From positions 310,001 through 374,000 of the forward strand of contig MKTZ01000011.1 of NCBI GenBank assembly GCA_001898505.1: DNA of 64,000 nucleotides, read 5' to 3'. Position numbers and translations under genes: made by a program. Below are positions 1 through 64,000 of this stretch, in pieces; position 1 is the stretch's first letter; every line of letters begins with the position of its first letter. Source of the DNA: Sphingobacteriales bacterium 50-39. GTDB lineage: Bacteria > Bacteroidota > Bacteroidia > Chitinophagales > Chitinophagaceae. The notes beneath the pieces were generated by a model, which searched no databases, had not been told where the DNA came from, and saw only the letters and a program-made list of their open reading frames with translations.

Positions 1-181
1 AGTGGGCATAATTCAATGGTTCGGTTGTTTTTGGCGGCTTACAGGACAGGTACTCTATTCGGAGTAACACAGGTTGGTTTAAAAAAACACCGATTTTAGT
101 ACTTGTAGTACGAAAATTCGACAAATAATAAACCAAAATTGCTATGCCTTTAAACATAGTTGTTCTTGACCGTCTTGGCAA

Positions 182-1306
182 CTAGGATTGTCTGGGGATG
201 TTAAGCTTCACACGCTCCCATTGTTTATCACTGTATGTCATTTCCTTTTTGACAATGGGCTCCAGCACCGGCGTAAGTCCAAGGGTCTCCGCCAGAGACA
301 GCGCATGACCCAACGGCACGTCTTCCAGGTCCGGGTCGGCCAGGGCAAGATCCAGCAATACATAGGCGAAATATTCCCGTACACTCTGGTGCGCACCGGT
401 CAGAAAGGTGGTGAGCCCGTCCGGAAAGATCGCCCCGGCGCCCGTCCCCACCTCCAGATCCGGAAAATATTGATGCGCCAGCGCCAACACCACCGGCGTC
501 CGAAACCACTCCGGATACAAATATCCGGTCAGCAGCTCCCGGGTCATCCCGGACAAGACAGCCTGCGCGAGCACATCCAGGCGGTCCAGCTCCATGATAC
601 CCTCGATCATTTGTGCAATGGCAGGACCTGCCGCATCTCGCTCCTCATGCCACAGATGCAAGGCCCTCGTACGGATAAAATTCTCCGGATGGGTGAGCGA
701 AGACGACTGCACCACCTCGAGCCCCGTCGCCAGTTTTAATAGCATGGTAATGATAGGACCCTCCTCTCCCAATACCCCATAGGCCTCTCTGTCACAATGT
801 ATCTCCTTATACAGCCGGAACAGGCGGGCTGTTTCATAATGGGACGCCCCGCTGTCGGGGCTGCCCGCAAGCGCCGTGATGATCCTGTCCGTTATCTCCA
901 GATCACCCTCCAAAAGGGAGTAGAATTTTATATGCGCCAGCTCATGGGCGATAAGGGCTGAGAGCTCCTGCTCATCCAGCAACTGCAGGACCCCTCCGCT
1001 AAAGACCATATGCGCCTCACCCTGAAGACAAACAATGCTGGCATTCAGCTCTGAAGAATGAGCCGCCTGATAGGCAGTCACGGACAGATGGCCAAGACCC
1101 ATCTTTTCCCGAATAATATTGATTTTTTCATATAAGAGAAGGTCGCTGCCCGGCTGGAACTGGTAAGTGTTCTTTAGCAGGTCGGATTTAAAGGAAGACA
1201 GCTGCTCCTCCTTTTTCCGGGTGGCAGAAAAAAAGGACCAGATCCCGGATTGCCCTTTAAAATAGTCCCGGATCTTCCAATGGTAAGGCAGCGGTTCGGA
1301 TAGCAT
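182..1306 (-). CDS. M48-like zinc metallopeptidase, cytosolic
   Basis: This 374-aa protein carries the zincin signature HELAH at residues 121-125. A downstream EIHCDREA helix (about 168-175) plausibly supplies the third zinc ligand, as in M48 peptidases. I see no signal peptide or transmembrane segment, so it is probably a soluble cytoplasmic member rather than the membrane HtpX/Ste24 type. Its substrate cannot be told from the sequence. It is divergent from the pcrA gene, with about 100 bp between the two starts. The C-terminal 150 residues are helical and not assigned to any domain. The family call rests on the motif and the spacing of the ligands. Confidence 0.75.
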   Translation of the reverse strand: MLSEPLPYHWKIRDYFKGQSGIWSFFSATRKKEEQLSSFKSDLLKNTYQFQPGSDLLLYEKINIIREKMGLGHLSVTAYQAAHSSELNASIVCLQGEAHMVFSGGVLQLLDEQELSALIAHELAHIKFYSLLEGDLEITDRIITALAGSPDSGASHYETARLFRLYKEIHCDREAYGVLGEEGPIITMLLKLATGLEVVQSSSLTHPENFIRTRALHLWHEERDAAGPAIAQMIEGIMELDRLDVLAQAVLSGMTRELLTGYLYPEWFRTPVVLALAHQYFPDLEVGTGAGAIFPDGLTTFLTGAHQSVREYFAYVLLDLALADPDLEDVPLGHALSLAETLGLTPVLEPIVKKEMTYSDKQWERVKLNIPRQS

Positions 1307-1404
1307 AGGCGCCCAAATTAATTAAACTTGGCCTCAGTATCAAGAGCTACCGGCTTCTTTTAACATCTCATAACGAAGCCTGGAAATTTCTTTAACTTCG
1401 CCGC

Positions 1405-3729
1405 ATGAGCGATTATATCAGAGGTCTTAATGACCAGCAGAAAGAGGCGGTTTTGCATAAAGATGGTCCTATTATGATCGTAGCAGGGGCTGGCAGCGGC
1501 AAGACAAAGGTCCTCACTACCCGCATCGCCCATCTGCTGGCGCAAGGCGTGGATGCATTCAATATACTGGCGCTCACTTTTACCAACAAGGCGGCAAAGG
1601 AAATGAAGGAGAGGATTGAAAAGATCCTCGGGAACACCAGCGCCCGCAGTCTCTATATAGGTACTTTTCACAGCGTATTTGCCCGGATCCTTCGCGGAGA
1701 GGCACACCGTATCGGCTATCCCAACAATTTTACCATATACGATACAGACGACGCCAAAAGTGTCGTAAAAACGGTCATCAACGAACTCAACCTGGATGAC
1801 AAGCACTACAAGCCCAATGTGGTGTACAACCGCATTTCCCAGGCAAAGAACAGCCTCGTAGGACCCACCGAGTATGCCAATGATTACCATATCCAACAAG
1901 AGGATATGCGGGCCAATCGTCCCGCCATCGGGCAGATTTATGCAGCCTATGCCGCCCGTTGTTTCAAGAATGGAGCGATGGATTTTGACGACCTCCTTAT
2001 CAAGATGTACGAACTCTTGAAGAACCATCCCGAGAGCCTGCATAAATTTCAGCATAAGTTCAAGTATATACTCATCGACGAGTACCAGGATACCAACCCC
2101 GCTCAGTATGAGATCATAAAACTCCTGGGCGCCGCATACGAGAACGTGTGTGTAGTAGGAGACGACGCCCAGAGCATCTACAGTTTCCGGGGCGCTACCA
2201 TCGAAAATATATTACAGTTCCAGAAGGACTATGACGATGTCAAGGTCGTCAAGCTGGAACAAAACTACCGGAGCACCCAGAGCATCCTCAATGCCGCCAA
2301 CGAGGTGATAAAGAACAACAAGGGACAGATACCCAAAAATCTTTGGACCGATAACTCCACCGGGGAAAAGATACGCCTCGTGAGGATGATGACCGATAAT
2401 GAAGAGGGTAAGTTTGTAGCCGATACCATCCAGGAACAGAAGTTGAGAAATCACTATAACAATCGGGATTTTGCCATTCTGTACCGCACCAATGCACAGA
2501 GCCGGGCATTTGAAGAAAGCCTCCGGCGGATGGGCATCCCATACACCATGTATGGCGGCGTGAGCTTCTATCAGCGCAAGGAGATAAAGGACATGATCGC
2601 CTACCTGCGTATCATCATCAACACCCGCGATGAAGAGTCGCTCAAGCGTATCATCAACTATCCCACCCGTGGCATCGGCAAGACCTCCATCGACAGGGCC
2701 GTGCTGGCAGCCAATGAACAGAATATCACGCTGTGGGAGGTACTGGAAAGAGCCGGGGAATTTGGCTTCAAAAGCGGCACCCTGGAGGCCGTGGAGAATT
2801 TTGTGCTGATGATCCGCAGCTTCGCCAGCATGCTGACTGCAAAGAATGCATATGAGGTGGCGACCCACGTTGGCAAACAGACCAATCTGGTAAAAGAGCT
2901 TTTCAATGACAAGACCACCGAAGGGCTGGCGAGATACGAGAACATCCAGGAATTGCTGAACTCTATCAAGGAATTTACCGAGAGGCCCGATGAAGATGGT
3001 GTCCTCGAAGAAGAGACCAAGGGACTGGGCAATTATCTGCAACAGATCACGCTCCTCACCGATGCAGATGAAAAAGACCCCAATGCCGACACCGTGAAGC
3101 TGATGACCATCCATGCCGCCAAGGGGCTCGAATTCTCCTGCGTATTTGCCGCCGGTCTGGAGGAAATGCTTTTCCCCAATGCCATGGCCATCAATACTCG
3201 TGAAGAGCTCGAAGAAGAGAGAAGGTTGTTCTATGTCGTCATCACCCGCGCCAAAGAAAAATTATGGATCACCTATGCCAACACGCGCTATCGTTTTGGC
3301 ACACTGGTACAAAATGAACCAAGTCGTTTCATCGAAGAAATACCCTCCGACTTTTTAGACCGTAGCTTTGCCGGCGGAGGCCTTCGCAATCAAGGCTCCT
3401 CCCTCGGAGACAGAAGCGCGTTTGATCGTAGCACCGCATCACAGGCAGAAAAAAGATATGGCCCCCCTCCCGCAAAGAAGGAAACCAAGCCAACCTATGT
3501 TCCTCCCAAACCATTTGTAAAGACCGTTGAACACAACCCTAGCCCTGACTTTGTTGCCAGCGACACTTCTGCATTACTGGTTGGACAAAAAGTAGAACAC
3601 CAGAAGTTCGGATTTGGAGAAGTTGTCGGCATGGAAGGCTCTGCACACAATCCCATTGCAACCGTTAAGTTTGAGCACAACGGAGAGAAGAAGATCATGC
3701 TTAACTATGCGAAGCTGCGGATCGTGTAG
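1405..3729 (+). CDS. pcrA: UvrD/Rep-type ATP-dependent DNA helicase PcrA
   Basis: This 774-aa SF1A 3'-5' DNA helicase is expected to act in excision repair, replication restart and removal of recombination intermediates. Visible motifs in order are Walker A AGAGSGKT (27-34), the TFTNKAA motif Ia (about 58-64), Walker B DEYQDT (225-230), motif III VGDDAQSIYSFRGA (251-264), motif IV QNYRST and motifs V/VI near VKLMTIHAAKGLEF and RRLFYVVITRAKE. The last about 50 residues (VGQKVEHQKFGFGEV onwards) form the Tudor-like C-terminal extension typical of PcrA/UvrD, which contacts RNA polymerase in studied homologues. Length is normal for PcrA. The gene stands alone, with RAYT-like genes downstream. Confidence 0.95.
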   Translation: MSDYIRGLNDQQKEAVLHKDGPIMIVAGAGSGKTKVLTTRIAHLLAQGVDAFNILALTFTNKAAKEMKERIEKILGNTSARSLYIGTFHSVFARILRGEAHRIGYPNNFTIYDTDDAKSVVKTVINELNLDDKHYKPNVVYNRISQAKNSLVGPTEYANDYHIQQEDMRANRPAIGQIYAAYAARCFKNGAMDFDDLLIKMYELLKNHPESLHKFQHKFKYILIDEYQDTNPAQYEIIKLLGAAYENVCVVGDDAQSIYSFRGATIENILQFQKDYDDVKVVKLEQNYRSTQSILNAANEVIKNNKGQIPKNLWTDNSTGEKIRLVRMMTDNEEGKFVADTIQEQKLRNHYNNRDFAILYRTNAQSRAFEESLRRMGIPYTMYGGVSFYQRKEIKDMIAYLRIIINTRDEESLKRIINYPTRGIGKTSIDRAVLAANEQNITLWEVLERAGEFGFKSGTLEAVENFVLMIRSFASMLTAKNAYEVATHVGKQTNLVKELFNDKTTEGLARYENIQELLNSIKEFTERPDEDGVLEEETKGLGNYLQQITLLTDADEKDPNADTVKLMTIHAAKGLEFSCVFAAGLEEMLFPNAMAINTREELEEERRLFYVVITRAKEKLWITYANTRYRFGTLVQNEPSRFIEEIPSDFLDRSFAGGGLRNQGSSLGDRSAFDRSTASQAEKRYGPPPAKKETKPTYVPPKPFVKTVEHNPSPDFVASDTSALLVGQKVEHQKFGFGEVVGMEGSAHNPIATVKFEHNGEKKIMLNYAKLRIV

Positions 3730-3875
3730 TAATTTAGACCTCTCTTGTCGGGAATTCGTCCCTTGTTGGGAATGGTTCTCGCGCAGTTATCACGGAAGGA
3801 AAATATATCCTTATTAATAACCGTTGTGAGTTGCTTTAATTATTCATTTTAATAAAAGTTTACTACCTTTTACGC

Positions 3876-4412
3876 ATGACCGAAATGTACAAGATGCAGC
3901 CTGAGGGATTGTATTTTGTAACCCTAACCGTAGTTGGCGGGATTGATGTTTTTACCCGTCACGAATACTGCGATCTGCTGGTGGACAACCTGAACTACTG
4001 CATTGAGCACAAACGGCTGCGGGTATACGAATATGCTATCCTACCCAGCCGCCTGTATATGATCGCCGGCGTAGAGCAGGGAAAGTCCAACCTGCCCAAA
4101 GTACTCAGAGATCTGAAAAGCGCTTCGGCCAAACAAATTCTCCGTGCAATAGCCGAGCATCCCAATGAGACACGCAAAGAATGGCTCCTGCGTTTATTCC
4201 AGTTTTTTGCCAACAGGTATCAGAACGATGCGGAACATCATTTCTGGCAGTTCGGCAATCAGCCTGTGGACCTTGAAAAGTTTGTCAAAAAAGAACAGAC
4301 CATACCTTCTCCCATCGAAAGCCTGCTAAAAGAAAAAATAATAGAAGACCCCAAACACTATATTTATTGCAGCGCATATCCCGGGCAAAGGGTTAAGTTA
4401 GCGTTAAATTAA
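3876..4412 (+). CDS. RAYT-like (REP-associated Y1 transposase) paralogue, predicted catalytically dead
   Basis: This 178-aa protein belongs to the Bacteroidota family of IS200/REP-associated tyrosine transposase-like proteins. It has the YFVTLTVVGGIDVFTR start, the KEWLLRLFQFF helix and a WQFGNQPVDL segment, all aligning with the next gene. The HUH metal-binding motif that reads THHLHLL in the neighbour is here PSRLYMI, so both histidines are replaced (by Arg and Tyr). The KYT segment that may carry the nucleophilic tyrosine reads KSA. The C-terminus also lacks the HxNP and YSSARDY signature. It therefore probably does not cut DNA, but the open frame is intact, so a DNA-binding or regulatory role is possible. 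Confidence 0.7.
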   Translation: MTEMYKMQPEGLYFVTLTVVGGIDVFTRHEYCDLLVDNLNYCIEHKRLRVYEYAILPSRLYMIAGVEQGKSNLPKVLRDLKSASAKQILRAIAEHPNETRKEWLLRLFQFFANRYQNDAEHHFWQFGNQPVDLEKFVKKEQTIPSPIESLLKEKIIEDPKHYIYCSAYPGQRVKLALN

Positions 4413-4540
4413 TTTCATAATAAATCCTACCCACCAGGCCCAATTAAGGCCCGGATTTTGTAACTTTAAGACATTCGCCCCTTCCCACACCTGTCGAGTC
4501 ACCCCGTATCCTACACATTTTTTCACTAAAATGAGCACCT

Positions 4541-5137
4541 ATGCTGGCAAACGACAAGCCTATTGGATCCGGGGAAGCCTGTTATTTTCTTACGTTGAAT
4601 GTGGTAGATCGCATCGACGTATTCACACGCCCGGCTTACAAACAAGTTGTAGCAGATGCATTAAATCATTTTGTGGACCTGGGTCAGATAACGATCTATG
4701 CCTGGTGTCTGATGACCCATCACCTGCACCTGCTGGTCAGGACCCCGGAAGGCTATGGCCCCGCTTACTTTGAAAGGGATTTCAAGAAATATACCACCCC
4801 GGAAATAGTGAAAGCCATCGACGTGGAGATGGATCTCCGGAAGGACTGGATGATCCAGCGTTTTGAGGATTATGGCAAGACCCTTAAACGTATCGAGAAG
4901 CTCCACCTCTGGCAGAATTGCAGCAGCCCCCTTCACATCGACAGCAGTCAGCCCGACCTGCTTGTCAGCCGGATCGAACACATCCATGAGAATCCCGTAC
5001 GGGAGCGGATCGTCGATCTTCCCGAAGCCTATCTGTACAGCTCCGCCCGCGACTACATCGGGGGTAAAGGCCTGGTAAAAGTGAAGGTCGTCAACGCCCA
5101 GGGGCTATCCAAGATGAAGCTGATGTCGGCCAATTAG
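4541..5137 (+). CDS. REP-associated tyrosine transposase (RAYT) family protein
   Basis: This 198-aa single-strand DNA transposase-like protein has an intact HUH motif (H61-L-H63 in MTHHLHLLV), a KYT segment about 23 residues further on that may hold the catalytic tyrosine, and the family C-terminal marks IEHIHENPV and YSSARDYIGGKGLVKV. Family members bind and process REP-type hairpins scattered in their host genome. It lies 128 bp downstream of a degenerate paralogue, which suggests tandem duplication. It has no flanking inverted repeats and is probably domesticated. Hairpins at 19.9, 22.5 and 45.2 kb are candidate targets. An ATG ten bases upstream lies in another frame and gives no family match, so this ATG was preferred. 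Confidence 0.85.
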   Translation: MLANDKPIGSGEACYFLTLNVVDRIDVFTRPAYKQVVADALNHFVDLGQITIYAWCLMTHHLHLLVRTPEGYGPAYFERDFKKYTTPEIVKAIDVEMDLRKDWMIQRFEDYGKTLKRIEKLHLWQNCSSPLHIDSSQPDLLVSRIEHIHENPVRERIVDLPEAYLYSSARDYIGGKGLVKVKVVNAQGLSKMKLMSAN

Positions 5138-5484
5138 ACCGCGCCCTTCAGGGCTTCCACCGTCTTTTTCTCGCTCCCGACAAATATCTTCCCGCCAACG
5201 AGCGCCACCGGTCGCTTGAGAAAGGTATATTCCTCCAGTATCAGCCGGCGGTAATCTTTTTCCGTCAACTGTTTGTCCTTGAGACCCAGCTCTTTATACT
5301 TCAGGGCCCGCCTGCTGAATAAAGCTTCGTAACTCCCCGCCTTATCCTTCATTTCATCCAATTGGGCAGGAGTGATCTTTTCCGTCTTGATATCCTGCAG
5401 GGTAAATCCCTTTTTTTCGGCCGCGATCTCGTCCAGGATACGGCTGCAGGTACTACAGGTGGAAAGACAATATATTTTTTTCAT
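5134..5484 (-). CDS. ArsC/Spx family thioredoxin-fold protein
   Basis: This 116-aa protein starts at MKKIYCLSTCSTCSR, with the N-terminal CxxC pair of the arsenate reductase / Spx / MgsR family, and ends with the LKRPVALVGGKIFVG cis-proline strand typical of the fold. Known members are either arsenate reductases or RNA polymerase-binding redox regulators; the sequence does not discriminate firmly. A longer reading to 5568 adds 28 residues that do not belong to the fold, so the internal ATG at 5484 was chosen. The stop codon overlaps the convergent RAYT gene by 4 nt. It is divergent from the ECF sigma gene. Confidence 0.8.
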   Translation of the reverse strand: MKKIYCLSTCSTCSRILDEIAAEKKGFTLQDIKTEKITPAQLDEMKDKAGSYEALFSRRALKYKELGLKDKQLTEKDYRRLILEEYTFLKRPVALVGGKIFVGSEKKTVEALKGAV

Positions 5485-5551
5485 GACCGTAAAGGTAATT
5501 TTTTCCCCGTCCCGGCGACGAACGATTGTATTATTGTAAAAACTACTTTTT

Positions 5552-6067
5552 CTGACAGACCGCCCCACACAGGAGCAATTTGTGAAGCTGGTGCAGGAGC
5601 ACCGGTCTTTGCTGTATAAAGTGTGCAGGATCTATTGCTTTACCGAGACCGACAGACAGGACCTTTTCCAGGAGATGGTCATACAGTTGTGGAAATCCTA
5701 CCCCGGATTTCGTGGCGAGTCGAAGTTCAGCACCTGGCTCTACAGGATCGCGCTCAATACCGCCATCTCCGATCTGCGCAAACAACGCCGGCGCCCCTCT
5801 ACCACCAGCACCGATGAAATTCCCCCCTCCCTGCCTGAAATGACCTGGCCGGGCGAGGAAGAGCAGCAGCTTCAACAGCTTTATGCCGCGATCAATCGGT
5901 TATCGGACGTCGAAAAGGCGCTCGTCATGCTCTACCTGGAAGACAGATCCTATGAAGAAATGGAGGAGATAATGGGTATCAATCAAAACAATCTGCGGGT
6001 AAAAATGAACCGAATCCGTGAAAAATTACGAAAAATGACAAAGGAGGCTACTTATGGAATTGGATAG
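5552..6067 (+). CDS. ECF RNA polymerase sigma factor, non-ATG start
   Basis: This is an extracytoplasmic-function sigma-70 factor of about 161-171 aa. The region 2 segment (DLFQEMVIQLWKSYPGFRG, then LYRIALNTAISDLRKQRR) and region 4 helix-turn-helix (LSDVEKALVMLYLEDRSYEEM) are clear. There is no ATG at the expected place. A GTG at 5582 would clip the family-typical N-terminus, while a CTG at 5552 gives LTDRPTQEQFVKLVQEH, which resembles normal ECF starts; a stop lies just upstream at 5537. I therefore extend to the CTG, with moderate confidence in that start. It overlaps the following membrane protein gene by 14 nt, so the two are co-transcribed and that protein may be its anti-sigma partner. 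Confidence 0.85.
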   Translation: MTDRPTQEQFVKLVQEHRSLLYKVCRIYCFTETDRQDLFQEMVIQLWKSYPGFRGESKFSTWLYRIALNTAISDLRKQRRRPSTTSTDEIPPSLPEMTWPGEEEQQLQQLYAAINRLSDVEKALVMLYLEDRSYEEMEEIMGINQNNLRVKMNRIREKLRKMTKEATYGIG

Positions 6068-6689
6068 CTTGAAATATGCATGGCGCACCCTGGAGGCTCA
6101 GCCTGTTTCCGACAAAAGCCCCGAAGAGATCCACGCACTTTTGCAACGGCGCTCCGGCGGCATCGTCACCCGTATGCGACGCAATCTGGCCGGAGAACTC
6201 ATCCTCATAGCGGCCACCTACACGCCCGCTATACTTTTTTATTTCCTGGATTTCGAAGGGAAGTTATCCGCCATCGCCTGGCTTTTTATCCTGCTCCTGG
6301 CCATCCTCGCCGTCTATTTCTTCCGGAAGAACCAGCTCCTGAAAGCCATGCAGTGCACAGGGTGCTCTCTTTACAGCAATCTGAGACAGCAGATAAACAC
6401 CCTAAAAAAATATATCAAATTCTATGTCTGGTCCGGTACCCTCATGATCCCGATCATGTTCATTCTTTCCTGGCTTATCATCCGCCAGAAATTTCCGGCC
6501 GCGCCGGGAGCAGATCTCTTTTATCAGCTCAGCGGCACTCCCTGGTGGCAGCACCCCCTTATATGGGCCATCTTTCTCATTCCCGTCACCGTAGGTATAT
6601 ATTTCGTGAATCTATGGTATGTCCACCGGCTCTATGGCCGGCACATCCGGAAGTTGCAGGACCTGCTGCGGGAAATGGAAGAGGAGTAG
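6054..6689 (+). CDS. Four-helix membrane protein in ECF sigma operon, possible anti-sigma factor
   Basis: This 211-aa protein has a soluble N-terminal stretch of about 45 residues (MELDSLKYAWRTLEAQ) followed by four hydrophobic segments near residues 48-65, 70-90, 120-145 and 165-190, and a charged C-terminal helix. I do not recognise a named domain. The 14-nt overlap with the upstream sigma gene, and the cytosolic N-terminus ahead of membrane helices, are what one expects of a membrane anti-sigma factor. That role is inferred from position only. Confidence 0.65.
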   Translation: MELDSLKYAWRTLEAQPVSDKSPEEIHALLQRRSGGIVTRMRRNLAGELILIAATYTPAILFYFLDFEGKLSAIAWLFILLLAILAVYFFRKNQLLKAMQCTGCSLYSNLRQQINTLKKYIKFYVWSGTLMIPIMFILSWLIIRQKFPAAPGADLFYQLSGTPWWQHPLIWAIFLIPVTVGIYFVNLWYVHRLYGRHIRKLQDLLREMEEE

Positions 6690-6712
6690 TAACTTACTCG
6701 AAAAATATTCCC

Positions 6713-7150
6713 ATGGGAAAGATCTTCTTAGCCACCCTGCTGCTTTTTGCCCATCCCTCCTTCGCCCCTCCCTCCTTCGCCCAGTCCGGCGACGAAGCCG
6801 CCATCCGCCAGATACTGGCCGAACAGACAGCCGCCTGGAACAAAGGCGACCTGGACGATTTCATGAAAGGCTACTGGCACAACGACTCCCTGGTCTTCAT
6901 TGGACAGTCCGGCGTTACATATGGCTACACCAATGCGCTCGACAATTATAAAAAGAACTACAATACACCCGACAAAATGGGACAGCTCTTCTTTACCCTT
7001 CTAAAGGTGCAGCGAGTCTCAGCCGATCATTATTTCGTCATCGGCAAATGGTTCCTGAAAAGGCAGGCAGGTGATGTGGGAGGTGTTTATTCTTTATTGT
7101 TCCGGAAGATCGGCGGACATTGGTGGATCATTGCCGACCACAGCAGCTGA
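6713..7150 (+). CDS. Secreted SnoaL/DUF4440-like NTF2-fold protein
   Basis: This 145-aa protein begins with a signal peptide (MGKIFLATLLLFAHPSFA, cleavage near FAQS). The mature part reads AIRQILAEQTAAWNKGDLDDFMKGYW and ends with GVYSLLFRKIGGHWWIIADHSS, the pattern of DUF4440/SnoaL-like NTF2-fold proteins. Such proteins are usually small-ligand binding or of unknown function. It follows the membrane protein gene by 23 nt and may share its operon. A longer upstream reading in the same frame is out of frame with the sigma operon and was rejected. The stop codon touches that of the convergent hybrid kinase gene with no spacer. Confidence 0.75.
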   Translation: MGKIFLATLLLFAHPSFAPPSFAQSGDEAAIRQILAEQTAAWNKGDLDDFMKGYWHNDSLVFIGQSGVTYGYTNALDNYKKNYNTPDKMGQLFFTLLKVQRVSADHYFVIGKWFLKRQAGDVGGVYSLLFRKIGGHWWIIADHSS

Positions 7151-10100
7151 TCAATGTTCATTCAATGTCAGTTTAGCCACCACGTCGGTGATCACATCCG
7201 AGAGAAGTTGTATAATTTCATCGATACGGCTGGATGGCCTGTTTGTCAATGCCAGGCTCTCCAACTCCCGGATCTCATCGTGCAGGGAGTCGATGCAAAA
7301 ATTATGAAGGATAGGCTTCAGGAAATGTGCCTTCTGAAACACTGCCTGAAGGTCCTGACTGGCGGATGCCGCCTTTAATTCTACTATGGCTGCCGGAGCT
7401 TGATTGATAAAAAGCTGGATCATTTTCTTTTTAAACCCATCATTCCCATGACTAACAGCTTCCAGCCGATGGAAGTCATAAAGCGGAGTTGGATGCGGTT
7501 CCGTCGTAGATGGCAGGGAATTGGCCACCGCGTCCATGTTTGGCCCGGCGTCAGGGTGAACAGGCCGCTTGATCACCCAATCGGAGATCATTTTTATAAG
7601 GGTATTCTCCTCAAAGGGTTTCGATAGATAATCATTCATCCCCGCAGTCAGACACTTCTCGCTCTCACCACGGATGGCATTGGCCGTAAGTGCGATAATA
7701 GGTAAGTTTGGATCGATTTCACGCCGAATCACTATAGATGCTTCAAACCCGCTCATTACAGGCATTTGAATATCCATCAGAACGATGTCCACGGGATGGT
7801 GACGCAGAAAATCTATGGCTTCCTGGCCATTGGCCGCTTCGTGAACAACAGTACCATAGTTTCCCAAAATAGTGGTAGCGACCAGCCGGTTCATGTCATT
7901 GTCATCAACCACCAATACCCTTTTGCTTTTCAGGTTCTCCGTATTCACCGGTGTATTATCGCTGGATGACAGGTCGCTTTCGCTGCCTTTCTGCATGTCG
8001 ATAATCAATGTTACGGTCGTCCCTGCTCCTTTTTTGCTGGTTATCTGAATTTCGCCTCCCATTAGCGTTATTAGCTCCTTACAAATGCTCATCCCAAGAC
8101 CCGTGCCGCCGAACTGACGGGTGACCGAGTCGTATTCCTGCGTGAACTTGTCAAACAGCGTTTGTATAAAACCTTCCTCCATCCCAAGACCGGTGTCGGC
8201 TACTTCAATGGCAATTTTTTGATGGTCCGGGTCTTCGTAAAGAACTTTGCAGGAAAGAGTAACCTTACCCACCGGGGTGAACTTTATCGCATTGCTCAGC
8301 AAATTGAGCAGGATCTGGTTCAGGCGGTAAGGATCGCCGATCAATACCTTGGAGAGGGCCGGATCGCAAAAGCTAACGGACAATAGTAATGCCTTTTCTT
8401 CCGCTCTGTGCATCATAACCTGCAAGGCACGGTTCAGGACATCGCCCGGCTGAAATCCGATCTTCTCCAGACCTAGTTTCCCCGCTTTGATCTTTGTCAG
8501 GTCAAGAATATCATTTAGAATAACAAGCAGATTCTCAGAGGCAGAATAGATAGTGTCCAGGTAAAAGCGCTGTTTGTCGTCGAGATGGGTTTTAGCCAGC
8601 TGGCCCGCCATTCCGAGAACAGCATTCATCGGAGTACGGATCTCGTGGCTCATATTGGCGAGGAAATTATCTTTCGACCGGGAGAACTGTTCGGCCTGTT
8701 CCCGCGCTATGATGAGCTCACTTTCTAATTTTTTTTGGGCAGAAATGTCCGTCATGATCCCGGTGAAGACTTTGGCGCCCTTGTTTGAAATATAAGAAAA
8801 GGAGGAAGAAACAGCACACCAATAGGTCCCTTTCTCAGGAACTACGATCCTTGACTCGATGTAAAAAGGAGCGAGAGAATTACGCGATTCATTATTCAAT
8901 ACATCGAAGTGCGCTTTCTCTTCTGGGCTCATATAGGTCGAAATAGATTGAAACGCTGCAGATTTGATCCCGAATATCTTCTCCGTAGCAGGACTGATGT
9001 ACCGGTATCCCTGTGAACCATCTTCCCGAAATTCGTATTCGAAGATTACACCGGGAATATTTTCCGAAAGGCTTTGGAATTGCTTTACTCTTTGCTCCAA
9101 TTCCAATTCAGTACGCTTTATATGGGATATATCCGTATGTGTTCCGATAATCGTCATCGGTTGCCCTTCCTGCGTACGCTCGATAAGTACACTTCGGTCG
9201 AGGATCCACTTTGGTTCTTCATCATTCTCCTGTACACGGTACTCTATGGCGTCATGATCCACTTCGCCGGTTTCATATCTCCTTCGCCTTTCTTCGAGGA
9301 TCCGGCGATCCTCGGAGAATATCCTGTCCAGCCATTCCGCCTCGTCGGCTTTATGTTCCCCCTCGGCTCTCGAAAGATACATTTTACCTGTTTGAAAATT
9401 CAACTCCCAGCAATTATCACCAATCTTTTCAATGGTCGTTCTGAATTTGCGTTCAAATTCATTGATCCTTTCCTGGGCCAGCTTTTCTTTGGTAATGTCT
9501 TCGATCAATGCAAATTGCTGGATCACGCATCCCTCATGGTCGAATATAGCCTGGCCCTTAGCCCTTCCCCAAAACCAGCTGCCATCCTTTCGATAAAAGA
9601 TCACCTCTACGCTAAAGGTCTTACCCCGGCTGAAATCTTCCACCATCTTGCGCAGCACCGCCCGGTCCGTGAGCGGACCTTTGCTTACCTCGATGGGGGT
9701 TTTGCCGACTAATTCAGAAACTGGAAAATTGGTCATTCGGCAAAACCCTTCGTTGACCCAGGAAATAACACCGGAGGCATCGGTAAAAATTACACCATTC
9801 TCATTGGCGCTCGCCACAAGCGAAAGCCGCTTAAGGTCTGCTTCCATTTCTTTTTTATGGGCGAGTTGCTCCTCCAAATACGAGAGGGCCGTGTTTAAAC
9901 TATCTTCTTCCTGGAGGACCAGATTGTTGTGATCGTTGTGCTCGGATATGCGAGCGATCGCTTCTTTCAGCGTCCTGATCGCCTGCCGTCTGTCCTGGAC
10001 TTCCGACTGCAACCTTCTGTTTATCCGGACATATTCTTCTTCATTCAGTTGGAAGGCGTGATCGGCAAGCGCCTTATCTTTTTCAAAACCGTTGTAAGAG

Positions 10101-10216
10101 TCGTTGACCGACTGTATAAAGCGCTGCAGCCTTTCATCCTCCCACAGCTCCTGTGGCAGGTGTTTTTTGATTTGTCTTGCCAATAACTTATTATAATTGG
10201 TTGCGGCAGAATTCAT
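7151..10216 (-). CDS. Hybrid sensor histidine kinase (coiled coil - 3 PAS - HisKA - HATPase - REC - HPt)
   Basis: This 1021-aa soluble hybrid kinase has, in order, an N-terminal helical/coiled-coil region (about 1-130), three PAS/PAC modules (about 130-245, 255-365 and 375-495), a HisKA helix with phospho-acceptor His524 (NMSHEIRTP), and a HATPase domain with N-box SNAIKF, G1 ADTGLGM and G2 GGTGLGMS. A receiver domain with Asp815 (VLMDIQMP) and a C-terminal HPt domain with candidate His964 (QKAHFLKP) follow. It therefore holds a full internal phosphorelay. There is no transmembrane segment, so it senses something cytosolic. Its start overlaps the stop of the FIST gene by 4 nt, which points to a sensory pair. 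No dedicated output regulator is adjacent. Confidence 0.93.
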   Translation of the reverse strand: MNSAATNYNKLLARQIKKHLPQELWEDERLQRFIQSVNDSYNGFEKDKALADHAFQLNEEEYVRINRRLQSEVQDRRQAIRTLKEAIARISEHNDHNNLVLQEEDSLNTALSYLEEQLAHKKEMEADLKRLSLVASANENGVIFTDASGVISWVNEGFCRMTNFPVSELVGKTPIEVSKGPLTDRAVLRKMVEDFSRGKTFSVEVIFYRKDGSWFWGRAKGQAIFDHEGCVIQQFALIEDITKEKLAQERINEFERKFRTTIEKIGDNCWELNFQTGKMYLSRAEGEHKADEAEWLDRIFSEDRRILEERRRRYETGEVDHDAIEYRVQENDEEPKWILDRSVLIERTQEGQPMTIIGTHTDISHIKRTELELEQRVKQFQSLSENIPGVIFEYEFREDGSQGYRYISPATEKIFGIKSAAFQSISTYMSPEEKAHFDVLNNESRNSLAPFYIESRIVVPEKGTYWCAVSSSFSYISNKGAKVFTGIMTDISAQKKLESELIIAREQAEQFSRSKDNFLANMSHEIRTPMNAVLGMAGQLAKTHLDDKQRFYLDTIYSASENLLVILNDILDLTKIKAGKLGLEKIGFQPGDVLNRALQVMMHRAEEKALLLSVSFCDPALSKVLIGDPYRLNQILLNLLSNAIKFTPVGKVTLSCKVLYEDPDHQKIAIEVADTGLGMEEGFIQTLFDKFTQEYDSVTRQFGGTGLGMSICKELITLMGGEIQITSKKGAGTTVTLIIDMQKGSESDLSSSDNTPVNTENLKSKRVLVVDDNDMNRLVATTILGNYGTVVHEAANGQEAIDFLRHHPVDIVLMDIQMPVMSGFEASIVIRREIDPNLPIIALTANAIRGESEKCLTAGMNDYLSKPFEENTLIKMISDWVIKRPVHPDAGPNMDAVANSLPSTTEPHPTPLYDFHRLEAVSHGNDGFKKKMIQLFINQAPAAIVELKAASASQDLQAVFQKAHFLKPILHNFCIDSLHDEIRELESLALTNRPSSRIDEIIQLLSDVITDVVAKLTLNEH

Positions 10217-11361
10217 CGTTCGGAAATATTAGTGATGGTCATCGTTTGGTTATGCAATTGGCATTGCACCCGGGGCAGCGGAGGGGCGATCTCTCCATAA
10301 GAATAGAAACCTGTTACCAGGGCTTTATCCCCGAAAACCTCTTTTACAGCTTCTACTTCCTCCGTGACCCTGTTTCCCAGAATGATCTTTCTTCCGACAC
10401 AACTGATGAGGATTGAAAATGAAGGCTGCTCCGATACCCGCTCCCCAAATGTCTGCATGGCGGCCGAACTGGCAGCATCGACCAGCCGGTCGAAATTCGC
10501 CTTCATAAAGCGAACGCTGGCGCCTTCGGGCACATCGCCTGCAAACAACATGCTTTTGGATGCTTCGTCTATCGACAGAATGGTCCTGACAACCGGTTCC
10601 TCTTCATCGGAACGCCGGACCATAAGGGGAAATAACAACGCAGAACCCGGCAGCTCATTGGCGTAGTTACCCAGATACTTCCTGTAAAGATCAAGGGCAG
10701 ACTCCTCATCGATCATAAAAAGTTGGTTGCCCTTGCTGCGGGTAATCTTTCGTTCCGGTCCAAAGGACTCCCAGCCACCCATGGACCCATGAGAGACCTG
10801 CACGTGGCTTCCGTATAAACCAATTGCCACGATCTGACCTTCATCAGGACGGGAATTGAGTCCGACCAGCGTACTCTTGAACGAAGTTCCGTCCCCAGCC
10901 AACCCACCGGTGACGGGTACTCTATCCTGCACCAGGCTATTGATCCCCTTGACCAGCTCACTCCCGTTGACCCTGCTCCCGTCTGAAAGGATCAGGATAT
11001 AAGAGAGCGTTTCAAAGCCCATTAAGTTCTCTATCAATGCTTTCCCGGCACGATTACTACAGCCGTCAAAGTCCGCAATGTTCACCTTGGCAGACCGAAC
11101 CCGCGTCTTTTCGAATTCGACGGCCGTCACGGACACGGACCCCTCGTACACACTATCATCGAATATCTCGCCTGCGGTCGAACAAAGTACGATCTCTGCA
11201 TGGGGATAATCCGAGCGGAGCCGATCATATAGACCAGCTGGCTGAAGTGCGGCCTTGTCACCGAAGGCCATCACCAGGCTCACTTTCGACTGGTCAAGTA
11301 CATGGTTATTCTCATTTCCCCGCCACTGCTCGTTTTGGTAAGAAAAGATGGCCGTCTTCAT
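10213..11361 (-). CDS. FIST N/C-domain sensory protein
   Basis: This 382-aa protein matches the FIST family, with an N-terminal FIST domain (VSLVMAFGDKAALQ, IVLCSTAGEI, PVTGGLAGDG) and a C-terminal FIST_C domain (ALDLYRKYLG, FPLMVRR, ILISCVGRKIILGNRVTEEVEAV, GFYSYGEIAP). FIST domains are predicted small-ligand (amino-acid-like) sensors, commonly genetically linked to signalling proteins. Here the gene is translationally coupled (ATGA) to the downstream hybrid kinase, so it probably supplies or modulates that kinase's input. No signal peptide is seen. Confidence 0.88.
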   Translation of the reverse strand: MKTAIFSYQNEQWRGNENNHVLDQSKVSLVMAFGDKAALQPAGLYDRLRSDYPHAEIVLCSTAGEIFDDSVYEGSVSVTAVEFEKTRVRSAKVNIADFDGCSNRAGKALIENLMGFETLSYILILSDGSRVNGSELVKGINSLVQDRVPVTGGLAGDGTSFKSTLVGLNSRPDEGQIVAIGLYGSHVQVSHGSMGGWESFGPERKITRSKGNQLFMIDEESALDLYRKYLGNYANELPGSALLFPLMVRRSDEEEPVVRTILSIDEASKSMLFAGDVPEGASVRFMKANFDRLVDAASSAAMQTFGERVSEQPSFSILISCVGRKIILGNRVTEEVEAVKEVFGDKALVTGFYSYGEIAPPLPRVQCQLHNQTMTITNISER

Positions 11362-11473
11362 GTTGGAATATTTACTGGCAAACGGCCGCCAGACGAAACG
11401 CTACCTCTAAATATTACTTTTTCTCATTATTTTAAAGGAAATCGGAACTTGGACGTACGTGTAATCACTTAGC

Positions 11474-12277
11474 TCAGTTCGCCGGCCCCACCGTCGGTTC
11501 GGGCGATGTGATCAGCAGCTTCTTGAACTCCGCCGAATCCCCGTTGAACACATCAAAATCCACCCTTGTAAAGATACCATTGACACGCCCCATTTCACTA
11601 TGCTGCCAGAAGGTCCAGTCGCGGTACGTATGTGGGCGCTCCTTTTGCAGATAATGGGCCACCCACAAAGGAAAGCTGTCAAAGTCGTCTCTTAAATATT
11701 GCCGGTAAAAATCCACGTTGGTATAGACGATAGGAGTGACATGATAATAATCCTGCACCGTCTGCAGGAAATCTTTGGCCCTCTCCCGCAGCTTCTCCGA
11801 TGACACCCCATATGTCTGCTCGATATCCAGCACAGGAGGCAAATCTCCCGGTTCCAGCTCGACAGAGTTGATAAAGTTCTCGGCCTGCGCTTTGCCGCTC
11901 TTGGTGGCAAGAAAAAAATGGTAGGCCCCCCGTACCAGCCCCGCATTCTTTGACTTTTTCCAGTTGCGTTGAAAAAAGGCATCCTCATTGCCCAGTCCTT
12001 CCGTGGCCTTTATAAAAGCAAAACCCAGCTGCACACGCCCCACCCGCATGTCCCTGACCGACCCCCAATCGATGATATCCTGGTACTTGGACACATCGAT
12101 ACCATGGATGGTATAATTGACCGGCATGTCGATGCCAAATTCGGGGTAGCGCACAAAACGAGCCCTCCTTTCTGTCCACCAGTCATACCCCACAAACAAC
12201 AGCATGATGATCATTGCGCCGAAGAGAGAGAATAATAGGAGTTTCCAGGCCGAGTATTTCCTTAGTTTGATTGCCAT
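11474..12277 (-). CDS. GH25 lysozyme (membrane-anchored)
   Basis: This 267-aa protein has one N-terminal transmembrane segment (about 12-32) followed by a glycoside hydrolase 25 domain: GIDVSKYQDIIDWGSV, FAFIKATEG, GAYHFF and LPPVLDIEQ. The aspartates and glutamates of these blocks form the GH25 active site, which cleaves the beta-1,4 MurNAc-GlcNAc bond of peptidoglycan. It ends with the usual FWQHSEMGRVNGIFTRVDFDVFNG segment. The catalytic domain probably sits in the periplasm. It is divergent from the radical SAM gene. Confidence 0.9.
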   Translation of the reverse strand: MAIKLRKYSAWKLLLFSLFGAMIIMLLFVGYDWWTERRARFVRYPEFGIDMPVNYTIHGIDVSKYQDIIDWGSVRDMRVGRVQLGFAFIKATEGLGNEDAFFQRNWKKSKNAGLVRGAYHFFLATKSGKAQAENFINSVELEPGDLPPVLDIEQTYGVSSEKLRERAKDFLQTVQDYYHVTPIVYTNVDFYRQYLRDDFDSFPLWVAHYLQKERPHTYRDWTFWQHSEMGRVNGIFTRVDFDVFNGDSAEFKKLLITSPEPTVGPAN

Positions 12278-12323
12278 ATCTACGGGTGCAAACCTACATT
12301 AAATTGCCTAATTTTACTTCTCC

Positions 12324-13355
12324 ATGCCCGCATTCAACCGCAACGATACCGTCAACCTTTTATCCAAGCTCACGGCGCGCCGTCTATGGAATGGCGTGAA
12401 GGTCCTCAGCAGCTATTATCTGAGCAAATTCACAGGGAAGGCCATTCAATGGGGCTACCCCGTCAGCATATCTTTCGAACCCACCACTTCCTGTAACCTC
12501 CGCTGTCCCGAATGCCCCAGCGGTCTGCGGGCCTTCACCCGGCCCACCGGCATGCTGAAGAACGATTTTTTCAGGGATACCATCGACCAGCTGTCCAAAG
12601 ACCTTCTCTACCTGATCTTTTATTTCCAGGGCGAGCCCTATTTGAACCCGGCATTCCTGGATATGGTATCCTATGCGTCGAAAAAAGGCATTTATACCGC
12701 CACCTCCACCAATGCCCATTATCTCAATGACACCAATGCCCGGCGGACGGTGGAGAGCGGGCTCGACAGACTGATCATTTCCATCGACGGGGCTACCCAG
12801 GACGTATACGAACAATACCGTGTCGGCGGACGGCTGGAAAAAGTGCTGGAAGGGGCCCGCAACATCGTCAAATGGAAAAAGGAATTGAAGAGCAGGACCC
12901 CCTTTGTCTTTTTCCAGTTCCTTGTCGTAAAGCCCAACGAACACCAGCTCGAAGACATCCGGCGCCTGGCAGCCGAAGTTGGCGTGGACGAAGTGCGGTT
13001 CAAGACGGCCCAGGTCTACGACTACGAAAATGACCCCAACGGCCTGATCCCCACGAATGAAAAATACAGCCGTTACAAAAAGAACGGCAATGGCTCACAT
13101 ACTTTCAAAGGCTCGCTGGACAACCATTGCTGGCGTCTCTGGCATGCGACAGTGATCACCTGGGACGGACTCGTAGTCCCCTGCTGTTTTGACAAGGATG
13201 CTCAACACCAGCTGGGGGATCTGAAAGGAAGGCCCTTTTCGGAAATCTGGCACAATGACAACTATGTCAACTTCCGCCGGCAGATATTGCAGAGCCGTAA
13301 GAACATCGATATCTGCGCTAATTGTAGTGAAGGAACAAAAGTCTGGTCCGACTGA
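12324..13355 (+). CDS. Radical SAM protein with SPASM-type C-terminus
   Basis: This 343-aa protein has the radical SAM cluster motif CNLRCPEC (Cys57, Cys61, Cys64), the partial TIM barrel with the LIISIDGATQDVYEQYR segment, and a C-terminal cysteine set (CWRLWH, VPCCFD, ICANCSEG) that resembles a SPASM/twitch auxiliary cluster. Such enzymes modify peptides or small molecules; no precursor peptide is visible nearby, so the substrate is unknown. Its stop overlaps the DinB gene start by 1 nt (TGATG). Confidence 0.88.
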   Translation: MPAFNRNDTVNLLSKLTARRLWNGVKVLSSYYLSKFTGKAIQWGYPVSISFEPTTSCNLRCPECPSGLRAFTRPTGMLKNDFFRDTIDQLSKDLLYLIFYFQGEPYLNPAFLDMVSYASKKGIYTATSTNAHYLNDTNARRTVESGLDRLIISIDGATQDVYEQYRVGGRLEKVLEGARNIVKWKKELKSRTPFVFFQFLVVKPNEHQLEDIRRLAAEVGVDEVRFKTAQVYDYENDPNGLIPTNEKYSRYKKNGNGSHTFKGSLDNHCWRLWHATVITWDGLVVPCCFDKDAQHQLGDLKGRPFSEIWHNDNYVNFRRQILQSRKNIDICANCSEGTKVWSD

Positions 13356-13834
13356 TGCCACTCTCCCTATCCATATTGACCCGCCTGCAGCATCAGCACG
13401 AAGCCCTGCCCGAGCTCATCCGGGGGCTTACGGAGCAGCAGCTCAGGCAACGGATCAACCCCGATAAATGGAGCACCTTCGAGAACATAGCACACCTGGC
13501 AGCCTATCAACCCATGTTCCTCGCCCGGCTGGAAAGAATGGCCGCCGAAGACACCCCATCATTTGAACGTTACGTAGCAGAGAAAGACCCCTCATTCCCC
13601 GATTACCTGAATATTTCCCTGCCATCCCTTCTGGACCTCATCTCTGCCAGCGCTACACAAATCACCATCAGGCTCACCTCTCTGGGCGACACCGGCCTTC
13701 TCCGCACCGGCCTCCATCCCAGATACGGCAACCTCACCGTCCCGCAGTGGGCACAGTTCTATCTGCTGCACGAAGCCCACCATCTGTACACGATTTTTAT
13801 GTTGACGCAGGACCTGCGTGCAGCCAGCGTATAA
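13355..13834 (+). CDS. DinB-like four-helix protein
   Basis: This 159-aa protein has the DinB/YfiT-like pattern: LTRLQHQHEALPELIRGLTEQ, WSTFENIAHLAAYQPMFLARLERM with a metal-type His in the second helix, and a final QFYLLHEAHHLYTIFML helix with His residues. DinB-fold proteins are metal-binding and many are thiol-dependent transferases. The 1-nt overlap with the radical SAM gene indicates an operon. The precise reaction is unknown. Confidence 0.8.
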   Translation: MPLSLSILTRLQHQHEALPELIRGLTEQQLRQRINPDKWSTFENIAHLAAYQPMFLARLERMAAEDTPSFERYVAEKDPSFPDYLNISLPSLLDLISASATQITIRLTSLGDTGLLRTGLHPRYGNLTVPQWAQFYLLHEAHHLYTIFMLTQDLRAASV

Positions 13835-13885
13835 AATATTTATATTATTTTTACAAATCAGGCTGACCAAACCCCGCGTTGCTAC

Positions 13886-14344
13886 ATGGCGCTAGAAAAT
13901 GAAATAAACCAGCGAAAATTTCGCAACGAATACCAGAAATCCGCGATCAATCTTATCTACACGTATAATTGGGTCACGGAGAAGATCACCAAGATATTTG
14001 ATGAATGGGATATCACAACCCAGCAATTCAATATCCTGCGGATCCTACGGGGCGCCGGCCAGCCGCTGTCCACCCTGCAGATACGTCAAAGAATGCTGGA
14101 TAAGATGAGCGACACCAGCCGGATTGTAGATCGCCTGGTAAAAAAAGGACTTGTTAAAAAAGGTATTTGTAAGATGGATCGTCGCCTCGTCGACGTTACT
14201 ATAACAGACAAGGGTAAAAAGCTGCTGGAAAAGATCGACCAGTACAGCGACCAGATGGACGGTATCATGATGAACCTCACAGAGGAGGACGCCAGGACCC
14301 TGAACGAATTGTTGGACAAGATAAGAAATGCAAAGGATGAATAG
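13886..14344 (+). CDS. MarR-family transcriptional regulator
   Basis: This 152-aa winged-helix regulator has an N-terminal dimerisation helix, the DITTQQFNILRILRGAG segment, a recognition helix around QRMLDKMSDTSRIVDRLVKKGLV, and the wing KMDRRLVDVTITDKGKKLL, all classic MarR features. Its last codons overlap the start of the GHL10-type hydrolase gene by 17 nt, so it is probably transcribed with it. The ligand is unknown. Confidence 0.9.
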   Translation: MALENEINQRKFRNEYQKSAINLIYTYNWVTEKITKIFDEWDITTQQFNILRILRGAGQPLSTLQIRQRMLDKMSDTSRIVDRLVKKGLVKKGICKMDRRLVDVTITDKGKKLLEKIDQYSDQMDGIMMNLTEEDARTLNELLDKIRNAKDE

Positions 14345-15935
14345 ATTGTACCGAATGTTGCTTGCAGCCAGCCTGCTGGCCATTTCCGCTCCCTTATTTA
14401 GTCAAGTGACGCCCCCCATGCCAAAATATGAGTTTAGAGCCGCCTGGGTGGCTTCCGTCGAGAACATCGACTGGCCCTCCAAAAAGGGGCTGCCCACCGA
14501 CAGCCAAAAACTGGAATTCATCCGGCTGCTGGATATGCAACAACGCAATGGGATGAACGCGCTCGTGGTACAGATACGTCCCGCCGCAGACGCCTTTTAT
14601 CCCTCACCCTATGAACCCTGGAGCGAATGGCTTACCGGTGTACAGGGCAAGGCCCCATCCCCATATTATGACCCCTTGCAGTTCATGATAGAGGAGACCC
14701 ACAAACGCGGTATGGAATTCCATGCCTGGTGCAACCCCTACAGAGCAGTCTATGCCATCGGCAAATCATCCATTTCCCCCACCCATATCACCCGGCTGCA
14801 TCCCGAATGGTTCCTGAATTACGGAGGGACCCTTTATTTCGACCCCGGTAACAAAGATGTGCAGGACTATGTGATCCGGGTGATCCGCGACATCGTACGC
14901 AGATATGACGTGGATGCCCTGCATTTCGATGACTATTTTTATCCGTATCGTATCCCCAACAAGGAATTTCCCGATGACACCAGCTATGCCAAATACGGTA
15001 AGGACATGGATCGCGGCGACTGGCGGAGAAGCAATGTAGACTCCATTATCCTTCGGCTCAGCACCATGATAAAGGAGGAGAAAAAACATTGCAAGTTTGG
15101 TATCAGCCCCTTTTGCGTATGGCGGAATAGCAGCAAAGACCCCGAAGGCAGCGAAACACAGGCCGGCCAGACAAATTACGATGACCTGTATGCGGATATC
15201 CTGTTGTGGCTGAAGCGCGGATGGATCGACTATGTCGTGCCCCAGCTATACCTCGAAATAGGGTATAAACGTGCCGACTATTCCGTGCTCCTGCCCTGGT
15301 GGAATGATCACTCTTTTGGCCGTCAGTGTTTCATCGGCCTGGCTATCTATAGGGCAAACTCCAATCCCGCCTGGCGGGACAAGACCCAGCTGACGCGCCA
15401 GTTACAGACCCTGAGGAATTCCCCTAATGTACAGGGCGCCGTTTATTTCAGCAACAAGTCCTTTGAGAAGAACCCCAATGGCTGGTGCGATAGCCTGCAG
15501 CTCAATTACTACAATTATCCGGCGCTGATCCCGCCCATGCCATGGATCGACTCGATACGACCCCATGTACCGCTTGTACACAATGAATACAATAAGAAAG
15601 AATCCATCCAGACAGCCTGGATATCCAAAGGCGCCGGTGAAGACACATTAAGAGGGTATGCGCTCTATCGTTCGGAGACACCCCAATGCAATATCGACTC
15701 CATGCAGGTTTTTCAATTCATCCCTTATGACCCCGTCGCAGGCTTCCATATCCGGGAAAATGCCGGAGGTACAAAAAAATACTATTATTTCGCCACTGCC
15801 ATCAGCAGGACCAATATGGAAAGCCCGCCGATAGCGATACAGGGCTCCGCCTCCGATACCCAGACCTCCACCAGGGCCGTCATGCCGCCCAGCGGGTCCA
15901 CAGCCGACCGCCCCAATACCGACCGGTCCAATTAA
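14328..15935 (+). CDS. GHL10-type (DUF187) secreted glycoside hydrolase
   Basis: This 535-aa protein has a signal peptide (cleavage near PLFSQ) and the glycosyl-hydrolase-like 10 domain: EFRAAWVASVENIDWPSKKGLPTD, NALVVQIRPAADAFYPS, MEFHAWCNPYRA, VDALHFDDYFYPYR and YVVPQLYLEIGY. Proteins of this family (YngK-like) are predicted exported glycosidases that may act on peptidoglycan or polysaccharide. A C-terminal beta-sandwich of about 130 residues follows the barrel. A second ATG at 14337 is an equally good start; both are within the tail of the MarR gene. Confidence 0.88.
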   Translation: MQRMNRLYRMLLAASLLAISAPLFSQVTPPMPKYEFRAAWVASVENIDWPSKKGLPTDSQKLEFIRLLDMQQRNGMNALVVQIRPAADAFYPSPYEPWSEWLTGVQGKAPSPYYDPLQFMIEETHKRGMEFHAWCNPYRAVYAIGKSSISPTHITRLHPEWFLNYGGTLYFDPGNKDVQDYVIRVIRDIVRRYDVDALHFDDYFYPYRIPNKEFPDDTSYAKYGKDMDRGDWRRSNVDSIILRLSTMIKEEKKHCKFGISPFCVWRNSSKDPEGSETQAGQTNYDDLYADILLWLKRGWIDYVVPQLYLEIGYKRADYSVLLPWWNDHSFGRQCFIGLAIYRANSNPAWRDKTQLTRQLQTLRNSPNVQGAVYFSNKSFEKNPNGWCDSLQLNYYNYPALIPPMPWIDSIRPHVPLVHNEYNKKESIQTAWISKGAGEDTLRGYALYRSETPQCNIDSMQVFQFIPYDPVAGFHIRENAGGTKKYYYFATAISRTNMESPPIAIQGSASDTQTSTRAVMPPSGSTADRPNTDRSN

Positions 15936-15942
15936 AATTCTC

Positions 15943-15950
15943 TACCTTTG
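15943..15950 (+). promoter_or_regulatory. Candidate Bacteroidota -7 element
   Basis: The octamer TACCTTTG matches the TAnnTTTG -7 consensus of the Bacteroidota primary sigma factor and lies 33 bp ahead of the DegT aminotransferase start. I do not see a clear TTG -33 box at the usual spacing, so this is tentative. Confidence 0.4.
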
Positions 15951-15982
15951 AATAAGTTTATCAACATATAAAATCCATATAT

Positions 15983-17200
15983 ATGCCTGGTTTTGAACTA
16001 TTTGGTCCCGAAGAACGCAAAGAGGTCAACGATGTCCTCGAGACGGGTATCTACATGCGCTATGGTTTTGACGGTCCCCGTAAAGGGATCTGGAAATCCA
16101 AAGAACTGGAAGCCGCCCTCTGCGAGCGATTAGGTGTAAAATACGCCCAGCTCACCTCCAGCGGCACTTCTGCCCTGTCGACCGCCCTGGCCATCCTGGG
16201 AGTTGGCGCCGGCGATGAGGTCATTATGCCCACCTTCACGTTCGTGGCCAGCTTCGAAGCCGTGCTTAGTGTAGGTGCCATACCCGTACTGGTGGATGTG
16301 GACAGCACGCTGACCCTGGACCCTGCTGCCGTCCGCCAGGCCATTACCCCCCGGACCAAATGTATCATGCCCGTACATATGTGCGGCGCCATGGCCGACC
16401 TGGACCCCCTCCTGGCCATTTGTAAGGAACATGACATCGTCTTGTTGGAAGACGCCTGCCAAAGCACCGGCGCTCAATACAAGGGCCGCCACCTGGGAAC
16501 CATCGGACAGGCCGGCACTCTCTCATTCGACTTTGTAAAGACCGTCACCTGTGCAGAAGGCGGGGCCGTATTGACCAATAGCGAAGAACTCTATATCCGG
16601 GCAGATGGATACACAGACCATGGCCATGACCACAAGGGGGTGGATCGCGGAGCCGATCTTCATCCTTTTATCGGATACAACTACCGGATCTCCGAACTGC
16701 ATGCCGCCGTTGGACTGGCTCAGATCCGCAAGCTGGATAAGTTCCTGGCCATCCAGAAAAAGAATCATCAGCAACTTAAAGCCATTCTTTCCACGATACC
16801 CGAAATTACTTTTCGGCAGATACCCGATCCATCCGGTGACAGCTGCACCTTCCTCAGCTGGTTCCTCCCTACCGAGGCGCTTACCAGGGGCTTGGTCGCC
16901 GAACTAAAGGAGCAGGGCATCCTTGCCGGTAACTTCTACTGGTTCGACAACAACTGGCACTACTATCGCAAATGGACACATCTTCACCAGGCAGCAAGCC
17001 TGAACAGGCTCCCCGAGGCGCAGCAGATAGCCCTTAAGAAGCTGTCCCCCGATGCCTTCCCCGTCAGCGACAGGATTATGAGTCGTTGCATATCCACCGC
17101 TATCAGCCTCGCCTGGACGGAGGAGCAGACAAAAGATAAGGGAGAAAAGATCGCGGCGGCAGTGAAAAAGGTGCTTAGCCGGGAAAAGGCGACAGTGTAG
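15983..17200 (+). CDS. DegT/DnrJ/EryC1/StrS-family PLP aminotransferase
   Basis: This 405-aa fold-type I PLP enzyme shows TSSGTSAL (58-65, cofactor phosphate site), VLLEDACQSTGA (Asp157, which contacts the pyridine ring) and SFDFVKTVTCAEGGAV with the Schiff-base Lys186. The family transaminates keto-sugars or inositols for surface polysaccharides and antibiotics. No sugar-nucleotide genes lie beside it, so its substrate is open. A TAnnTTTG motif precedes it. Confidence 0.9.
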   Translation: MPGFELFGPEERKEVNDVLETGIYMRYGFDGPRKGIWKSKELEAALCERLGVKYAQLTSSGTSALSTALAILGVGAGDEVIMPTFTFVASFEAVLSVGAIPVLVDVDSTLTLDPAAVRQAITPRTKCIMPVHMCGAMADLDPLLAICKEHDIVLLEDACQSTGAQYKGRHLGTIGQAGTLSFDFVKTVTCAEGGAVLTNSEELYIRADGYTDHGHDHKGVDRGADLHPFIGYNYRISELHAAVGLAQIRKLDKFLAIQKKNHQQLKAILSTIPEITFRQIPDPSGDSCTFLSWFLPTEALTRGLVAELKEQGILAGNFYWFDNNWHYYRKWTHLHQAASLNRLPEAQQIALKKLSPDAFPVSDRIMSRCISTAISLAWTEEQTKDKGEKIAAAVKKVLSREKATV

Positions 17201-17213
17201 CCCGGGCGGAAAT

Positions 17214-17606
17214 TTATTTCCCTTCCAGCTTATTGCAGTACTCCAGGGACCCGAGCCGGAATCGCAGAGGCAGGTGGATGGTCTTTTCCAGCTCCAGCTC
17301 TCTCTTGCAAAAGAACCCAAAATGAGTAACCATCCTGTCAGCGGGAACAGGGCTGGGACGGCCCGAAGCGGCTCGTTCAAGACCCCCCATGGCAGGTGAA
17401 AATATGCCCCTCAAAGATGTATCTCCCAAATAGCCCGGAGAGAAAGTATCCCATCGCGGGAGGCTGGAAAAAAGAACTGCCGGCCGCGTTAATTCCAGAC
17501 ATACAGGGATCTTTTTAGCCTCATTGTGCAAAAAAATCTGCCCCCGGACGGCCCCCGTCAGAAGGGTTGAAATACATACAACAACAAACATTTTTTTTCG
17601 TTGCAT
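17214..17606 (-). CDS. Small predicted secreted protein, unknown function
   Basis: This 130-aa protein starts at [22 protein letters not shown], a good signal peptide, chosen over a longer reading that adds 51 unlikely residues and runs into the rpoN upstream region. The mature part has no domain I recognise; it has two cysteines (CLELTR and the later FFCKRE) plus another near the end (LEYCNK). It ends 13 bp from the convergent aminotransferase gene and is divergent from rpoN. Confidence 0.55.
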
Positions 17607-17710
17607 GGTCCTTATCCGCTTTTTATGTAGATTTACGGCCTGATTTTTGTGGTTCCCGCCGCCCCGATTCCAAAAACGAGACAGGGCGGCTGAGCAAAAC
17701 CCCTGAATAC

Positions 17711-19195
17711 ATGTCGTTAAGTCAATCTTTACAGCAAAAGTTACTACAAAAACTGTCACCGCAGCAAATTCAGCTCATGAAATTGCTACAGGTGCCGACA
17801 GCCAATTTGGAGGAAAGGATCAAGGAGGAGCTGGAGGAGAACCCTGCCCTGGAAGTGACGGAAGATGACCACGACGATGGCTCGGAGGAGCTAAAGGACG
17901 AGTTCGAAAACACCGACGAATATGAAGAGCAGGACGGCAGCGAGGATGAGTATGAGAACATCGATATCAGCGAGTATGTCAACGAATACGACGACGACGT
18001 CGCGGATTATAAATTGAGGGATGACAACTATCCTGATGCCGATGAGGACAGGACCATGCCGCATAGGGTAGAGACCTCTTTCCACGAGCTGCTCCTGGAC
18101 CAGCTGGGTATGCTCGTAGTGGATGACAGGACCCGCAAGATCGCAGAGCAGATAGTAGGGAGCATCGACGACGACGGATACCTGCGCAGGGAGACCGCCT
18201 CCATCGCCGATGACCTGGCCTTCCGGCAGAATATCGAGACGACAGATCAGGAGATCGAATCCCTGATCAAAAAGATCCAACAGTTCGATCCACCCGGCGT
18301 AGGGGCCAGAGATTTACAGGAATGTCTGCTTATCCAGCTGCACCGCAAAAAGGGCGAAGGCAAGGCAGTAGAGATGGCCACCGACGTACTCACCTATTAT
18401 TTCGACGAGTTCACCAAGAAACATTACGACAAGATACAAAGAGGATTGAACCTGAGCGATGACCAGCTGAAGGACGTGATTAGCCAGATCGTCAAGCTGA
18501 ACCCCAAGCCGGGTGGCGATATCAGCGAGGTCAACAAGGCCGAGAGCTATGTGATCCCCGACTTTTTTATTACCAACAATGGCGGAAAGCTCGAATTGTC
18601 CTTAAACTCGAAGAATGCCCCCGACCTCCGTATCAGCGAAGGGTATAAGGAGATGCTGAAGGAATACGACAGGGGTAGCAAAAAGGACAAGCGCCAGAAA
18701 GAGGCCGTTCTTTTCATCAAGCAGAAGATCGATGCCGCCAAATGGTTCATCGACGCCATTAAGCAACGGCAGCAGACACTCTACAATACCATGCACACCA
18801 TCATGGATTACCAGCATCAGTTCTTCCTCACCGGGGACGAGACCTCACTGCGACCCATGATCCTGAAGGACATCGCCGAAAGGACCGCGCTGGATATTTC
18901 CACTGTCAGCCGGGTAGCCAACAGCAAGTTTGTACAGACGGAATTTGGCACCTACCGGTTGAAATTTTTCTTTAGTGAATCGCTCAGCACCGAGAGTGGC
19001 GAAGAAGTCTCCACCCGCGAGGTAAAGAAGATCCTCAGCGACCTCATCGAAGGAGAGAGCAAGAAAAAGCCGCTCAGTGATGAGAAGCTGACAGAGCTCC
19101 TGCAGGAGAAGGGCTATAACATCGCCCGCCGCACCGTGGCCAAATACCGCGAGCAATTGAACATCCCCGTCGCCCGTCTGCGGAAAGAGCTGTAA
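17711..19195 (+). CDS. rpoN: RNA polymerase sigma-54 factor RpoN
   Basis: This 494-aa protein has all three sigma-54 regions. The glutamine-rich activator-interacting region I is [19 protein letters not shown]; an acidic region II covers about 55-115 (many D/E, with [15 protein letters not shown]). The core-binding domain ([27 protein letters not shown]) and the DNA-binding C-terminus follow, with the RpoN box [10 protein letters not shown] about 20 residues from the end. The start was set at 17711 because the upstream 48 residues of the open frame are not sigma-54-like. No bacterial enhancer-binding protein is encoded nearby. Confidence 0.95.
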
Positions 19196-19206
19196 ATTGC
19201 AACGCA

Positions 19207-19869
19207 ATGAACACTGTTCCCACCTATACACCCACTCGTCCCGAAATAAAGAATCCTGTTATTCGCGTCCTGGCGCAGGTAATATCTTACATCCTCCACC
19301 CCCTGTTCATCACCAGCTATGTGATGGGTTTTCTTATCTTTCTGCATCCCTACGCATTTACGAGCTTCGATCAACGGGTAAAGGTCTTCCGCTTCGTAAA
19401 CATAGTTCTCTGCAATGCATTCCTGCCTACTTTCGCCGTCTTCCTCCTATGGCGACTGGGCTTTATAAAGTCCATGCACCTGCGTACCGAGAAAGAAAGG
19501 ATCATACCCTATATCATCGCCATGGTATTTTACTGGTGGACCTGGAATGTATTTAAGAACCTGTCCGACAGCCCGCCCATTTCCATTCATTTCTTATTGG
19601 GAGCCTTTTTAGCCCTCTGCGGCGGCTGGCTATGCAATATCTATTTCAAGGTCAGCATGCACGGTATCGCCATGGGCGGTGCACTGATGTTCTTCATACT
19701 CTTTTCTTTCCATGATGCATATGCCTCCGGATTGTATCTCGCGCTTGCAACGCTGGCCACCGGTCTGGTAGCCACTTCCCGCCTGATCACGGGGGATCAT
19801 AACGCCGTTGAGGTCTATTCAGCGATCTTTATTGGTATGCTGGCGCAGTACATCGGGTGGCAGTTTTAA
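19207..19869 (+). CDS. PAP2-like membrane protein
   Basis: This 220-aa protein has about six hydrophobic segments. Blocks such as RTEKERIIPY, KVSMHG and SRLITGDHNAVEV resemble the three phosphatase motifs of the PAP2 lipid phosphatase superfamily in degenerate form, with the last block close to SRxxxxxHxxxD but without the final aspartate. It starts 11 bp after rpoN and is probably co-transcribed. Lipid phosphatase activity is uncertain. Confidence 0.6.
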   Translation: MNTVPTYTPTRPEIKNPVIRVLAQVISYILHPLFITSYVMGFLIFLHPYAFTSFDQRVKVFRFVNIVLCNAFLPTFAVFLLWRLGFIKSMHLRTEKERIIPYIIAMVFYWWTWNVFKNLSDSPPISIHFLLGAFLALCGGWLCNIYFKVSMHGIAMGGALMFFILFSFHDAYASGLYLALATLATGLVATSRLITGDHNAVEVYSAIFIGMLAQYIGWQF

Positions 19870-19880
19870 CGCTAATGTCT

Positions 19881-19908
19881 GTCCTTCGGACTAGCCGCCT
19901 CAGGCGGC
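19881..19908. repeat. REP-like double hairpin
   Basis: The stretch holds a small hairpin GTCC-TTC-GGAC followed by a perfect six-pair hairpin GCCGCC-TCA-GGCGGC. The same arrangement occurs in opposite orientation near 45232-45260. No T-run follows on either strand at usual distance, so it is not a plain terminator. It lies between convergent genes, a typical REP location. Confidence 0.5.
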
Positions 19909-19985
19909 AAAAAGAAAAGCCCAAACATAGGGTACGAACCTAGATTGAGCTTTTTCACCTTCAAACCATCTGAAGTGCGTCCATG

Positions 19986-20735
19986 CTAGTCATTAAGTAT
20001 CTTCGATCGGCTGATATATTTCTTTGTTGGATGGTAAATGAATAAACAGGTTCCGTCTTTTATAAGATCGATAACTTCTTCCGTCTCATCAGCGGGAATT
20101 GCCGGACACCCAAAGCTCCTTCCACTGATCCCATTCATCTGCATAAAGTCCGGCCCTACATATTCCGACCCATGCACTACTATATTCCGCCCGCATGCCC
20201 TGTCATTAAAACCTCTTTCCATACCCTTTATCTTCAAGGACAATCCATTCGCTCCATAATAAGTATCCTGTGTCACATAAAATCCCAAACTCGTCTTATG
20301 GCTGGCCGGGTTGTTGGAAAAGCTCCGTGCATATTCCATCCCCGAATTCCGTCCATGCGCCACATAGGTATTCACCAGCACCGTTTTCTGATCCAGGTCC
20401 AGCACATACAAACGCTTGTTCCGGGAAGATTGGCTAAGATCGCAGATGGAAAGGATATTCTCCTTGCCCAGCCAATGGTGATCCATCATATAATGATATC
20501 CCTTCAAGGCATATTCAAATGCCTTCTTCGATAAACCTATTTCCTTAAGATCGATCTGGTCGTATAAGGCCGCCGCCTCAGCCGCAAAAGCCGCAGCCTT
20601 CGCCGAGATCCGGGAGCTGATAACATGTCTCCGCACTTTGGCCCTACCACCACCATCACTAGCTCTCAGCACATTCACCGGCGTCACAGCCGCCAACACC
20701 ACCAAGCACACCGGTATGAAAAGAATACGACGCAT
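19986..20735 (-). CDS. L,D-transpeptidase catalytic domain family protein (murein)
   Basis: This 249-aa protein has an N-terminal signal sequence and the YkuD-like catalytic block NIVVHGSEYV followed by GRSFGCPAIP, in which the cysteine is the expected nucleophile and HG supplies the histidine. It matches the Bacteroidota murein L,D-transpeptidase-catalytic-domain family. Expected role: peptidoglycan cross-linking or lipoprotein attachment in the periplasm. A paralogue lies at 42240-43082; the two share the block around SLGFYVT and YGCPAIP/FGCPAIP. Confidence 0.88.
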   Translation of the reverse strand: MRRILFIPVCLVVLAAVTPVNVLRASDGGGRAKVRRHVISSRISAKAAAFAAEAAALYDQIDLKEIGLSKKAFEYALKGYHYMMDHHWLGKENILSICDLSQSSRNKRLYVLDLDQKTVLVNTYVAHGRNSGMEYARSFSNNPASHKTSLGFYVTQDTYYGANGLSLKIKGMERGFNDRACGRNIVVHGSEYVGPDFMQMNGISGRSFGCPAIPADETEEVIDLIKDGTCLFIYHPTKKYISRSKILND

Positions 20736-20895
20736 ATTGTTGTTCCAAAGGTTTTTTAAAGTGATCGCCCTCCTAAGGGCCGTTGCCGGACTTATCCTAA
20801 ACGGAGGGAAATCTAAAATATTATCTTATTCTCGATTGTGCAAGAGCCTTTTAGAGAAAGTTTTTATTGTGTGGACCCCTCTTTTTTTGGTCGTA

Positions 20896-20928
20896 TAAGA
20901 AAAAACCCCCTACGATATGTAAGGGGTT
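20896..20928 (-). terminator. Intrinsic terminator of MATE gene
   Basis: On the minus strand, AACCCC and GGGGTT form a stem around a 13-nt loop region, followed directly by a T-rich run (TTTTCTT). It lies 36 bp beyond the stop of the MATE transporter gene and terminates that transcript. Confidence 0.8.
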
Positions 20929-20963
20929 AATTATCAATGAAATCATTAAAAAAGCCCGCAAAG

Positions 20964-22373
20964 CTATATTTTTACCTTTTTCCAGGCCCCTTTTCGGAAC
21001 AGCAGATAGCTGGAAGCCGTCACCGCCGTCTCCGTAATAGGAATGGCCACGAACAACCCGAGAGGACCCATATCCAGCACCACCGCCAGAATATATGCCA
21101 GTGGGATCTGAAAGGCCCAGAAACAACAGAGGTTGATAAGCGTGGGTGTACGCGTATCACCTGCGCCATTAAAAGCGTTGGTCAACACCATCCCCACTCC
21201 ATATATAATATATCCTAGTGACACCACCCGAAGCGCCAGCACCGCTACCTTGCCCACTGCCGCGTCCTTGTTCATAAAGGATACGATGGATTCCGATCCG
21301 AAGAGAAATAATAAGGTGACGACCAGCATAAAGATGCCGTTGTACCGCGCCGCCGTCCACACCGACTGTTCCGCCCTGTCCGGCTTTTGCGCTCCCAGAT
21401 TCTGACCCACCAGCGTTGCCGCCGCATTGCTCATACCCCAGGCCGGCAGCAGAAAGAAAAGGAAGATACGTATAGCCACCTGGTAGCCGGCAATGGCCGC
21501 ATCCCCAAATTTTGCCGTGATACGCACCATGACGATCCAGCTCGCCGACCCGATAAGGAATTGCATCGTCCCCGTCCAGGCCACCTTTATAAGAGATCTC
21601 AGGACAGGGACATCCGGAGTGAAGGACTTCCAGCTCATGCGGATCAATCCTTTGCCTTTGAACAGATGATACAGCTGATAAAGTACACCCACACCCCGAC
21701 CGATCGTGGTGGCGATAGCCGCCCCCTTCAATCCAAAATAATGGATCAGGATGGGACAAAGAATGATATTACAACCATTGGCGATCCACAAGGACCACAT
21801 AGCCATGGACGCATTACCCGCTCCGCGAAAAACCCCATTGATAAGATACAACAGCATGATCACCACGCTGCCGCCAAAAAGAATGCGGGTATAGCTGGCG
21901 CCTGAAGCCACCGTTTCCGGCGAAGCCCCCATCACCCGCAAAATATCCCCGGCAAAGAACGCACCAACCAGGCTGACGACCACCGTCACGCCCAATGCAA
22001 GATTGATGGCCTGTGCGCCCGCATGCGCCGCCCCTTCGGGATCCTTTTCCCCCGTCCGGCGGGCTACCAGGGCCGTAGCAGCCATGCTGAGACCAATGGC
22101 CATGGAATATACGATAGTAAGGACGGATTCCGTCAGTCCGACAGTAGCCACCGCATGGCTGCCGATACGCCCCACAAAGAAAATATCCACCACCGCGAAC
22201 ACCGACTCCATACACATTTCCAGGATCATAGGTATCGATAGGAAAATGACAGCCCTGCGGATGCTGCCAGTGGTATAGTCACGATGCTCGCCTGAAAGCG
22301 CTTGCTTTATAATAGAATAGACAGAATTATTATTAGCCCCTGTCTTCGAAGACGTAGTTTGATCATTAGACAT
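20964..22373 (-). CDS. MATE family multidrug/Na+ antiporter
   Basis: This 469-aa protein has about 12 hydrophobic helices and the MATE-type repeats (VFAVVDIFFVGRIGSHAVATVGLTES in the first half and AIAGYQVAIRIFLFFLLPAWG in the second). It is expected to export cationic drugs or metabolites in exchange for H+ or Na+. It is a single-gene unit ended by a good intrinsic terminator. The substrate cannot be predicted. Confidence 0.92.
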   Translation of the reverse strand: MSNDQTTSSKTGANNNSVYSIIKQALSGEHRDYTTGSIRRAVIFLSIPMILEMCMESVFAVVDIFFVGRIGSHAVATVGLTESVLTIVYSMAIGLSMAATALVARRTGEKDPEGAAHAGAQAINLALGVTVVVSLVGAFFAGDILRVMGASPETVASGASYTRILFGGSVVIMLLYLINGVFRGAGNASMAMWSLWIANGCNIILCPILIHYFGLKGAAIATTIGRGVGVLYQLYHLFKGKGLIRMSWKSFTPDVPVLRSLIKVAWTGTMQFLIGSASWIVMVRITAKFGDAAIAGYQVAIRIFLFFLLPAWGMSNAAATLVGQNLGAQKPDRAEQSVWTAARYNGIFMLVVTLLFLFGSESIVSFMNKDAAVGKVAVLALRVVSLGYIIYGVGMVLTNAFNGAGDTRTPTLINLCCFWAFQIPLAYILAVVLDMGPLGLFVAIPITETAVTASSYLLFRKGAWKKVKI

Positions 22374-22712
22374 GATGATCCAGTTTTAATAATAGAAGAA
22401 TAAAAACCAGCTGTGGAAAGTGGAAACGCCAAAGTCTGAGATCTTCGTCGGACCTGCTTATATCTTCGTCGGACCTGCTTCGACACGGTCCTTCTCGATC
22501 GTAACCTTCGCCAAAGGCTCGGTTACAGACGAACCGCCCAGGCGGTTCCTGGTCGGGTGGCGGGCTTAGATCACCTGCCGTCGAAAGTAAGAATTAGAAC
22601 CTCATAGGCTTGTCATTGAGCCCTCGAAGGTCAGATATTTTTTCAACCAGGCGAAATTATTTTTCCGGCAATAATGGTAAACCCTTTTTCGGCTATCTTG
22701 TAATGGCGACAT
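22374..22712. other. Non-coding stretch with direct repeats and a hairpin
   Basis: I see no gene in this 339-bp gap. It holds two perfect 19-nt direct repeats at 22441-22459 and 22462-22480 (period 21, beginning ATCTTCGTCGGACC) and a perfect eight-pair hairpin GAACCGCC-CA-GGCGGTTC at 22531-22548. The hairpin resembles those at 19.9 and 45.2 kb. The region separates divergently transcribed MATE and ECF sigma genes, so it also contains both promoters, which I could not place. Confidence 0.55.
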
Positions 22713-23258
22713 ATGAGTACCGATAAACGAGACTCCTATTATTTATTTCAGCAGGCGTTCGAAACCTGGTATGGCACTCTCTGCAACTATGCCTATAGCT
22801 ATGTCAGGGATAGGAATGCCTGTGAGGACATCGTGCAGGAAGTGTTCACCCGCATCTGGGAGGACCGCCCGCAGCTCATCGGAACAGAAGGCATCCGATA
22901 CTATCTTTTTACGGCCGTCCGAAATAATTGCATATCCTGGCTTCGACAGGCAAAAAAGCACAGCGCTGCCGATCCGGATGGCGCCCAGCCCGTGTATATA
23001 GAACACAGAAGGGAGCAGACAGAGTATAGGGCAATGGTCCGGCAAGCCATCGACAACCTGCCACCCCGATGCAGGGAAGTATTTTTGCTGAGCCGATTCA
23101 GCAATATGACATACAAAGAGATAGCAGGCAGCCTGGATATTTCGGAGAAGACAGTGGAGAATCAAATGACCAAGGCGTTGAAATTGATGCGGAGTTTTTT
23201 AAAGGACCACGGGGTCTACCTGGCCTGGGCCCTTACTAATTTTTTACTATCCAAATAG
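22713..23258 (+). CDS. ECF sigma factor (FecI-like) of TonB receptor cluster
   Basis: This 181-aa sigma-70 family factor has region 2 (YAYSYVRDRNACEDIVQEVFTRIW) and region 4 (LPPRCREVFLLSRFSNMTYKEIA). With the following FecR and TonB receptor genes it forms a surface-signalling regulon: receptor occupancy is passed through FecR to release this sigma factor. The ATG at 22713 matches family starts. It is 39 bp ahead of FecR. Confidence 0.93.
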   Translation: MSTDKRDSYYLFQQAFETWYGTLCNYAYSYVRDRNACEDIVQEVFTRIWEDRPQLIGTEGIRYYLFTAVRNNCISWLRQAKKHSAADPDGAQPVYIEHRREQTEYRAMVRQAIDNLPPRCREVFLLSRFSNMTYKEIAGSLDISEKTVENQMTKALKLMRSFLKDHGVYLAWALTNFLLSK

Positions 23259-23297
23259 GGGTGACAGAACCATTTTACGTTTTCATATAAACAACGG

Positions 23298-24284
23298 TTG
23301 ATATCTATGGAGGAAAATGAACATATACGGCTGATAACAAGGCATCTCAGCCGGGAAACCTCCTCTGAAGAAGAGGCCAGTCTCCGGCAATGGCTGGAGG
23401 GCGACCCTGCGCATCGCCAGCAGTTCGATGCGCTCAGGAATGTCTGGGACACCAGCGGCGACGTCATCCGGGACATGCCATTCGATACCGCTGCCGCCTG
23501 GGAAAAGATCGCCCCTTCCCCGCCGCCTCCATCCGTACGCAGATCCCCGACCCCCCTGCGCCTCCTCTCGCCCCGGCTGGTTGCCGCAGCGTCTGTTCTT
23601 CTCGCCCTGTGTATAGCGGCAGGGTGGTATTACCTGACCCGTCAACATCCTCTGCAGCAGGTCATCGCCGCCGCCGACAATCAACAGCTGACCCTTCCGG
23701 ATGGATCAAAGGTCTGGCTAAGAAAAGGCGCCGGATTGAAATACCAGGATCCCTTCAATAAAGGGTTACGTGAAGTGCAGCTCACCGGAGAAGCTTTCTT
23801 TCAGCCCATATCCGACCCCGCCCGGCCTTTCCGGATCAGGACCATCCATGGCGCCATCGAAGACATTGGCACCACCTTCCTCGTCAGGGACAGGGACAGC
23901 ATGGATGAAGTATTTGTCATAACAGGCAAGGTAAAGCTCACCACCGGGGAGGACCCATCCCAATCACTTGTCCTATCATCCGGGCAAAAAGCAACGATCC
24001 TTAAAAATAAATTGTCTCCATCCGATTGGGGTACACCCAACATGATGTCATGGAAGACAGGCGCCCTGGAATTTCGACAGACGCCCCTGGACCAGGTAGT
24101 GCAGGATATAAACGATCACTTCGGGTCGCAGCTGAATATAGCCCCCGGCCTGGAAGTGGAAAAGATAAAGATCACTGCACGTTTTGATCACCAGCATCTC
24201 GACCAGGTACTGGATGAAATAAAGCTACTGACCGGCCTTCATATCATACGGATTAAAGATACCCTTCTCTTCGTCCGGCAATGA
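23298..24284 (+). CDS. FecR-family anti-sigma factor
   Basis: This 328-aa protein has a cytosolic N-terminus (LITRHLSRETSSEEEASLRQWL) that would hold the sigma factor, a single transmembrane helix near 93-112, a periplasmic FecR domain (TLPDGSKVWLRKGAGLKY, IHGAIEDIGTTFLV) and a C-terminal DUF4974/STN-like module (LDQVVQDINDHFGSQLNIAPG). Its stop overlaps the receptor start by 4 nt. Confidence 0.93.
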   Translation: MISMEENEHIRLITRHLSRETSSEEEASLRQWLEGDPAHRQQFDALRNVWDTSGDVIRDMPFDTAAAWEKIAPSPPPPSVRRSPTPLRLLSPRLVAAASVLLALCIAAGWYYLTRQHPLQQVIAAADNQQLTLPDGSKVWLRKGAGLKYQDPFNKGLREVQLTGEAFFQPISDPARPFRIRTIHGAIEDIGTTFLVRDRDSMDEVFVITGKVKLTTGEDPSQSLVLSSGQKATILKNKLSPSDWGTPNMMSWKTGALEFRQTPLDQVVQDINDHFGSQLNIAPGLEVEKIKITARFDHQHLDQVLDEIKLLTGLHIIRIKDTLLFVRQ

Positions 24285-26884
24285 GGCGTTTTCCGTTATA
24301 CATTTTTGTCCTGCTATCCCTTCTGACATCCCTCCGGTTGCCGGCCCAGAAGAAGAATATGCTCTACCGCCCCTTCCGTTCCCATCTTCAAAAGGGCACC
24401 ATTAAAGAATTTCTCGACGAGATCAATGCCCGCAGCGGCGTCCAGGTCGAATACGCCTCCGCCAGCCTGCAGGAGAACAGGATCGTCTGTCCCGATAAAG
24501 ACCTCCTTACCCTCGGCGCACTGATGCAGCAAGTCCTCTCCGGAGAAAAAATAAAGATCATTGAAAAGAACGAAAAGATCATCCTTATTCCTTCCTACAG
24601 CCCTCTCCCCGCAGATGCACTCCTGCCTCGTTATTCCCTTTACGGCATCGTCGTGGAAGAGGGCAGCCGCGAACCCCTGACCGACGCCGTTGTATATGAC
24701 CCCGCTACGCACAGCGCCGTGCTCACCAACATATATGGTTATTTTAGCCTTTGGCTGCCCGAAGGCCATCATCAGCTGGAAATTACCTATGCAGGTTGCA
24801 AACCTCAGCATCTCGAGATAGATCTGCACTGGGATCTGCACGCCGATATTACGCTCGTTCACAACGATGATATACCCCAGGTCATCGTATCGTCCGGCGA
24901 CGGCATTCGGAAAAACGCCACCGATAAGATACACCCCGATCAATACAGCGTCTATAACAACTTTCTTGGGGAGAATGACGCATTACGCTCCTTGTATATG
25001 CTGCCCGGCATCATGAACGTTACCGATGCCGCTAATGGATTGCTCGTCCGTGGTGGGGAGCAGGACGGAAACCTTTTCCTCCTGGACGGTAACCCCGTCT
25101 TCAACCCCACACATATGCTCGGCGCCCTATCCATCGTAAATAAGACATCCATGCGATCCATGCAGCTGTTCAAGAGCGATTTTCCATCCCGTTATGGCGG
25201 ACGATTGTCTTCCGTCATCGATGTATATACCAAAGATGGAAATATGGAGCAGTGGGGTGGGGAAGCCAACCTCAACCTGCTGGCCGGATCATTTACCCTG
25301 GAAGGACCCCTGAAAAAGAACAAGACAGCCGTTATGATCTCCTTCCGCCACAGCATGTTCAACTCACTGCTCAACGCCTTTCAAAAAGACTTCCATAATA
25401 ATTTTTATGATATCCAGTTCAAATGCACACACCTCCTTGATAAGAATGACAAACTGATGCTAAACCTCTATACCGGCACCGATAACCTGAACCTTCAGGT
25501 CAACAACAACAACCTGAACAACAGACAACACTGGGGAAATCATATCGCATCCCTGGGATGGACACATATCCTATCCTCCAATACCTTTATAACCACGACT
25601 CTTTCAACAAGCAATTATTATAATCTCGCCGGGTATATATATACCAATTACGACGACTCCACCGGACTGCCCGTCGCACGGAGGTCCTTTAATACCTATT
25701 CCTCACTCGGTCGTCTGGCAGCACGCTCACAGGTCGAGATGCGCCTCACCAATACCACAAAACTTAATTTCGGAAGCGAGTTTGCCTACACCGGGATCAA
25801 ACCCTTTGAAAGCAGGATCGATTCCAGCATCGCCATCGACCCCCGCAGTTTTCAATCCTTTAGCACCTTGTCTTTCCGGGAAGTAACCCTCTTTGGTGAG
25901 GCAGAGATCCACATCGACCGGAAGCTCCTGATAAGACCCGGCCTGCATCTTTCACACTATCGATTCAGGGACTACCGCTATACATCCCTTCAACCCCGTA
26001 TCTATGCCGCATATAAGCTCGGCCCCGCCGGGCAGCTATATACCTCTTACAGCAGGATGACCCAATACATCCATTTGTTGACCAACCCTTCTCTTGGGAT
26101 CAACAGCGACACCTGGGTTCCCAGCACAGGGTTCCTACACCCCGAAGAAAGCAGGAGCCTCGATCTCGGCTACTCCTATAAAGGAGCGAAGGGTATTTCT
26201 TTTACCCTGGGAGCCTATTGGAAAAAAATGTTCAATGTGACAAACTACTCCGAAGGGAAAAGCTTCTTTATCAACACCGATTCCACCTGGGAACAGAATG
26301 TACAAACAGGAAAGGGCTCCAGCTATGGCCTGGAATTCATGGGAGAACGGTCCGGCCAGAAGCTCAACCTGCACATCGCCTATACGCTGTCATGGAACTG
26401 GCGGCAATTCGACCAGATCGATCAGGGAAAAAGATTTCCCTTTAAGTACGACAGGCGGCATAATCTTAACATCGCCTGTACCTATAAGGTCACCAGGACA
26501 AAGGATATCTCCGTACTATGGATGTTCGCTTCCGGGGATGTATTTACGCTGCCGGAACGGATCTACCCCGACTACGACAATGCCCAGCAGATATACAGCC
26601 CCGACGACCTCCTGCGCAGCTATCGGTTCATCTACCATTTTTCCGGTATCAATAAATACCGGACCAACCCCTACCACCGCCTGGACATCTCCGCCAGCTA
26701 TCATCCACCCCGGAAAAAGAAATTTGGCTTCAATTGGACCGCCGGCGTTTACAACGTATATGGCTCTCCCGGACAATATAGCTACGGGCTCGAAGGGACC
26801 CTGCATAACAAATCCGTTGTCATCGTGAGAAAGAACCAATTATTCAATATAACACCCTATCTATCCACTACAGTCGATTTCTAA
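24281..26884 (+). CDS. TonB-dependent outer-membrane receptor with STN signalling domain
   Basis: This 867-aa protein has a signal peptide, an N-terminal STN (secretin/TonB short N-terminal) domain of about 70 residues, a carboxypeptidase-regulatory-like beta-sandwich (YSLYGIVVEEGSREPLTDA), a plug domain (MLPGIMNVTDAANGLLVRGGEQDGNLFLLDGNPV) and a beta-barrel ending in an aromatic strand. The STN domain fits transducer function with FecR. It lacks a SusD partner and instead precedes a DUF4249 lipoprotein-like gene. Substrate unknown. Confidence 0.92.
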   Translation: MRRFPLYIFVLLSLLTSLRLPAQKKNMLYRPFRSHLQKGTIKEFLDEINARSGVQVEYASASLQENRIVCPDKDLLTLGALMQQVLSGEKIKIIEKNEKIILIPSYSPLPADALLPRYSLYGIVVEEGSREPLTDAVVYDPATHSAVLTNIYGYFSLWLPEGHHQLEITYAGCKPQHLEIDLHWDLHADITLVHNDDIPQVIVSSGDGIRKNATDKIHPDQYSVYNNFLGENDALRSLYMLPGIMNVTDAANGLLVRGGEQDGNLFLLDGNPVFNPTHMLGALSIVNKTSMRSMQLFKSDFPSRYGGRLSSVIDVYTKDGNMEQWGGEANLNLLAGSFTLEGPLKKNKTAVMISFRHSMFNSLLNAFQKDFHNNFYDIQFKCTHLLDKNDKLMLNLYTGTDNLNLQVNNNNLNNRQHWGNHIASLGWTHILSSNTFITTTLSTSNYYNLAGYIYTNYDDSTGLPVARRSFNTYSSLGRLAARSQVEMRLTNTTKLNFGSEFAYTGIKPFESRIDSSIAIDPRSFQSFSTLSFREVTLFGEAEIHIDRKLLIRPGLHLSHYRFRDYRYTSLQPRIYAAYKLGPAGQLYTSYSRMTQYIHLLTNPSLGINSDTWVPSTGFLHPEESRSLDLGYSYKGAKGISFTLGAYWKKMFNVTNYSEGKSFFINTDSTWEQNVQTGKGSSYGLEFMGERSGQKLNLHIAYTLSWNWRQFDQIDQGKRFPFKYDRRHNLNIACTYKVTRTKDISVLWMFASGDVFTLPERIYPDYDNAQQIYSPDDLLRSYRFIYHFSGINKYRTNPYHRLDISASYHPPRKKKFGFNWTAGVYNVYGSPGQYSYGLEGTLHNKSVVIVRKNQLFNITPYLSTTVDF

Positions 26885-27948
26885 TGAATCCAATCGTTCC
26901 ATATCATAAAAACAATTATCTGCTCCTGGCAGGCATTCTCTGTTGGGCATTTCTCACAGGCACAGCCTGCCGGAAAGACCCATACCAGGGACAGGCACTG
27001 AACAACGAACTGGTTGTCCTGGCAGAGATCACTGCCGGCGATTCGCTGAAAATACCCGTCAGTAAAAGTATACAAGTAGGAAATGGAGGGATCATCAGCT
27101 TCGAAGAGGTGAATTCTGCCAGTGTGAAGATTGCACGCCAGGACGGCAGGACCTGGACCCTTAAATTGAATACATCCCCTAATTTTGCCGGCAATCCGGC
27201 TTCCATCTACACCGGTCCTCAACGGCCTCATTACAATACTACCTATACATTGCAGGTTCAGGACCCTCTCTCCGGCACGGTAACTTCCCAGACAACTATT
27301 CCACCACCCGTGCGGGTCACCAGGATTGACACCGGCATGGAGCTTTATCACGGCAGTCCCATGCTGCGGCTTAGATTTACCTTGCTCGACTCACCCGGGG
27401 CCACCCATTATTTTGTCTTCGAGGCGATGAAGGAATTGATGAAGACCACCCATTATTTTTATTGGAAAGAAGTGCGCTACAGTTATGAGACCACCGAAGG
27501 AAAAAATCTCTATGACCAGGTAAAGAGCAACCCCGGTGTGAAGCTTTTCTGCGATACCTCATCTTCCAATAGTTTCCTCCGGCTGAATGTATTTACGGAT
27601 GACCCCAATGTAGACAATGCGCAGGTCAGCAGCCTGGACAGCCCCTTCAGAAGGATATTCCTGCCCGGTCGCATATTCAACGGCGCTTACACCAGCTCTG
27701 TTCTGATAGATAGCAAATATTTTATATCCGACGATCCATCTTCCCGCGGAAGGGTAAGACTCCGCCTTAAATCCGTGAGCCCCGAACTGTATAACTATCT
27801 ATTCTGGTATGAAAAATACAAGTCTGACATCGGTTCCGTCCCTCCCGGTCAGCTGTATTCGCCGCCGGGTAATATCCAGAATGGTCTCGGCATTTTTGGA
27901 GGCAGCAGCCGGCATGAATGGATATATTATTTCGACACGCTTCACTGA
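26884..27948 (+). CDS. DUF4249 domain protein (outer-membrane partner of TonB receptor)
   Basis: This 354-aa protein starts with an exported signal (LLAGILCWAFLTGTACRKD), with a lipobox-like GTAC that makes it a predicted lipoprotein. The rest, with NNELVVLAEITAGDSLKIPVSKS near the N-terminus, matches the Bacteroidota DUF4249 family, which is regularly encoded next to STN-type TonB receptors. Its start overlaps the receptor stop by 1 nt. Function is not established; a surface-exposed accessory of the receptor is likely. Confidence 0.85.
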   Translation: MNPIVPYHKNNYLLLAGILCWAFLTGTACRKDPYQGQALNNELVVLAEITAGDSLKIPVSKSIQVGNGGIISFEEVNSASVKIARQDGRTWTLKLNTSPNFAGNPASIYTGPQRPHYNTTYTLQVQDPLSGTVTSQTTIPPPVRVTRIDTGMELYHGSPMLRLRFTLLDSPGATHYFVFEAMKELMKTTHYFYWKEVRYSYETTEGKNLYDQVKSNPGVKLFCDTSSSNSFLRLNVFTDDPNVDNAQVSSLDSPFRRIFLPGRIFNGAYTSSVLIDSKYFISDDPSSRGRVRLRLKSVSPELYNYLFWYEKYKSDIGSVPPGQLYSPPGNIQNGLGIFGGSSRHEWIYYFDTLH

Positions 27949-28028
27949 CCGGCCATCGGCCAAAAAAACTTTTTTATCGAGTAGGGGTGTCAGCAGGGCA
28001 AGGCGTTTTACAGGTAGAAAAACACCAT

Positions 28029-28946
28029 ATGCTAACCTTTCACAAGACCGCTGAGGACGTCACAGACGTCTCATTGGTCCGCCATGCCCGTACAATACCG
28101 TCCCCTGGCCTTGCTAACCCCGGCAGCCGGCCCAGCTCTCCTAAGGGCCCGGCTTTCACCGGTACGAAAGTCAGCGCTGTCATCATCACCTATAATGAAG
28201 CCAGAAATATTCGCCGCACGCTGTCACAATTGTACTGGTGTGATGAGATCGTTATCGTAGATAGCTTTAGCACCGACAACACCCTGGCAATTTGCGGAGA
28301 GTTTGGCTGTAGTATTTATTTTAAGACATTCGAAGGCTACGGAGCACAAAAAAGATTTGCCGTATCCAAAGCCAAAAATGATTGGGTGCTCTGCATCGAT
28401 GCAGACGAAGTGTTGTCCGACGAGCTCATAAAGGAGGTCCGGGAGACATTGGAGAAAAGGCCCGGCTATTCAGGATTTATGTTCCCTATGAACCTCGTAT
28501 TCCTTGGACGCGAGTTCCGGCATGGTAAGGAAAGTCATCGTCATTTCCTACGCCTCTTTAACAGACAGGCAGGTAGCTACAACCAGGCCCTCGTTCACGA
28601 AAAGCTCGAACTACAGGGCAAGACCGGCCGGCTGCATGGCAGGATGTTACACTACAGCTACGCCAACCTTAGACAGTGGAATGAAAAATGCGAACGTTAC
28701 AGCACCCTCTCCGCCAGCGAGGCGGCAAGAAAAGGAAAGAATAAATCCATAGCCGCCGTATTGATAGCCCTGCCCTATTATTTCTTCCGGTACTATTTCC
28801 TGGAAAGGAACTTCCTCAATGGCCTGGAAGGGTTCTACTGGTCCGTGCTCAATGCACAATATCATTTTCTTAAATACTTGAAGATCCGCGAATTGCACAG
28901 CTCCCCAACCCGCTCCCTCCATCCTTTATCTCCATCTTCCAAATGA
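28029..28946 (+). CDS. Family 2 glycosyltransferase (WaaE/KdtX-like)
   Basis: This protein of about 305 aa has a GT-A fold beginning at KVSAVIITYNEARNIRRTLSQ, with IVDSFSTDNT and the acidic metal motif CIDADEVLS, and a C-terminal membrane-associated region (LIALPYYFFRYYFLE). Its layout resembles LPS-core beta-glucosyltransferases of the WaaE/KdtX group. The start was set at 28029; the first about 55 residues before the fold are low in complexity. The stop overlaps the deacetylase start by 4 nt, so the two act together on a surface glycan. Confidence 0.85.
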   Translation: MLTFHKTAEDVTDVSLVRHARTIPSPGLANPGSRPSSPKGPAFTGTKVSAVIITYNEARNIRRTLSQLYWCDEIVIVDSFSTDNTLAICGEFGCSIYFKTFEGYGAQKRFAVSKAKNDWVLCIDADEVLSDELIKEVRETLEKRPGYSGFMFPMNLVFLGREFRHGKESHRHFLRLFNRQAGSYNQALVHEKLELQGKTGRLHGRMLHYSYANLRQWNEKCERYSTLSASEAARKGKNKSIAAVLIALPYYFFRYYFLERNFLNGLEGFYWSVLNAQYHFLKYLKIRELHSSPTRSLHPLSPSSK

Positions 28947-29683
28947 GCTGCCTGAAAGTCCTTATGTATCATAGCGTGTCTTCCAAAGGAGAAAGGGACC
29001 CCCTGACGGTAGATACGGTGCAGTTGGAAGCTCATTTCCGCTACTTACGTACCCATGGATATTCTACCATCCTCCTTAGTCAGCTGATCGATGCCGTAGA
29101 AGGACGAAGTGTCCTTCCGGACCGTCCCGTACTCATCACCTTCGATGACGGTTTCCGGAACAATTATGAGCTCGCCTACCCCCTGGCCGCAAAGTACCGC
29201 GTCCGCATCAATCTTTTCGTAGTGCCTGAGTTTATCCGACAGGGATCATACAGAGACCTGCCCTGCCTCACCCCGGAAGATATTCATAGTATGGACCCCG
29301 ACCTCGTGGAGATTGGGTTGCATTCCTTCAGCCATACCAGTTATGCCAACCTGCTGCCATCCAGGTTGTCTGAGGACATCGACCAAAGTATGAAGGCATT
29401 GACAGAAATGAATATCCCTTTCCAGCCCTGTCTCGCCTATCCATTCGGCGCCTATCCCCGGCGGAAAGGACTGGACCAGTCCCGACTGTTCGAGATCCTG
29501 GAAGATAAAGGCATTCGTCTGGCTTTCCGTATAGGCAATAGGATCAACCCGCTGCCCCTGCGCAACCCCTTCATTATCCAGCGAATGGACATCACCGGTC
29601 ATGATACCCTCCCCTCTTTTGCGTGGAGCCTGATGCTGGGGAAAAAATGGACACGTTGGATGATGCCCAGTACAATGTATTGA
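28943..29683 (+). CDS. NodB-type polysaccharide deacetylase
   Basis: This 246-aa protein shows the deacetylase motif 1 LITFDDGFRNNYE, motif 2 GLHSFSHTSYANL with the metal histidines, and a later CLAYPFGAYPRR block, as in carbohydrate esterase family 4. It probably removes N-acetyl groups from a surface polysaccharide made with the upstream glycosyltransferase. No signal peptide is obvious. Confidence 0.9.
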   Translation: MSCLKVLMYHSVSSKGERDPLTVDTVQLEAHFRYLRTHGYSTILLSQLIDAVEGRSVLPDRPVLITFDDGFRNNYELAYPLAAKYRVRINLFVVPEFIRQGSYRDLPCLTPEDIHSMDPDLVEIGLHSFSHTSYANLLPSRLSEDIDQSMKALTEMNIPFQPCLAYPFGAYPRRKGLDQSRLFEILEDKGIRLAFRIGNRINPLPLRNPFIIQRMDITGHDTLPSFAWSLMLGKKWTRWMMPSTMY

Positions 29684-29844
29684 AAATCAAATTAATGCTC
29701 CAGGCAAAGCCTTCCGACGTCCGCCCATTCCCCGCAGGGCTTCTCCTATTGTTGTCCCATCGATAGAGGCATTCATAAGACCTGAGTTTTGTCCCGTCTC
29801 GCGTCCAGTAGACATTTAATAATAGGCAACTTTTATAATATTAG

Positions 29845-29852
29845 TATTTTTG
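29845..29852 (+). promoter_or_regulatory. Candidate -7 element of AsmA gene
   Basis: TATTTTTG matches the Bacteroidota TAnnTTTG consensus, within an AT-rich stretch 55 bp ahead of the AsmA-family start. A TTTT run about 14 nt upstream may stand in for the -33 box. Confidence 0.4.
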
Positions 29853-29907
29853 TATTCTAAATATATACTCTTAGCCGTACAAAAGCGGGCTTCATGGTTC
29901 GCTGGCT

Positions 29908-32900
29908 ATGTACAACCGTGTTTTTATGAGACAACCTTTCACCCGGATGATCTTTAAGACCCTAAAGATCGCCGGCATAGTTACAGGTGCCATCGTCCTG
30001 TTGCTATTTTTACTGCCTTATCTTTTCCCGGGCTTCGTGTCCACCAAGATCCGTCAGTGGGCAAAAGGCAGCGTAAATAGTGAATTGACCTTCTCATCCG
30101 CCCGTCTTTCTTTCTTCCGCCATTTTCCCGCATTGACTTTGACACTCTACGACTTCAAATTGAAAGGCTCCGCCCCTTTCGAAAAAGAGACGCTTCTCGA
30201 AGCCGATGAAGTTGCCCTGGGGGTTGACCTGACCAGCATATTCTCCGAACTGAAGATCGACAAGATATTTCTCACCAAGGCCTTTATCAATATCCAGACA
30301 GATACCGCCGGCCGGGCAAATTATAATGTATACGCGTCAAAGAGCAAGGACACCACGCACACCACCGACACATCCGGCGCCTCTCTCAAGATCAAAAAGA
30401 TCATCATCGAGAATAGTAAGATGGTTTACAACGACCGCTCCTTACCCATTCTCATCAATATGCGGGACATCGATTATACCGGTAGTGGCGATCTGAGCGA
30501 AGCCATCTTCGACCTGCAAACGCACATGAAAGTGGCATCGATGGACCTGTACTACAACCATCAAAGTTATTTTGTCGACAAAAAGATAAATGCCGACCTC
30601 ATCACAAAGATCAATACGAACTCCCTCGCCCTGTTCTTTGAAAAGAACAATTTGATCATCAACCAGCTCCCCGTAGATTTTGTCGGGAGATTTGAATTTC
30701 TGAAGGACGGGTATGATATGGACTTCAAGCTCAAGTCGGAGAACTCCCAGCTGCACGATATCCTTACCGCCTTGCCTCCAGGCATGCTGGAATGGACCAG
30801 TAAAATGGATGTAAAGGGGAGGGGCGACATCTATGCCGAGCTCAAGGGGAAATACAAAAGTTCACCCAGCCTCATGCCCGATCTTATCCTGAATATGATG
30901 GTGCGGGACGGGTATATAAGCAATTCCCAGGCGCCCGCCCCTGTACAAAATCTGTTGCTTGGCTTCCGCTCCCGCCTGCCCGGTCTCAATCCCGACAGCC
31001 TGTCCGTCATTGTAGACACCATCTTTTTCAACATGGGGAAAGATTATCTCAGCGGCTCCCTGCAGTTGAAAGGGCTTAGTCAGCCCTGGATAAAAGCGCA
31101 TATTTTTTCTGAAATGGACCTGGCAGGGTGGAACGCTATCGCCGGAATAAAGACCATCGACATGCGCGGCCGCTATGACATACAGGCCGATGCCGAAGGC
31201 CAGTATAGCACCAAAGTTGTCAGCCATGTCGGGCTCCGGAAGACTACCTATGACACCGTGGTCGCGAGCATTCCCCGATTTACGATCCACAGCGCGCTGA
31301 GCAAAGGCTATTTTAAATATGCCTCTTTACCCGAGGCGGTAAAGGACATCAGCTTCAAGCTGGACGCTTCATGTCCCGACAACGATTACAGGAACACCCG
31401 CATCGACCTCCGGAATATCAATGCCGCCCTGTTGGGGAATTATATAAGAGGTTTCCTGAAACTGGGTAATGCCCGTGATTTTCCCGTCGACGCCAGTCTG
31501 CGGGCCGTATTCAACCTATCCGATCTGAAGAAGGCGATCCCTATGGACAGCCTGGAGCTCGCCGGAGACCTGTCGGTCAATATATCGACATACGGCAACT
31601 ACCTCCCCGCCCGTAAATTATTCCCTATCACCGTCGCCGACCTGAAGCTGACAGGTGGCAGCCTCCAAACAAAATACTACCCCCATCCCCTGGAAAATAT
31701 CCAGGTCAGCGCCCGGATCTCCAATTCCACCGGCACGCTGAAAAATACGCAGGTGTCAGTAACGCCCCTTTCTTTCCTGTTGGAAGGACAGCCCTTTATG
31801 CTGCGGGCCGACCTGCAGAACTTCCAGGACCTGAAATACGACATTACGTCCCGCGGCTTGCTCGACCTGGGTAAGATATACCAGGTATTTGCTATCAAAG
31901 GTTACGACGTGAAAGGGTTTGTACAGGCGAACCTTTCGCTAAAAGGCAGACAGAGCGATGCGCAGACCGGTCATTACGACAGACTGTATAATTCCGGTAC
32001 CTTAAAAGTCAGGGAACTGCAGCTGAGCTCCGAACTCTTTCCTTTGCCCTTTCTCATAAAGAAAGGACTCTTCAGATTTGACCAGGACAAGATGTGGTTC
32101 GACCAGTTTGACGTCCGTTATGGAAAAACCAACGCTTCTCTTAATGGCTGGCTGTCCAATATCATGGGCTATATGACGGATAAAGGCCAGCCCGTCACCG
32201 GTCATTTTGATCTCAACAGCGACTATGTGCTCGCCGACGAGTTTATGGCATTTGCAAATAGTACCAGCTCCGCGCCGCCGCCCAACAATGTCAGCTTCGC
32301 CGCTTACAAACCCGCGGCTGGGTCACCCGGCGGCTCGTCTCTCCCAGCGCCACCCACCGGCTCCAACCCTTCTCTGCCCGCCGGCCAGACAGGTGTCGTA
32401 CTGGTCCCCTCAGGAATTTCCATCAGCTTCAATGCCAACGTGAAGAAAGTACAATACAACGGCATAGACCTGAATAATTTCACAGGCGGCATGACCATCG
32501 ACAGCGGAATGCTCCGTCTGGATACGACACGGTTTACGCTTATCGGTGCGCCCGTGGAGATGAGCGCTTATTATAAACCCCTGTCCCCGGCACGTGCCGA
32601 GTTCGACTATAAGATCAAGGCAAAAGACTTCGATGTTCAACGCGCCTACAGAGAGGTGAAGATCTTTCATGACCTGGCTACCTCCGCCGCCAAGGCACAG
32701 GGGATCATCTCGCTGGATTATCAGCTGGCTGGTAAGCTCGATGGCAATATGCATCCCGTCTATCCATCCCTAAAAGGCGGCGGTGTGCTGTCCATTGCCA
32801 AGGTCAAGGTCAAAGGCCTGAAGATCTTTAATGCTGTCAGCAAGGAGACCAATAAAGACGTGGCAGACCCGGACCTGTCCAAGGTCGATATTAAGACCAC

Positions 32901-33183
32901 GATCAATAATAATATTATCACGCTGCCTCGTACCCGTATGAAAGTCTCCGCCTTCCGGCTCCGTATGGAAGGACAGGCATCGCTGGACGGACGGCTCAAT
33001 TTCCAGTTTAGGGTAGGGCTTCCACCTTTTGGGCTTATTGGTATACCCGTAAAGATCACCGGTACACAGGAAAATCCAAAGGTCAGCGCCGGCCACACGA
33101 AAAAAGGCGATCAGCTGGAAGAGACGGAAGACAAGGACGAGGAAGAACCGCATCCGGCCGAGAAACCCGCCAGCACAAAATAG
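29908..33183 (+). CDS. AsmA-family inner-membrane-anchored protein
   Basis: This 1091-aa protein has a single N-terminal membrane helix (about 20-40, IVTGAIVLLLFLLPYLF) and a long beta-rich periplasmic body with the AsmA start pattern (FFRHFPALTLTLYDFKLKG) and the C-terminal AsmA_2 segment (KITGTQENPKVS). AsmA/TamB-type proteins form bridge-like channels for phospholipid transfer to the outer membrane. A low-complexity Pro/Ser/Ala linker near 795-825 precedes the last module. An in-frame ATG six codons downstream is an alternative start. Confidence 0.88.
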   Translation: MYNRVFMRQPFTRMIFKTLKIAGIVTGAIVLLLFLLPYLFPGFVSTKIRQWAKGSVNSELTFSSARLSFFRHFPALTLTLYDFKLKGSAPFEKETLLEADEVALGVDLTSIFSELKIDKIFLTKAFINIQTDTAGRANYNVYASKSKDTTHTTDTSGASLKIKKIIIENSKMVYNDRSLPILINMRDIDYTGSGDLSEAIFDLQTHMKVASMDLYYNHQSYFVDKKINADLITKINTNSLALFFEKNNLIINQLPVDFVGRFEFLKDGYDMDFKLKSENSQLHDILTALPPGMLEWTSKMDVKGRGDIYAELKGKYKSSPSLMPDLILNMMVRDGYISNSQAPAPVQNLLLGFRSRLPGLNPDSLSVIVDTIFFNMGKDYLSGSLQLKGLSQPWIKAHIFSEMDLAGWNAIAGIKTIDMRGRYDIQADAEGQYSTKVVSHVGLRKTTYDTVVASIPRFTIHSALSKGYFKYASLPEAVKDISFKLDASCPDNDYRNTRIDLRNINAALLGNYIRGFLKLGNARDFPVDASLRAVFNLSDLKKAIPMDSLELAGDLSVNISTYGNYLPARKLFPITVADLKLTGGSLQTKYYPHPLENIQVSARISNSTGTLKNTQVSVTPLSFLLEGQPFMLRADLQNFQDLKYDITSRGLLDLGKIYQVFAIKGYDVKGFVQANLSLKGRQSDAQTGHYDRLYNSGTLKVRELQLSSELFPLPFLIKKGLFRFDQDKMWFDQFDVRYGKTNASLNGWLSNIMGYMTDKGQPVTGHFDLNSDYVLADEFMAFANSTSSAPPPNNVSFAAYKPAAGSPGGSSLPAPPTGSNPSLPAGQTGVVLVPSGISISFNANVKKVQYNGIDLNNFTGGMTIDSGMLRLDTTRFTLIGAPVEMSAYYKPLSPARAEFDYKIKAKDFDVQRAYREVKIFHDLATSAAKAQGIISLDYQLAGKLDGNMHPVYPSLKGGGVLSIAKVKVKGLKIFNAVSKETNKDVADPDLSKVDIKTTINNNIITLPRTRMKVSAFRLRMEGQASLDGRLNFQFRVGLPPFGLIGIPVKITGTQENPKVSAGHTKKGDQLEETEDKDEEEPHPAEKPASTK

Positions 33184-33225
33184 CTCCGGCCCGCGCAAAT
33201 GCACGGAGTATCAGTACCGTCCCGT

Positions 33226-34101
33226 TCAATAGTATCTCCCGATAGCCGGATCATCCACGATGATCTTGTATTTATCGTCGATGTAGAAGATATAATTGGC
33301 GGCTGACGCCATCTCCCCCTGTAGGAATTTCAACGCCTTGTCCTTCTTCGTCGGATCATCCGCACTGACCGTGATAAATTCGAAATCTCTGCGCCGGTAC
33401 ATTCGGTTGATATCCACCAGGTCGGGGAACTCCGTGACGCAGGGGCCACACCAGGTTGCCCATACATTGATCAATCGTAATTTATCTGAATTGTTTTTTA
33501 CCAACGCCTGCAGCCCCGCCACATCGGTGGTGTCCAGCTTGACGGGCTCGCTTGCCCATTCCTCCCTTACCTTGATCCTCCAATCGCTTTTCTCGCTCCA
33601 TTTGATGCTACAGCCAAACACCTTGGTAGTAGCGACGGGCGGCTCCAGGCCCCTCAGTAAAGCTTCGATGGCATTACGCGTATCCTGTGTGTGCGGTATC
33701 TTACCCGGCTTCTGGAAGTTAAAGTGTTTTTCGGCGGACCTTCGCTTCATTTCTTCAAAGCTGTCTCCCATGTCCGTGTATCCCAGCTCGCTTAGCTGAA
33801 CAGACCGCGGGTCGTTGGGCATGATCGCTACCACCGCGACGCCTTTGTTACGATAGTCATCCGTCAGCCGGATCAGCCGGTCCTCATAAGCCTGCGCCGT
33901 GGGACAGTGATTACAGGTAAAGACGATGACCAGGACCCTGGCTTCGCGGAAAGAAGAAAGGGTATAGGTCTTCCCATCGACACCCTTGAGGGAAAAATCA
34001 GGCGCCGGCGCCCCGACAGGAAGGGTTGGGTGCTCGTCCGAATCCTTGCCCAACGCAGCTCCCCAAATAATGAGTGATAAGAACAGCGTTCGCAATCTCA
34101 T
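33226..34101 (-). pseudogene. Peroxiredoxin/thioredoxin-like protein with internal and C-terminal deletions
   Basis: This 291-aa open frame has a signal peptide, an AhpC/TSA-like half (GAPAPDFSLKGVDGKTYTLSSF, FTCNHCPTAQAYEDRL) and a second thioredoxin-like half with WATWCGPC. Compared with what I know of this two-module family, the segment that normally follows KHFNF (the strand and cis-Pro part of the first module) is missing, so that KHFNFQ joins directly to KPGKIPHTQDTRNA. The protein also stops at DPAIGRYY before the last strands of the second module. The frame is open, so it could be expressed, but both folds look incomplete; I call it a probable decaying gene. Confidence 0.6.
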
Positions 34102-34200
34102 ATGGCGTAATTTGTGAGAAGTTACAAATTTTTGGCCATCGGCGCATCCGCCCGGGCCGATCAGGTATTAAACGAAAACTTCCATATAAAACCTCCAATC

Positions 34201-35094
34201 ATGTACACAAGAAGATCCTTCCTCCGCACCGCCTCGCTTTATTCCGCCGGAGCTTTGGCCGCAGGTCCTGTTTTGGCGTCTTTTATAAAAGGTCACCCCA
34301 CTATCGGCCTCCAGCTGTACACCGTACGGGACGCCATGCAGAGTGATCCTGCAAGTACCCTCGCGAAAGTCGCCCAAATAGGATACAACTCGCTGGAAGG
34401 AGCCACGTATACAGGCACCGAGAAGTTTTATGGCATGGACCCGAAAGGTTTTAAGGATTTGCTGAAGAGCAACGGGCTGGTGATGCGCAGCTGTCACTAC
34501 CGATTGGGTGAGGACAAGGGAAAAGAGCCGGAAATGAAGGGCACTATACTGGACGACTGGAGCAGGGCCGTAGACGATGCTGCCGCGCTGGGTCTGCAAT
34601 ACATGGTTTGCGCATGGTTATCTCCCGCAGAAAGACAAGGCCTCGATCACTACAAGTGGATGGCCGGCGAGTTTAACAAGGCCGCAGAAAGATGCAAACA
34701 GGCCGGTATTCAATTCTGCTACCACAACCATGATTTTGAATTCGATCAACGGGATGGCAAATATCCCTATGATGTCCTGCTTGAAAATACCGATAAGGAC
34801 CTGGTAAAAATGGAAATGGACCTTTACTGGGTCACCAAGGCGGGTCATGACCCCATCGCCCTGTTTGCGAAACATCCGGGACGATTCCCCCTCTGGCATT
34901 TGAAGGACATGGATGCTACTCCCGAACATTCCTTTACAGAGGTAGGCAATGGGACCATCGACTTTAAAAAGATCTTTTCCCATGCCCGCCATGCAGGAAT
35001 GAAATACTTTTTTGTAGAGCAGGATAAATGCCCGGGATCGCCCTTCGACAGCATTACAACCAGTATAGCCTATATCAAGAAAAATCTGGTATAG
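34201..35094 (+). CDS. Sugar phosphate isomerase/epimerase-like TIM barrel, Tat-exported
   Basis: This 297-aa protein begins with a twin-arginine signal (YTRRSFLRTASL) and continues as an AP-endonuclease-2-type xylose-isomerase-like barrel: IGLQLYTVRD, CYHNHDFEF, KMEMDLYWVTKAG, LWHLKDMD and KYFFVEQDKCPG. The His/Glu/Asp residues of these blocks form the metal site. The start was placed at the ATG preceding the Tat signal. Family members act on sugars or inositols in the periplasm. A seven-pair hairpin overlaps the stop codon. Confidence 0.88.
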   Translation: MYTRRSFLRTASLYSAGALAAGPVLASFIKGHPTIGLQLYTVRDAMQSDPASTLAKVAQIGYNSLEGATYTGTEKFYGMDPKGFKDLLKSNGLVMRSCHYRLGEDKGKEPEMKGTILDDWSRAVDDAAALGLQYMVCAWLSPAERQGLDHYKWMAGEFNKAAERCKQAGIQFCYHNHDFEFDQRDGKYPYDVLLENTDKDLVKMEMDLYWVTKAGHDPIALFAKHPGRFPLWHLKDMDATPEHSFTEVGNGTIDFKKIFSHARHAGMKYFFVEQDKCPGSPFDSITTSIAYIKKNLV

Positions 35095-35101
35095 ACCAGA
35101 T
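35084..35101 (+). terminator. Weak intrinsic terminator at end of TIM-barrel gene
   Basis: ATCTGGT-ATAG-ACCAGAT forms a perfect seven-pair stem that includes the stop codon in its loop; a short T-run (ATTTTTG) follows after four bases. Confidence 0.45.
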
Positions 35102-35153
35102 ATGGATTTTTGATAGCTTTGGGTAGCGGTTAATAAGTCGCTGTCCGAGTATT

Positions 35154-36146
35154 ATGGAAAAATTTGAGATCCTGCTGTATAGCATACCTGAAGGAAAGGC
35201 GACAATCGAAGTGTTTTTCGAGGAGGAGACCTTCTGGCTTTCTCAAAAGAAGATGGCCGAGCTTTTTAATGTGAGTGTGAAGACTATCAACGAGCACTTA
35301 CAAAATATATTCAATACCAATGAATTGGATAGAGATTCAGTTATCCGGAATTTCCGGATAACTGCGACTGATGGAAAGAATTACAATACCCAATTCTATC
35401 ACCTCGATGCCATCATCGCCGTCGGCTACCGCGTCAATAGCATGGAGGCTACGCGGTTCCGTATATGGGCGACCAAAACGTTACGGGAATTTATTATCAA
35501 AGGCTTTGTTCTTGATGATGAACGATTGAAGCAGGGAAAAAACTTCGGTAAGGACTATTTTGAAGAACTCCTGGAGCGGATACGTGAGATCAGGGCCAGT
35601 GAACGCAGGTTCTATCAAAAGATAACGGATATCTATGCTCAATGCAGCATTGATTATGACCCCAAAGCAGAAATTACACTCATTTTTTATAAGACTGTCC
35701 AAAATAAACTCCATTGGGCGGTGACCGGACAGACTGCCGCGGAAATAATTTATAAACGTGCCGACGCTGCCAAGCCGAATATGGGTTTGACCACCTGGAA
35801 AAATGCTCCGGATAGGAAGATCTTAAAGACGGATGTAACCGTTGCTAAAAACTATCTGGAAGAAAAAGAAATCGACGAGCTCCATCGGGTAGTGGGCATG
35901 TACCTGGATTATGCCGAAAACCAGGCCAAAAGAAACATTGCTATGAGCATGGCTGATTGGGTACAAAAGCTAGATGCCTTTCTACAGTTCAATGATTACC
36001 AAACACTGAAAAATGCTGGAAGCATCAGTCACGAAGTGGCAAAAAAGCTGGCCGAAGAACAATACGAACAATACCGGATAGAGCAGGATCGGCTATTTGA
36101 AAGTGATTTTGATAAAATGGCGAAAAAATTGCCAAAGCAGCTCTAG
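35154..36146 (+). CDS. RhuM family protein
   Basis: This 330-aa protein matches the RhuM (Salmonella pathogenicity-island virulence protein) family: IEVFFEEETFWLSQKKMAELFNVSVKTINEHL, then VGYRVNSMEATRFRIWATKTLREFIIKGF, and a C-terminal Fic/DOC-like tail helix region. Family function is not known; homologues are common in mobile or defence-rich regions. Here it sits alone between unrelated metabolic genes, which suggests lateral gain. TAGCTTTG at 35114-35121 may be its -7 box. Confidence 0.85.
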   Translation: MEKFEILLYSIPEGKATIEVFFEEETFWLSQKKMAELFNVSVKTINEHLQNIFNTNELDRDSVIRNFRITATDGKNYNTQFYHLDAIIAVGYRVNSMEATRFRIWATKTLREFIIKGFVLDDERLKQGKNFGKDYFEELLERIREIRASERRFYQKITDIYAQCSIDYDPKAEITLIFYKTVQNKLHWAVTGQTAAEIIYKRADAAKPNMGLTTWKNAPDRKILKTDVTVAKNYLEEKEIDELHRVVGMYLDYAENQAKRNIAMSMADWVQKLDAFLQFNDYQTLKNAGSISHEVAKKLAEEQYEQYRIEQDRLFESDFDKMAKKLPKQL

Positions 36147-36204
36147 CACACCCAAGTTTTCGCTCATTTAAAAAACAGCTTACCGGAATAGTGGGAATGA
36201 ACTA

Positions 36205-36212
36205 TATTTTTG
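36205..36212 (+). promoter_or_regulatory. Candidate -7 element of TolB-like/GH2 operon
   Basis: TATTTTTG matches TAnnTTTG and lies 44 bp upstream of the TolB-like gene start; no clear -33 box is seen. Confidence 0.4.
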
Positions 36213-36255
36213 TTCTATAAACACGAAGTCTCGCCAACACCTTAAATGATTAAAT

Positions 36256-37767
36256 ATGATCGTTGGTAAAAAAGTCAGCGTACTGCTGCTGCTGCTCCTG
36301 CTTATGCAGGTTTCCGCCTGGTCCCAAAACGACCCCATCGGCATCTTCGAAGGACACGGCGATGTCGGTACCAATGTCATGCCAGGATCAGCCGTCTTTA
36401 TCCCCGCCACCGGCCAGTACGTGATATCCGGCGCCGGATACAATGTTTGGGGAGATCACGACGAATTCCAATATGTCTGGAAAAAGCTAAAAGGAGATTT
36501 TATCCTGTATGCAAGGGCGGAATTCCTGGGTTCCTGGGTAAACTATCATCGCAAAGTAGGTTGGATGGTCCGCAAGAGCCTCGACGGCAGATCTGCCCAC
36601 GTCAATGCCGTAGAGCATGGGGATGGTCTCACCTCCCTCCAGTTCCGCCGGACAGAGGGCGCCCAGACAGAAGAACATAAGTTTAAGATCACAAAGGCAA
36701 ATATCCTTCAACTGGAACGAAAGGGCAATCAATATATCATGCGGGCCGCCGAATATGGCCAGCCTTTTCAGACCGACACCATCTCTGGCATCGACCTCGG
36801 TGACGATGTATATGTGGGCCTGTTCGTAGGATCGCACGATGCCGATAGGCTCGAAACAGGCGTCTTTAGCAATGTCCGCATCACTGTCCCGCATGAAGGG
36901 CTGTCGGACGGCAATACCCAGATGACCATGGGCAGCAACATCGAGCTCCTCGAGCTGGCTTCCGGCCGGAGAGATATCATCTACTCCGTGCCTTATTCCA
37001 TCCAGGCGCCCAACTGGACGCCCGACGGCAAGAGTCTTATCTTCAACGATGCCAAGGGGCTGATCTACCAATTTGACCTGGCCAGCCGGACACCCACACC
37101 CATAAATACAGGCGCCGTCACGCGTAACAATAATGACCATGTCATTTCTTTCGATGGCAAAATGCTGGGGCTGAGCAGTTGGGTAAAGGAGCTGGGCGGA
37201 TCTATTATCTATACCGTGCCCATAGAAGGCGGCACGCCCAAACAGGTGACACCCAAAGGACCTTCTTATCTCCATGGGTGGTCGCCCGATGGCAAGGACC
37301 TGGTATTCTGCGGAGAACGTGATGGGGAGTTCGATGTATACAAAGTACCCGCAGCAGGAGGAAAGGAGATAAAGCTGACCACCACCAAGGGGCTTGACGA
37401 CGGCCCAGAATATACACCCGATGGGAAATATATTTATTTCAACTCCGTCCGGACCGGCACGATGCAGATATGGCGTATGCGTCCCGATGGCAGTCAGCAG
37501 GAACAGATCACGGGTGATGAATACAATAACTGGTTTGCACATATTTCACCCGACGGCAAGTGGTTTGTATACCTTTCTTTCCTGAAGGAAGAAACCCCCG
37601 CCGGCATACATCCGCCCTACAAACATGTCTATATCCGGCTGCTGCCCATCGATGGGAAGGGCGAACCCAAGGTCCTGGCCTATGTGTATGGCGGACAGGG
37701 CTCCATCAACACTCCTTCCTGGTCTCCGGACGGAAAAAGGATCGCATTTGTCAGCAACAGCAACTAA
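36256..37767 (+). CDS. Secreted TolB-like beta-propeller with N-terminal beta-sandwich
   Basis: This 503-aa protein has a signal peptide (VSVLLLLLLLMQVSAWSQ), an N-terminal beta-sandwich region of about 190 residues, and five or more PD40 propeller repeats recognisable by PNWTPDGKSLIF, HGWSPDGKDLVFC, PEYTPDGKYIYFNS, HISPDGKWFVYLS and PSWSPDGKRIAFVS. Such Bacteroidota proteins are usually annotated as TolB family or biopolymer-transport related. It is followed after 7 bp by a GH2 glycosidase, so a glycan-related role is likely. Confidence 0.85.
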   Translation: MIVGKKVSVLLLLLLLMQVSAWSQNDPIGIFEGHGDVGTNVMPGSAVFIPATGQYVISGAGYNVWGDHDEFQYVWKKLKGDFILYARAEFLGSWVNYHRKVGWMVRKSLDGRSAHVNAVEHGDGLTSLQFRRTEGAQTEEHKFKITKANILQLERKGNQYIMRAAEYGQPFQTDTISGIDLGDDVYVGLFVGSHDADRLETGVFSNVRITVPHEGLSDGNTQMTMGSNIELLELASGRRDIIYSVPYSIQAPNWTPDGKSLIFNDAKGLIYQFDLASRTPTPINTGAVTRNNNDHVISFDGKMLGLSSWVKELGGSIIYTVPIEGGTPKQVTPKGPSYLHGWSPDGKDLVFCGERDGEFDVYKVPAAGGKEIKLTTTKGLDDGPEYTPDGKYIYFNSVRTGTMQIWRMRPDGSQQEQITGDEYNNWFAHISPDGKWFVYLSFLKEETPAGIHPPYKHVYIRLLPIDGKGEPKVLAYVYGGQGSINTPSWSPDGKRIAFVSNSN

Positions 37768-37774
37768 ATAGAAA

Positions 37775-40702
37775 ATGAAGAAGGTTCGTAAGTTCAGTAT
37801 CATAGGTATCGTAAGTTTTTTTTCCTTAACACCCGCTGCTCCGCTCGCCGCACAACGCCCAGCCCCATCGCCAGCGTCCACAGCCGCGCATGACCCGGCC
37901 CAGTCACCGGCAGCCCAGCCCGTCCGGCAGGTGCAGCTCACGCAGTTCAACCTGCAATCCTCCGCTATTGTCGGGACGGACGGCGCCGCGCTTTCCTCCC
38001 CCACCTGGCAGCCCCGGGATTATTGGTATCCCGTCACCGTCCCAACGACCGTGCTGTCAGGACTTGTTGCCAATAAGGTCTATCCCGACCCATATATAGG
38101 AATGAACAACATGCTCATTCCCGACGCCTCCGATACCTTCAACCTTCAATATCATTTGGATCAATACAGCCATCTGCCTGGCCAGCCCAATCCATGGAAA
38201 AAGCCCTACTGGTACCGCACCACATTTTCCGTTCCCGCCGGAGACAAAGGCCGGCATTTTCAGCTGATCTTCAAAGGCATCAACTATCGCGCCGATGTCT
38301 GGCTCAATGGGCAGCTGATGGCAGACTCTTCCCGGATGGTAGGTATGTTCGAAGAATTCTATCTCGATGCGGACAAGGCCATACGTGCAGGGGAAGAAAA
38401 TGCCCTGGCCGTAAAGATCTATCCACTGGACGAACCCGGATTGCCCGCAGAACCCCAGCTAAAAGCCATGGACGACTTTTTTGAGAATGGTGGACCTACC
38501 GGTGACATCGGGAAGAACGTGACCATGCTCTGTTCCGTAGGGTGGGACTGGATACCCGAAGTGAGGGATCGTAACATGGGGATCTGGCAGCCCGTATATC
38601 TCCGGACAACGGGTCAGGTCGTCATTGCACATCCACGGATCATCACCCTGTTGCCCGATACCAGCGTGGCCAAACTGACGCTGGACCTCGATCTCAACAA
38701 CTTCACCACCGACACTCGAAAAGGCCGCCTGACCGTGACCATCAGTCCCGAGAATTTCAGTGGCGCCGCCATTACTTTCTCCAAAGATTTGACAGCCGCA
38801 TCTTCCCCCTCCTCTGTCATGACCATTCCCTCCGGCCCCACAGGCATGTCTACAGGTTCAGCCACCAAAGTCCACCTTTCCGCCGACGATATCCCATCCC
38901 TCACGATACGCCACCCTCACCTGTGGTGGCCAAACGGCTATGGCAGTCCCGACCTCTATCGTATCAGGCTCCGTTTTACCGATCAGGCGGGTGTCTCCGA
39001 CGATACCAGCTTTGTCTTTGGCATCCGCACCGTTAGCTCTTCCACGACGATGGTGAATGGATATGTGCGGCGTGATTTTTATGTCAATGGCCGTCGTGTC
39101 CACCTGGTAGGAGGAGCCTGGGTGCCCGACATGATGCTGAACAGGGATCGTCAACGGTATGATTATGAGCTGCGGCTTTGTCGCAATGCGAATGTAAACC
39201 TCGTCCGCATCTGGGGTGGCGGGCTGGGAGAGACCGATGATTTTTATGAGCTGTCCGATCGCTATGGATTACTGGTATGGCAGGACTTCTGGATCACCGG
39301 TGACACCAACGGCGGGTTCAAAGGTTCCGCGGACTGGCCATTGCAAAGCAACGTATTTATCGACAACGTCATCAGTACCATCCTTCGTATAAGAAACCAT
39401 CCCAGCCTGCTCGTATGGACAGGTGGTAATGAGGGGCACGCCCGGAAAGAATTATATGACGGGATGCGCGATAACGTCGCCAACCTGGATGGCACCCGCC
39501 CCTTTATTCCCTGTTCCTCCGGATTTTCAAAAGCACCGGCGGACTGGAAAGGCTCCTGGCCAGATAACAAGCTGTCCGGTGTATACAGCGGCGGCCCCTA
39601 CAGCTGGCAGGATGAAGCGATTTATTTCCACCTTGTAGACGAGGGTAAAGGTTGGGTATTCAAGGACGAGACAGGCATTCCCTCTCAGCCTCCCTACAAT
39701 ACCCTGGCGAAGATCATTCCTAATCTCTCACCCGACAGCAGTTTACCCTACCCCCTGAACAATACCTGGGGTTATCATGACGCCTGCACCGGTAATGGGA
39801 AGTACGATACCTATTATAAGGCCATGGTCGATCGTTATGGGGCGCCCCAAAGCATTCGTGATTTCTCCGAAAAAATGCAGCTTGTCAATGCGGATGGATA
39901 CCGCGCCATCTTCGAAGCCGCCGGACATAAGTTACGGGAGACGGGGGGAGTGATGCTATGGAAGCTCAACGCTGCATTTCCCAGCGTGGCCTGGCAGGTC
40001 TATGACTGGTATCTCGAACCCAATGCAGGATATTATTTTATGCAGCGGGGCTGTGAGCCCGTTCATATCCAGCTCAATAGGGATGATTCTTCCGTAGCGC
40101 TGGTCAATCGAACGTATCAGTCTCGTAAAGGGCTTAGATATATAGCCGATCTTCTCGACATCGATGGCCACTCGCTGTACAAACACGAAGGACATGCCAG
40201 CCTGGATACTACTGAGGCTCGCTCCGTACTTCCCCTCACCGATGAATTGAAAAAAGAAAAAGGAATTTCATTCTTGATCCTAACCCTTTATGACGCCGGC
40301 GGTAAGCAGCTGTCACGCAACACCTATTGGATGTCACCCGGTCATGACTTCACAACCCTGCACAAGATGCCTCCTGCTTCGCTAACAGTAAAAGCCCGGT
40401 CGACGCTTCCTGCCCCTGCGTCATCAACCAATTATACTCCGGCGGAGTATGCAACCTGGGCCGTCACCATAAAGAATACATCGGACAAGCTCGCGTTCTT
40501 CCTCAACCCGCAGCTGATCAGGGATGGAGAAGAAGTTCTGCCAAGCTATTGGACCGACAATTATTTTTCCATTCCTCCCGGAGAGACAATAACGACGACC
40601 GTCAGCTGTCCAAAGGCCGCCCTGCTGCATGGCACGGCACCGGAACTGAGACTGGAAGGATGGAATATTTCAAAACAGACTATTCCGCTGGCGCTTCGGT
40701 AA
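37775..40702 (+). CDS. GH2 glycoside hydrolase, exo-beta-D-glucosaminidase/mannosidase-like
   Basis: This 975-aa secreted enzyme has a signal peptide, a sugar-binding jelly-roll (PYWYRTTFSVPAG, INYRADVWLNGQL), an immunoglobulin-like domain, and a TIM barrel with GGAWVPDMMLNRDRQRYDYEL, LVRIWGGGLGETDDFYELSDRYGLLVWQDFW and the acid/base glutamate in WTGGNEGH. The layout is that of exo-beta-D-glucosaminidases and beta-mannosidases of GH2. It closely follows the propeller gene, so the pair probably acts in the periplasm on an amino-sugar or mannose glycan. Confidence 0.9.
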   Translation: MKKVRKFSIIGIVSFFSLTPAAPLAAQRPAPSPASTAAHDPAQSPAAQPVRQVQLTQFNLQSSAIVGTDGAALSSPTWQPRDYWYPVTVPTTVLSGLVANKVYPDPYIGMNNMLIPDASDTFNLQYHLDQYSHLPGQPNPWKKPYWYRTTFSVPAGDKGRHFQLIFKGINYRADVWLNGQLMADSSRMVGMFEEFYLDADKAIRAGEENALAVKIYPLDEPGLPAEPQLKAMDDFFENGGPTGDIGKNVTMLCSVGWDWIPEVRDRNMGIWQPVYLRTTGQVVIAHPRIITLLPDTSVAKLTLDLDLNNFTTDTRKGRLTVTISPENFSGAAITFSKDLTAASSPSSVMTIPSGPTGMSTGSATKVHLSADDIPSLTIRHPHLWWPNGYGSPDLYRIRLRFTDQAGVSDDTSFVFGIRTVSSSTTMVNGYVRRDFYVNGRRVHLVGGAWVPDMMLNRDRQRYDYELRLCRNANVNLVRIWGGGLGETDDFYELSDRYGLLVWQDFWITGDTNGGFKGSADWPLQSNVFIDNVISTILRIRNHPSLLVWTGGNEGHARKELYDGMRDNVANLDGTRPFIPCSSGFSKAPADWKGSWPDNKLSGVYSGGPYSWQDEAIYFHLVDEGKGWVFKDETGIPSQPPYNTLAKIIPNLSPDSSLPYPLNNTWGYHDACTGNGKYDTYYKAMVDRYGAPQSIRDFSEKMQLVNADGYRAIFEAAGHKLRETGGVMLWKLNAAFPSVAWQVYDWYLEPNAGYYFMQRGCEPVHIQLNRDDSSVALVNRTYQSRKGLRYIADLLDIDGHSLYKHEGHASLDTTEARSVLPLTDELKKEKGISFLILTLYDAGGKQLSRNTYWMSPGHDFTTLHKMPPASLTVKARSTLPAPASSTNYTPAEYATWAVTIKNTSDKLAFFLNPQLIRDGEEVLPSYWTDNYFSIPPGETITTTVSCPKAALLHGTAPELRLEGWNISKQTIPLALR

Positions 40703-40707
40703 ACCAT

Positions 40708-40744
40708 CCGCCCCCTCTCACTACCGGCAGGGGCGGGTTATTTA
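40708..40744 (+). terminator. Intrinsic terminator of GH2 operon
   Basis: CCGCCCC and GGGGCGG form a seven-pair GC stem (40708-40714 with 40730-40736), followed by GTTATTTAT. It lies in the 35-bp space between the GH2 stop and the end of the convergent HxlR gene. Confidence 0.6.
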
Positions 40745-41103
40745 TATAAGTGCTGATCCTGTAAGTAGTCGATACCGTTGGTCTTCAGATATTCGATCCC
40801 CCACTGGCTGAGGAATTCCAGCATGGGCGATAACGAGCGACCCAAATCCGTCAGCGCGTATTCCACCCGCAATGGCTTACGGGTGCGCAAATGCTTGGTG
40901 ATCATCCCGTCCCTTTCCAGCTCTTTCAATTGCTGGGCAAGCACCTTTTCCGATATGCCCGGTAGATTGTCCCGGATCTCGCTATAGCTTCTTTTTTGAA
41001 AGTAGTGCAGGTGAAATAATATCAGCACCTTCCACTTGCCCCGGATAAAGCTCAGCGATACGTCTACAGGACAAGTATATGTTTTGTTATGCAGGTTGAT
41101 CAT
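40738..41103 (-). CDS. HxlR-family transcriptional regulator
   Basis: This 121-aa winged-helix protein carries the family cysteine near the N-terminus (TYTCPVDVSL), then FIRGKWKVLILFHL, the recognition helix ISEKVLAQQLKELERDGMI and the wing RVEYALTDLGRSL. HxlR proteins respond to aldehydes or redox signals, often through that cysteine. It is divergent from a truncated haemoglobin gene with a short shared promoter region, so it probably controls it. The second in-frame ATG was chosen as the family-typical start. Confidence 0.88.
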   Translation of the reverse strand: MINLHNKTYTCPVDVSLSFIRGKWKVLILFHLHYFQKRSYSEIRDNLPGISEKVLAQQLKELERDGMITKHLRTRKPLRVEYALTDLGRSLSPMLEFLSQWGIEYLKTNGIDYLQDQHLYK

Positions 41104-41195
41104 AAAGTTAAATTTCATTGTCCGCCACCCTACTTTTTGGTAAGCTCTTTCCAGCGATCACATTATCCAGTAAGTTTGTTGCAAACAGCAAACCC

Positions 41196-41681
41196 ATGAC
41201 AACAACACAAAATAACGATAAGATACCATCCCTTTACGAGTGGATGGGAGGAATGGAAAAATTCCAGCAACTGACGGATACATTTTATAAGGCGGTCCTG
41301 GCCGATCCCATCCTCGAGCCTGTGTTCAGGCACATGTCCCCGACGCATCAGCGTCATGTGGCCAATTTTATCGCCGAAGTATTTGGGGGTCCTTCAGTAT
41401 ATACCGATGAGGGTGGTAGTCATGCCGGTATGGTGCAGCGTCACTTTGGGCGGCATCTGACAGAGGAGCAGCGACGCCGATGGGTGCAGTTGTTGATAGA
41501 TACCGCCGATGAGATACATCTTCCCGATGATCCTGAATTCCGGTCCGCCTTTGTAGCTTACATCGAATGGGGAACACGTATCGCTGTTCTGACCTCCAAT
41601 GCGGAAAAGCCCTCCATCGAACCCGGCACACCCATGCCAAAATGGGGTTGGGGCGTACCGGGGAAGCCCTATACACCCTGA
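41196..41681 (+). CDS. Group II truncated haemoglobin-like protein
   Basis: This 161-aa protein has a globin core: IPSLYEWMGGMEKFQQLTDTFYKAVLADPILEPVF, HVANFIAEVFGGP, and MVQRHFGRHLTEEQRRRWVQLLI with the proximal histidine and the G8 tryptophan. Group II (trHbO) proteins bind O2 or NO and serve in oxygen or nitrosative stress. The start at 41196 drops 26 residues of a longer open frame that do not match the family. It lies divergent from HxlR. Confidence 0.85.
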   Translation: MTTTQNNDKIPSLYEWMGGMEKFQQLTDTFYKAVLADPILEPVFRHMSPTHQRHVANFIAEVFGGPSVYTDEGGSHAGMVQRHFGRHLTEEQRRRWVQLLIDTADEIHLPDDPEFRSAFVAYIEWGTRIAVLTSNAEKPSIEPGTPMPKWGWGVPGKPYTP

Positions 41682-42239
41682 GGACCATGCCTTACGCCGA
41701 TGCCAAAGCTTACTGTTTCACCGCATTAATCTAAATAGTTCGGGATTGTCTGTATTGATCCAGTGAACGCCAATACCGGTCTTTATAAATATCATACGAA
41801 ACTGATTAGCAACACCCGCTTCCATAAAGGCGATACCGTTCGCGTGAAGGGATGGTATGGTTTGACCATATCGTGTATTGGACTGAAATTAACAGCAAGA
41901 GGGGCCGCCATTCCGCAAACAGATGAAGACCCCATCCAAATTCAGTACCGCAAGCCCGAGGGATCTACCGGTGTGGTCGAAAAGACCTTCCAATCCACCA
42001 CCATATGAAAAAAATATCTCAAAACGCTTGTATAAGCCCCCATCCGTGGTTACATTTGATCTTGATCGTTTACTAATACTATATCACCAGACCGTACCCA
42101 ATCTCCTCGAAATACCACCCGTTTAGATTTTTCAATTTTCACTCAGCTAGATTTTCACCACGTCCTCACATCCTCTGAATTTCCTCGAATCCTTTAGGCT
42201 ATGGATTACTATAGTAGTTAATCCTAAATCACCCTATTT
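41682..42239. other. Gene-poor 558-bp gap with possible coding remnant
   Basis: No intact gene is seen. On the minus strand, from about 41890 to 41722, an open stretch ends in KTGIGVHWINTDNPELFRLMR then a stop, which looks like the C-terminal tail of a protein, possibly a glycerophosphodiester-phosphodiesterase-like one, but the upstream frame is closed by a stop. A competing 81-codon plus-strand frame (41763-42008) has no recognisable match. The region is best read as a decayed gene. Confidence 0.35.
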
Positions 42240-43082
42240 ATGACAGCGTCCGTTCATTACCTGGGCAAATTGCTTTGCATTACCCTCTTTGCCGTTCCCT
42301 CTCCTCTCATGGAGAAAAAAAATGCAACCCCTTCAGACCTCTCGCCTCTATATACATATTACCATTCCAGCTCCGCCCTGGCCAGCAAGGCCACCCATAC
42401 AAAAGCTATAAAAACAAAAGCCGCCATCCGCTTTGCCGCTGCCAGGCGCGCCGCCGCAAGGCAGGCCGAATTAAAGATCATACGGATGGAAGCACATATC
42501 CTTTACGAAGAGCTGCAGCTCGCCAATGAAGGAATGGACGAAAAAGTATTGAAATACGCGCTCATAGGATACCATCGCCTGCTAAAAAGAAATGAGATCC
42601 AAAACCCCGACATCCTCACCATCTGCGACTTCGGCCAGGCTTCCAGTCAGAAACGCATGTATGTCATCGATCTCAATGCAAAAAAGCTGCTGAGCCGCAA
42701 CTACGTTGCACATGGGGTGAGCTCCGGTACAGCTTTCGCCAGCTCCTTTTCCAACACCCCGGAATCTCATAAAAGCAGCCTGGGTTTCTATGTTACCCGC
42801 AACACCTATATAGGCGAGAATGGCCTTTCCCTTCGTCTCGACGGTTTCGACAGAGGCTTCAATACACTGGCGGGCCGGCGGAATATCGTGATCCATGGCG
42901 CACCCTATGTCAGCGATCGTATCCTGGAAAAATATGGCGTAATGGGAACGACCTATGGCTGTCCCGCGATCCCCGAAGAGCTGAGCCGCGAGCTAATCCC
43001 CGTATTGACAGGAGGGTCCTGTTTTTTTATTTATTATCCCTCTAAAAGATATTTGTCCCATTCATCTGTCCTTAACGGATAA
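42240..43082 (+). CDS. L,D-transpeptidase catalytic domain family protein (second copy)
   Basis: This 280-aa paralogue of the 19986-20735 gene has a signal-like N-terminus and the catalytic block NIVIHGAPYV then MGTTYGCPAIP with the nucleophilic cysteine. An Ala/Arg/Lys-rich segment (about 58-85) precedes the catalytic domain and is absent from the other copy. It is expected to modify peptidoglycan in the periplasm. It ends 9 bp from the convergent histidine kinase gene. Confidence 0.88.
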   Translation: MTASVHYLGKLLCITLFAVPSPLMEKKNATPSDLSPLYTYYHSSSALASKATHTKAIKTKAAIRFAAARRAAARQAELKIIRMEAHILYEELQLANEGMDEKVLKYALIGYHRLLKRNEIQNPDILTICDFGQASSQKRMYVIDLNAKKLLSRNYVAHGVSSGTAFASSFSNTPESHKSSLGFYVTRNTYIGENGLSLRLDGFDRGFNTLAGRRNIVIHGAPYVSDRILEKYGVMGTTYGCPAIPEELSRELIPVLTGGSCFFIYYPSKRYLSHSSVLNG

Positions 43083-43091
43083 CTGCACATC

Positions 43092-44345
43092 TTACCAGCT
43101 CATGGAAAAACGATGCCATCCTTTATCGTATTGGTAAAGAATGTTCGCCGAGGACGCCTCGCAGATGGCCTTTATGATGGAAAGCCCCAACCCGTTATTA
43201 CCGGACTGTGGAGAATGCTTATAAAACCGCCGGAACAGACGGGCCGGGTCCAATGGTTCTTGTACGCCCGTATTGCTGACACTGAGGCAGTGCCTATCCA
43301 GGTTGATCTCGATAGCGCCGTTCTGAACATTGTGCCGGGTAGCATTGCCGATCAGGTTATTCAAAAGTATATCCAACAGATCTTTGTTGGCATGAATAAC
43401 GGACTCGCTCAGCTGGACAGAATACTGTATTTTTTTATCCTGCCATAGTTCCTGGAACTGATCGATCTTGTTCTGTAATTCAAGGTCCAGCGCTATTTCA
43501 CTTTGAGGATGGTATTGACCGTTTTCCATTTTCGTCAACAGGGAAAGGGACTGTTGAAGCTTGGTCAGTTTGGTGATGGATGCATAAATGGATTGTATCG
43601 GGCTGACCTGATTCTCTGCTAAATTGTCCTGCTGAACCAGCAGATCGAGCTTGGCGCGTATAATAGCCAGCGGGGTTTGTATCTCGTGCGAAGCATTTTC
43701 GGTGAATTCCTTCAATATCCCGTAATCCCGTATGGCATTTTCTGCGGATTGCCTGAAATGCTGATTGATAAGATTGAACTCCTCGATCGAGGTCGCGGGG
43801 AAACTGGGGACCTGGGAATGGTGCACTTTGAAAGATCGCATGGTGTCCAGCGCCGAATAGAAAGGACGCCAGATACGCGAGAACATATTCCGGTTGATCA
43901 GCAGCAATGATACCAGCGTCAGGAAAACAGTGGCCATCGCAATGATGGCTACAACCCTCGTAAGATGCTTGATCCCTTCCAGCGGTTGATTGATGGTAGC
44001 GCGGTAGACATCCCCACCCGCACGGGTAGTGAACACCAGCGTTCTCGAACGGTGATTTTCATATTGCTCAGGAATGAACAGCGTAGAAGAGCTCAGCCCG
44101 CTGTCTTTTCCCGTGCCACTTACCTTTTCAAATCGGATATGCTGGTCGTCGAAAGAAAGGATCACCGGCAATGCATGATGAACCGCGACATATTGTTCTA
44201 TTCGCGACTTCGTTCGTAACAATCCTTTGTCCAGCTCATTTTGCAGCGCATTACGGATCAGGTAATAGCTGCAGATGACGGATGCTATGAACAACAATGC
44301 CATTGCAGGCAGGATCATGCGGTTATACTTCTGAATTAGCTTCAT
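43092..44345 (-). CDS. Membrane sensor histidine kinase
   Basis: This 417-aa kinase has two transmembrane helices (about 12-30 and 130-150) around a periplasmic sensor of about 100 residues, then HisKA with NASHEIQTPLAIIRAKLDLL, and a HATPase domain with the N-box NNLIGNATRHNVQNG and a final GNNGLGLSIIKAICE. It follows the response regulator gene by 14 bp in one operon. The signal is unknown. Confidence 0.92.
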   Translation of the reverse strand: MKLIQKYNRMILPAMALLFIASVICSYYLIRNALQNELDKGLLRTKSRIEQYVAVHHALPVILSFDDQHIRFEKVSGTGKDSGLSSSTLFIPEQYENHRSRTLVFTTRAGGDVYRATINQPLEGIKHLTRVVAIIAMATVFLTLVSLLLINRNMFSRIWRPFYSALDTMRSFKVHHSQVPSFPATSIEEFNLINQHFRQSAENAIRDYGILKEFTENASHEIQTPLAIIRAKLDLLVQQDNLAENQVSPIQSIYASITKLTKLQQSLSLLTKMENGQYHPQSEIALDLELQNKIDQFQELWQDKKIQYSVQLSESVIHANKDLLDILLNNLIGNATRHNVQNGAIEINLDRHCLSVSNTGVQEPLDPARLFRRFYKHSPQSGNNGLGLSIIKAICEASSANILYQYDKGWHRFSMSW

Positions 44346-44359
44346 TGTGCCGCCGATTT

Positions 44360-45037
44360 TTATGCCGCCGAAAACTTATAGCCCATGCCATATACCGATT
44401 TGATATAGTCCGGGCAACCCGCTTCTGCCAGTTTCTTTCGCAGATTCCTGACATGCGAATATATGAGATCATATGTATCGGGCATTCCGGCAGAATCACC
44501 CCACAAATGGTCCAATATGGACTCTTTGGTCACTACCTTACTCTTATTGCTGGCAAAATATACCAGCAGCTCATATTCTTTTCGCGTAAGGTCCAGGTCA
44601 TCTCCCCCCGCATTTACCGTTTTATGGAGAATATTGATGCTCAATTTATCGAATTGAAGGCAATTATTGCCGGCAAAAGACCTTCTCCGGATGATGGCAT
44701 TCACACGGGCCGACAATTCCGCCAGGTAAAATGGCTTGGTAAGGTAGTCGTCCGCCCCCAATTCCAGCCCCTTTACCTTGTCCGTAAGCGAACCTTTTGC
44801 AGAGATGATCAGTACACCGTCATTTTTTTGACTATGCTTTATTTTTTTCAGCAGGTCCAGGCCACTGCCCCCCGGCAGATTGATATCGAGTATAATGCAA
44901 TCATATTGCGCATCCTCCAATTTATCCTCGGCGCTGTGGAAATCGCTTGCCACCTCACAGACAAACTTACTTTGGCCAAGATAATTGGAAATACTCTGGA
45001 ACAGGTCCGGTTCATCTTCTATGATCAGCAGATTCAA
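44360..45037 (-). CDS. OmpR-family response regulator
   Basis: This 225-aa protein has a receiver domain (IIEDEPDLFQS, phospho-acceptor Asp in IILDINLPGGSG, conserved Lys in YLTKPF) and a winged-helix DNA-binding domain (DLTRKEYELLVYFASN, IYSHVRNLRKKL, VYGMGYKF). It is the first gene of a two-gene operon with the downstream sensor kinase and divergent from an outer-membrane barrel gene that it may control. Confidence 0.94.
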   Translation of the reverse strand: MNLLIIEDEPDLFQSISNYLGQSKFVCEVASDFHSAEDKLEDAQYDCIILDINLPGGSGLDLLKKIKHSQKNDGVLIISAKGSLTDKVKGLELGADDYLTKPFYLAELSARVNAIIRRRSFAGNNCLQFDKLSINILHKTVNAGGDDLDLTRKEYELLVYFASNKSKVVTKESILDHLWGDSAGMPDTYDLIYSHVRNLRKKLAEAGCPDYIKSVYGMGYKFSAA

Positions 45038-45231
45038 AATATAAGATTTTCAATTAGTAATGTCCTTCGACAACGCACCAAATTACCCTCCGCCCTTCAA
45101 TCCCACAACTCCCGATGGTTAAGTTTGTCTGAAGAAATTCTGTATGGATTTTGGATATTCCCCACGAACACGTCCGAAAGCCCCAATGAACCTAAACAGC
45201 CACCCGTTCGTTATCAGGCTATCAACCACAA

Positions 45232-45260
45232 GAGCCGCCGTCGGCGGCTCGTCCGAAGGC
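45232..45260. repeat. REP-like hairpin, opposite orientation to 19.9-kb copy
   Basis: GAGCCGCC-GTC-GGCGGCTC is a perfect eight-pair hairpin, followed by GTCCGAAGGC. Read on the minus strand, the order CCTTCGGAC then GCCGCC-N3-GGCGGC matches the element at 19881-19908. It lies between divergent genes. Confidence 0.5.
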
Positions 45261-45290
45261 CTACAGACATTAATACTTAAAAACGGGAAA

Positions 45291-46082
45291 ATGAAAAGCA
45301 ACCAATTGATTTTATTGCTTATGACAGTCCTGTTGCTCCTTGATCCCTCAGGACTTTTGGCTCAATGGAAAGCCAGCGCCTTTGGCGGGATCAGCATTCC
45401 CAACCTGACGGCCGGAGGCTCTGAGAACAATCCATTGAACACCGGGTATAGCTCCCGGCTGGGAGCGGATTTCGGCTTGTCGGGCAGCTACCGGCTCTCT
45501 CCGCTATTCTCATTGGAGGCCCGGCTGGAATATGCCGCGGAAGGCGGAAAAAAATCAGGAGTCCAGGCATTGACCACACCTGACGCCGTGGCTCAGTATT
45601 ATACGTCCCAGGGAATGACCCCGCCTCCCTATCTCTATGCCGATTATAAAAGCACCGCAAAACTGAACTACCTGATCATACCAATATTGGCCGACCTGGG
45701 TTGGGACCTGCGGCGTCACAGCCCATGGCGATTCTATGTGGATGCAGGACCATACTTCGGTATCCTCCTGTCTGCCAAACAGGTCACCAGTGGCAGCAGT
45801 CCTCTGTATGCCGATGCTGGCAAGACACAGGAGATACCCGGGGGGCCACAGTCCTTCGATGCCACCTCCGATATTAAGGATCAGTTGCATAAGGCCAATT
45901 TTGGAATAGCCGGCGACATCGGCATTTCTTATGCTTTTGGTCTGTCCCACAGCCTGTTCGTGCAGGCCGGGGGTAACTATGGACTGCTGAATATTCAAAA
46001 AGGAACTGAGAATGGCAGGAATCATGTCGGCGCCGCCATCGCCAACCTGGGATATGCATATCGTTTTGGTAAAACAGATTAA
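45291..46082 (+). CDS. PF13568-type outer-membrane beta-barrel protein
   Basis: This 263-aa protein has a signal peptide (LILLLMTVLLLLDPSGLLAQ) and alternating strands typical of the Bacteroidota porin-like barrel family: KASAFGGISIPNLT, GLSGSYRLSPLFSLEARLEYAAEGGKK, YLIIPILADLGW, and a final strand ending in aromatic GYAYRFGKT. The start at 45291 was chosen because it precedes the signal peptide. Role unknown; probably a small porin or surface barrel. Confidence 0.82.
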   Translation: MKSNQLILLLMTVLLLLDPSGLLAQWKASAFGGISIPNLTAGGSENNPLNTGYSSRLGADFGLSGSYRLSPLFSLEARLEYAAEGGKKSGVQALTTPDAVAQYYTSQGMTPPPYLYADYKSTAKLNYLIIPILADLGWDLRRHSPWRFYVDAGPYFGILLSAKQVTSGSSPLYADAGKTQEIPGGPQSFDATSDIKDQLHKANFGIAGDIGISYAFGLSHSLFVQAGGNYGLLNIQKGTENGRNHVGAAIANLGYAYRFGKTD

Positions 46083-46148
46083 ATACGCATTAAATAACAA
46101 ACAGGCAACTTCCCCATTTTTCATGCGTATCTATCTTCCGGAATAGCT

Positions 46149-46922
46149 ATGCTCAGGACTTCTGCCAAAAAACTACTGTCAGTAAAAAAACCCTTGCTGG
46201 TGGCGGCGCTGCCTCTCATCGCTGCCGCAGCCCTGGGACAGACCCAGATCAATGGGACGGTATATGATAAATCCATGATGTATGGCATGCGAGGTGTTAG
46301 CGTTATGGGTACTTCAGGTGCGGGCGCCATGACAGATTCGCTGGGTCATTATCATATCAGGCTGGCAGCCGGCGATTCCATTTATTTTTCTTACCTGGGC
46401 AGGGCCACCTCGAAATTCCCTATAAAGGATATTCCTTTGGGCTTCCCTTTCGACATGAGCCTGGAGGTGGCAGTAGATTCATTACCTTCTGTATTTGTAC
46501 GATCCAGCAATTACCAAACAGACTCCTTACAGAACAGAAGAGAATATAAAAAGATATTTGACTATGAGGCCGATTATCTCACCAGCATGAAGTCCAACAA
46601 GCGCGGTGCCGGTCTGGGTATAGGCCTTGATCTTGACCTCCTGCTGGATGGTAAAAAAAACCGGCGCATGCTGGCCTTTCAGCAACGACTGGAAGAAGAG
46701 GAAAAAGATAAATACGTCGACCACCGGTTTACCAGGTCCATAGTAAAAAGGGTCACCGGTCTCCAGCCGCCGGCGCTCGACACGTTTATGCATCAGTACC
46801 GGCCGTCATACGAATTTATCCAGAGCTGCGAAACGGAATACGAGTTCTATAAATATATACTGGAGTGGGGCCAGTTCTTCGAGAAGGACTGGAAAGCCAC
46901 GCACCCGGATCAGACGCCGTGA
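46149..46922 (+). CDS. Carboxypeptidase-regulatory-like (CarboxypepD_reg) domain protein
   Basis: This 257-aa exported protein has a signal sequence (LLVAALPLIAAAALGQ), then one CNA-B-like/CarboxypepD_reg sandwich (QINGTVYDKSMMYGMRGVSVMGTSGAGAMTDSLGHYHIRL), and a helical C-terminus with no known domain. Without a TonB plug it is not a receptor. It follows the barrel gene by about 66 bp and may be co-transcribed. Confidence 0.75.
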   Translation: MLRTSAKKLLSVKKPLLVAALPLIAAAALGQTQINGTVYDKSMMYGMRGVSVMGTSGAGAMTDSLGHYHIRLAAGDSIYFSYLGRATSKFPIKDIPLGFPFDMSLEVAVDSLPSVFVRSSNYQTDSLQNRREYKKIFDYEADYLTSMKSNKRGAGLGIGLDLDLLLDGKKNRRMLAFQQRLEEEEKDKYVDHRFTRSIVKRVTGLQPPALDTFMHQYRPSYEFIQSCETEYEFYKYILEWGQFFEKDWKATHPDQTP

Positions 46923-46958
46923 TACATGGCTCCCCGTGCCCCGGAGACAGCCCCCGAA

Positions 46959-47675
46959 TTATATTTCCGGAGGTGGCGGTGGATTGTATAGTTTCTTTCC
47001 AAAAATATAGAATACCCCCAATTGGAACATGCTGTTCTTTAACGTTCCTGCCGGAATAGGAGCCGTCGAGCTTCCGCTGGTAGCCTGGTTGACATTCTCC
47101 AAACCCAGGTTATAACGCGCATCAAAACCTAGATTGAAAGGACTGCAATACCCTAATCCAACGGCCCAGCTAAGATCCGTGGACTTGAGCTGCCTTTTTA
47201 TATCATAATGAACAGAGTTGACAGACCCGACCAATGTCTCATTGATCTTGCCGCTTAACAGCAGGCCTACCTGGGGACCCGTCTCTACAAAAAAGGCCTG
47301 CGGCAATTTATATTTCACCAGAACGGGAACGTTGAGATAGCTCAGGCGGTAGTCCTCCGTGGCGGTGACATAATAATCCTGTTCCGGCCGGCCTGTTGCA
47401 CCCTGCAGGGAATATACAACCTCCGGTTGCAGGCTCCATTTTTTCCCAAAGAGGACAGATGCAAATGCCCCTCCCGTAAAAGTGGTGATGGGATAATAAC
47501 GCATGGTCTGTGTGTTGCCGTCGACGATGGTCGTTGGCCTGCCGCTTGTCATCAGTTCTGCAAAGCCTAAACCCGCTTTGACGCCAAATTGCACATTTTG
47601 TGCGTGCGTTGTCAGTGTCAGAAGAGAAAAGATTAAAAAGAGATTAAACGATGGTTTGAAAATAGATTGTCTCAT
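46959..47675 (-). CDS. PF13568-type outer-membrane beta-barrel protein (second)
   Basis: This 238-aa protein starts with a signal peptide (MRQSIFKPSFNLFLIFSLLTLTTHAQ) and shows GVKAGLGFAELMTSG, FTGGAFASVLFGKKWSLQPEVVYSLQGA, LNVPVLVKYKLPQAFFVETGPQVGLLLSG and a last barrel strand FQLGVFYIFGKKL before a short proline-rich tail. These are typical of the Bacteroidota porin family. The internal ATG was preferred to a start nine codons upstream. Confidence 0.82.
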   Translation of the reverse strand: MRQSIFKPSFNLFLIFSLLTLTTHAQNVQFGVKAGLGFAELMTSGRPTTIVDGNTQTMRYYPITTFTGGAFASVLFGKKWSLQPEVVYSLQGATGRPEQDYYVTATEDYRLSYLNVPVLVKYKLPQAFFVETGPQVGLLLSGKINETLVGSVNSVHYDIKRQLKSTDLSWAVGLGYCSPFNLGFDARYNLGLENVNQATSGSSTAPIPAGTLKNSMFQLGVFYIFGKKLYNPPPPPEI

Positions 47676-47788
47676 AATAGTTCGAATTTCGTTCTCAGTC
47701 ACGACGATAATATGCTGCTGGTTGCCTCGTAACGAGAGATTAACAAAATCCTGTCTTCTTAAATCAACTACCCGGCCGCACGGTGCCT

Positions 47789-48385
47789 TTAATGAGAATT
47801 TAATTTCACTTTAAAATAGCCAGTGAGCTCGGTGCGAAGTTTGTTATCTGCACCATTTGCCACTTCATGATATTCCTCACTGACAAGATCAAGGCGGCCT
47901 TCTACCAATCCGCCTTTTTTAAGTTGGGGTGGGGCAATCAACGTCAATGTATAGCTCTTGCTGGGGACCAATACTTCGAAAGATAAAGAGTCTTCCGGAT
48001 GTAATTTATATATTTCGGCATCGGACTTGGCAAAGTGACGAATTATGCAGGTGTCTTTTAAAAAATATATATAGAATCCTGAAGCTGCAGTGAATCCCAG
48101 CGATCCTATAATTGTAGCCGTGTCGCTTTCGAGAAAGGGGAGCATGAAACACTCCATGGCCTTCCCCTCTTTATAGGAGTCGAGTAACAAGCTGTCATTT
48201 TCAAACATCTTGATATACATGCTTCCTTCAAAACCCGTCGGAAGCTTTTGAACCTCCTTTTCAACTTCTGCTTTTATGGACGGGTCTATCACATATCCTT
48301 TATAGGCAACGGGTTGATGCTGTGAATGGCAGGAGGAGAGTAAGAAAAGAGTTCCGAAGAATAAGGCATTAAAATGGATTTTCAT
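47789..48385 (-). CDS. Predicted lipoprotein of unknown function
   Basis: This 198-aa protein starts with a lipoprotein signal (FGTLFLLSSCHSQ; the cysteine is the acylation site). No known domain is recognised; the mature part is rich in beta strands, and it has two more cysteines (MECFML, DTCIIRH). It is divergent from a region without genes. I cannot assign a function. Confidence 0.65.
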   Translation of the reverse strand: MKIHFNALFFGTLFLLSSCHSQHQPVAYKGYVIDPSIKAEVEKEVQKLPTGFEGSMYIKMFENDSLLLDSYKEGKAMECFMLPFLESDTATIIGSLGFTAASGFYIYFLKDTCIIRHFAKSDAEIYKLHPEDSLSFEVLVPSKSYTLTLIAPPQLKKGGLVEGRLDLVSEEYHEVANGADNKLRTELTGYFKVKLNSH

Positions 48386-48807
48386 GATAGGTCGGGGGTT
48401 TCCCTGACAAGATACAAATTAAAGTATGCATAGATTGCTAAACGTACGGGTTACCACACGGTCACCCATGGGAGCAATCGTTTATTCTACAGGAGGGATC
48501 ATGGGAAAGATATGGAGTTGATGTATACCGACTTTCTGCAGTTTTATTTTTCAGGTGACAAAGCCTTTAACCCTCCACACGGTCCGTATCGACCACCTTT
48601 CTTTTGCATTTTCCGCCTCACCCGCCGGATTTTATTTTCAGGATTTCATAATCCGGGGATCCACACCACGGGATTTAGCAATTCCTGCCCACCCCACATC
48701 CCCGCACAACCCTTTTTGGCAAATTATCACAGCCCTGAGCATTTCCCCCTGCCGGATCAATTAGCAAACCGCGCTCCGGCAGGATAGTTTCGCTGAAAAC
48801 ATTGTTT
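48386..48807. other. Gap without recognisable gene
   Basis: I see no gene, RNA or strong hairpin in this 420-bp stretch. Short open frames here lack coding character, and a decayed gene is possible. Confidence 0.3.
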
Positions 48808-49651
48808 ATGAAAATCAACACCCAACTACCCCTCACATTCGGCGCCCGGTCATCCCTTGACGGTAGCCATCGTTTCCGACATCCATTATATGGACCCTTC
48901 CTTATTGGACAGCAATGCCGCTGCCGGAACAGCCTTTCAGAATTATTTGAACCAGGACCCTAAACTATTGCAGTACAGCGCCCTGGTGTTCAAAAAAGTG
49001 ATGGCCCAGCTCTCCGTCGCAAAACCCGACATCCTGCTGGTCCCCGGCGACATCACCAAGGATGGTGAAAAGATCGACCACCAGGTAATGGCCGGCTTTT
49101 TCGATAAGTTACGGGACCAGGGCATTGCCGTATATGTCATGCCGGGGAATCACGATATCAATAACGCAAAGGCGAAAAGATATGTAGGGAACAATGAATA
49201 CCCCGTGGCCATGACCTCGCGGGCGGAATTTGAAAGCATTTACGCCAATTTCGGCTACCGGGCCGCCATCGCCAGGGACACAGCTTCCCTGAGCTATGTA
49301 GTACAGTTGCAGCCGGGTCTCAGGCTTATCTCCATCGACGCGAATTTTCCCGGTGGCGAGAATTATGCCGATTATGCGAACCAGTTCCTGTCACAGCACC
49401 TGGATGGATATTTCTATGCATATCTGAATACCTTATATGGGGCGCCGCCCTCGCTCGCCACCTTCGCTGCTCCTTTGTTCAGGAATGGCATTATGGCTCA
49501 TTTTGCCGGAGATGAAAATATGCCCGCGGACCAGCAGACGCTGATCAATCAGCTGGCGGGGATATCACCACAACTGGCCGGCATCGTTACTACCTTATGG
49601 ACAGATACCGGGGTGGCGGATAATAATACAGAGATCACCATCAGCAACTGA
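48808..49651 (+). pseudogene. Calcineurin-like phosphoesterase, frameshifted and internally deleted
   Basis: The metallophosphoesterase motifs SDIHYMD, GDITKDGEK and GNHD are present in a 264-codon frame beginning at 48857. No ATG starts that frame; an ATG at 48808 (MKINTQLPLTFGA) gives a plausible N-terminus but in another frame, implying a frameshift near 48850. Further on, LRLISIDANF runs straight into PGGENYADYANQFLSQHLDGYF, which in homologues I know lies far downstream. The intervening part that carries the metal-binding GHxH histidines is therefore missing. The protein is probably inactive. A terminator follows. Confidence 0.65.
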
Positions 49652-49680
49652 ATACCCCTTCTCCCGAACAGGTTCCTAAG

Positions 49681-49712
49681 CCCCTGGCAAAAGGCCGGGG
49701 GTATTTATTTTT
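49681..49712 (+). terminator. Intrinsic terminator after phosphoesterase remnant
   Basis: CCCCTGGC and GCCGGGGG form an eight-pair stem (one G-U pair) with an AAAAG loop, then TATTTATTTTT. It lies about 30 bp beyond the phosphoesterase stop. Confidence 0.7.
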
Positions 49713-49727
49713 GAGATATTTTTGTAT

Positions 49728-50615
49728 ATGAGCATACCATACTACCATGTTGATGTTTTTTCCGGCAAGCCCCTGTCGGGAAATGGATTGACGGTATTCA
49801 CGGAAGCCAGGCGGTTTACAGATCGATTCATGCAACGGATCACGCAGGAGATGAGACAGTTTGAAAGTATCTTTCTTCAACGACTGGGTGATTTCGAATT
49901 TAAAGCTCGGGTATTCACTTGCGAAGAAGAGCTTGATTTTGCCGGTCACCCGATATTGGGCGCCGCAGGTGTGGTGCATGACATATATTTCGCCGACCGG
50001 CAGATCTGTGAATGGCAGTTTCAGTTGAACAAAAAGGCGGTTTGGGTGCACACAAAAAAAGAGAAGGACCAATACACTTCCGTAATGGATCAGGGTATGC
50101 CGGAATTCGGTTATGTTTTATCAGAGCAGGAGACACTTGGATTATTGCCAATGATGAACCTGGAAATGGAAGATTTATATCCCGGATTGATGCCTTGTGT
50201 GGTTTCAACGGGCCTTCCTTATCTTATCCTTCCATTGCATGCCAATGGAATAAAGGCAAAAATAAAGGTGGAAGATATCTCTTCTACGTTGGAAAAGTTT
50301 GGAGCTAAATTTACCGGTACCCTGGAAATTCCTACGCTGGGCATACGCACATGGGATAATGCAGGCAAGGTGGAGGATATTGCTACAGGAAGCCTTGCTG
50401 GTCCTTGCGGCGCTCTCCTGGTAAAATATGGATTTAAAAAGGTCAATGAACGATTCCTGCTAAACCAGGGCGCCAACATCGGGAGACCCAGTGAACTTTA
50501 CATAACTATTAAAGCAACGGAAACCAGCTTTTGGGACGTGTGGGTTGGCGGGGGTGTATGTAAGGTAGGACATGGCTTTTTAGAACCAGACTTAATTATG
50601 CCTTATGGTGATTGA
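49728..50615 (+). CDS. PhzF-family isomerase/epimerase-like protein
   Basis: This 295-aa protein has the PhzF fold marks: PYYHVDVFSGKPLSGNGLTVF, then MRQFESIFL with the catalytic-type glutamate, EEELDFAGHPILGAAGVV and the mirrored C-terminal half. PhzF members isomerise dihydro-3-hydroxyanthranilate in phenazine synthesis; most homologues, including this stand-alone one, have unknown substrates. The ATG at 49728 was preferred to an upstream TTG. TATTTTTG at 49716-49723 could be its -7 box, which would leave a very short leader. Confidence 0.88.
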   Translation: MSIPYYHVDVFSGKPLSGNGLTVFTEARRFTDRFMQRITQEMRQFESIFLQRLGDFEFKARVFTCEEELDFAGHPILGAAGVVHDIYFADRQICEWQFQLNKKAVWVHTKKEKDQYTSVMDQGMPEFGYVLSEQETLGLLPMMNLEMEDLYPGLMPCVVSTGLPYLILPLHANGIKAKIKVEDISSTLEKFGAKFTGTLEIPTLGIRTWDNAGKVEDIATGSLAGPCGALLVKYGFKKVNERFLLNQGANIGRPSELYITIKATETSFWDVWVGGGVCKVGHGFLEPDLIMPYGD

Positions 50616-50853
50616 AATACTCGGCTGGCTGGGGTCCGTGATGGTAATCCTGGCTTATGCGTTGAATATCTACAAAAAATTGGATTCAGACAGTGTAGTA
50701 TATTATTTCTTAAATATAGCAGGAAGCTCGCTGCTCATTATCAATACACTGTATCACCAGGCTATTCCGTCAATGACCGTGAACGTAGTATGGGTACTGA
50801 TCGCCATAGTAGCAATCTTCAACAAGAGCCGTCGGCAGGTCGGCAATAAATAG
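50605..50853 (+). CDS. CBU_0592-family small membrane protein
   Basis: This 82-aa protein has three predicted helices (IEILGWLGSVMVILAYALNIY, VVYYFLNIAGSSLLIINTLY, MTVNVVWVLIAIVAIF) matching the CBU_0592 family of small integral membrane proteins with unknown function. It overlaps the PhzF gene end by 11 nt and so shares its operon. Confidence 0.75.
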   Translation: MVIEILGWLGSVMVILAYALNIYKKLDSDSVVYYFLNIAGSSLLIINTLYHQAIPSMTVNVVWVLIAIVAIFNKSRRQVGNK

Positions 50854-51041
50854 GCCCCAGATTAATGTAGCTGATATTCAACAGCTTAGGAGGTGATCCC
50901 CCGTAGCGGGATCTGACAACCCTTGCACGCTTATGGGCAAATTGACACGGTTGTAGGCAATATGAACACGGTTATTAAGTTATACTATGCGTTCCCGGCA
51001 AAATTTAGTATTTTAAAAAAATTTATAAAAACTATCCTTTT

Positions 51042-51977
51042 ATGCCTTTCAAGCCCTTTTCCCGTGCTCTGGCTATCGCCCTGCCCATTGTAACGATGAT
51101 GAGCAGTTGTGAGAAAACACAAACGACTCCGGACCATGTTCCAAAAGTTTATGCCGACTCTTCCCGAACGATTACGCTACCCGTTGATTCCGTAAGACTT
51201 AATGGAAGCGCCACCGATACAGGCGGAAAGGTCATTGCCTGGTTATGGAGTGAAGTGTCGGGTCCCAATGTTCCGGTCATTCATACGGAAGGTTCTCCGT
51301 CTACCACCATTAGCGGGCTGACGGTGGGTGTATACGTTTTTCAGCTTATGGCGGTAGACTCCGCCGGCGACACCGGGGTCGGGCAAGTGACCATTACCGT
51401 CAAGCCGGGAACTTCCATGCAGGTATTGACAACCTTCTTCGAGTGGGGCCGGTTTGAAACGCATTGGATGGGCAATTCGGTGCATGATATGAGTGATATC
51501 ACCGCCCTTGAGCTTGACGCCGGGACATGGACAGTAAATGGTGAGTTGTTTTACATACGTGCCGGATTTGTTTTCAATATGGGCGGTCTTCCTGCAGGCG
51601 TACCCGTGAAATCTGCCAGGCTTTCGCTCTATTCTAATCATAGTCCGATCAACGGGGATCATACAAATGCGAATGCAGGGCTTACCAACGCCTTCTATAT
51701 CAGTAGGATTGCCAACTCCTGGGATCATGCCACAGCGCTATGGCCAAATCAACCCGCTATAGACACTTCGGGCCAGGTGCTTATTCCCGCCACTAACCAG
51801 GGATTTCTTGATGTGACGGATGTCGATGTGACGAAGATGGTAAATAATATGATCAGCAATGGCAACTATGGATTTAAGATCCAGCTGCAGACGGAACAGC
51901 TATATAATATAAGAGTATTTTATTCCAGCGTTGCGTCAGACACGACAAAGCGACCGAGGTTGGTTCTAACTTATTAA
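51042..51977 (+). CDS. Lipoprotein with PKD-like and DNRLRE-type domains
   Basis: This 311-aa protein has a lipoprotein signal (IALPIVTMMSSCEK), a PKD-like immunoglobulin domain (about 35-125: TITLPVDSVRLNGSATDTGGKVIAWLWSEVSG), and a C-terminal domain of the DNRLRE/carbohydrate-binding type (SARLSLYSNHSP, NSWDHATALWPNQP, FLDVTDVDVTKMVNNMISNGNYGFKIQL). It is probably surface-attached and structural or glycan-binding. A strong terminator follows. Confidence 0.75.
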   Translation: MPFKPFSRALAIALPIVTMMSSCEKTQTTPDHVPKVYADSSRTITLPVDSVRLNGSATDTGGKVIAWLWSEVSGPNVPVIHTEGSPSTTISGLTVGVYVFQLMAVDSAGDTGVGQVTITVKPGTSMQVLTTFFEWGRFETHWMGNSVHDMSDITALELDAGTWTVNGELFYIRAGFVFNMGGLPAGVPVKSARLSLYSNHSPINGDHTNANAGLTNAFYISRIANSWDHATALWPNQPAIDTSGQVLIPATNQGFLDVTDVDVTKMVNNMISNGNYGFKIQLQTEQLYNIRVFYSSVASDTTKRPRLVLTY

Positions 51978-51997
51978 GGTCGTCTTATTTTGGAGGG

Positions 51998-52032
51998 GAG
52001 AGCCTGGTAGCCAGCTGCCAGGCTCTCTTTTT
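51998..52032 (+). terminator. Strong intrinsic terminator of DNRLRE lipoprotein gene
   Basis: GAGAGCCTGG and CCAGGCTCTC form a perfect ten-pair stem around a loop of about ten bases, followed by TTTTT. It lies 20 bp beyond the stop. Confidence 0.9.
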
Positions 52033-52058
52033 GCAGGACGTTGACCTACATTCAACTC

Positions 52059-52514
52059 TTAACTATTAGCGACTTTTTTTGCGACACCTACTGCATTCAA
52101 CCCCCTCGGCCCCCTTTCGACTGTAAAGTTCACGAGGTCTCCTTCCTGCACAGGATAAGTGGCCTGATTTATATGAAAAAAAATCTTGGCCCCATTATTT
52201 TGCATAATAAATCCAAAGCCCTTGGAGGCGTTAAAATATTCAATTTTGCCTTCATTTAGCGGCTCGTCGATCTCTTGCAATTTTGGCACCCCTATCTCGA
52301 TATCTTCCGCATTGAAAACTTTCTTCTTTTCAGGGTCCGGCGGAGTGGAGCTGATATTCCCGTCCTCATCGATATAAGCCATCATTTCATCCAAAGACTT
52401 CCCTTTAACCTGGTTGGCTTTGCGCTCTTCCATCTTTTCTCGCTTCCCCTGTTTTTCTTTTTGACGCTGTTTCTCCTTTTCCCTCTTATTAAATGAATCC
52501 TTGTGTTTCGCCAT
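52059..52514 (-). CDS. Cold-shock domain protein with charged N-terminal helix
   Basis: This 151-aa protein has a highly charged Lys/Glu/Arg helix (about 1-45) and a C-terminal cold-shock domain (about 85-151: GKIEYFNASKGFGFIMQNNGAKIFFHINQ with RNP1 and RNP2). It is a nucleic-acid-binding protein, probably an RNA chaperone. It lies 46 bp downstream of an RRM protein gene on the same strand, a pair often seen in Bacteroidota. Confidence 0.9.
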   Translation of the reverse strand: MAKHKDSFNKREKEKQRQKEKQGKREKMEERKANQVKGKSLDEMMAYIDEDGNISSTPPDPEKKKVFNAEDIEIGVPKLQEIDEPLNEGKIEYFNASKGFGFIMQNNGAKIFFHINQATYPVQEGDLVNFTVERGPRGLNAVGVAKKVANS

Positions 52515-52560
52515 ATTTTACTTATTTGTCAAAACCAATTCGCAACGACGGGAAATAACC

Positions 52561-52866
52561 TTACCACCGGTTCTTTTTATATCCGCCGCCTCCGCCACTG
52601 TTGCCGCGGAACGACGATTTTTCCTCTTTGGGCCTGGCTTCCATTACCTTAATGTTACGACCTTCAACGGTGGCGTCATTGAGCTCTGTTATTGCCTTCA
52701 TGGCTGCTGCTTTATCGGGCATTTCGACAAAACCGAACCCCCTTGACTGGCCCGTTGCCTTGTCATTGATGATCTTGGCAGAGGTAACTTCGCCGTATGG
52801 CGTAAAAAATCCCTTTAGATCTTCATCCTGAACATTGAAACTTAAGTTAGAAACATAAATATTCAT
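52561..52866 (-). CDS. RRM-domain RNA-binding protein
   Basis: This 101-aa protein has one RNA-recognition motif with RNP2 (IYVSNLSF) and RNP1 (RGFGFVEM), and a short Gly/Ser/Arg-rich tail (RGNSGGGGGYKKNRW). It binds single-stranded RNA. The start was set three codons inside the longest frame (MNIYVSNL). Such small RRM proteins are abundant in cyanobacteria and Bacteroidota. Confidence 0.93.
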   Translation of the reverse strand: MNIYVSNLSFNVQDEDLKGFFTPYGEVTSAKIINDKATGQSRGFGFVEMPDKAAAMKAITELNDATVEGRNIKVMEARPKEEKSSFRGNSGGGGGYKKNRW

Positions 52867-52946
52867 ACGTAACAATTTTGGTGAAGGTAGATTTTTATCG
52901 GCGATAAAATAGATAAGATTTTGATAAATGCGACTGGCAAAAGTGC

Positions 52947-52968
52947 AAAAAAGGCCGCCGAAGCGACC
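52947..52968 (-). terminator. UUCG-loop terminator of amylase gene
   Basis: On the minus strand GGTCGC-TTCG-GCGGCC forms a six-pair stem (one T-G pair) with a UUCG tetraloop, followed by six T. It lies about 65 bp past the amylase stop. Confidence 0.85.
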
Positions 52969-53032
52969 GTTCCAACTGAATGAGGAAACTTAACTCACAA
53001 GCCATTGATAATCAAAGAGACCAGTTTTTGCT

Positions 53033-54886
53033 TCACTCTTTTTCTATTTCCAGAATCATTGCTGTTTTAGCTTGAATTGTCAAGGTATTATCCGCTTTTA
53101 TCTCTCTGTCTGAAATGATATCCGTTGCTATGAATTTATTGGGTATCATCTGGGAGTATCTGTTCAGGTCAAGGGTCACACTATCCCCGCTTTTATTTAA
53201 CAACACCATTACCTTTTGTTTGTCGGTATACCGGAAATAAACATAAACATCATTTTTCTGAGGGGCATAGTGAATGAATTTCCCGTTAGCGATGGTTGAA
53301 TTTGTTTTTCTCCAATGAAGCAGTTTTGAGAAATATAATTTCCCGGCTCTTTCAACATCAGTCAGACCTTGTCCCGTTGCTGCGTTTTTGAGATCATTAT
53401 CCCAACCACCGTAGAAATCACCCCTTCTTTGTCCATCACTTCCCGCTTTCTCATTTGTCATTAAAACTTCTGTACCATAAAGGAATTGAGGTATACCGCG
53501 CATTGTCATATACATTGCAATACCCAGTTTCCAGTCGTCAAAATTTTTGTTGAGCCGGGAATAAAACCTGTCCAGGTCATGATTGTCGGGAAATATCAAT
53601 TGATTTTCAGGATGAGGGAACTGGTAATCCTGTGCAACGCTTTGGTAGGTGTCGCGCCATGTTGAAAACCAGTAATTCGTGGTGGTCAAACTTGAAACAA
53701 TATTATCGTTCAGTGAAAAATCCATCAGTGTTGGCAGCCAGGATTTATACCCATCAAAGTTCCTTTTATCTTTTTGCCAATACGAGGTTTGAGCAATTAT
53801 TCTGGACATTTCCTCGCCCGCAATATTAAAATGAGGATACTCATCGAGAATTGCCTTTGCCCAACCCGCTAAAAAGTCCTTGTCTGCATAAGAATAGGTG
53901 TCTTCTCTTAAACCTGAAAGCCCCGCGTACTCGATCCACCAAATGGTATTCTGGATCAAGTATTTTGCCATTAAAGGATTACGCTGGTTTAAATCAGCCA
54001 TCTGACTGTCGAACCAGCCGTCAGTATATTCCTTTTTATCGATTTCTGTAGCATACCTGTCAGTCAAAGTGGTTTTTAAAAAATTGCAGCGCGTATGTGT
54101 ATCGGAAAAGTTAACCCAGTCTTTTGAAGGCAGATCTTTGATGAAATAATATTCCGTTCCGCAATGGTTCAACACAACATCCCATATCACACCCATATTT
54201 CTTTTTTTCGCTTCCTGCACAAACTGTTTAAGTTGTTCGTTGGTCCCAAACCTCGGGTCGATTTTATAGAAATCCGTAGCAGCATATCCATGATACGAAT
54301 ACTCAGGCTCATTATTTTCAACCAAAGGCGTACACCATATTTGGGTAAAACCCAGCGATTGAATATAATCCAGGTGATTAATGATTCCCTGAAGATCGCC
54401 GCCATGCCTTTTATTTTCATTGTTCCTGTCAATATCTGTTTGCAACAATGGTGGAACTATATCATTTGTCTTATCTCCATTGGAGAATCTGTCCGGGACA
54501 ATAAGGTAGATGGCGTCTTTTTGAGTATAGCTTGCTCTTTGAGCGCTGTTTTTCTCGCGTTGTAGAAGTGGAAAATTTCTTGTTAAAACAATTTTACCCT
54601 TTTTGCTGAAATTTACTTTGATGTCGCCAGGTTTTGCGGCAGGATTTATTTTGAACGTTACAAAAAGATAATTTTTGTTTTCAACAGTATCTTTTTTTAT
54701 TATCTGAACATTTGGATAAGCAATTGTTGGTTGTAGATCCGAAATGTCATTTCCGTAAATCAATAAGGTGATAGTATTGTATTTCATTCCGGCCCACCAA
54801 TTTTGTGGTTCTATCCTTTCAATCTTTTGGGCAAACAAAAAAGATTGTAAACATAATAATGCGGAAAGAAGAGATGTTTTTTTCAT
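53033..54886 (-). CDS. GH13 alpha-amylase/neopullulanase-like enzyme
   Basis: This 617-aa exported enzyme has a signal peptide (LLSALLCLQSFLFAQ), a cyclomaltodextrinase-type N-terminal sandwich (IERIEPQNWWAGMKYNTITLLIYG), and a GH13 barrel. Region motifs are DVVLNHCG, the nucleophile aspartate in GLREDTYSY, the acid glutamate in IAGEEMSR and the transition-state aspartate in FPDNHDLDRF. It hydrolyses alpha-glucans such as pullulan or maltodextrin in the periplasm or outside. No SusC/D partners are beside it. Confidence 0.94.
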   Translation of the reverse strand: MKKTSLLSALLCLQSFLFAQKIERIEPQNWWAGMKYNTITLLIYGNDISDLQPTIAYPNVQIIKKDTVENKNYLFVTFKINPAAKPGDIKVNFSKKGKIVLTRNFPLLQREKNSAQRASYTQKDAIYLIVPDRFSNGDKTNDIVPPLLQTDIDRNNENKRHGGDLQGIINHLDYIQSLGFTQIWCTPLVENNEPEYSYHGYAATDFYKIDPRFGTNEQLKQFVQEAKKRNMGVIWDVVLNHCGTEYYFIKDLPSKDWVNFSDTHTRCNFLKTTLTDRYATEIDKKEYTDGWFDSQMADLNQRNPLMAKYLIQNTIWWIEYAGLSGLREDTYSYADKDFLAGWAKAILDEYPHFNIAGEEMSRIIAQTSYWQKDKRNFDGYKSWLPTLMDFSLNDNIVSSLTTTNYWFSTWRDTYQSVAQDYQFPHPENQLIFPDNHDLDRFYSRLNKNFDDWKLGIAMYMTMRGIPQFLYGTEVLMTNEKAGSDGQRRGDFYGGWDNDLKNAATGQGLTDVERAGKLYFSKLLHWRKTNSTIANGKFIHYAPQKNDVYVYFRYTDKQKVMVLLNKSGDSVTLDLNRYSQMIPNKFIATDIISDREIKADNTLTIQAKTAMILEIEKE

Positions 54887-54976
54887 TTTATATAGTTGCT
54901 GGCACGTAAACTTTGTCTGTTGTCGGCTCTTTGCTTCGCCGCCAAAAAGCTTACTGAAAAGTACTGCTAAAAATGC

Positions 54977-55000
54977 AAAAAAGCCGCCGAAGCGACCTTT
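54977..55000 (-). terminator. UUCG-loop terminator downstream of tRNA-Asn fragment
   Basis: On the minus strand AAAGGTCGC-TTCG-GCGGCTTTTTT forms a stem with a UUCG tetraloop and a T-run. It is nearly identical to the 52947 terminator and lies just beyond the 3' end of the tRNA-Asn remnant, as expected for the original tRNA gene's terminator. Confidence 0.8.
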
Positions 55001-55022
55001 CCGAATGAATGATTAATCTTAG

Positions 55023-55064
55023 CTCCCCTTGCTGGACTTAAACCAGCGACCCTCTGATTAACAG
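55023..55064 (-). other. Partial tRNA-Asn(GTT) 3' end = island attachment site (attL)
   Basis: Read on the minus strand, these 42 nt give the anticodon loop CTGTTAA (anticodon GTT), the 3' anticodon stem TCAGA, the variable loop, a T arm (GCTGG-TTTAAGT-CCAGC, normal TTCAAGT changed to TTTAAGT), an acceptor 3' strand AAGGGGA and discriminator G, as in tRNA-Asn. The 5' half (acceptor, D arm, 5' anticodon stem TCTGA) is absent: the neighbouring sequence does not pair. This is what remains at the far side of an element that entered the 3' part of the gene. An imperfect 12-bp inverted repeat (55050-55061 and 55077-55088) surrounds the break point and may be the recombinase core site. Confidence 0.75.
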
Positions 55065-55247
55065 GCGCTCTGATCCTTAATCAAAGGGTAGCAGGCTGGA
55101 GCTGATTTAATTTAACTATTTAAATTTCAAACACTTACATCTCTGCGCTAAGTTCGTTTCGACCCCTCAAAAGGTCGTTTGACCTGCTATTTGCAAGCAA
55201 ATTTTCAGCAAAAACGGGGATTTGCAAACAAGCAAAAATCATCAGTT

Positions 55248-56555
55248 ATGTCAGTTAGCGTGTCGATCATCCTGGACAAACGTAGGATGAAGTTAAAAAT
55301 CAAGAAATACCCCGTAAAACTTAGGGTAATCCATCAACGGAAAACCAAACTCTATTGCACGATCTACGACCTGTCAGTAGAGGAGTATGGCAAGTTGAAC
55401 GCCCCGAATCTCGGGGCCGGGTTAAAGACGATTCGGAATAAATTAAAGGATATCGAACGCGATGCGGACAGTGCCATCCGTTCGATGACGGCCTTTCATT
55501 TTGACGATTTCCAAAAGGAATATATTGCCAACAATCCTCTCTTCCATCAACCGGGCGCTAGCCGGAATATCACCGTCCAGGGGAACTATGAATACGATGT
55601 TGCCCAATATTTCCATCGGTTTCCGATCTTCAAAGAGGTAGACATGCCGGCGGGGACCCTTATAGTTACCTTCCGCTCATATATTGATAAGCTGCTCAGG
55701 AGTGATCGGATTGGCACGGCGGTATGTTATCAGACTAGCTATTATGCCTTGGAGAAATTCCGCGGTAATGTCCTCTTTTCAGAGGTCACCGTCGATTACC
55801 TTAATGAATTCGAAAAGTGGATGCTTCGGAAGAACTATTCCAAAACCACCATCGGCATCTATGTCCGGAGTCTTCGATGCATCTTCAACGAGGCCATTGA
55901 AGATGGGATCATCAAGCGCGATAGATACCCATTTGGCCGTCGGCGGTATCAACCCCCAACCTCCCGAAACATCAAGAAGGCACTTACGATAGAGGACGTT
56001 TCGAAGATCTACTACTTCCAACCAACTTGCAAGGAAGAGCAATGGGCCAAGGATTTCTGGTTTTTTTCTTACCTGGGCAATAGTATGAATCCAAAGGACA
56101 TTGCCTGCCGAAAGTATAAGAACGTCGAAGGGGATTATTTCATTTTTGAAAGGGCGAAAACAGAAAAGGCCACCCGAAGCGATCCAAAGCCGATAACCGT
56201 TTTATTACAGAGGACATGCGGGCGATTTTGTACCGGTGGGGAAATAAGGATAAAAGCCCAAACAATTACGTATTCCCTGTGTTAGAGCATGACATCAATG
56301 CCTTAAGGCAATACGAGCTTATCGAGCTATTCATCCAATCGATCAATGACTGGTGCCCGTCATACCTTTTCCACAGTCCTAAAGCGTTCCGGCGTCAGCA
56401 TCGAATTTATCCAGGAGTCGCTTGGGCACACCAACATTCGTACCACTGAAAAATACCTGGACAGCTTCGAACGTGAAGTAAAAAAGGAATTGGTGAGGCG
56501 CCTGACGGCATTTAAAACACAGGCCGATTCAGAAGAATCCAAGCAGGCATTATAA
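55248..56555 (+). pseudogene. Tyrosine recombinase (integrase) of the island, frameshifted
   Basis: This is a Bacteroidota-type phage/ICE integrase with an Arm-binding N-terminus (SVSVSIILDKRRMKLKIKKY), a SAM-like core-binding domain (VCYQTSYYALEKFRGNVLFSEVT) and a catalytic domain. The first frame ends wrongly at 56285. A missing T in the run at 56200-56203 shifts the reading: ITEDMRAILYRWGNKDKSPNN lies in frame +2, and after a second change near 56346 the frame returns with ARHTFSTVLKRSG, GHTNIRTTEKYLD, carrying the catalytic R/H/Y residues. The stretch between QSINDW and ARHTF is also shorter than usual by about 15-20 residues. The recombinase is therefore probably inactive, and the island fixed unless helped. 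It starts 145 bp from the tRNA remnant. Confidence 0.8.
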
Positions 56556-56587
56556 ATTTTCCTCATTTTGCGTAAATTTCAAAGATT

Positions 56588-58177
56588 ATGACCATGCCAG
56601 TGATAAATTACGAAGAGTATAAAAGGTGTCTTGAGATACTGAGAGCCAAGCCAGGCGGTTTATTAGGGAAGGACAATATCGAGGAAAAAATGAGATGCTT
56701 TGAATTTTTCAAGGCAAATGCGCGTCCAAGTGACATGTGGATATTTTCGGAATTTCTCAATAATTCGAATTCGCTCGTGCGACAAAAAGCCGCGGAAACC
56801 ATTATCCACCTTTTTTTAATGCTCAAATCACAAGAAGAATTATCAGAAGGATTAAGGGCCATGAGAATCACGATAAATGATTTGGGAATATTTGCAAAAG
56901 CGTTTCCGGAGGACACATACTTTGAACTCTTGGCGATTGCGAGCTTTAATGGTAATGGCTATATACGCGAGGAGGCTGTCGCGTTGTTATCGAAGACAAA
57001 CAATAGCAAAGCAATAAGGTATTTGCTTTTGAGAACCGCAGACTGGGTAAGCGAAGTGAGGGAAGCTGCCATAAGAGCTGTCCAAGGTTATCTTCAACCT
57101 GCATATCACGAGGTTTTCATTCAGCAATTGCCGGTTGTTGAATGGCTGCTGCAAATAAGACGGGCGGACTTGTCGGATTTGTACGCTCAAATTATCGACT
57201 TTGTTACGAGCCAATCGCTTTCTGCTAGTGGTATAAAGGCCCTCGTCATTTCGGATAAGTCTAGGCTGTTACTGTATTCCCATCTGCTTGAAAGGGTAGG
57301 GTTAACGGCCGATTTATTGAAACTCATAAGGAACAATAGGAATTTCTTAATAAGGAGTCTTCTGTTTAAGTACATTCCACAATTGCCAAGCGAGGAACAA
57401 GAAAAATTGCTTTCCCAACTGTTGAATGATCGATCCGGTAGGATCAAATTAATGGCATTGTACGCCATTAAACCAAAGCTGATACATTTTAGAGCCAGGG
57501 TCTTCGCCCTATTATCGGATGAGTCATCTGCAATAAGGGAATTGTCAAGGAGCTTATTAAAAGGGGAGACCACTGATTTCGCCGCGATTTATCGCGACAA
57601 TATGCAAAATGGCCTTGAAATACTTGGCAGCTTAATGGGACTTTCGGAGCTGGGTTCTAAAACTGATATTCCTCTCTTCGAGATGAATATTTCAAGCACA
57701 TCCAGCAAGGTAAAACTTGCCTGTTTGACGGCTTTGAATCGATTGGATAGTTCACTAGGCCAAAAATACGGCCTGTCCTTGCTGACCGATGGTTCGAAAA
57801 AAGTCCGAACGAGATGTTGTGAGATATTGTCAAAAGCCTATGATGATGAAGTATTGGACCAGGTTAGGTCGGTATATGAGTCAGGGAGTTCCGACCAAAG
57901 GAAAACGATTTTGGGGCTGTTTAACATGATCGGTGGTTGGAAAGTGGTGGCCGACCTTATTTATTCATTGTCTGATCCTAGCCAAGAGATTAGTGATTTG
58001 GGTTGGGGTTATCTTTTGAAATGGAAATTGAAGGCGGTAAGGACTTTCACTACGCCTGCTCCAAACGATTTGGAAAGGGCTCATATCGCATATAAGAGAA
58101 TCGCTGATATCAATCTTCGAATGACCTATTATAGACAGAAGCTTTGGGAAGAATTGCCCTTTTTTTTGCGGCGATGA
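56588..58177 (+). CDS. Large helical protein with HEAT-like repeats, unknown function
   Basis: This 529-aa protein is built of repeated pairs of helices with the look of HEAT/PBS repeats (LVRQKAAETIIHLFL, GYIREEAVALLSKT, SEVREAAIRAVQGY, GRIKLMALYAIKPKL, KVKLACLTALNRLD, KKVRTRCCEILSKAY). There is no signal peptide or catalytic motif. HEAT proteins serve as scaffolds or protein-binding arms. It starts 33 bp behind the broken integrase, so it is island cargo. Function unassigned. Confidence 0.7.
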   Translation: MTMPVINYEEYKRCLEILRAKPGGLLGKDNIEEKMRCFEFFKANARPSDMWIFSEFLNNSNSLVRQKAAETIIHLFLMLKSQEELSEGLRAMRITINDLGIFAKAFPEDTYFELLAIASFNGNGYIREEAVALLSKTNNSKAIRYLLLRTADWVSEVREAAIRAVQGYLQPAYHEVFIQQLPVVEWLLQIRRADLSDLYAQIIDFVTSQSLSASGIKALVISDKSRLLLYSHLLERVGLTADLLKLIRNNRNFLIRSLLFKYIPQLPSEEQEKLLSQLLNDRSGRIKLMALYAIKPKLIHFRARVFALLSDESSAIRELSRSLLKGETTDFAAIYRDNMQNGLEILGSLMGLSELGSKTDIPLFEMNISSTSSKVKLACLTALNRLDSSLGQKYGLSLLTDGSKKVRTRCCEILSKAYDDEVLDQVRSVYESGSSDQRKTILGLFNMIGGWKVVADLIYSLSDPSQEISDLGWGYLLKWKLKAVRTFTTPAPNDLERAHIAYKRIADINLRMTYYRQKLWEELPFFLRR

Positions 58178-58386
58178 TCTCTAATCTGCTATCCAATAAG
58201 AATATGCTTGGAGATGTTTTTTGATTTTCATGGTTCGAAGAGGAAAAACTATGGTAATTATCTTCTTAAGCATCTGGTTTGCAGAGACTTGGCAGGGTGA
58301 TTTTGCTTTCATAAGGTGGTTATCAACGCATTGCCTAACCGTAATTTTAAACCTAACTATTGAAATAAATTTTTAAATTTGTAATC
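58178..58386. other. AT-rich gap with candidate promoter for small gene
   Basis: No gene seen. TAAATTTG at 58374-58381 matches the TAnnTTTG -7 consensus and lies 5 bp before the next ATG, so a leaderless or short-leader start is possible. Confidence 0.35.
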
Positions 58387-58581
58387 ATGACCACCACGGC
58401 GTATCATATCGTCAAAAAAGCGCTGCTCGAAAAGCGAGCGAAAGTAACAGCGTCTCCAGCTGCTGCCAAAAGGTTTTTGGTAGAAAGTGGTTTGTGGGAT
58501 GTGCTTGAAAAAGCACCTGCCACTCCTACAGGGCGCAAAAGCACTACTGCTACAAAAAAGGCCGTCAAAAAAGCTGCCTGA
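58387..58581 (+). CDS. Small basic protein, possible antitoxin-like partner
   Basis: This 64-aa protein has a short helical N-terminus (TTTAYHIVKKALLEKRAKVTASPAAAKRFLVESGLWDVLEK) and an Ala/Lys/Thr-rich C-tail (STTATKKAVKKAA). It precedes by about 50 bp a truncated ADP-ribosyltransferase-like gene. That pairing suggests a toxin-antitoxin unit, but no known antitoxin domain is recognised. Confidence 0.5.
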   Translation: MTTTAYHIVKKALLEKRAKVTASPAAAKRFLVESGLWDVLEKAPATPTGRKSTTATKKAVKKAA

Positions 58582-58631
58582 GTTTACTTGCTATCTAACC
58601 TGTTCATTTAAGTCCTAAATTTCAGTGATCG

Positions 58632-58937
58632 ATGCCAAATGTAATTTATTCGGCCGAACCAGGTCTAATAATAGGATTTCACGGTTGCGAGAAAGCCGTA
58701 TGTGATGCAATCATTTGCGGCAAAAAGCGAATGAAGGTCAGCAACAATCCATGGGATTGGTTGGGGGATGGAATGTATTTCTGGCAGAACAACTATCAGC
58801 GGGCTTTACATTATGCGAAGCATCCGCCAGGTAAATTAAAAATTAAGGAACCCGCAACAGCTAGTGATATCGCCGCAAATGACCGGGATAACGCGGAACG
58901 AAATTCGCGCGGCGGCCCACAATCGGATTCAATTTAA
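58632..58937 (+). pseudogene. N-terminal fragment of DUF3990-like ADP-ribosyltransferase fold protein
   Basis: This 101-aa frame begins VIYSAEPGLIIGFHGCEKAV, then NNPWDWLGDGMYFWQNNYQRALHYAKHPP, a pattern like the H...Y helix of DUF3990-type ADP-ribosyltransferases (HG near the NAD site, then G-x-Y-F/W). After about residue 75 the sequence (ATASDIAANDRDNAERNSRGG) no longer looks like that family and ends early. I take it as a truncated toxin-like gene whose C-terminal half was lost at a break near 58850. Confidence 0.5.
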
Positions 58938-59265
58938 ACAGGAAAGACGTCCCTTAATATTCAAAATCGATATTCGTGATCTTATTGAATGTACGTTGAC
59001 AAGAAAATAATCGACTGAGTCTTCTCAATTTCTTATTGCATACTTTAACAAATAAGGCTTTTATATTAATAAATAAATACATATATTTACTTATTTCAAT
59101 GTTAATCCGAATTCTTAAAACAATTTTTTCATTAAATTGCATTATATTGTTCTTGGGTTAGTAGTACAGTAAGCTAGCGGGTGGCTATTGTACAAGTAAT
59201 TGTATGGTATAATATGTGCATATGCTACCTTTGCCCACTTATTTTTATAAATTGATAGATAGCAT
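58938..59265. other. AT-rich intergenic region with promoter
   Basis: No gene seen in this 328-bp stretch. TACCTTTG at 59226-59233 matches the -7 consensus; a TTG lies at 59200-59202, slightly too far to be a normal -33 box. It probably drives the three-gene operon starting at 59266. Confidence 0.45.
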
Positions 59266-59571
59266 ATGTACCATTCTCACTCATACCAAGATGAAGCTTT
59301 CGATTTTTTCGTCACCTTCCTAAAGAATGCAATCAAGGGGGATGTAACTTATCAACAGCTTGTACTTCCTGTTATTACCGATGCTCATCTGTTGGCGACA
59401 GGTGAAAAGGATTATTTTACTATAAATAGAGACAGTTACTCTGTGATCACCTTCTTAGTAGAAGCAGATACTCCCTATTTCAGGCAATTGAATACAAATC
59501 ATCTCACGACTGCAGATTACTCACAAATTTTGCAATACGCCAATACACAAAGAGAAGCCTTTCTCGCTTAA
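59266..59571 (+). CDS. Small protein in protease / dCTP-deaminase operon, unknown function
   Basis: This 101-aa soluble protein (SHSYQDEAFDFFVTFLKNAIKGD at the start, TADYSQILQYANTQREAFLA at the end) has no recognised domain. Its stop TAA overlaps the next ATG by one base, so translation is coupled. As the first gene of the unit it could be an inhibitor, sensor or substrate of the downstream peptidase; that is inference. Confidence 0.6.
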   Translation: MYHSHSYQDEAFDFFVTFLKNAIKGDVTYQQLVLPVITDAHLLATGEKDYFTINRDSYSVITFLVEADTPYFRQLNTNHLTTADYSQILQYANTQREAFLA

Positions 59572-60761
59572 TGAGCACGCCTTCCTATAATCTTCTACGA
59601 TTGCATTTAGCCCAGGCTGAATTGGCCTTGGATAAAGCACGTAACAATGCTTACTCCGATAGACGTAAAGAAGAATATCAAAATAAACTAACCGATCTAT
59701 ATACTGCGGTATATCAGGAAGTTAACAAAAAGACTTCATTAACAGAGGCTGATATATATGCATTATACAAAAGGCACATAGATTTTATTTTCAAAAGCCT
59801 AGAATTTTTGGATAGCAGTACCCTCAATCAAATACCATATGAAATTATAGAATGTCTCAATTACGCAATGAATGACTGGCTAGGAAGTAGAGGTGATTAT
59901 ATAATAGTTACTAGCTTAATTAATGATGTAGGCGGATTTAGTTTTGATCCCTCATTGGCCTACAGTGATGCTTTATATGATGAAATCAAAGCAAAGTATG
60001 GGATCGAATTTCCTCAAAGGTTAGTCCAGATAAACTTACCAAGAGCTTTGGCAAGAGACTATTTGGCGTCAGTAGTATTGTATCATGAATTAGGCCATTT
60101 CGTGGACATGAAATTTAAATTTACTGAAAGCCTTACGCGTGACATTTTAAATAATGTCACTGAAGGAAGAATTGCAGGTAAGGACTTAGCTAATTTATTA
60201 ATATATTTTCCCTATTTGAATAGTCATGTTGGCTCAAAAAAAACTATACCTACCCAAAGCCAGCTTTTTATTGTAACCAATTCTCATTTGGCCGAATATT
60301 TTTGTGATCTTTTTGCCAGTCAGTACATTGCTGATTCTTCAAATTACTATCTGCAATACATAACTGAAAATGCAAATTTCTTTTCAACATCCCATCCTTC
60401 TACCGTCAACAGAGTCCAGACGGTAACCGATTTTCTAAGTAAAAGTGATAATATAGTTGTCAAAATTATCAACACCGCTATTTACAAGATTAAGAAGGAA
60501 AATTTGGAAATAAGGAATGAGGCAGTTAAGTCAGATGATTTTTTTAATCTCGTACCTACCATCATTGAAAATGTCGGCCAATTACATGGTATACTCAATA
60601 CGGGTTGGAGAGTCTGGCTTCATCAGCAAGAGCAACTATCCAAAAGTTTGAATGATCAATTTGATAACCCATTACGTTTATATTCAGTAGTTAACAATTT
60701 GTTAGAAAAGTCCATTGGAAACTTTATCACTTTAAACAAATGGAACAAGGTAAAACCGTAG
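59571..60761 (+). CDS. HELGH zinc metallopeptidase-like protein
   Basis: This 396-aa protein has a zincin motif VLYHELGHFVDM (HELGH at 172-176) and a downstream LAEYFCDLFASQY helix (about 248-260) that offers an acidic third ligand. An alpha-helical N-terminus of about 160 residues and a C-terminal helical domain of about 130 residues flank the catalytic centre. It shows no signal peptide or membrane segment, so it is cytosolic. It overlaps the following dCTP-deaminase-like gene by 22 nt. A role as a protease that activates or releases that enzyme is possible but unproven. Confidence 0.7.
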   Translation: MSTPSYNLLRLHLAQAELALDKARNNAYSDRRKEEYQNKLTDLYTAVYQEVNKKTSLTEADIYALYKRHIDFIFKSLEFLDSSTLNQIPYEIIECLNYAMNDWLGSRGDYIIVTSLINDVGGFSFDPSLAYSDALYDEIKAKYGIEFPQRLVQINLPRALARDYLASVVLYHELGHFVDMKFKFTESLTRDILNNVTEGRIAGKDLANLLIYFPYLNSHVGSKKTIPTQSQLFIVTNSHLAEYFCDLFASQYIADSSNYYLQYITENANFFSTSHPSTVNRVQTVTDFLSKSDNIVVKIINTAIYKIKKENLEIRNEAVKSDDFFNLVPTIIENVGQLHGILNTGWRVWLHQQEQLSKSLNDQFDNPLRLYSVVNNLLEKSIGNFITLNKWNKVKP

Positions 60762-61399
60762 ACCCATCTTATGGTACCAGTTGTCTTTTAAAAACAGAGA
60801 TAAAATCTCTAATTGAAAGCAAAAAGCTATATCTACGTCCGCTATTGGATGAGGCTCAAATAGGAGAAATTGGTATTGATTTGAGATTAGGCTATGATTT
60901 TTTAGTCTCGATACAGGGGCGGGAAGCCTTCATAAATGCATCAAAAAATGATTGGATAGACGGAGGTACGCAGCGAAATATTAATCAATTTTTTCAAACG
61001 ACGAGAAGGCAAATAGGTGAAACATTTATTTTGCATCCGCACCAAACCGTCCTGGCGGTAAGCCTTGAGTACGTGAGATTGCCAGATAATTGTTTTATGA
61101 AGCTTTATATGCGTAGTTCGTATTCACGTTTAGGTATTACTATTTCGACAATTGCTCAACCCGGATATTGCGGATGTTTAAGCCTTGAGTTGACTAATAA
61201 TAATAACAACCCAATCAATTTGACGGTTGGCGCTAGAATTATTCAAGGGCTTGTATATCGCTTAGCTACAGATGTGCCATATTTTTACTCCGCGAGAAAA
61301 TATGTGTGCCATGTTAGACCTGAACCCTCAGCTATTACGGCAGACAAAGATCTAATTATCCTTAATGATTTGTGGAAAGAGAATAATAATAGAAAATAA
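60740..61399 (+). CDS. dCTP deaminase-like (Dcd/DUT superfamily) protein
   Basis: This 219-aa protein has the dCTP deaminase/dUTPase core: GIDLRLG (45-51), KLYMRSSYSRLGI (121-133) and AQPGYCGCLSLELTNN (139-154), in which Glu150 aligns with the catalytic glutamate of Dcd. Phage-induced dCTP deaminases are known antiphage effectors that deplete cytosine nucleotides. Here the gene overlaps a metallopeptidase gene, lies in an island, and ends beside a hairpin at 61401-61420. The normal IDPG motif is altered to AQPG, so activity should not be taken for granted. Confidence 0.75.
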   Translation: MEQGKTVDPSYGTSCLLKTEIKSLIESKKLYLRPLLDEAQIGEIGIDLRLGYDFLVSIQGREAFINASKNDWIDGGTQRNINQFFQTTRRQIGETFILHPHQTVLAVSLEYVRLPDNCFMKLYMRSSYSRLGITISTIAQPGYCGCLSLELTNNNNNPINLTVGARIIQGLVYRLATDVPYFYSARKYVCHVRPEPSAITADKDLIILNDLWKENNNRK

Positions 61400-61400
61400 A

Positions 61401-61420
61401 GGCTCCTTTTTAAAGGAGCC
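61401..61420 (-). terminator. Shared hairpin between two convergent operons
   Basis: GGCTCCTTT-TT-AAAGGAGCC is a perfect nine-pair stem. A T-rich run follows on the minus strand (TTTATTTTCTATT), making it a terminator for the leftward ubiquitin-like operon; it also lies right after the rightward dCTP-deaminase gene stop. Confidence 0.7.
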
Positions 61421-61429
61421 ACAAATTAC

Positions 61430-61654
61430 TCAACCTTGTGGAGGAAATGGGTCGTTGCCGTAACTATTAGAATCCCTTATTCGACCGTCTGGACGGTGTA
61501 TCACTACTTCCGTCCCTTGGTTAATGGCAATTTCCCGCGCTCGGTCAATTGCTTCGCGTTGAGTGTCCACAATAACAGTAGCTCTAGAATTGCCAGAACC
61601 CACAACAGCCCAGTTTTCGCCTCTGGGAACAACATGTTGAGATTTTTTTGACAT
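61430..61654 (-). CDS. DUF2188 protein
   Basis: This 74-aa protein reads SQHVVPRGENWAVVGSGN, then DTQREAIDRAREIAINQGTEVVIHRPDG and a final RIRDSNSYGNDPFPPQ, the full pattern of DUF2188. The family is small and soluble, of unknown function, and often found near stress or mobile genes. It is last in a leftward operon, 35 bp behind the DUF6527 gene. The internal ATG at 61654 was preferred to the longer frame. Confidence 0.8.
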   Translation of the reverse strand: MSKKSQHVVPRGENWAVVGSGNSRATVIVDTQREAIDRAREIAINQGTEVVIHRPDGRIRDSNSYGNDPFPPQG

Positions 61655-61689
61655 AAAGTGATTATTGAAAGTGAATAAATGAATGTTAT

Positions 61690-62016
61690 TTATCTGCACC
61701 AGGTGATAATCCCTTTTTTAATAAAGAAATGGCTTTGGCATCCAATAAACCGGTGAACTGAAGGATAAAGCGAAATCCTGTTCTTTTTATCAATATCATA
61801 TCTCCAAAATGGATCATATTCATTGATCAAATTCATATGCAGTTTATTCCCGCATCCACATGGGCATATCATTACAATTTGCCAAGGATATCCCAGGTTT
61901 TCTTCAACGTAAATAACGCGAGGATTTAATTTGTGTGGGAGTTCTGAGACAATATTGTACCTATACCTTTTTTTCGAGTCAAGCCATTTTCTTATTCGGT
62001 TAAGTCGTTTTTTCAT
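61690..62016 (-). CDS. DUF6527 zinc-binding protein, E3-like candidate
   Basis: This 108-aa protein has cysteines and histidine spaced like a metal site: CPCGCG (Cys51, 53, 55), GCQSHF (Cys93, His96) and a terminal TWC (Cys107). It matches DUF6527, a family found beside bacterial ubiquitin-like/E2/E1 genes. A treble-clef or RING-like fold and a role as substrate adaptor or ligase are inferred from the pattern and the neighbourhood. Its start overlaps the E1-JAMM stop by 4 nt (ATGA). Confidence 0.75.
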   Translation of the reverse strand: MKKRLNRIRKWLDSKKRYRYNIVSELPHKLNPRVIYVEENLGYPWQIVMICPCGCGNKLHMNLINEYDPFWRYDIDKKNRISLYPSVHRFIGCQSHFFIKKGIITWCR

Positions 62017-63389
62017 AGAGCACTTAATTCAGGGTTGTTGAGCAAAGGATTGATATCACCTCTTCCCATAAATTTGGAAAAGAACGGACAAGGGTTAGGG
62101 AAAGACTCCGAATAAGAGATACATTCTCCATACATGATTTTGACTGCGTCAATTTCTGTGTTATCTATGGTCCTATATGGATGAATTCTTGCCAGAAACT
62201 CGTTAACCGCCGTTGCCGCTATCTGCATATTCACACTTATTACCGCCGGACTGGATTCATTAACATTTGCTAAATACTGGTTCCTTTCAAATTCCTCTTT
62301 ATTGGTTCTCTTGATCCCTTCGGCACGTAATTTCTCCAAACTATATTGCCCCCGATTTAATAAACTAGAACCACCTGGTTGTATAAAGTGAACCGTGCCA
62401 TAGATCCCATTTATACCACCTTTGCCGTCGGCGTCGAGCTTAACCCCCATATCGATAAGAGGAATTATATAATAGGAGGATATCAAATTAAGTATATGCC
62501 GGCCTTCGGCACCGTCAACGCAACTAAAAAGAATATCGCAGGTAGATAATTCTTTTACTACTGCATATTCGGATATATGTGAATTAAATATTTTAGTACT
62601 TGTCCCAAATCCGACCTTTTGAACCTCCCTTGCCATAACAGATACTTTAGATAGACCTTGACGAGCGTCCTCCAGAGATGAGCCAATAATCCTGTTCAGG
62701 TTTACCACATCGATATGATCAGGATCAACAAGTATTAGTTCACCTACACCTAAGCGTTTCAATTGTTCGATTGTGGGACTCCCGGTTCCGGAGCATCCTA
62801 CAACTCCGATTCTAAGCCTATTTAGGATAGCAACTGTTTGTCTCCCAAACGCTTGTAGGTTTCGAACTTGCAAGGTTTCTTCGAAAGTTTTTGCTTTATC
62901 ATAATACCAGTTTGTGATGTTGCTACCTGCAATAGATATTTGATGAATGACTTCTGGCTGAATATTTTGGTCGAAGATGCGGCCAAATATTCTTTTATCC
63001 GGAAGCATAATGCAACTAGCATGCGGCAAATTATCATCCAGCCAGGATTGGACACTTGTAAACAAGTTAATGTCAGATTCATTATCATATTCTGAAAAAA
63101 ATTCTCCACCACCTGGATGACAATGTATTTTCAAAATTGCATAGCCATATTTTGTGGCTTTTTGTAAAAGAGGGTTGATAATTTCTGTGGGCCAGCGTAC
63201 AAGGTCTTCTTTCCTTTCATAACACATCTCGTAAGGAACTGTTATTACCTCATGGACTGTTAAAATATGATCTTGGTTATTGCCACTTCTGCCGCATAAG
63301 GCAAGGGCGACGGCTTCTTTATAGTCTCCAGGAAATAAATGTTGAATTAATTCCTGGTAGTGTATTCCTGAGATTCTTAATTTGTTCAT
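62013..63389 (-). CDS. JAMM (Mov34/MPN)-E1 (ThiF) fusion protein
   Basis: This 458-aa protein joins an N-terminal JAMM metalloprotease domain to a ThiF/E1 adenylation domain. The JAMM motif is perfect: His89-x-His91-x7-Ser99-x2-Asp102 in IHCHPGGGEFFSEYD, with Glu25 a likely general base. The E1 domain shows the nucleotide loop GCSGTGS (198-204), the acidic VDPD (221-224) and NLNR (230-233). Cys290 in FSCVDGAEGR or cysteines near the C-terminus (NPCPFF) may form the thioester. It should both activate and trim or remove a ubiquitin-like protein. It starts 3 nt after the E2-like gene. Confidence 0.88.
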   Translation of the reverse strand: MNKLRISGIHYQELIQHLFPGDYKEAVALALCGRSGNNQDHILTVHEVITVPYEMCYERKEDLVRWPTEIINPLLQKATKYGYAILKIHCHPGGGEFFSEYDNESDINLFTSVQSWLDDNLPHASCIMLPDKRIFGRIFDQNIQPEVIHQISIAGSNITNWYYDKAKTFEETLQVRNLQAFGRQTVAILNRLRIGVVGCSGTGSPTIEQLKRLGVGELILVDPDHIDVVNLNRIIGSSLEDARQGLSKVSVMAREVQKVGFGTSTKIFNSHISEYAVVKELSTCDILFSCVDGAEGRHILNLISSYYIIPLIDMGVKLDADGKGGINGIYGTVHFIQPGGSSLLNRGQYSLEKLRAEGIKRTNKEEFERNQYLANVNESSPAVISVNMQIAATAVNEFLARIHPYRTIDNTEIDAVKIMYGECISYSESFPNPCPFFSKFMGRGDINPLLNNPELSAL

Positions 63390-63392
63390 GGT

Positions 63393-64000
63393 TTATCGCT
63401 TTAAATCGTTTAAAACCCAATTATCTACAAGGGTTAAATGCGTCTGTACATTATCAACTCCTGGACGCCACTCACCAGGTTCTCTATGTCGAGACCAGCG
63501 CTGAAAGCTTCGTCCATCTATTATTTGGTATGAAAGGGCACTAATGGTTCTGCCATTTTTTTTTTGCAGGGCAGGGAAAAAATAGGCCATATCGATTTCC
63601 GCAGCGGGATAATTGGGGGAAATCATTAATGCTATTTGAACTGTGGATGTATTATACCCCTCCGGTATCGGATAGTCATAAATTAAAAGCCACAACCCCG
63701 CATTGGAAAGGGCCTCCCAACGGAGGCCCAGGTTGTTAAGAAATTCGATGTCCTCTTCAGGCAAGGTAAAGTCCATGCGACTTACTCTGCCGTCCTTTTG
63801 CTCTTTCGGTTGAAGTACAAAACGAACAAGACACTTTTCAGTTAAATCCACAATTTCATCGTGACCAACCTTTTTCGGCTTAGGTTGGTTGCTATAAAAT
63901 TTGTACGCATCCCAGTTTTCGATAGGTTGTTTGTGTTCCAACTCAATCAACTGCTTGCCAGTTATGTAAGGAGAGTTAACAATGTGGTAGTTCTTGTCAA
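63393..64000 (-). CDS. Ubiquitin-like domain - E2-like (Prok-E2 family E) fusion, partial
   Basis: This gene enters from beyond the right edge; 201 codons are visible without a stop up to 64000. The first part (YHIVNSPYITGKQLIELEH, then VDLTEKCLVRFVL) has the pattern of multi-ubiquitin beta-grasp domains. It is followed by an E2/UBC-like domain: LPEEDIEFLNNLGLRWEAL, LLIYDYPIPEGYN, ISPNYPAAEIDMAYFFPAL, and the family ending FQRWSRHREPGEWRPGVDNVQTHL. Its only cysteine in view lies in the ubiquitin-like part; the E2-like core has none, so classical thioester catalysis is not expected. A TTG at 63950 is an internal codon rather than the start. It is the first visible gene of the E1-JAMM/DUF6527/DUF2188 operon. 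Confidence 0.78.
   Translation of the reverse strand, partial: DKNYHIVNSPYITGKQLIELEHKQPIENWDAYKFYSNQPKPKKVGHDEIVDLTEKCLVRFVLQPKEQKDGRVSRMDFTLPEEDIEFLNNLGLRWEALSNAGLWLLIYDYPIPEGYNTSTVQIALMISPNYPAAEIDMAYFFPALQKKNGRTISALSYQIIDGRSFQRWSRHREPGEWRPGVDNVQTHLTLVDNWVLNDLKR

Follow-up and report, generated by a model that had tools for sequence, protein, structure and literature searches.

The four leftward genes at the right end of the window (the whole stretch of 64,000 nucleotides analysed here) are, judged by sequence, a Bub (bacterial ubiquitination-like) operon, an already named type for which structures of Citrobacter BubA, BubB and BubCD have been solved (PDB 9ea4, 9ea5, 9ea8, 9eae, 9eav). We consider it probable that they form a damage-inducible protein-conjugation operon on an integrative island. 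All four tightly packed ORFs of the preliminary description were confirmed; its account of a generic E1/E2/JAMM cassette was sound as to a self-contained set and incomplete in that the set belongs to this named family. The operon adds to the Bub systems one with a fused BubA-BubB, CapH/CapP control, an extra gene, a mobile island and a Bacteroidota host.

Features of the Bub operon and of the island that carries it
Feature	Position	Strand	Basis or remark
24-bp exact direct repeat, left copy	55041..55064		island end
Island integrase, now two ORFs	55179..56555	+	
Integrase, N-terminal SAM-like part	55179-56285	+	
Integrase, catalytic part	56346-56555	+	
Terminator-like hairpin and T-run	61401..61420	-	directly 3' of DUF2188, end of operon
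DUF2188 protein, PADLOC candidate PDC-S16	61430..61654	-	Pfam 3.4e-24; PDC-S16 9.7e-37
DUF6527 protein, Cys cluster and Ser86/His96	61690..62016	-	Pfam 1.8e-21
BubCD, JAMM peptidase fused to ThiF-type E1	62013..63389	-	Pfam, PDB match, JAMM residues
BubA-BubB, three Ubl repeats and Ser-type E2	63393..64595 (L002:3393-4595)	-	Pfam, PDB matches
CapH-like HTH	64998-65363	+	HTH_3 8.6e-12 (Pfam); capH 1.2e-9
CapP-like IrrE peptidase	65367-65888	+	Peptidase_M78 1e-21 (Pfam); capP 3.3e-37
tRNA-Asn	66035-66109	-	closes right flank; same contig, outside window
24-bp exact direct repeat, right copy	66054-66077		island end, inside tRNA-Asn

Both fusions proposed from the ORFs alone were recovered by Pfam. 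The JAMM-E1 protein matched ThiF (5.2e-26) and Prok-JAB (2e-5; 24.9 bits, just under the cut-off of 25), and aligned with the solved Citrobacter BubCD over residues 12-413 (1.4e-70), as expected of a homologous JAMM-ThiF fusion. Its JAMM residues are intact: E25, H89 and H91 were present in all 93 alignment rows, S99 and D102 in 92. The Ubl-E2 gene crosses the window edge at 64000, and its full-length product has 400 aa. Multi_ubiq was found in three stretches of this protein, followed by Prok-E2_E (2.2e-34); in the PDB it matched Citrobacter BubB at 1e-25, Citrobacter BubA at only 0.004 and, weakly, the Ubl-BilA structure 8u38 (6.5e-5). G269, the motif Gly behind the Ubl repeats, corresponds exactly to the C-terminal end of 27 of 41 stand-alone Ubls, the other 14 having a tail beyond the motif Gly, and a loose pattern for the motif was found in 49/51 single-ORF rows. 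The E2 is homologous to BubB and has no catalytic Cys: across 89 rows, which represent 89 of the 93 loci (L038, L040, L041 and L042 fall outside the count), Ser368 and the motif W-S-R-H were invariant and no column held Cys in at least 20% of rows.

Two related systems were set apart. CBASS type II carries Cap2/Cap3, with E1, E2 and JAMM parts, and resembles the present locus also in CapH/CapP control. The window's island differs from it in having Ubl repeats and no CD-NTase, and CBASS was ruled out on the latter ground: Pfam found none across 14 island ORFs (a 51-aa ORF at 58221 was not among these), in line with the nucleotidyltransferase-free island noted before. Bil (BilABCD) likewise combines Ubl, E2, E1 and JAMM proteins; its description gives a Cys E2 (Cys138, CEHH) and separate BilC and BilD proteins (PMC11354881). 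The operon in the window has a Ser E2 and a JAMM-E1 fusion instead, and Bil was rejected on the missing Cys column. The closest likeness is to Bub of Citrobacter, which shares the multi-Ubl protein, the Ser-type E2, the JAMM-E1 fusion and a damage-type regulator. A Citrobacter koseri plasmid carries the same gene set, with ATP-binding and DNA-binding genes, a fused multiubiquitin-E2, ThiF and DUF6527; there too BubA and BubB form one chain and DUF6527 stands behind the JAMM-E1 gene. The C. koseri regulator genes look like CapK/CapS, whereas those in the window's island are CapH/CapP, and the window's operon, in a Bacteroidota host, ends in an additional DUF2188 gene.

The preliminary description had cast the DUF6527 protein as a possible ligase or adaptor. 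This now seems less likely, and from sequence we predict a Ubl protease or deconjugase more than a ligase, because DUF6527 occurs in operons with and without a JAMM domain and has a conserved Ser and His. The gene order is indeed kept elsewhere: of 93 distinct loci, 87 have a DUF6527 gene on the BubCD strand whose start lies 0.9-1.8 kb downstream of that of BubCD. At 6 of 13 DUF6527 places the neighbour was a 383-393 aa ThiF-type gene (Pfam check on L182 only), and an operon of Tritonibacter (L208) comprises Multi_ubiq, DUF6791-ThiF and DUF6527, with no E2 annotated. Such JAMM-less operons share Multi_ubiq, a ThiF E1 and DUF6527 with the window's operon, and in Tritonibacter also an HTH-ImmA/IrrE pair and DUF2188; they differ from it in that no E2 or JAMM was recognised and that the E1 starts with DUF6791 (two E1s tested). 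If the Ubl is removed in these operons, another protease is needed, and the presence of DUF6527 beside an E1 without JAMM is why we read it as that protease. Alternatively, DUF6527 could bind zinc and serve, like an E3, as an adaptor between the charged E2 and targets, the JAMM domain alone maturing and removing the Ubl. The small size of the protein, its position next to the E1 gene in the 87 loci and the conservation of C51/C53/C55/C93 (85-87 of 87 rows), which resemble a metal site, would suit such an adaptor; we nevertheless regard it as unlikely, given the retention of DUF6527 beside JAMM-less E1 genes and the conservation of Ser86 (86/87 rows) and His96 (85/87). For type II Bub operons, Ye et al. 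reportedly described a family of Ser-His proteases that may well be DUF6527. The operon bears directly on which protease matures and removes the Ubl when JAMM and DUF6527 coexist, and on the role of DUF6527 where JAMM is absent. The predicted structure of DUF6527 was confident (mean pLDDT 92.7), with no convincing fold match by Foldseek or VIA-align, and a PDB sequence-profile search gave no relative (best E 1.3). For phage-borne DUF6527, a putative counter-defence, phages yielded two weak matches, and none with a prophage-type query.

The island between the 24-bp repeats measures 11.0 kb, with a G+C content of 0.396 against 0.477 and 0.478 outside. Its right flank had been pointed out earlier as a place for a CD-NTase or toxin; reading on in the same contig gave neither, but a CapH/CapP-type pair and then the tRNA-Asn. 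The pair, an HTH repressor gene beside an IrrE/M78 peptidase gene, lies outside the window and is divergent to the Bub operon. According to PMC13373217, CapP becomes active on single-stranded DNA and then cleaves CapH; this control is reported for CBASS, and CapW or CapH+CapP accompany 219 of 544 Bub operons. A promoter-region palindrome (L002:4804-4832) has look-alikes in some close relatives. It was dropped as an operator: in 13 of 15 regions tested the best score was not above the best shuffle, and the two regions above it (L027, L028) held other sequences. Terminator-like sites numbered 10 in the region against 3.6 expected; the function of the hairpin behind the operon is putative.

By analogy, CapH would repress the operon until CapP, activated by ssDNA, cuts it. 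Cleavage of the three-Ubl precursor after G269, by either DUF6527 or the JAMM half of BubCD, would then leave a Ubl with C-terminal Gly. The ThiF half would adenylate this Gly and pass the Ubl on to the E2, where Ser368 would hold it in an oxyester rather than a thioester bond. Ye et al. 2026 reportedly found that Bub Ubl transfer runs through oxyesters, and the sequence of the window's E2 agrees with this. The Ubl would be placed on a putative target, from which JAMM and/or DUF6527 may take it off; DUF2188 would probably act on a step common to immune operons (sensing, restraint, timing) and not on Ubl chemistry. The putative role of the whole is defence, against phages or against stress in general. 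As an antiphage function of Bub is itself putative, there is some room for a housekeeping cassette, one whose ThiF/MoeB-like sulfur carrier chemistry would modify or sulphurate a protein or a metabolite of the host. The E1 half does match ThiF and MoeB models, all below cut-offs. We consider housekeeping very improbable, however, in view of the E2 and JAMM, the immune-type regulator, the mobile island and a patchy spread, with Bub in 11/244 family genomes and 9/395 phylum genomes (own genome included in both) and 118 plasmid records having a match over at least 80% of BubCD. The source genome (Bacteroidota, probably Chitinophagaceae) has two Bub operons.

DUF2188, the last gene here, had been counted in the self-contained set. 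It is not core, being a direct neighbour of DUF6527 in 1/93 Bub loci, and looks instead like an accessory common to several unrelated immune operons, a pattern that is the new part of our finding and was set against a small control only. L089 has it 1.2 kb downstream of DUF6527, and L118 has it on the opposite strand, several kb upstream. Relatives adjoin CBASS, Pycsar, Iet, TIR, type I R-M/SAVED and two other Bub operons, often standing behind CapH/CapP. Evenly divided, we put forward DUF2188 as a portable general accessory of damage-controlled immunity (Bub, CBASS, Pycsar, TIR, Iet, restriction/SAVED), placed in plasmids usually at the promoter by CapH/CapP-type switches and acting on a common step such as sensing, restraint or timing. 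The rival, that DUF2188 is a passenger which landed between DUF6527 and the terminator, is a serious one, though we lean slightly against it. Its absence as direct neighbour from 92/93 Bub loci, plasmid copies with no recognised immune neighbour and 29 phage records fit a passenger. Against this, a recognised immune gene lay within ~2.1 kb in 12/23 plasmid regions and 8/13 family places (L150 was dropped, as its PADLOC match RTasRmuC may be ordinary RmuC), two Bub operons of other types start with DUF2188, and here it shares the operon's strand, the 35-base gap to DUF6527 being free of terminator-like sites. Were it a general accessory, Bub and CBASS would share a layer of control that is as yet unstudied.

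YegP (DUF1508), which PMC13373217 places after CapK/CapS in 57 cases, showed no profile similarity to DUF2188 by hhalign (probability 0.1%, E. coli YegP as single sequence) and was dropped as a relative. For the fold of DUF2188, for which an AcrIF5-like one was weighed as a candidate, Foldseek gave a best E of 0.44, and a PDB profile search only the repeat protein 8erw (0.0047). Nothing was found in the literature under the names DUF6527 or PDC-S16, and the seven DUF2188 papers had no defence theme in titles or abstract starts; a role for DUF6527 or DUF2188 may be given in Ye 2026, Gong 2025, Chambers 2024 or Lau 2022. The DUF2188 start is most likely ATG 61654, not GTG 61699: aligned homologues (first start codons taken, one shortened by hand) start with that Met or only a few residues away from it, except the longer L154.

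All four leftward ORFs named in the preliminary description are present in the window (G000:C11:310001-374000; the genome is 7.9 Mb, assembled in 27 contigs), and Pfam recovered the Ubl, E2, ThiF, JAMM-type, DUF6527 and DUF2188 domains ascribed to them. The first gene, cut by the window edge, is complete on the same contig (63393-64595, 400 aa) and encodes three Multi_ubiq stretches followed by Prok-E2_E. The second encodes ThiF with Prok-JAB just below threshold, the third DUF6527 and the fourth DUF2188, whose most likely start is the ATG at 61654, 35 bases after the DUF6527 stop. In phmmer searches of the PDB, the JAMM-E1 protein matched Citrobacter BubCD over residues 12-413 (1.4e-70), and the Ubl-E2 protein matched Citrobacter BubB at 1e-25 and BubA at 0.004. 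These matches, together with the descriptions in PMC13373217, indicate that this is a bacterial ubiquitination-like (Bub) operon adjoining a CapH/CapP-type pair (HTH repressor and IrrE protease). The same gene set of fused Ubl-E2, ThiF and DUF6527 occurs on a Citrobacter koseri plasmid, preceded there by an ATP-binding and a DNA-binding gene; by analogy, this arrangement would fit the CapK+CapS layout described in PMC13373217. According to that paper, CapW or CapH+CapP accompanies 219 of 544 Bub operons, and phage protection by Bub has not been shown to date. We regard the window operon as a well-supported new Bub example that carries an informative accessory gene.

The right flank, which had been proposed as the place to look for a CD-NTase or toxin, holds the HTH and IrrE peptidase genes and, next to them, tRNA-Asn. 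Among PADLOC models, the peptidase matched capP best (3.3e-37); for the HTH gene, capH (1.2e-9) ranked second, behind a different HTH model. Because a 24-bp repeat bounds the operon and G+C drops between its copies (0.396 vs 0.477 and 0.478 outside), we conclude that an 11.0-kb island carries the operon as cargo. The island integrase is broken into two ORFs. A Pfam scan of 14 island ORFs found no CD-NTase or known toxin, in agreement with the initial impression that no nucleotidyltransferase or effector is visible. The operon would be induced by damage and may serve in defence. Further cargo comprises a HEAT-repeat protein and a rightward trio adjoining the operon (59266-61399), made up of a 101-aa protein of unknown kind, a weakly matched M48-like protein (0.0013) and a dCTP deaminase (2.1e-27). 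dCTP deaminases are able to act in phage defence, and the trio may be a second defence unit of the same island. A palindrome in the divergent promoter (L002:4804-4832, L002 being a stretch of the window's contig with L002:3393 at window 63393), with look-alikes in some close relatives, is an operator candidate whose score for the window is not above that of shuffles. Farther along, at L002:16090-17600, a partial tRNA-like sequence, matching the tRNA-Asn stretch at 79%, adjoins an ORF resembling, by eye, another tyrosine recombinase; this is perhaps another neighbouring island.

Features flanking the operon, and immune neighbours of DUF2188 relatives in genomes of the family
Feature	Position	Remark
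HTH gene	L002:4998-5363	divergent from operon, ~400 bases away
IrrE (M78) peptidase gene	L002:5367-5888	divergent from operon, beside HTH gene
24-bp exact repeat	55041-55064 and 66054-66077	second copy within tRNA-Asn; further similarity left of repeat
Terminator-like hairpin	61420-61401	directly 3' of DUF2188 gene
DUF2188 locus L143	L143:4291-9733	DUF2188 between AbiLi/AriA-like gene and 748-aa E1-E2-JAB protein (PADLOC)
DUF2188 locus L144		IetS (PADLOC)
DUF2188 locus L147		CBASS cyclase (PADLOC)
DUF2188 locus L148		PycC (PADLOC)
DUF2188 locus L149		CBASS cyclase with CapH, CapP and Cap15-type effector (PADLOC)
DUF2188 locus L151		type I R-M with SAVED-HNH protein (PADLOC)
DUF2188 loci L152, L153		layout as L151; one of the two from L151's genome

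Relatives were collected by keeping the best 80 of 224 from one scan of genome contigs and adding 19 stretches from further genomes plus a single stretch of the window's own contig; the resulting 100 loci, less seven duplicates, left 93 distinct loci, which were picked by similarity to the window's BubCD and are not an even sample of all Bub operons. The gene order, suggested earlier as a point to check in other genomes, was kept: Ubl(-E2), BubCD, DUF6527 is general, with DUF6527 directly 3' of BubCD in 87/93 (it is missing from L034, L037, L038, L040, L041 and L042). Judged by record titles, the best 80 of 224 relatives include Bacteroidota, Acidobacteria, Proteobacteria, Planctomycetes, Verrucomicrobia and cyanobacteria. 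BubCD matches at 1e-20 occurred in 11/244 family genomes and 9/395 phylum-sample genomes, the window's own genome being counted in both. That genome has a second Bub operon (G000:C25:310951-312345, BubCD 45% identical), whose region (L032, G000:C25:303451-319845) contains a single-ORF Ubl-E2, BubCD, DUF6527 and a CapP-type gene in divergent orientation; a further CapH/CapP pair begins there 6.4 kb behind the BubCD start. Four Bub loci (L072, L100, L115, L117) have a divergent, very long ORF of 1139-1256 aa that matches the CapP profile, possibly a large regulator fusion.

JAMM residues E25, H89 and H91 were found in 93/93 rows, and S99 and D102 in 92/93. Beyond residue 316 of the E1, Cys reached at most 44/93 rows of any column. 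The E2 motif W367-S368-R369-H370 was present in 89/89 rows (a count that excludes L038, L040, L041 and L042, which lack a clear E2), and Cys stayed below 20% of rows in every column of this alignment. Where Ubl and E2 are separate genes, the Ubl C-terminus is the Gly of a motif in 27/41 loci (EG in 26, PG in 1), and the remaining 14 have a tail beyond it; in fused proteins, 49/51 single-ORF rows carry this motif between the two parts, under a loose pattern that misses L040 and L041. The motif Gly, G269 in the window, probably marks where a fused precursor has to be cut, and the window fusion would be cleaved behind it. Judged from sequence, all this conservation agrees with the oxyester intermediates that Ye et al. 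2026 reportedly describe, and Ubl transfer may be Ser-linked.

DUF2188 adjoins a Bub operon in only one of the 93 distinct loci, that of the window, and the family model found no further copy in the window's genome. PADLOC lists the family as candidate PDC-S16, a name for which our literature search found no paper. Across the family, DUF2188 occurs at 14 places in 12/195 genomes; a PADLOC immune gene lies within ~2.1 kb in 8 of the 13 places outside the window's genome (table), among the two nearest genes on a side in seven of these eight. In the case set, three members matched specificity subunits. L150 was not counted, since the one candidate there is an RmuC-type gene (PADLOC RTasRmuC) and may be an ordinary RmuC. 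At the limits used, no immune gene appeared at L145, L146, L154 and L155. Twenty-three plasmid regions, picked from hit lists by rank and variety rather than at random and read by record annotation, had immune neighbours in 12: DUF2188 is followed by CBASS genes in six, by Bub in two (one in Rhizobium phaseoli, with E2, and one in Tritonibacter, without JAMM) and by TIR in two, and in two an AAA ATPase and an S8 peptidase, by analogy an Iet-like pair, are divergent from it. A CapP-profile match lay within 2.6 kb in 16/23 (one weak, 8.5e-5), and CapH or CapP was near DUF2188 in 4/13 family places. No CapH or CapP match was found in 13 control stretches picked arbitrarily within six of the same genomes; in one of them the BubCD profile gave a ThiF-type match (8.8e-22). 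At 1e-15, the 49 case proteins matched 153 PADLOC families and the 44 control proteins 36, one protein each, a count of families rather than of matching control proteins in a control that is small and unmatched to the plasmids. The 25 listed among these 36 control families are helicase, methylase or ATPase families (DpdF, PsyrT, MTase_II, IetA, HEC-06, BrxH and others); since IetA-type matches occur there, a lone AAA match means little. Against this small control, DUF2188 relatives show a pattern of immune neighbours, and DUF2188 would have a role in the operon.

Across 87 DUF6527 rows, C51, P52 and C55 were invariant, C53 was found in 85, S86 and C93 in 86, H96 in 85 and S95 in 79. The predicted structure was confident (mean pLDDT 92.7), and comparison with solved folds gave no convincing match. 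A family search of 296 phylum genomes found DUF6527 at 13 places in 10 genomes. Five, including two in the window's genome, adjoin a JAMM-type BubCD, and two others have, by eye, prophage-like surroundings. The other six lie next to a gene for a ThiF-type protein of 383-393 aa that is preceded by a Ubl-type gene (recognised by the Ubl-E2 profile in four, by eye in two); at one of these, L184, the DUF6527 gene was found by Pfam search and not listed by our own profile. Another, L182, and the Tritonibacter plasmid region L208 encode Multi_ubiq, DUF6791-ThiF (Pfam, for these two E1s) and DUF6527, and Pfam found no Prok-JAB in either operon. Since DUF6527 is shared by operons that have E2 and JAMM and by operons that lack them, it should act on the Ubl itself. 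The preliminary description had suggested a ligase or adaptor; an adaptor stays as the main rival, and the simplest reading of the sequences is instead that DUF6527 may act as a protease. Relatives of DUF6527 (L187:5905-6210, L188:5587-5937) lie amid genes that by eye look phage-structural, and Burkholderia phage FLC9 has a weak match (1e-4); PHROG 15183 also matches. Such phage-borne relatives could serve counter-defence.
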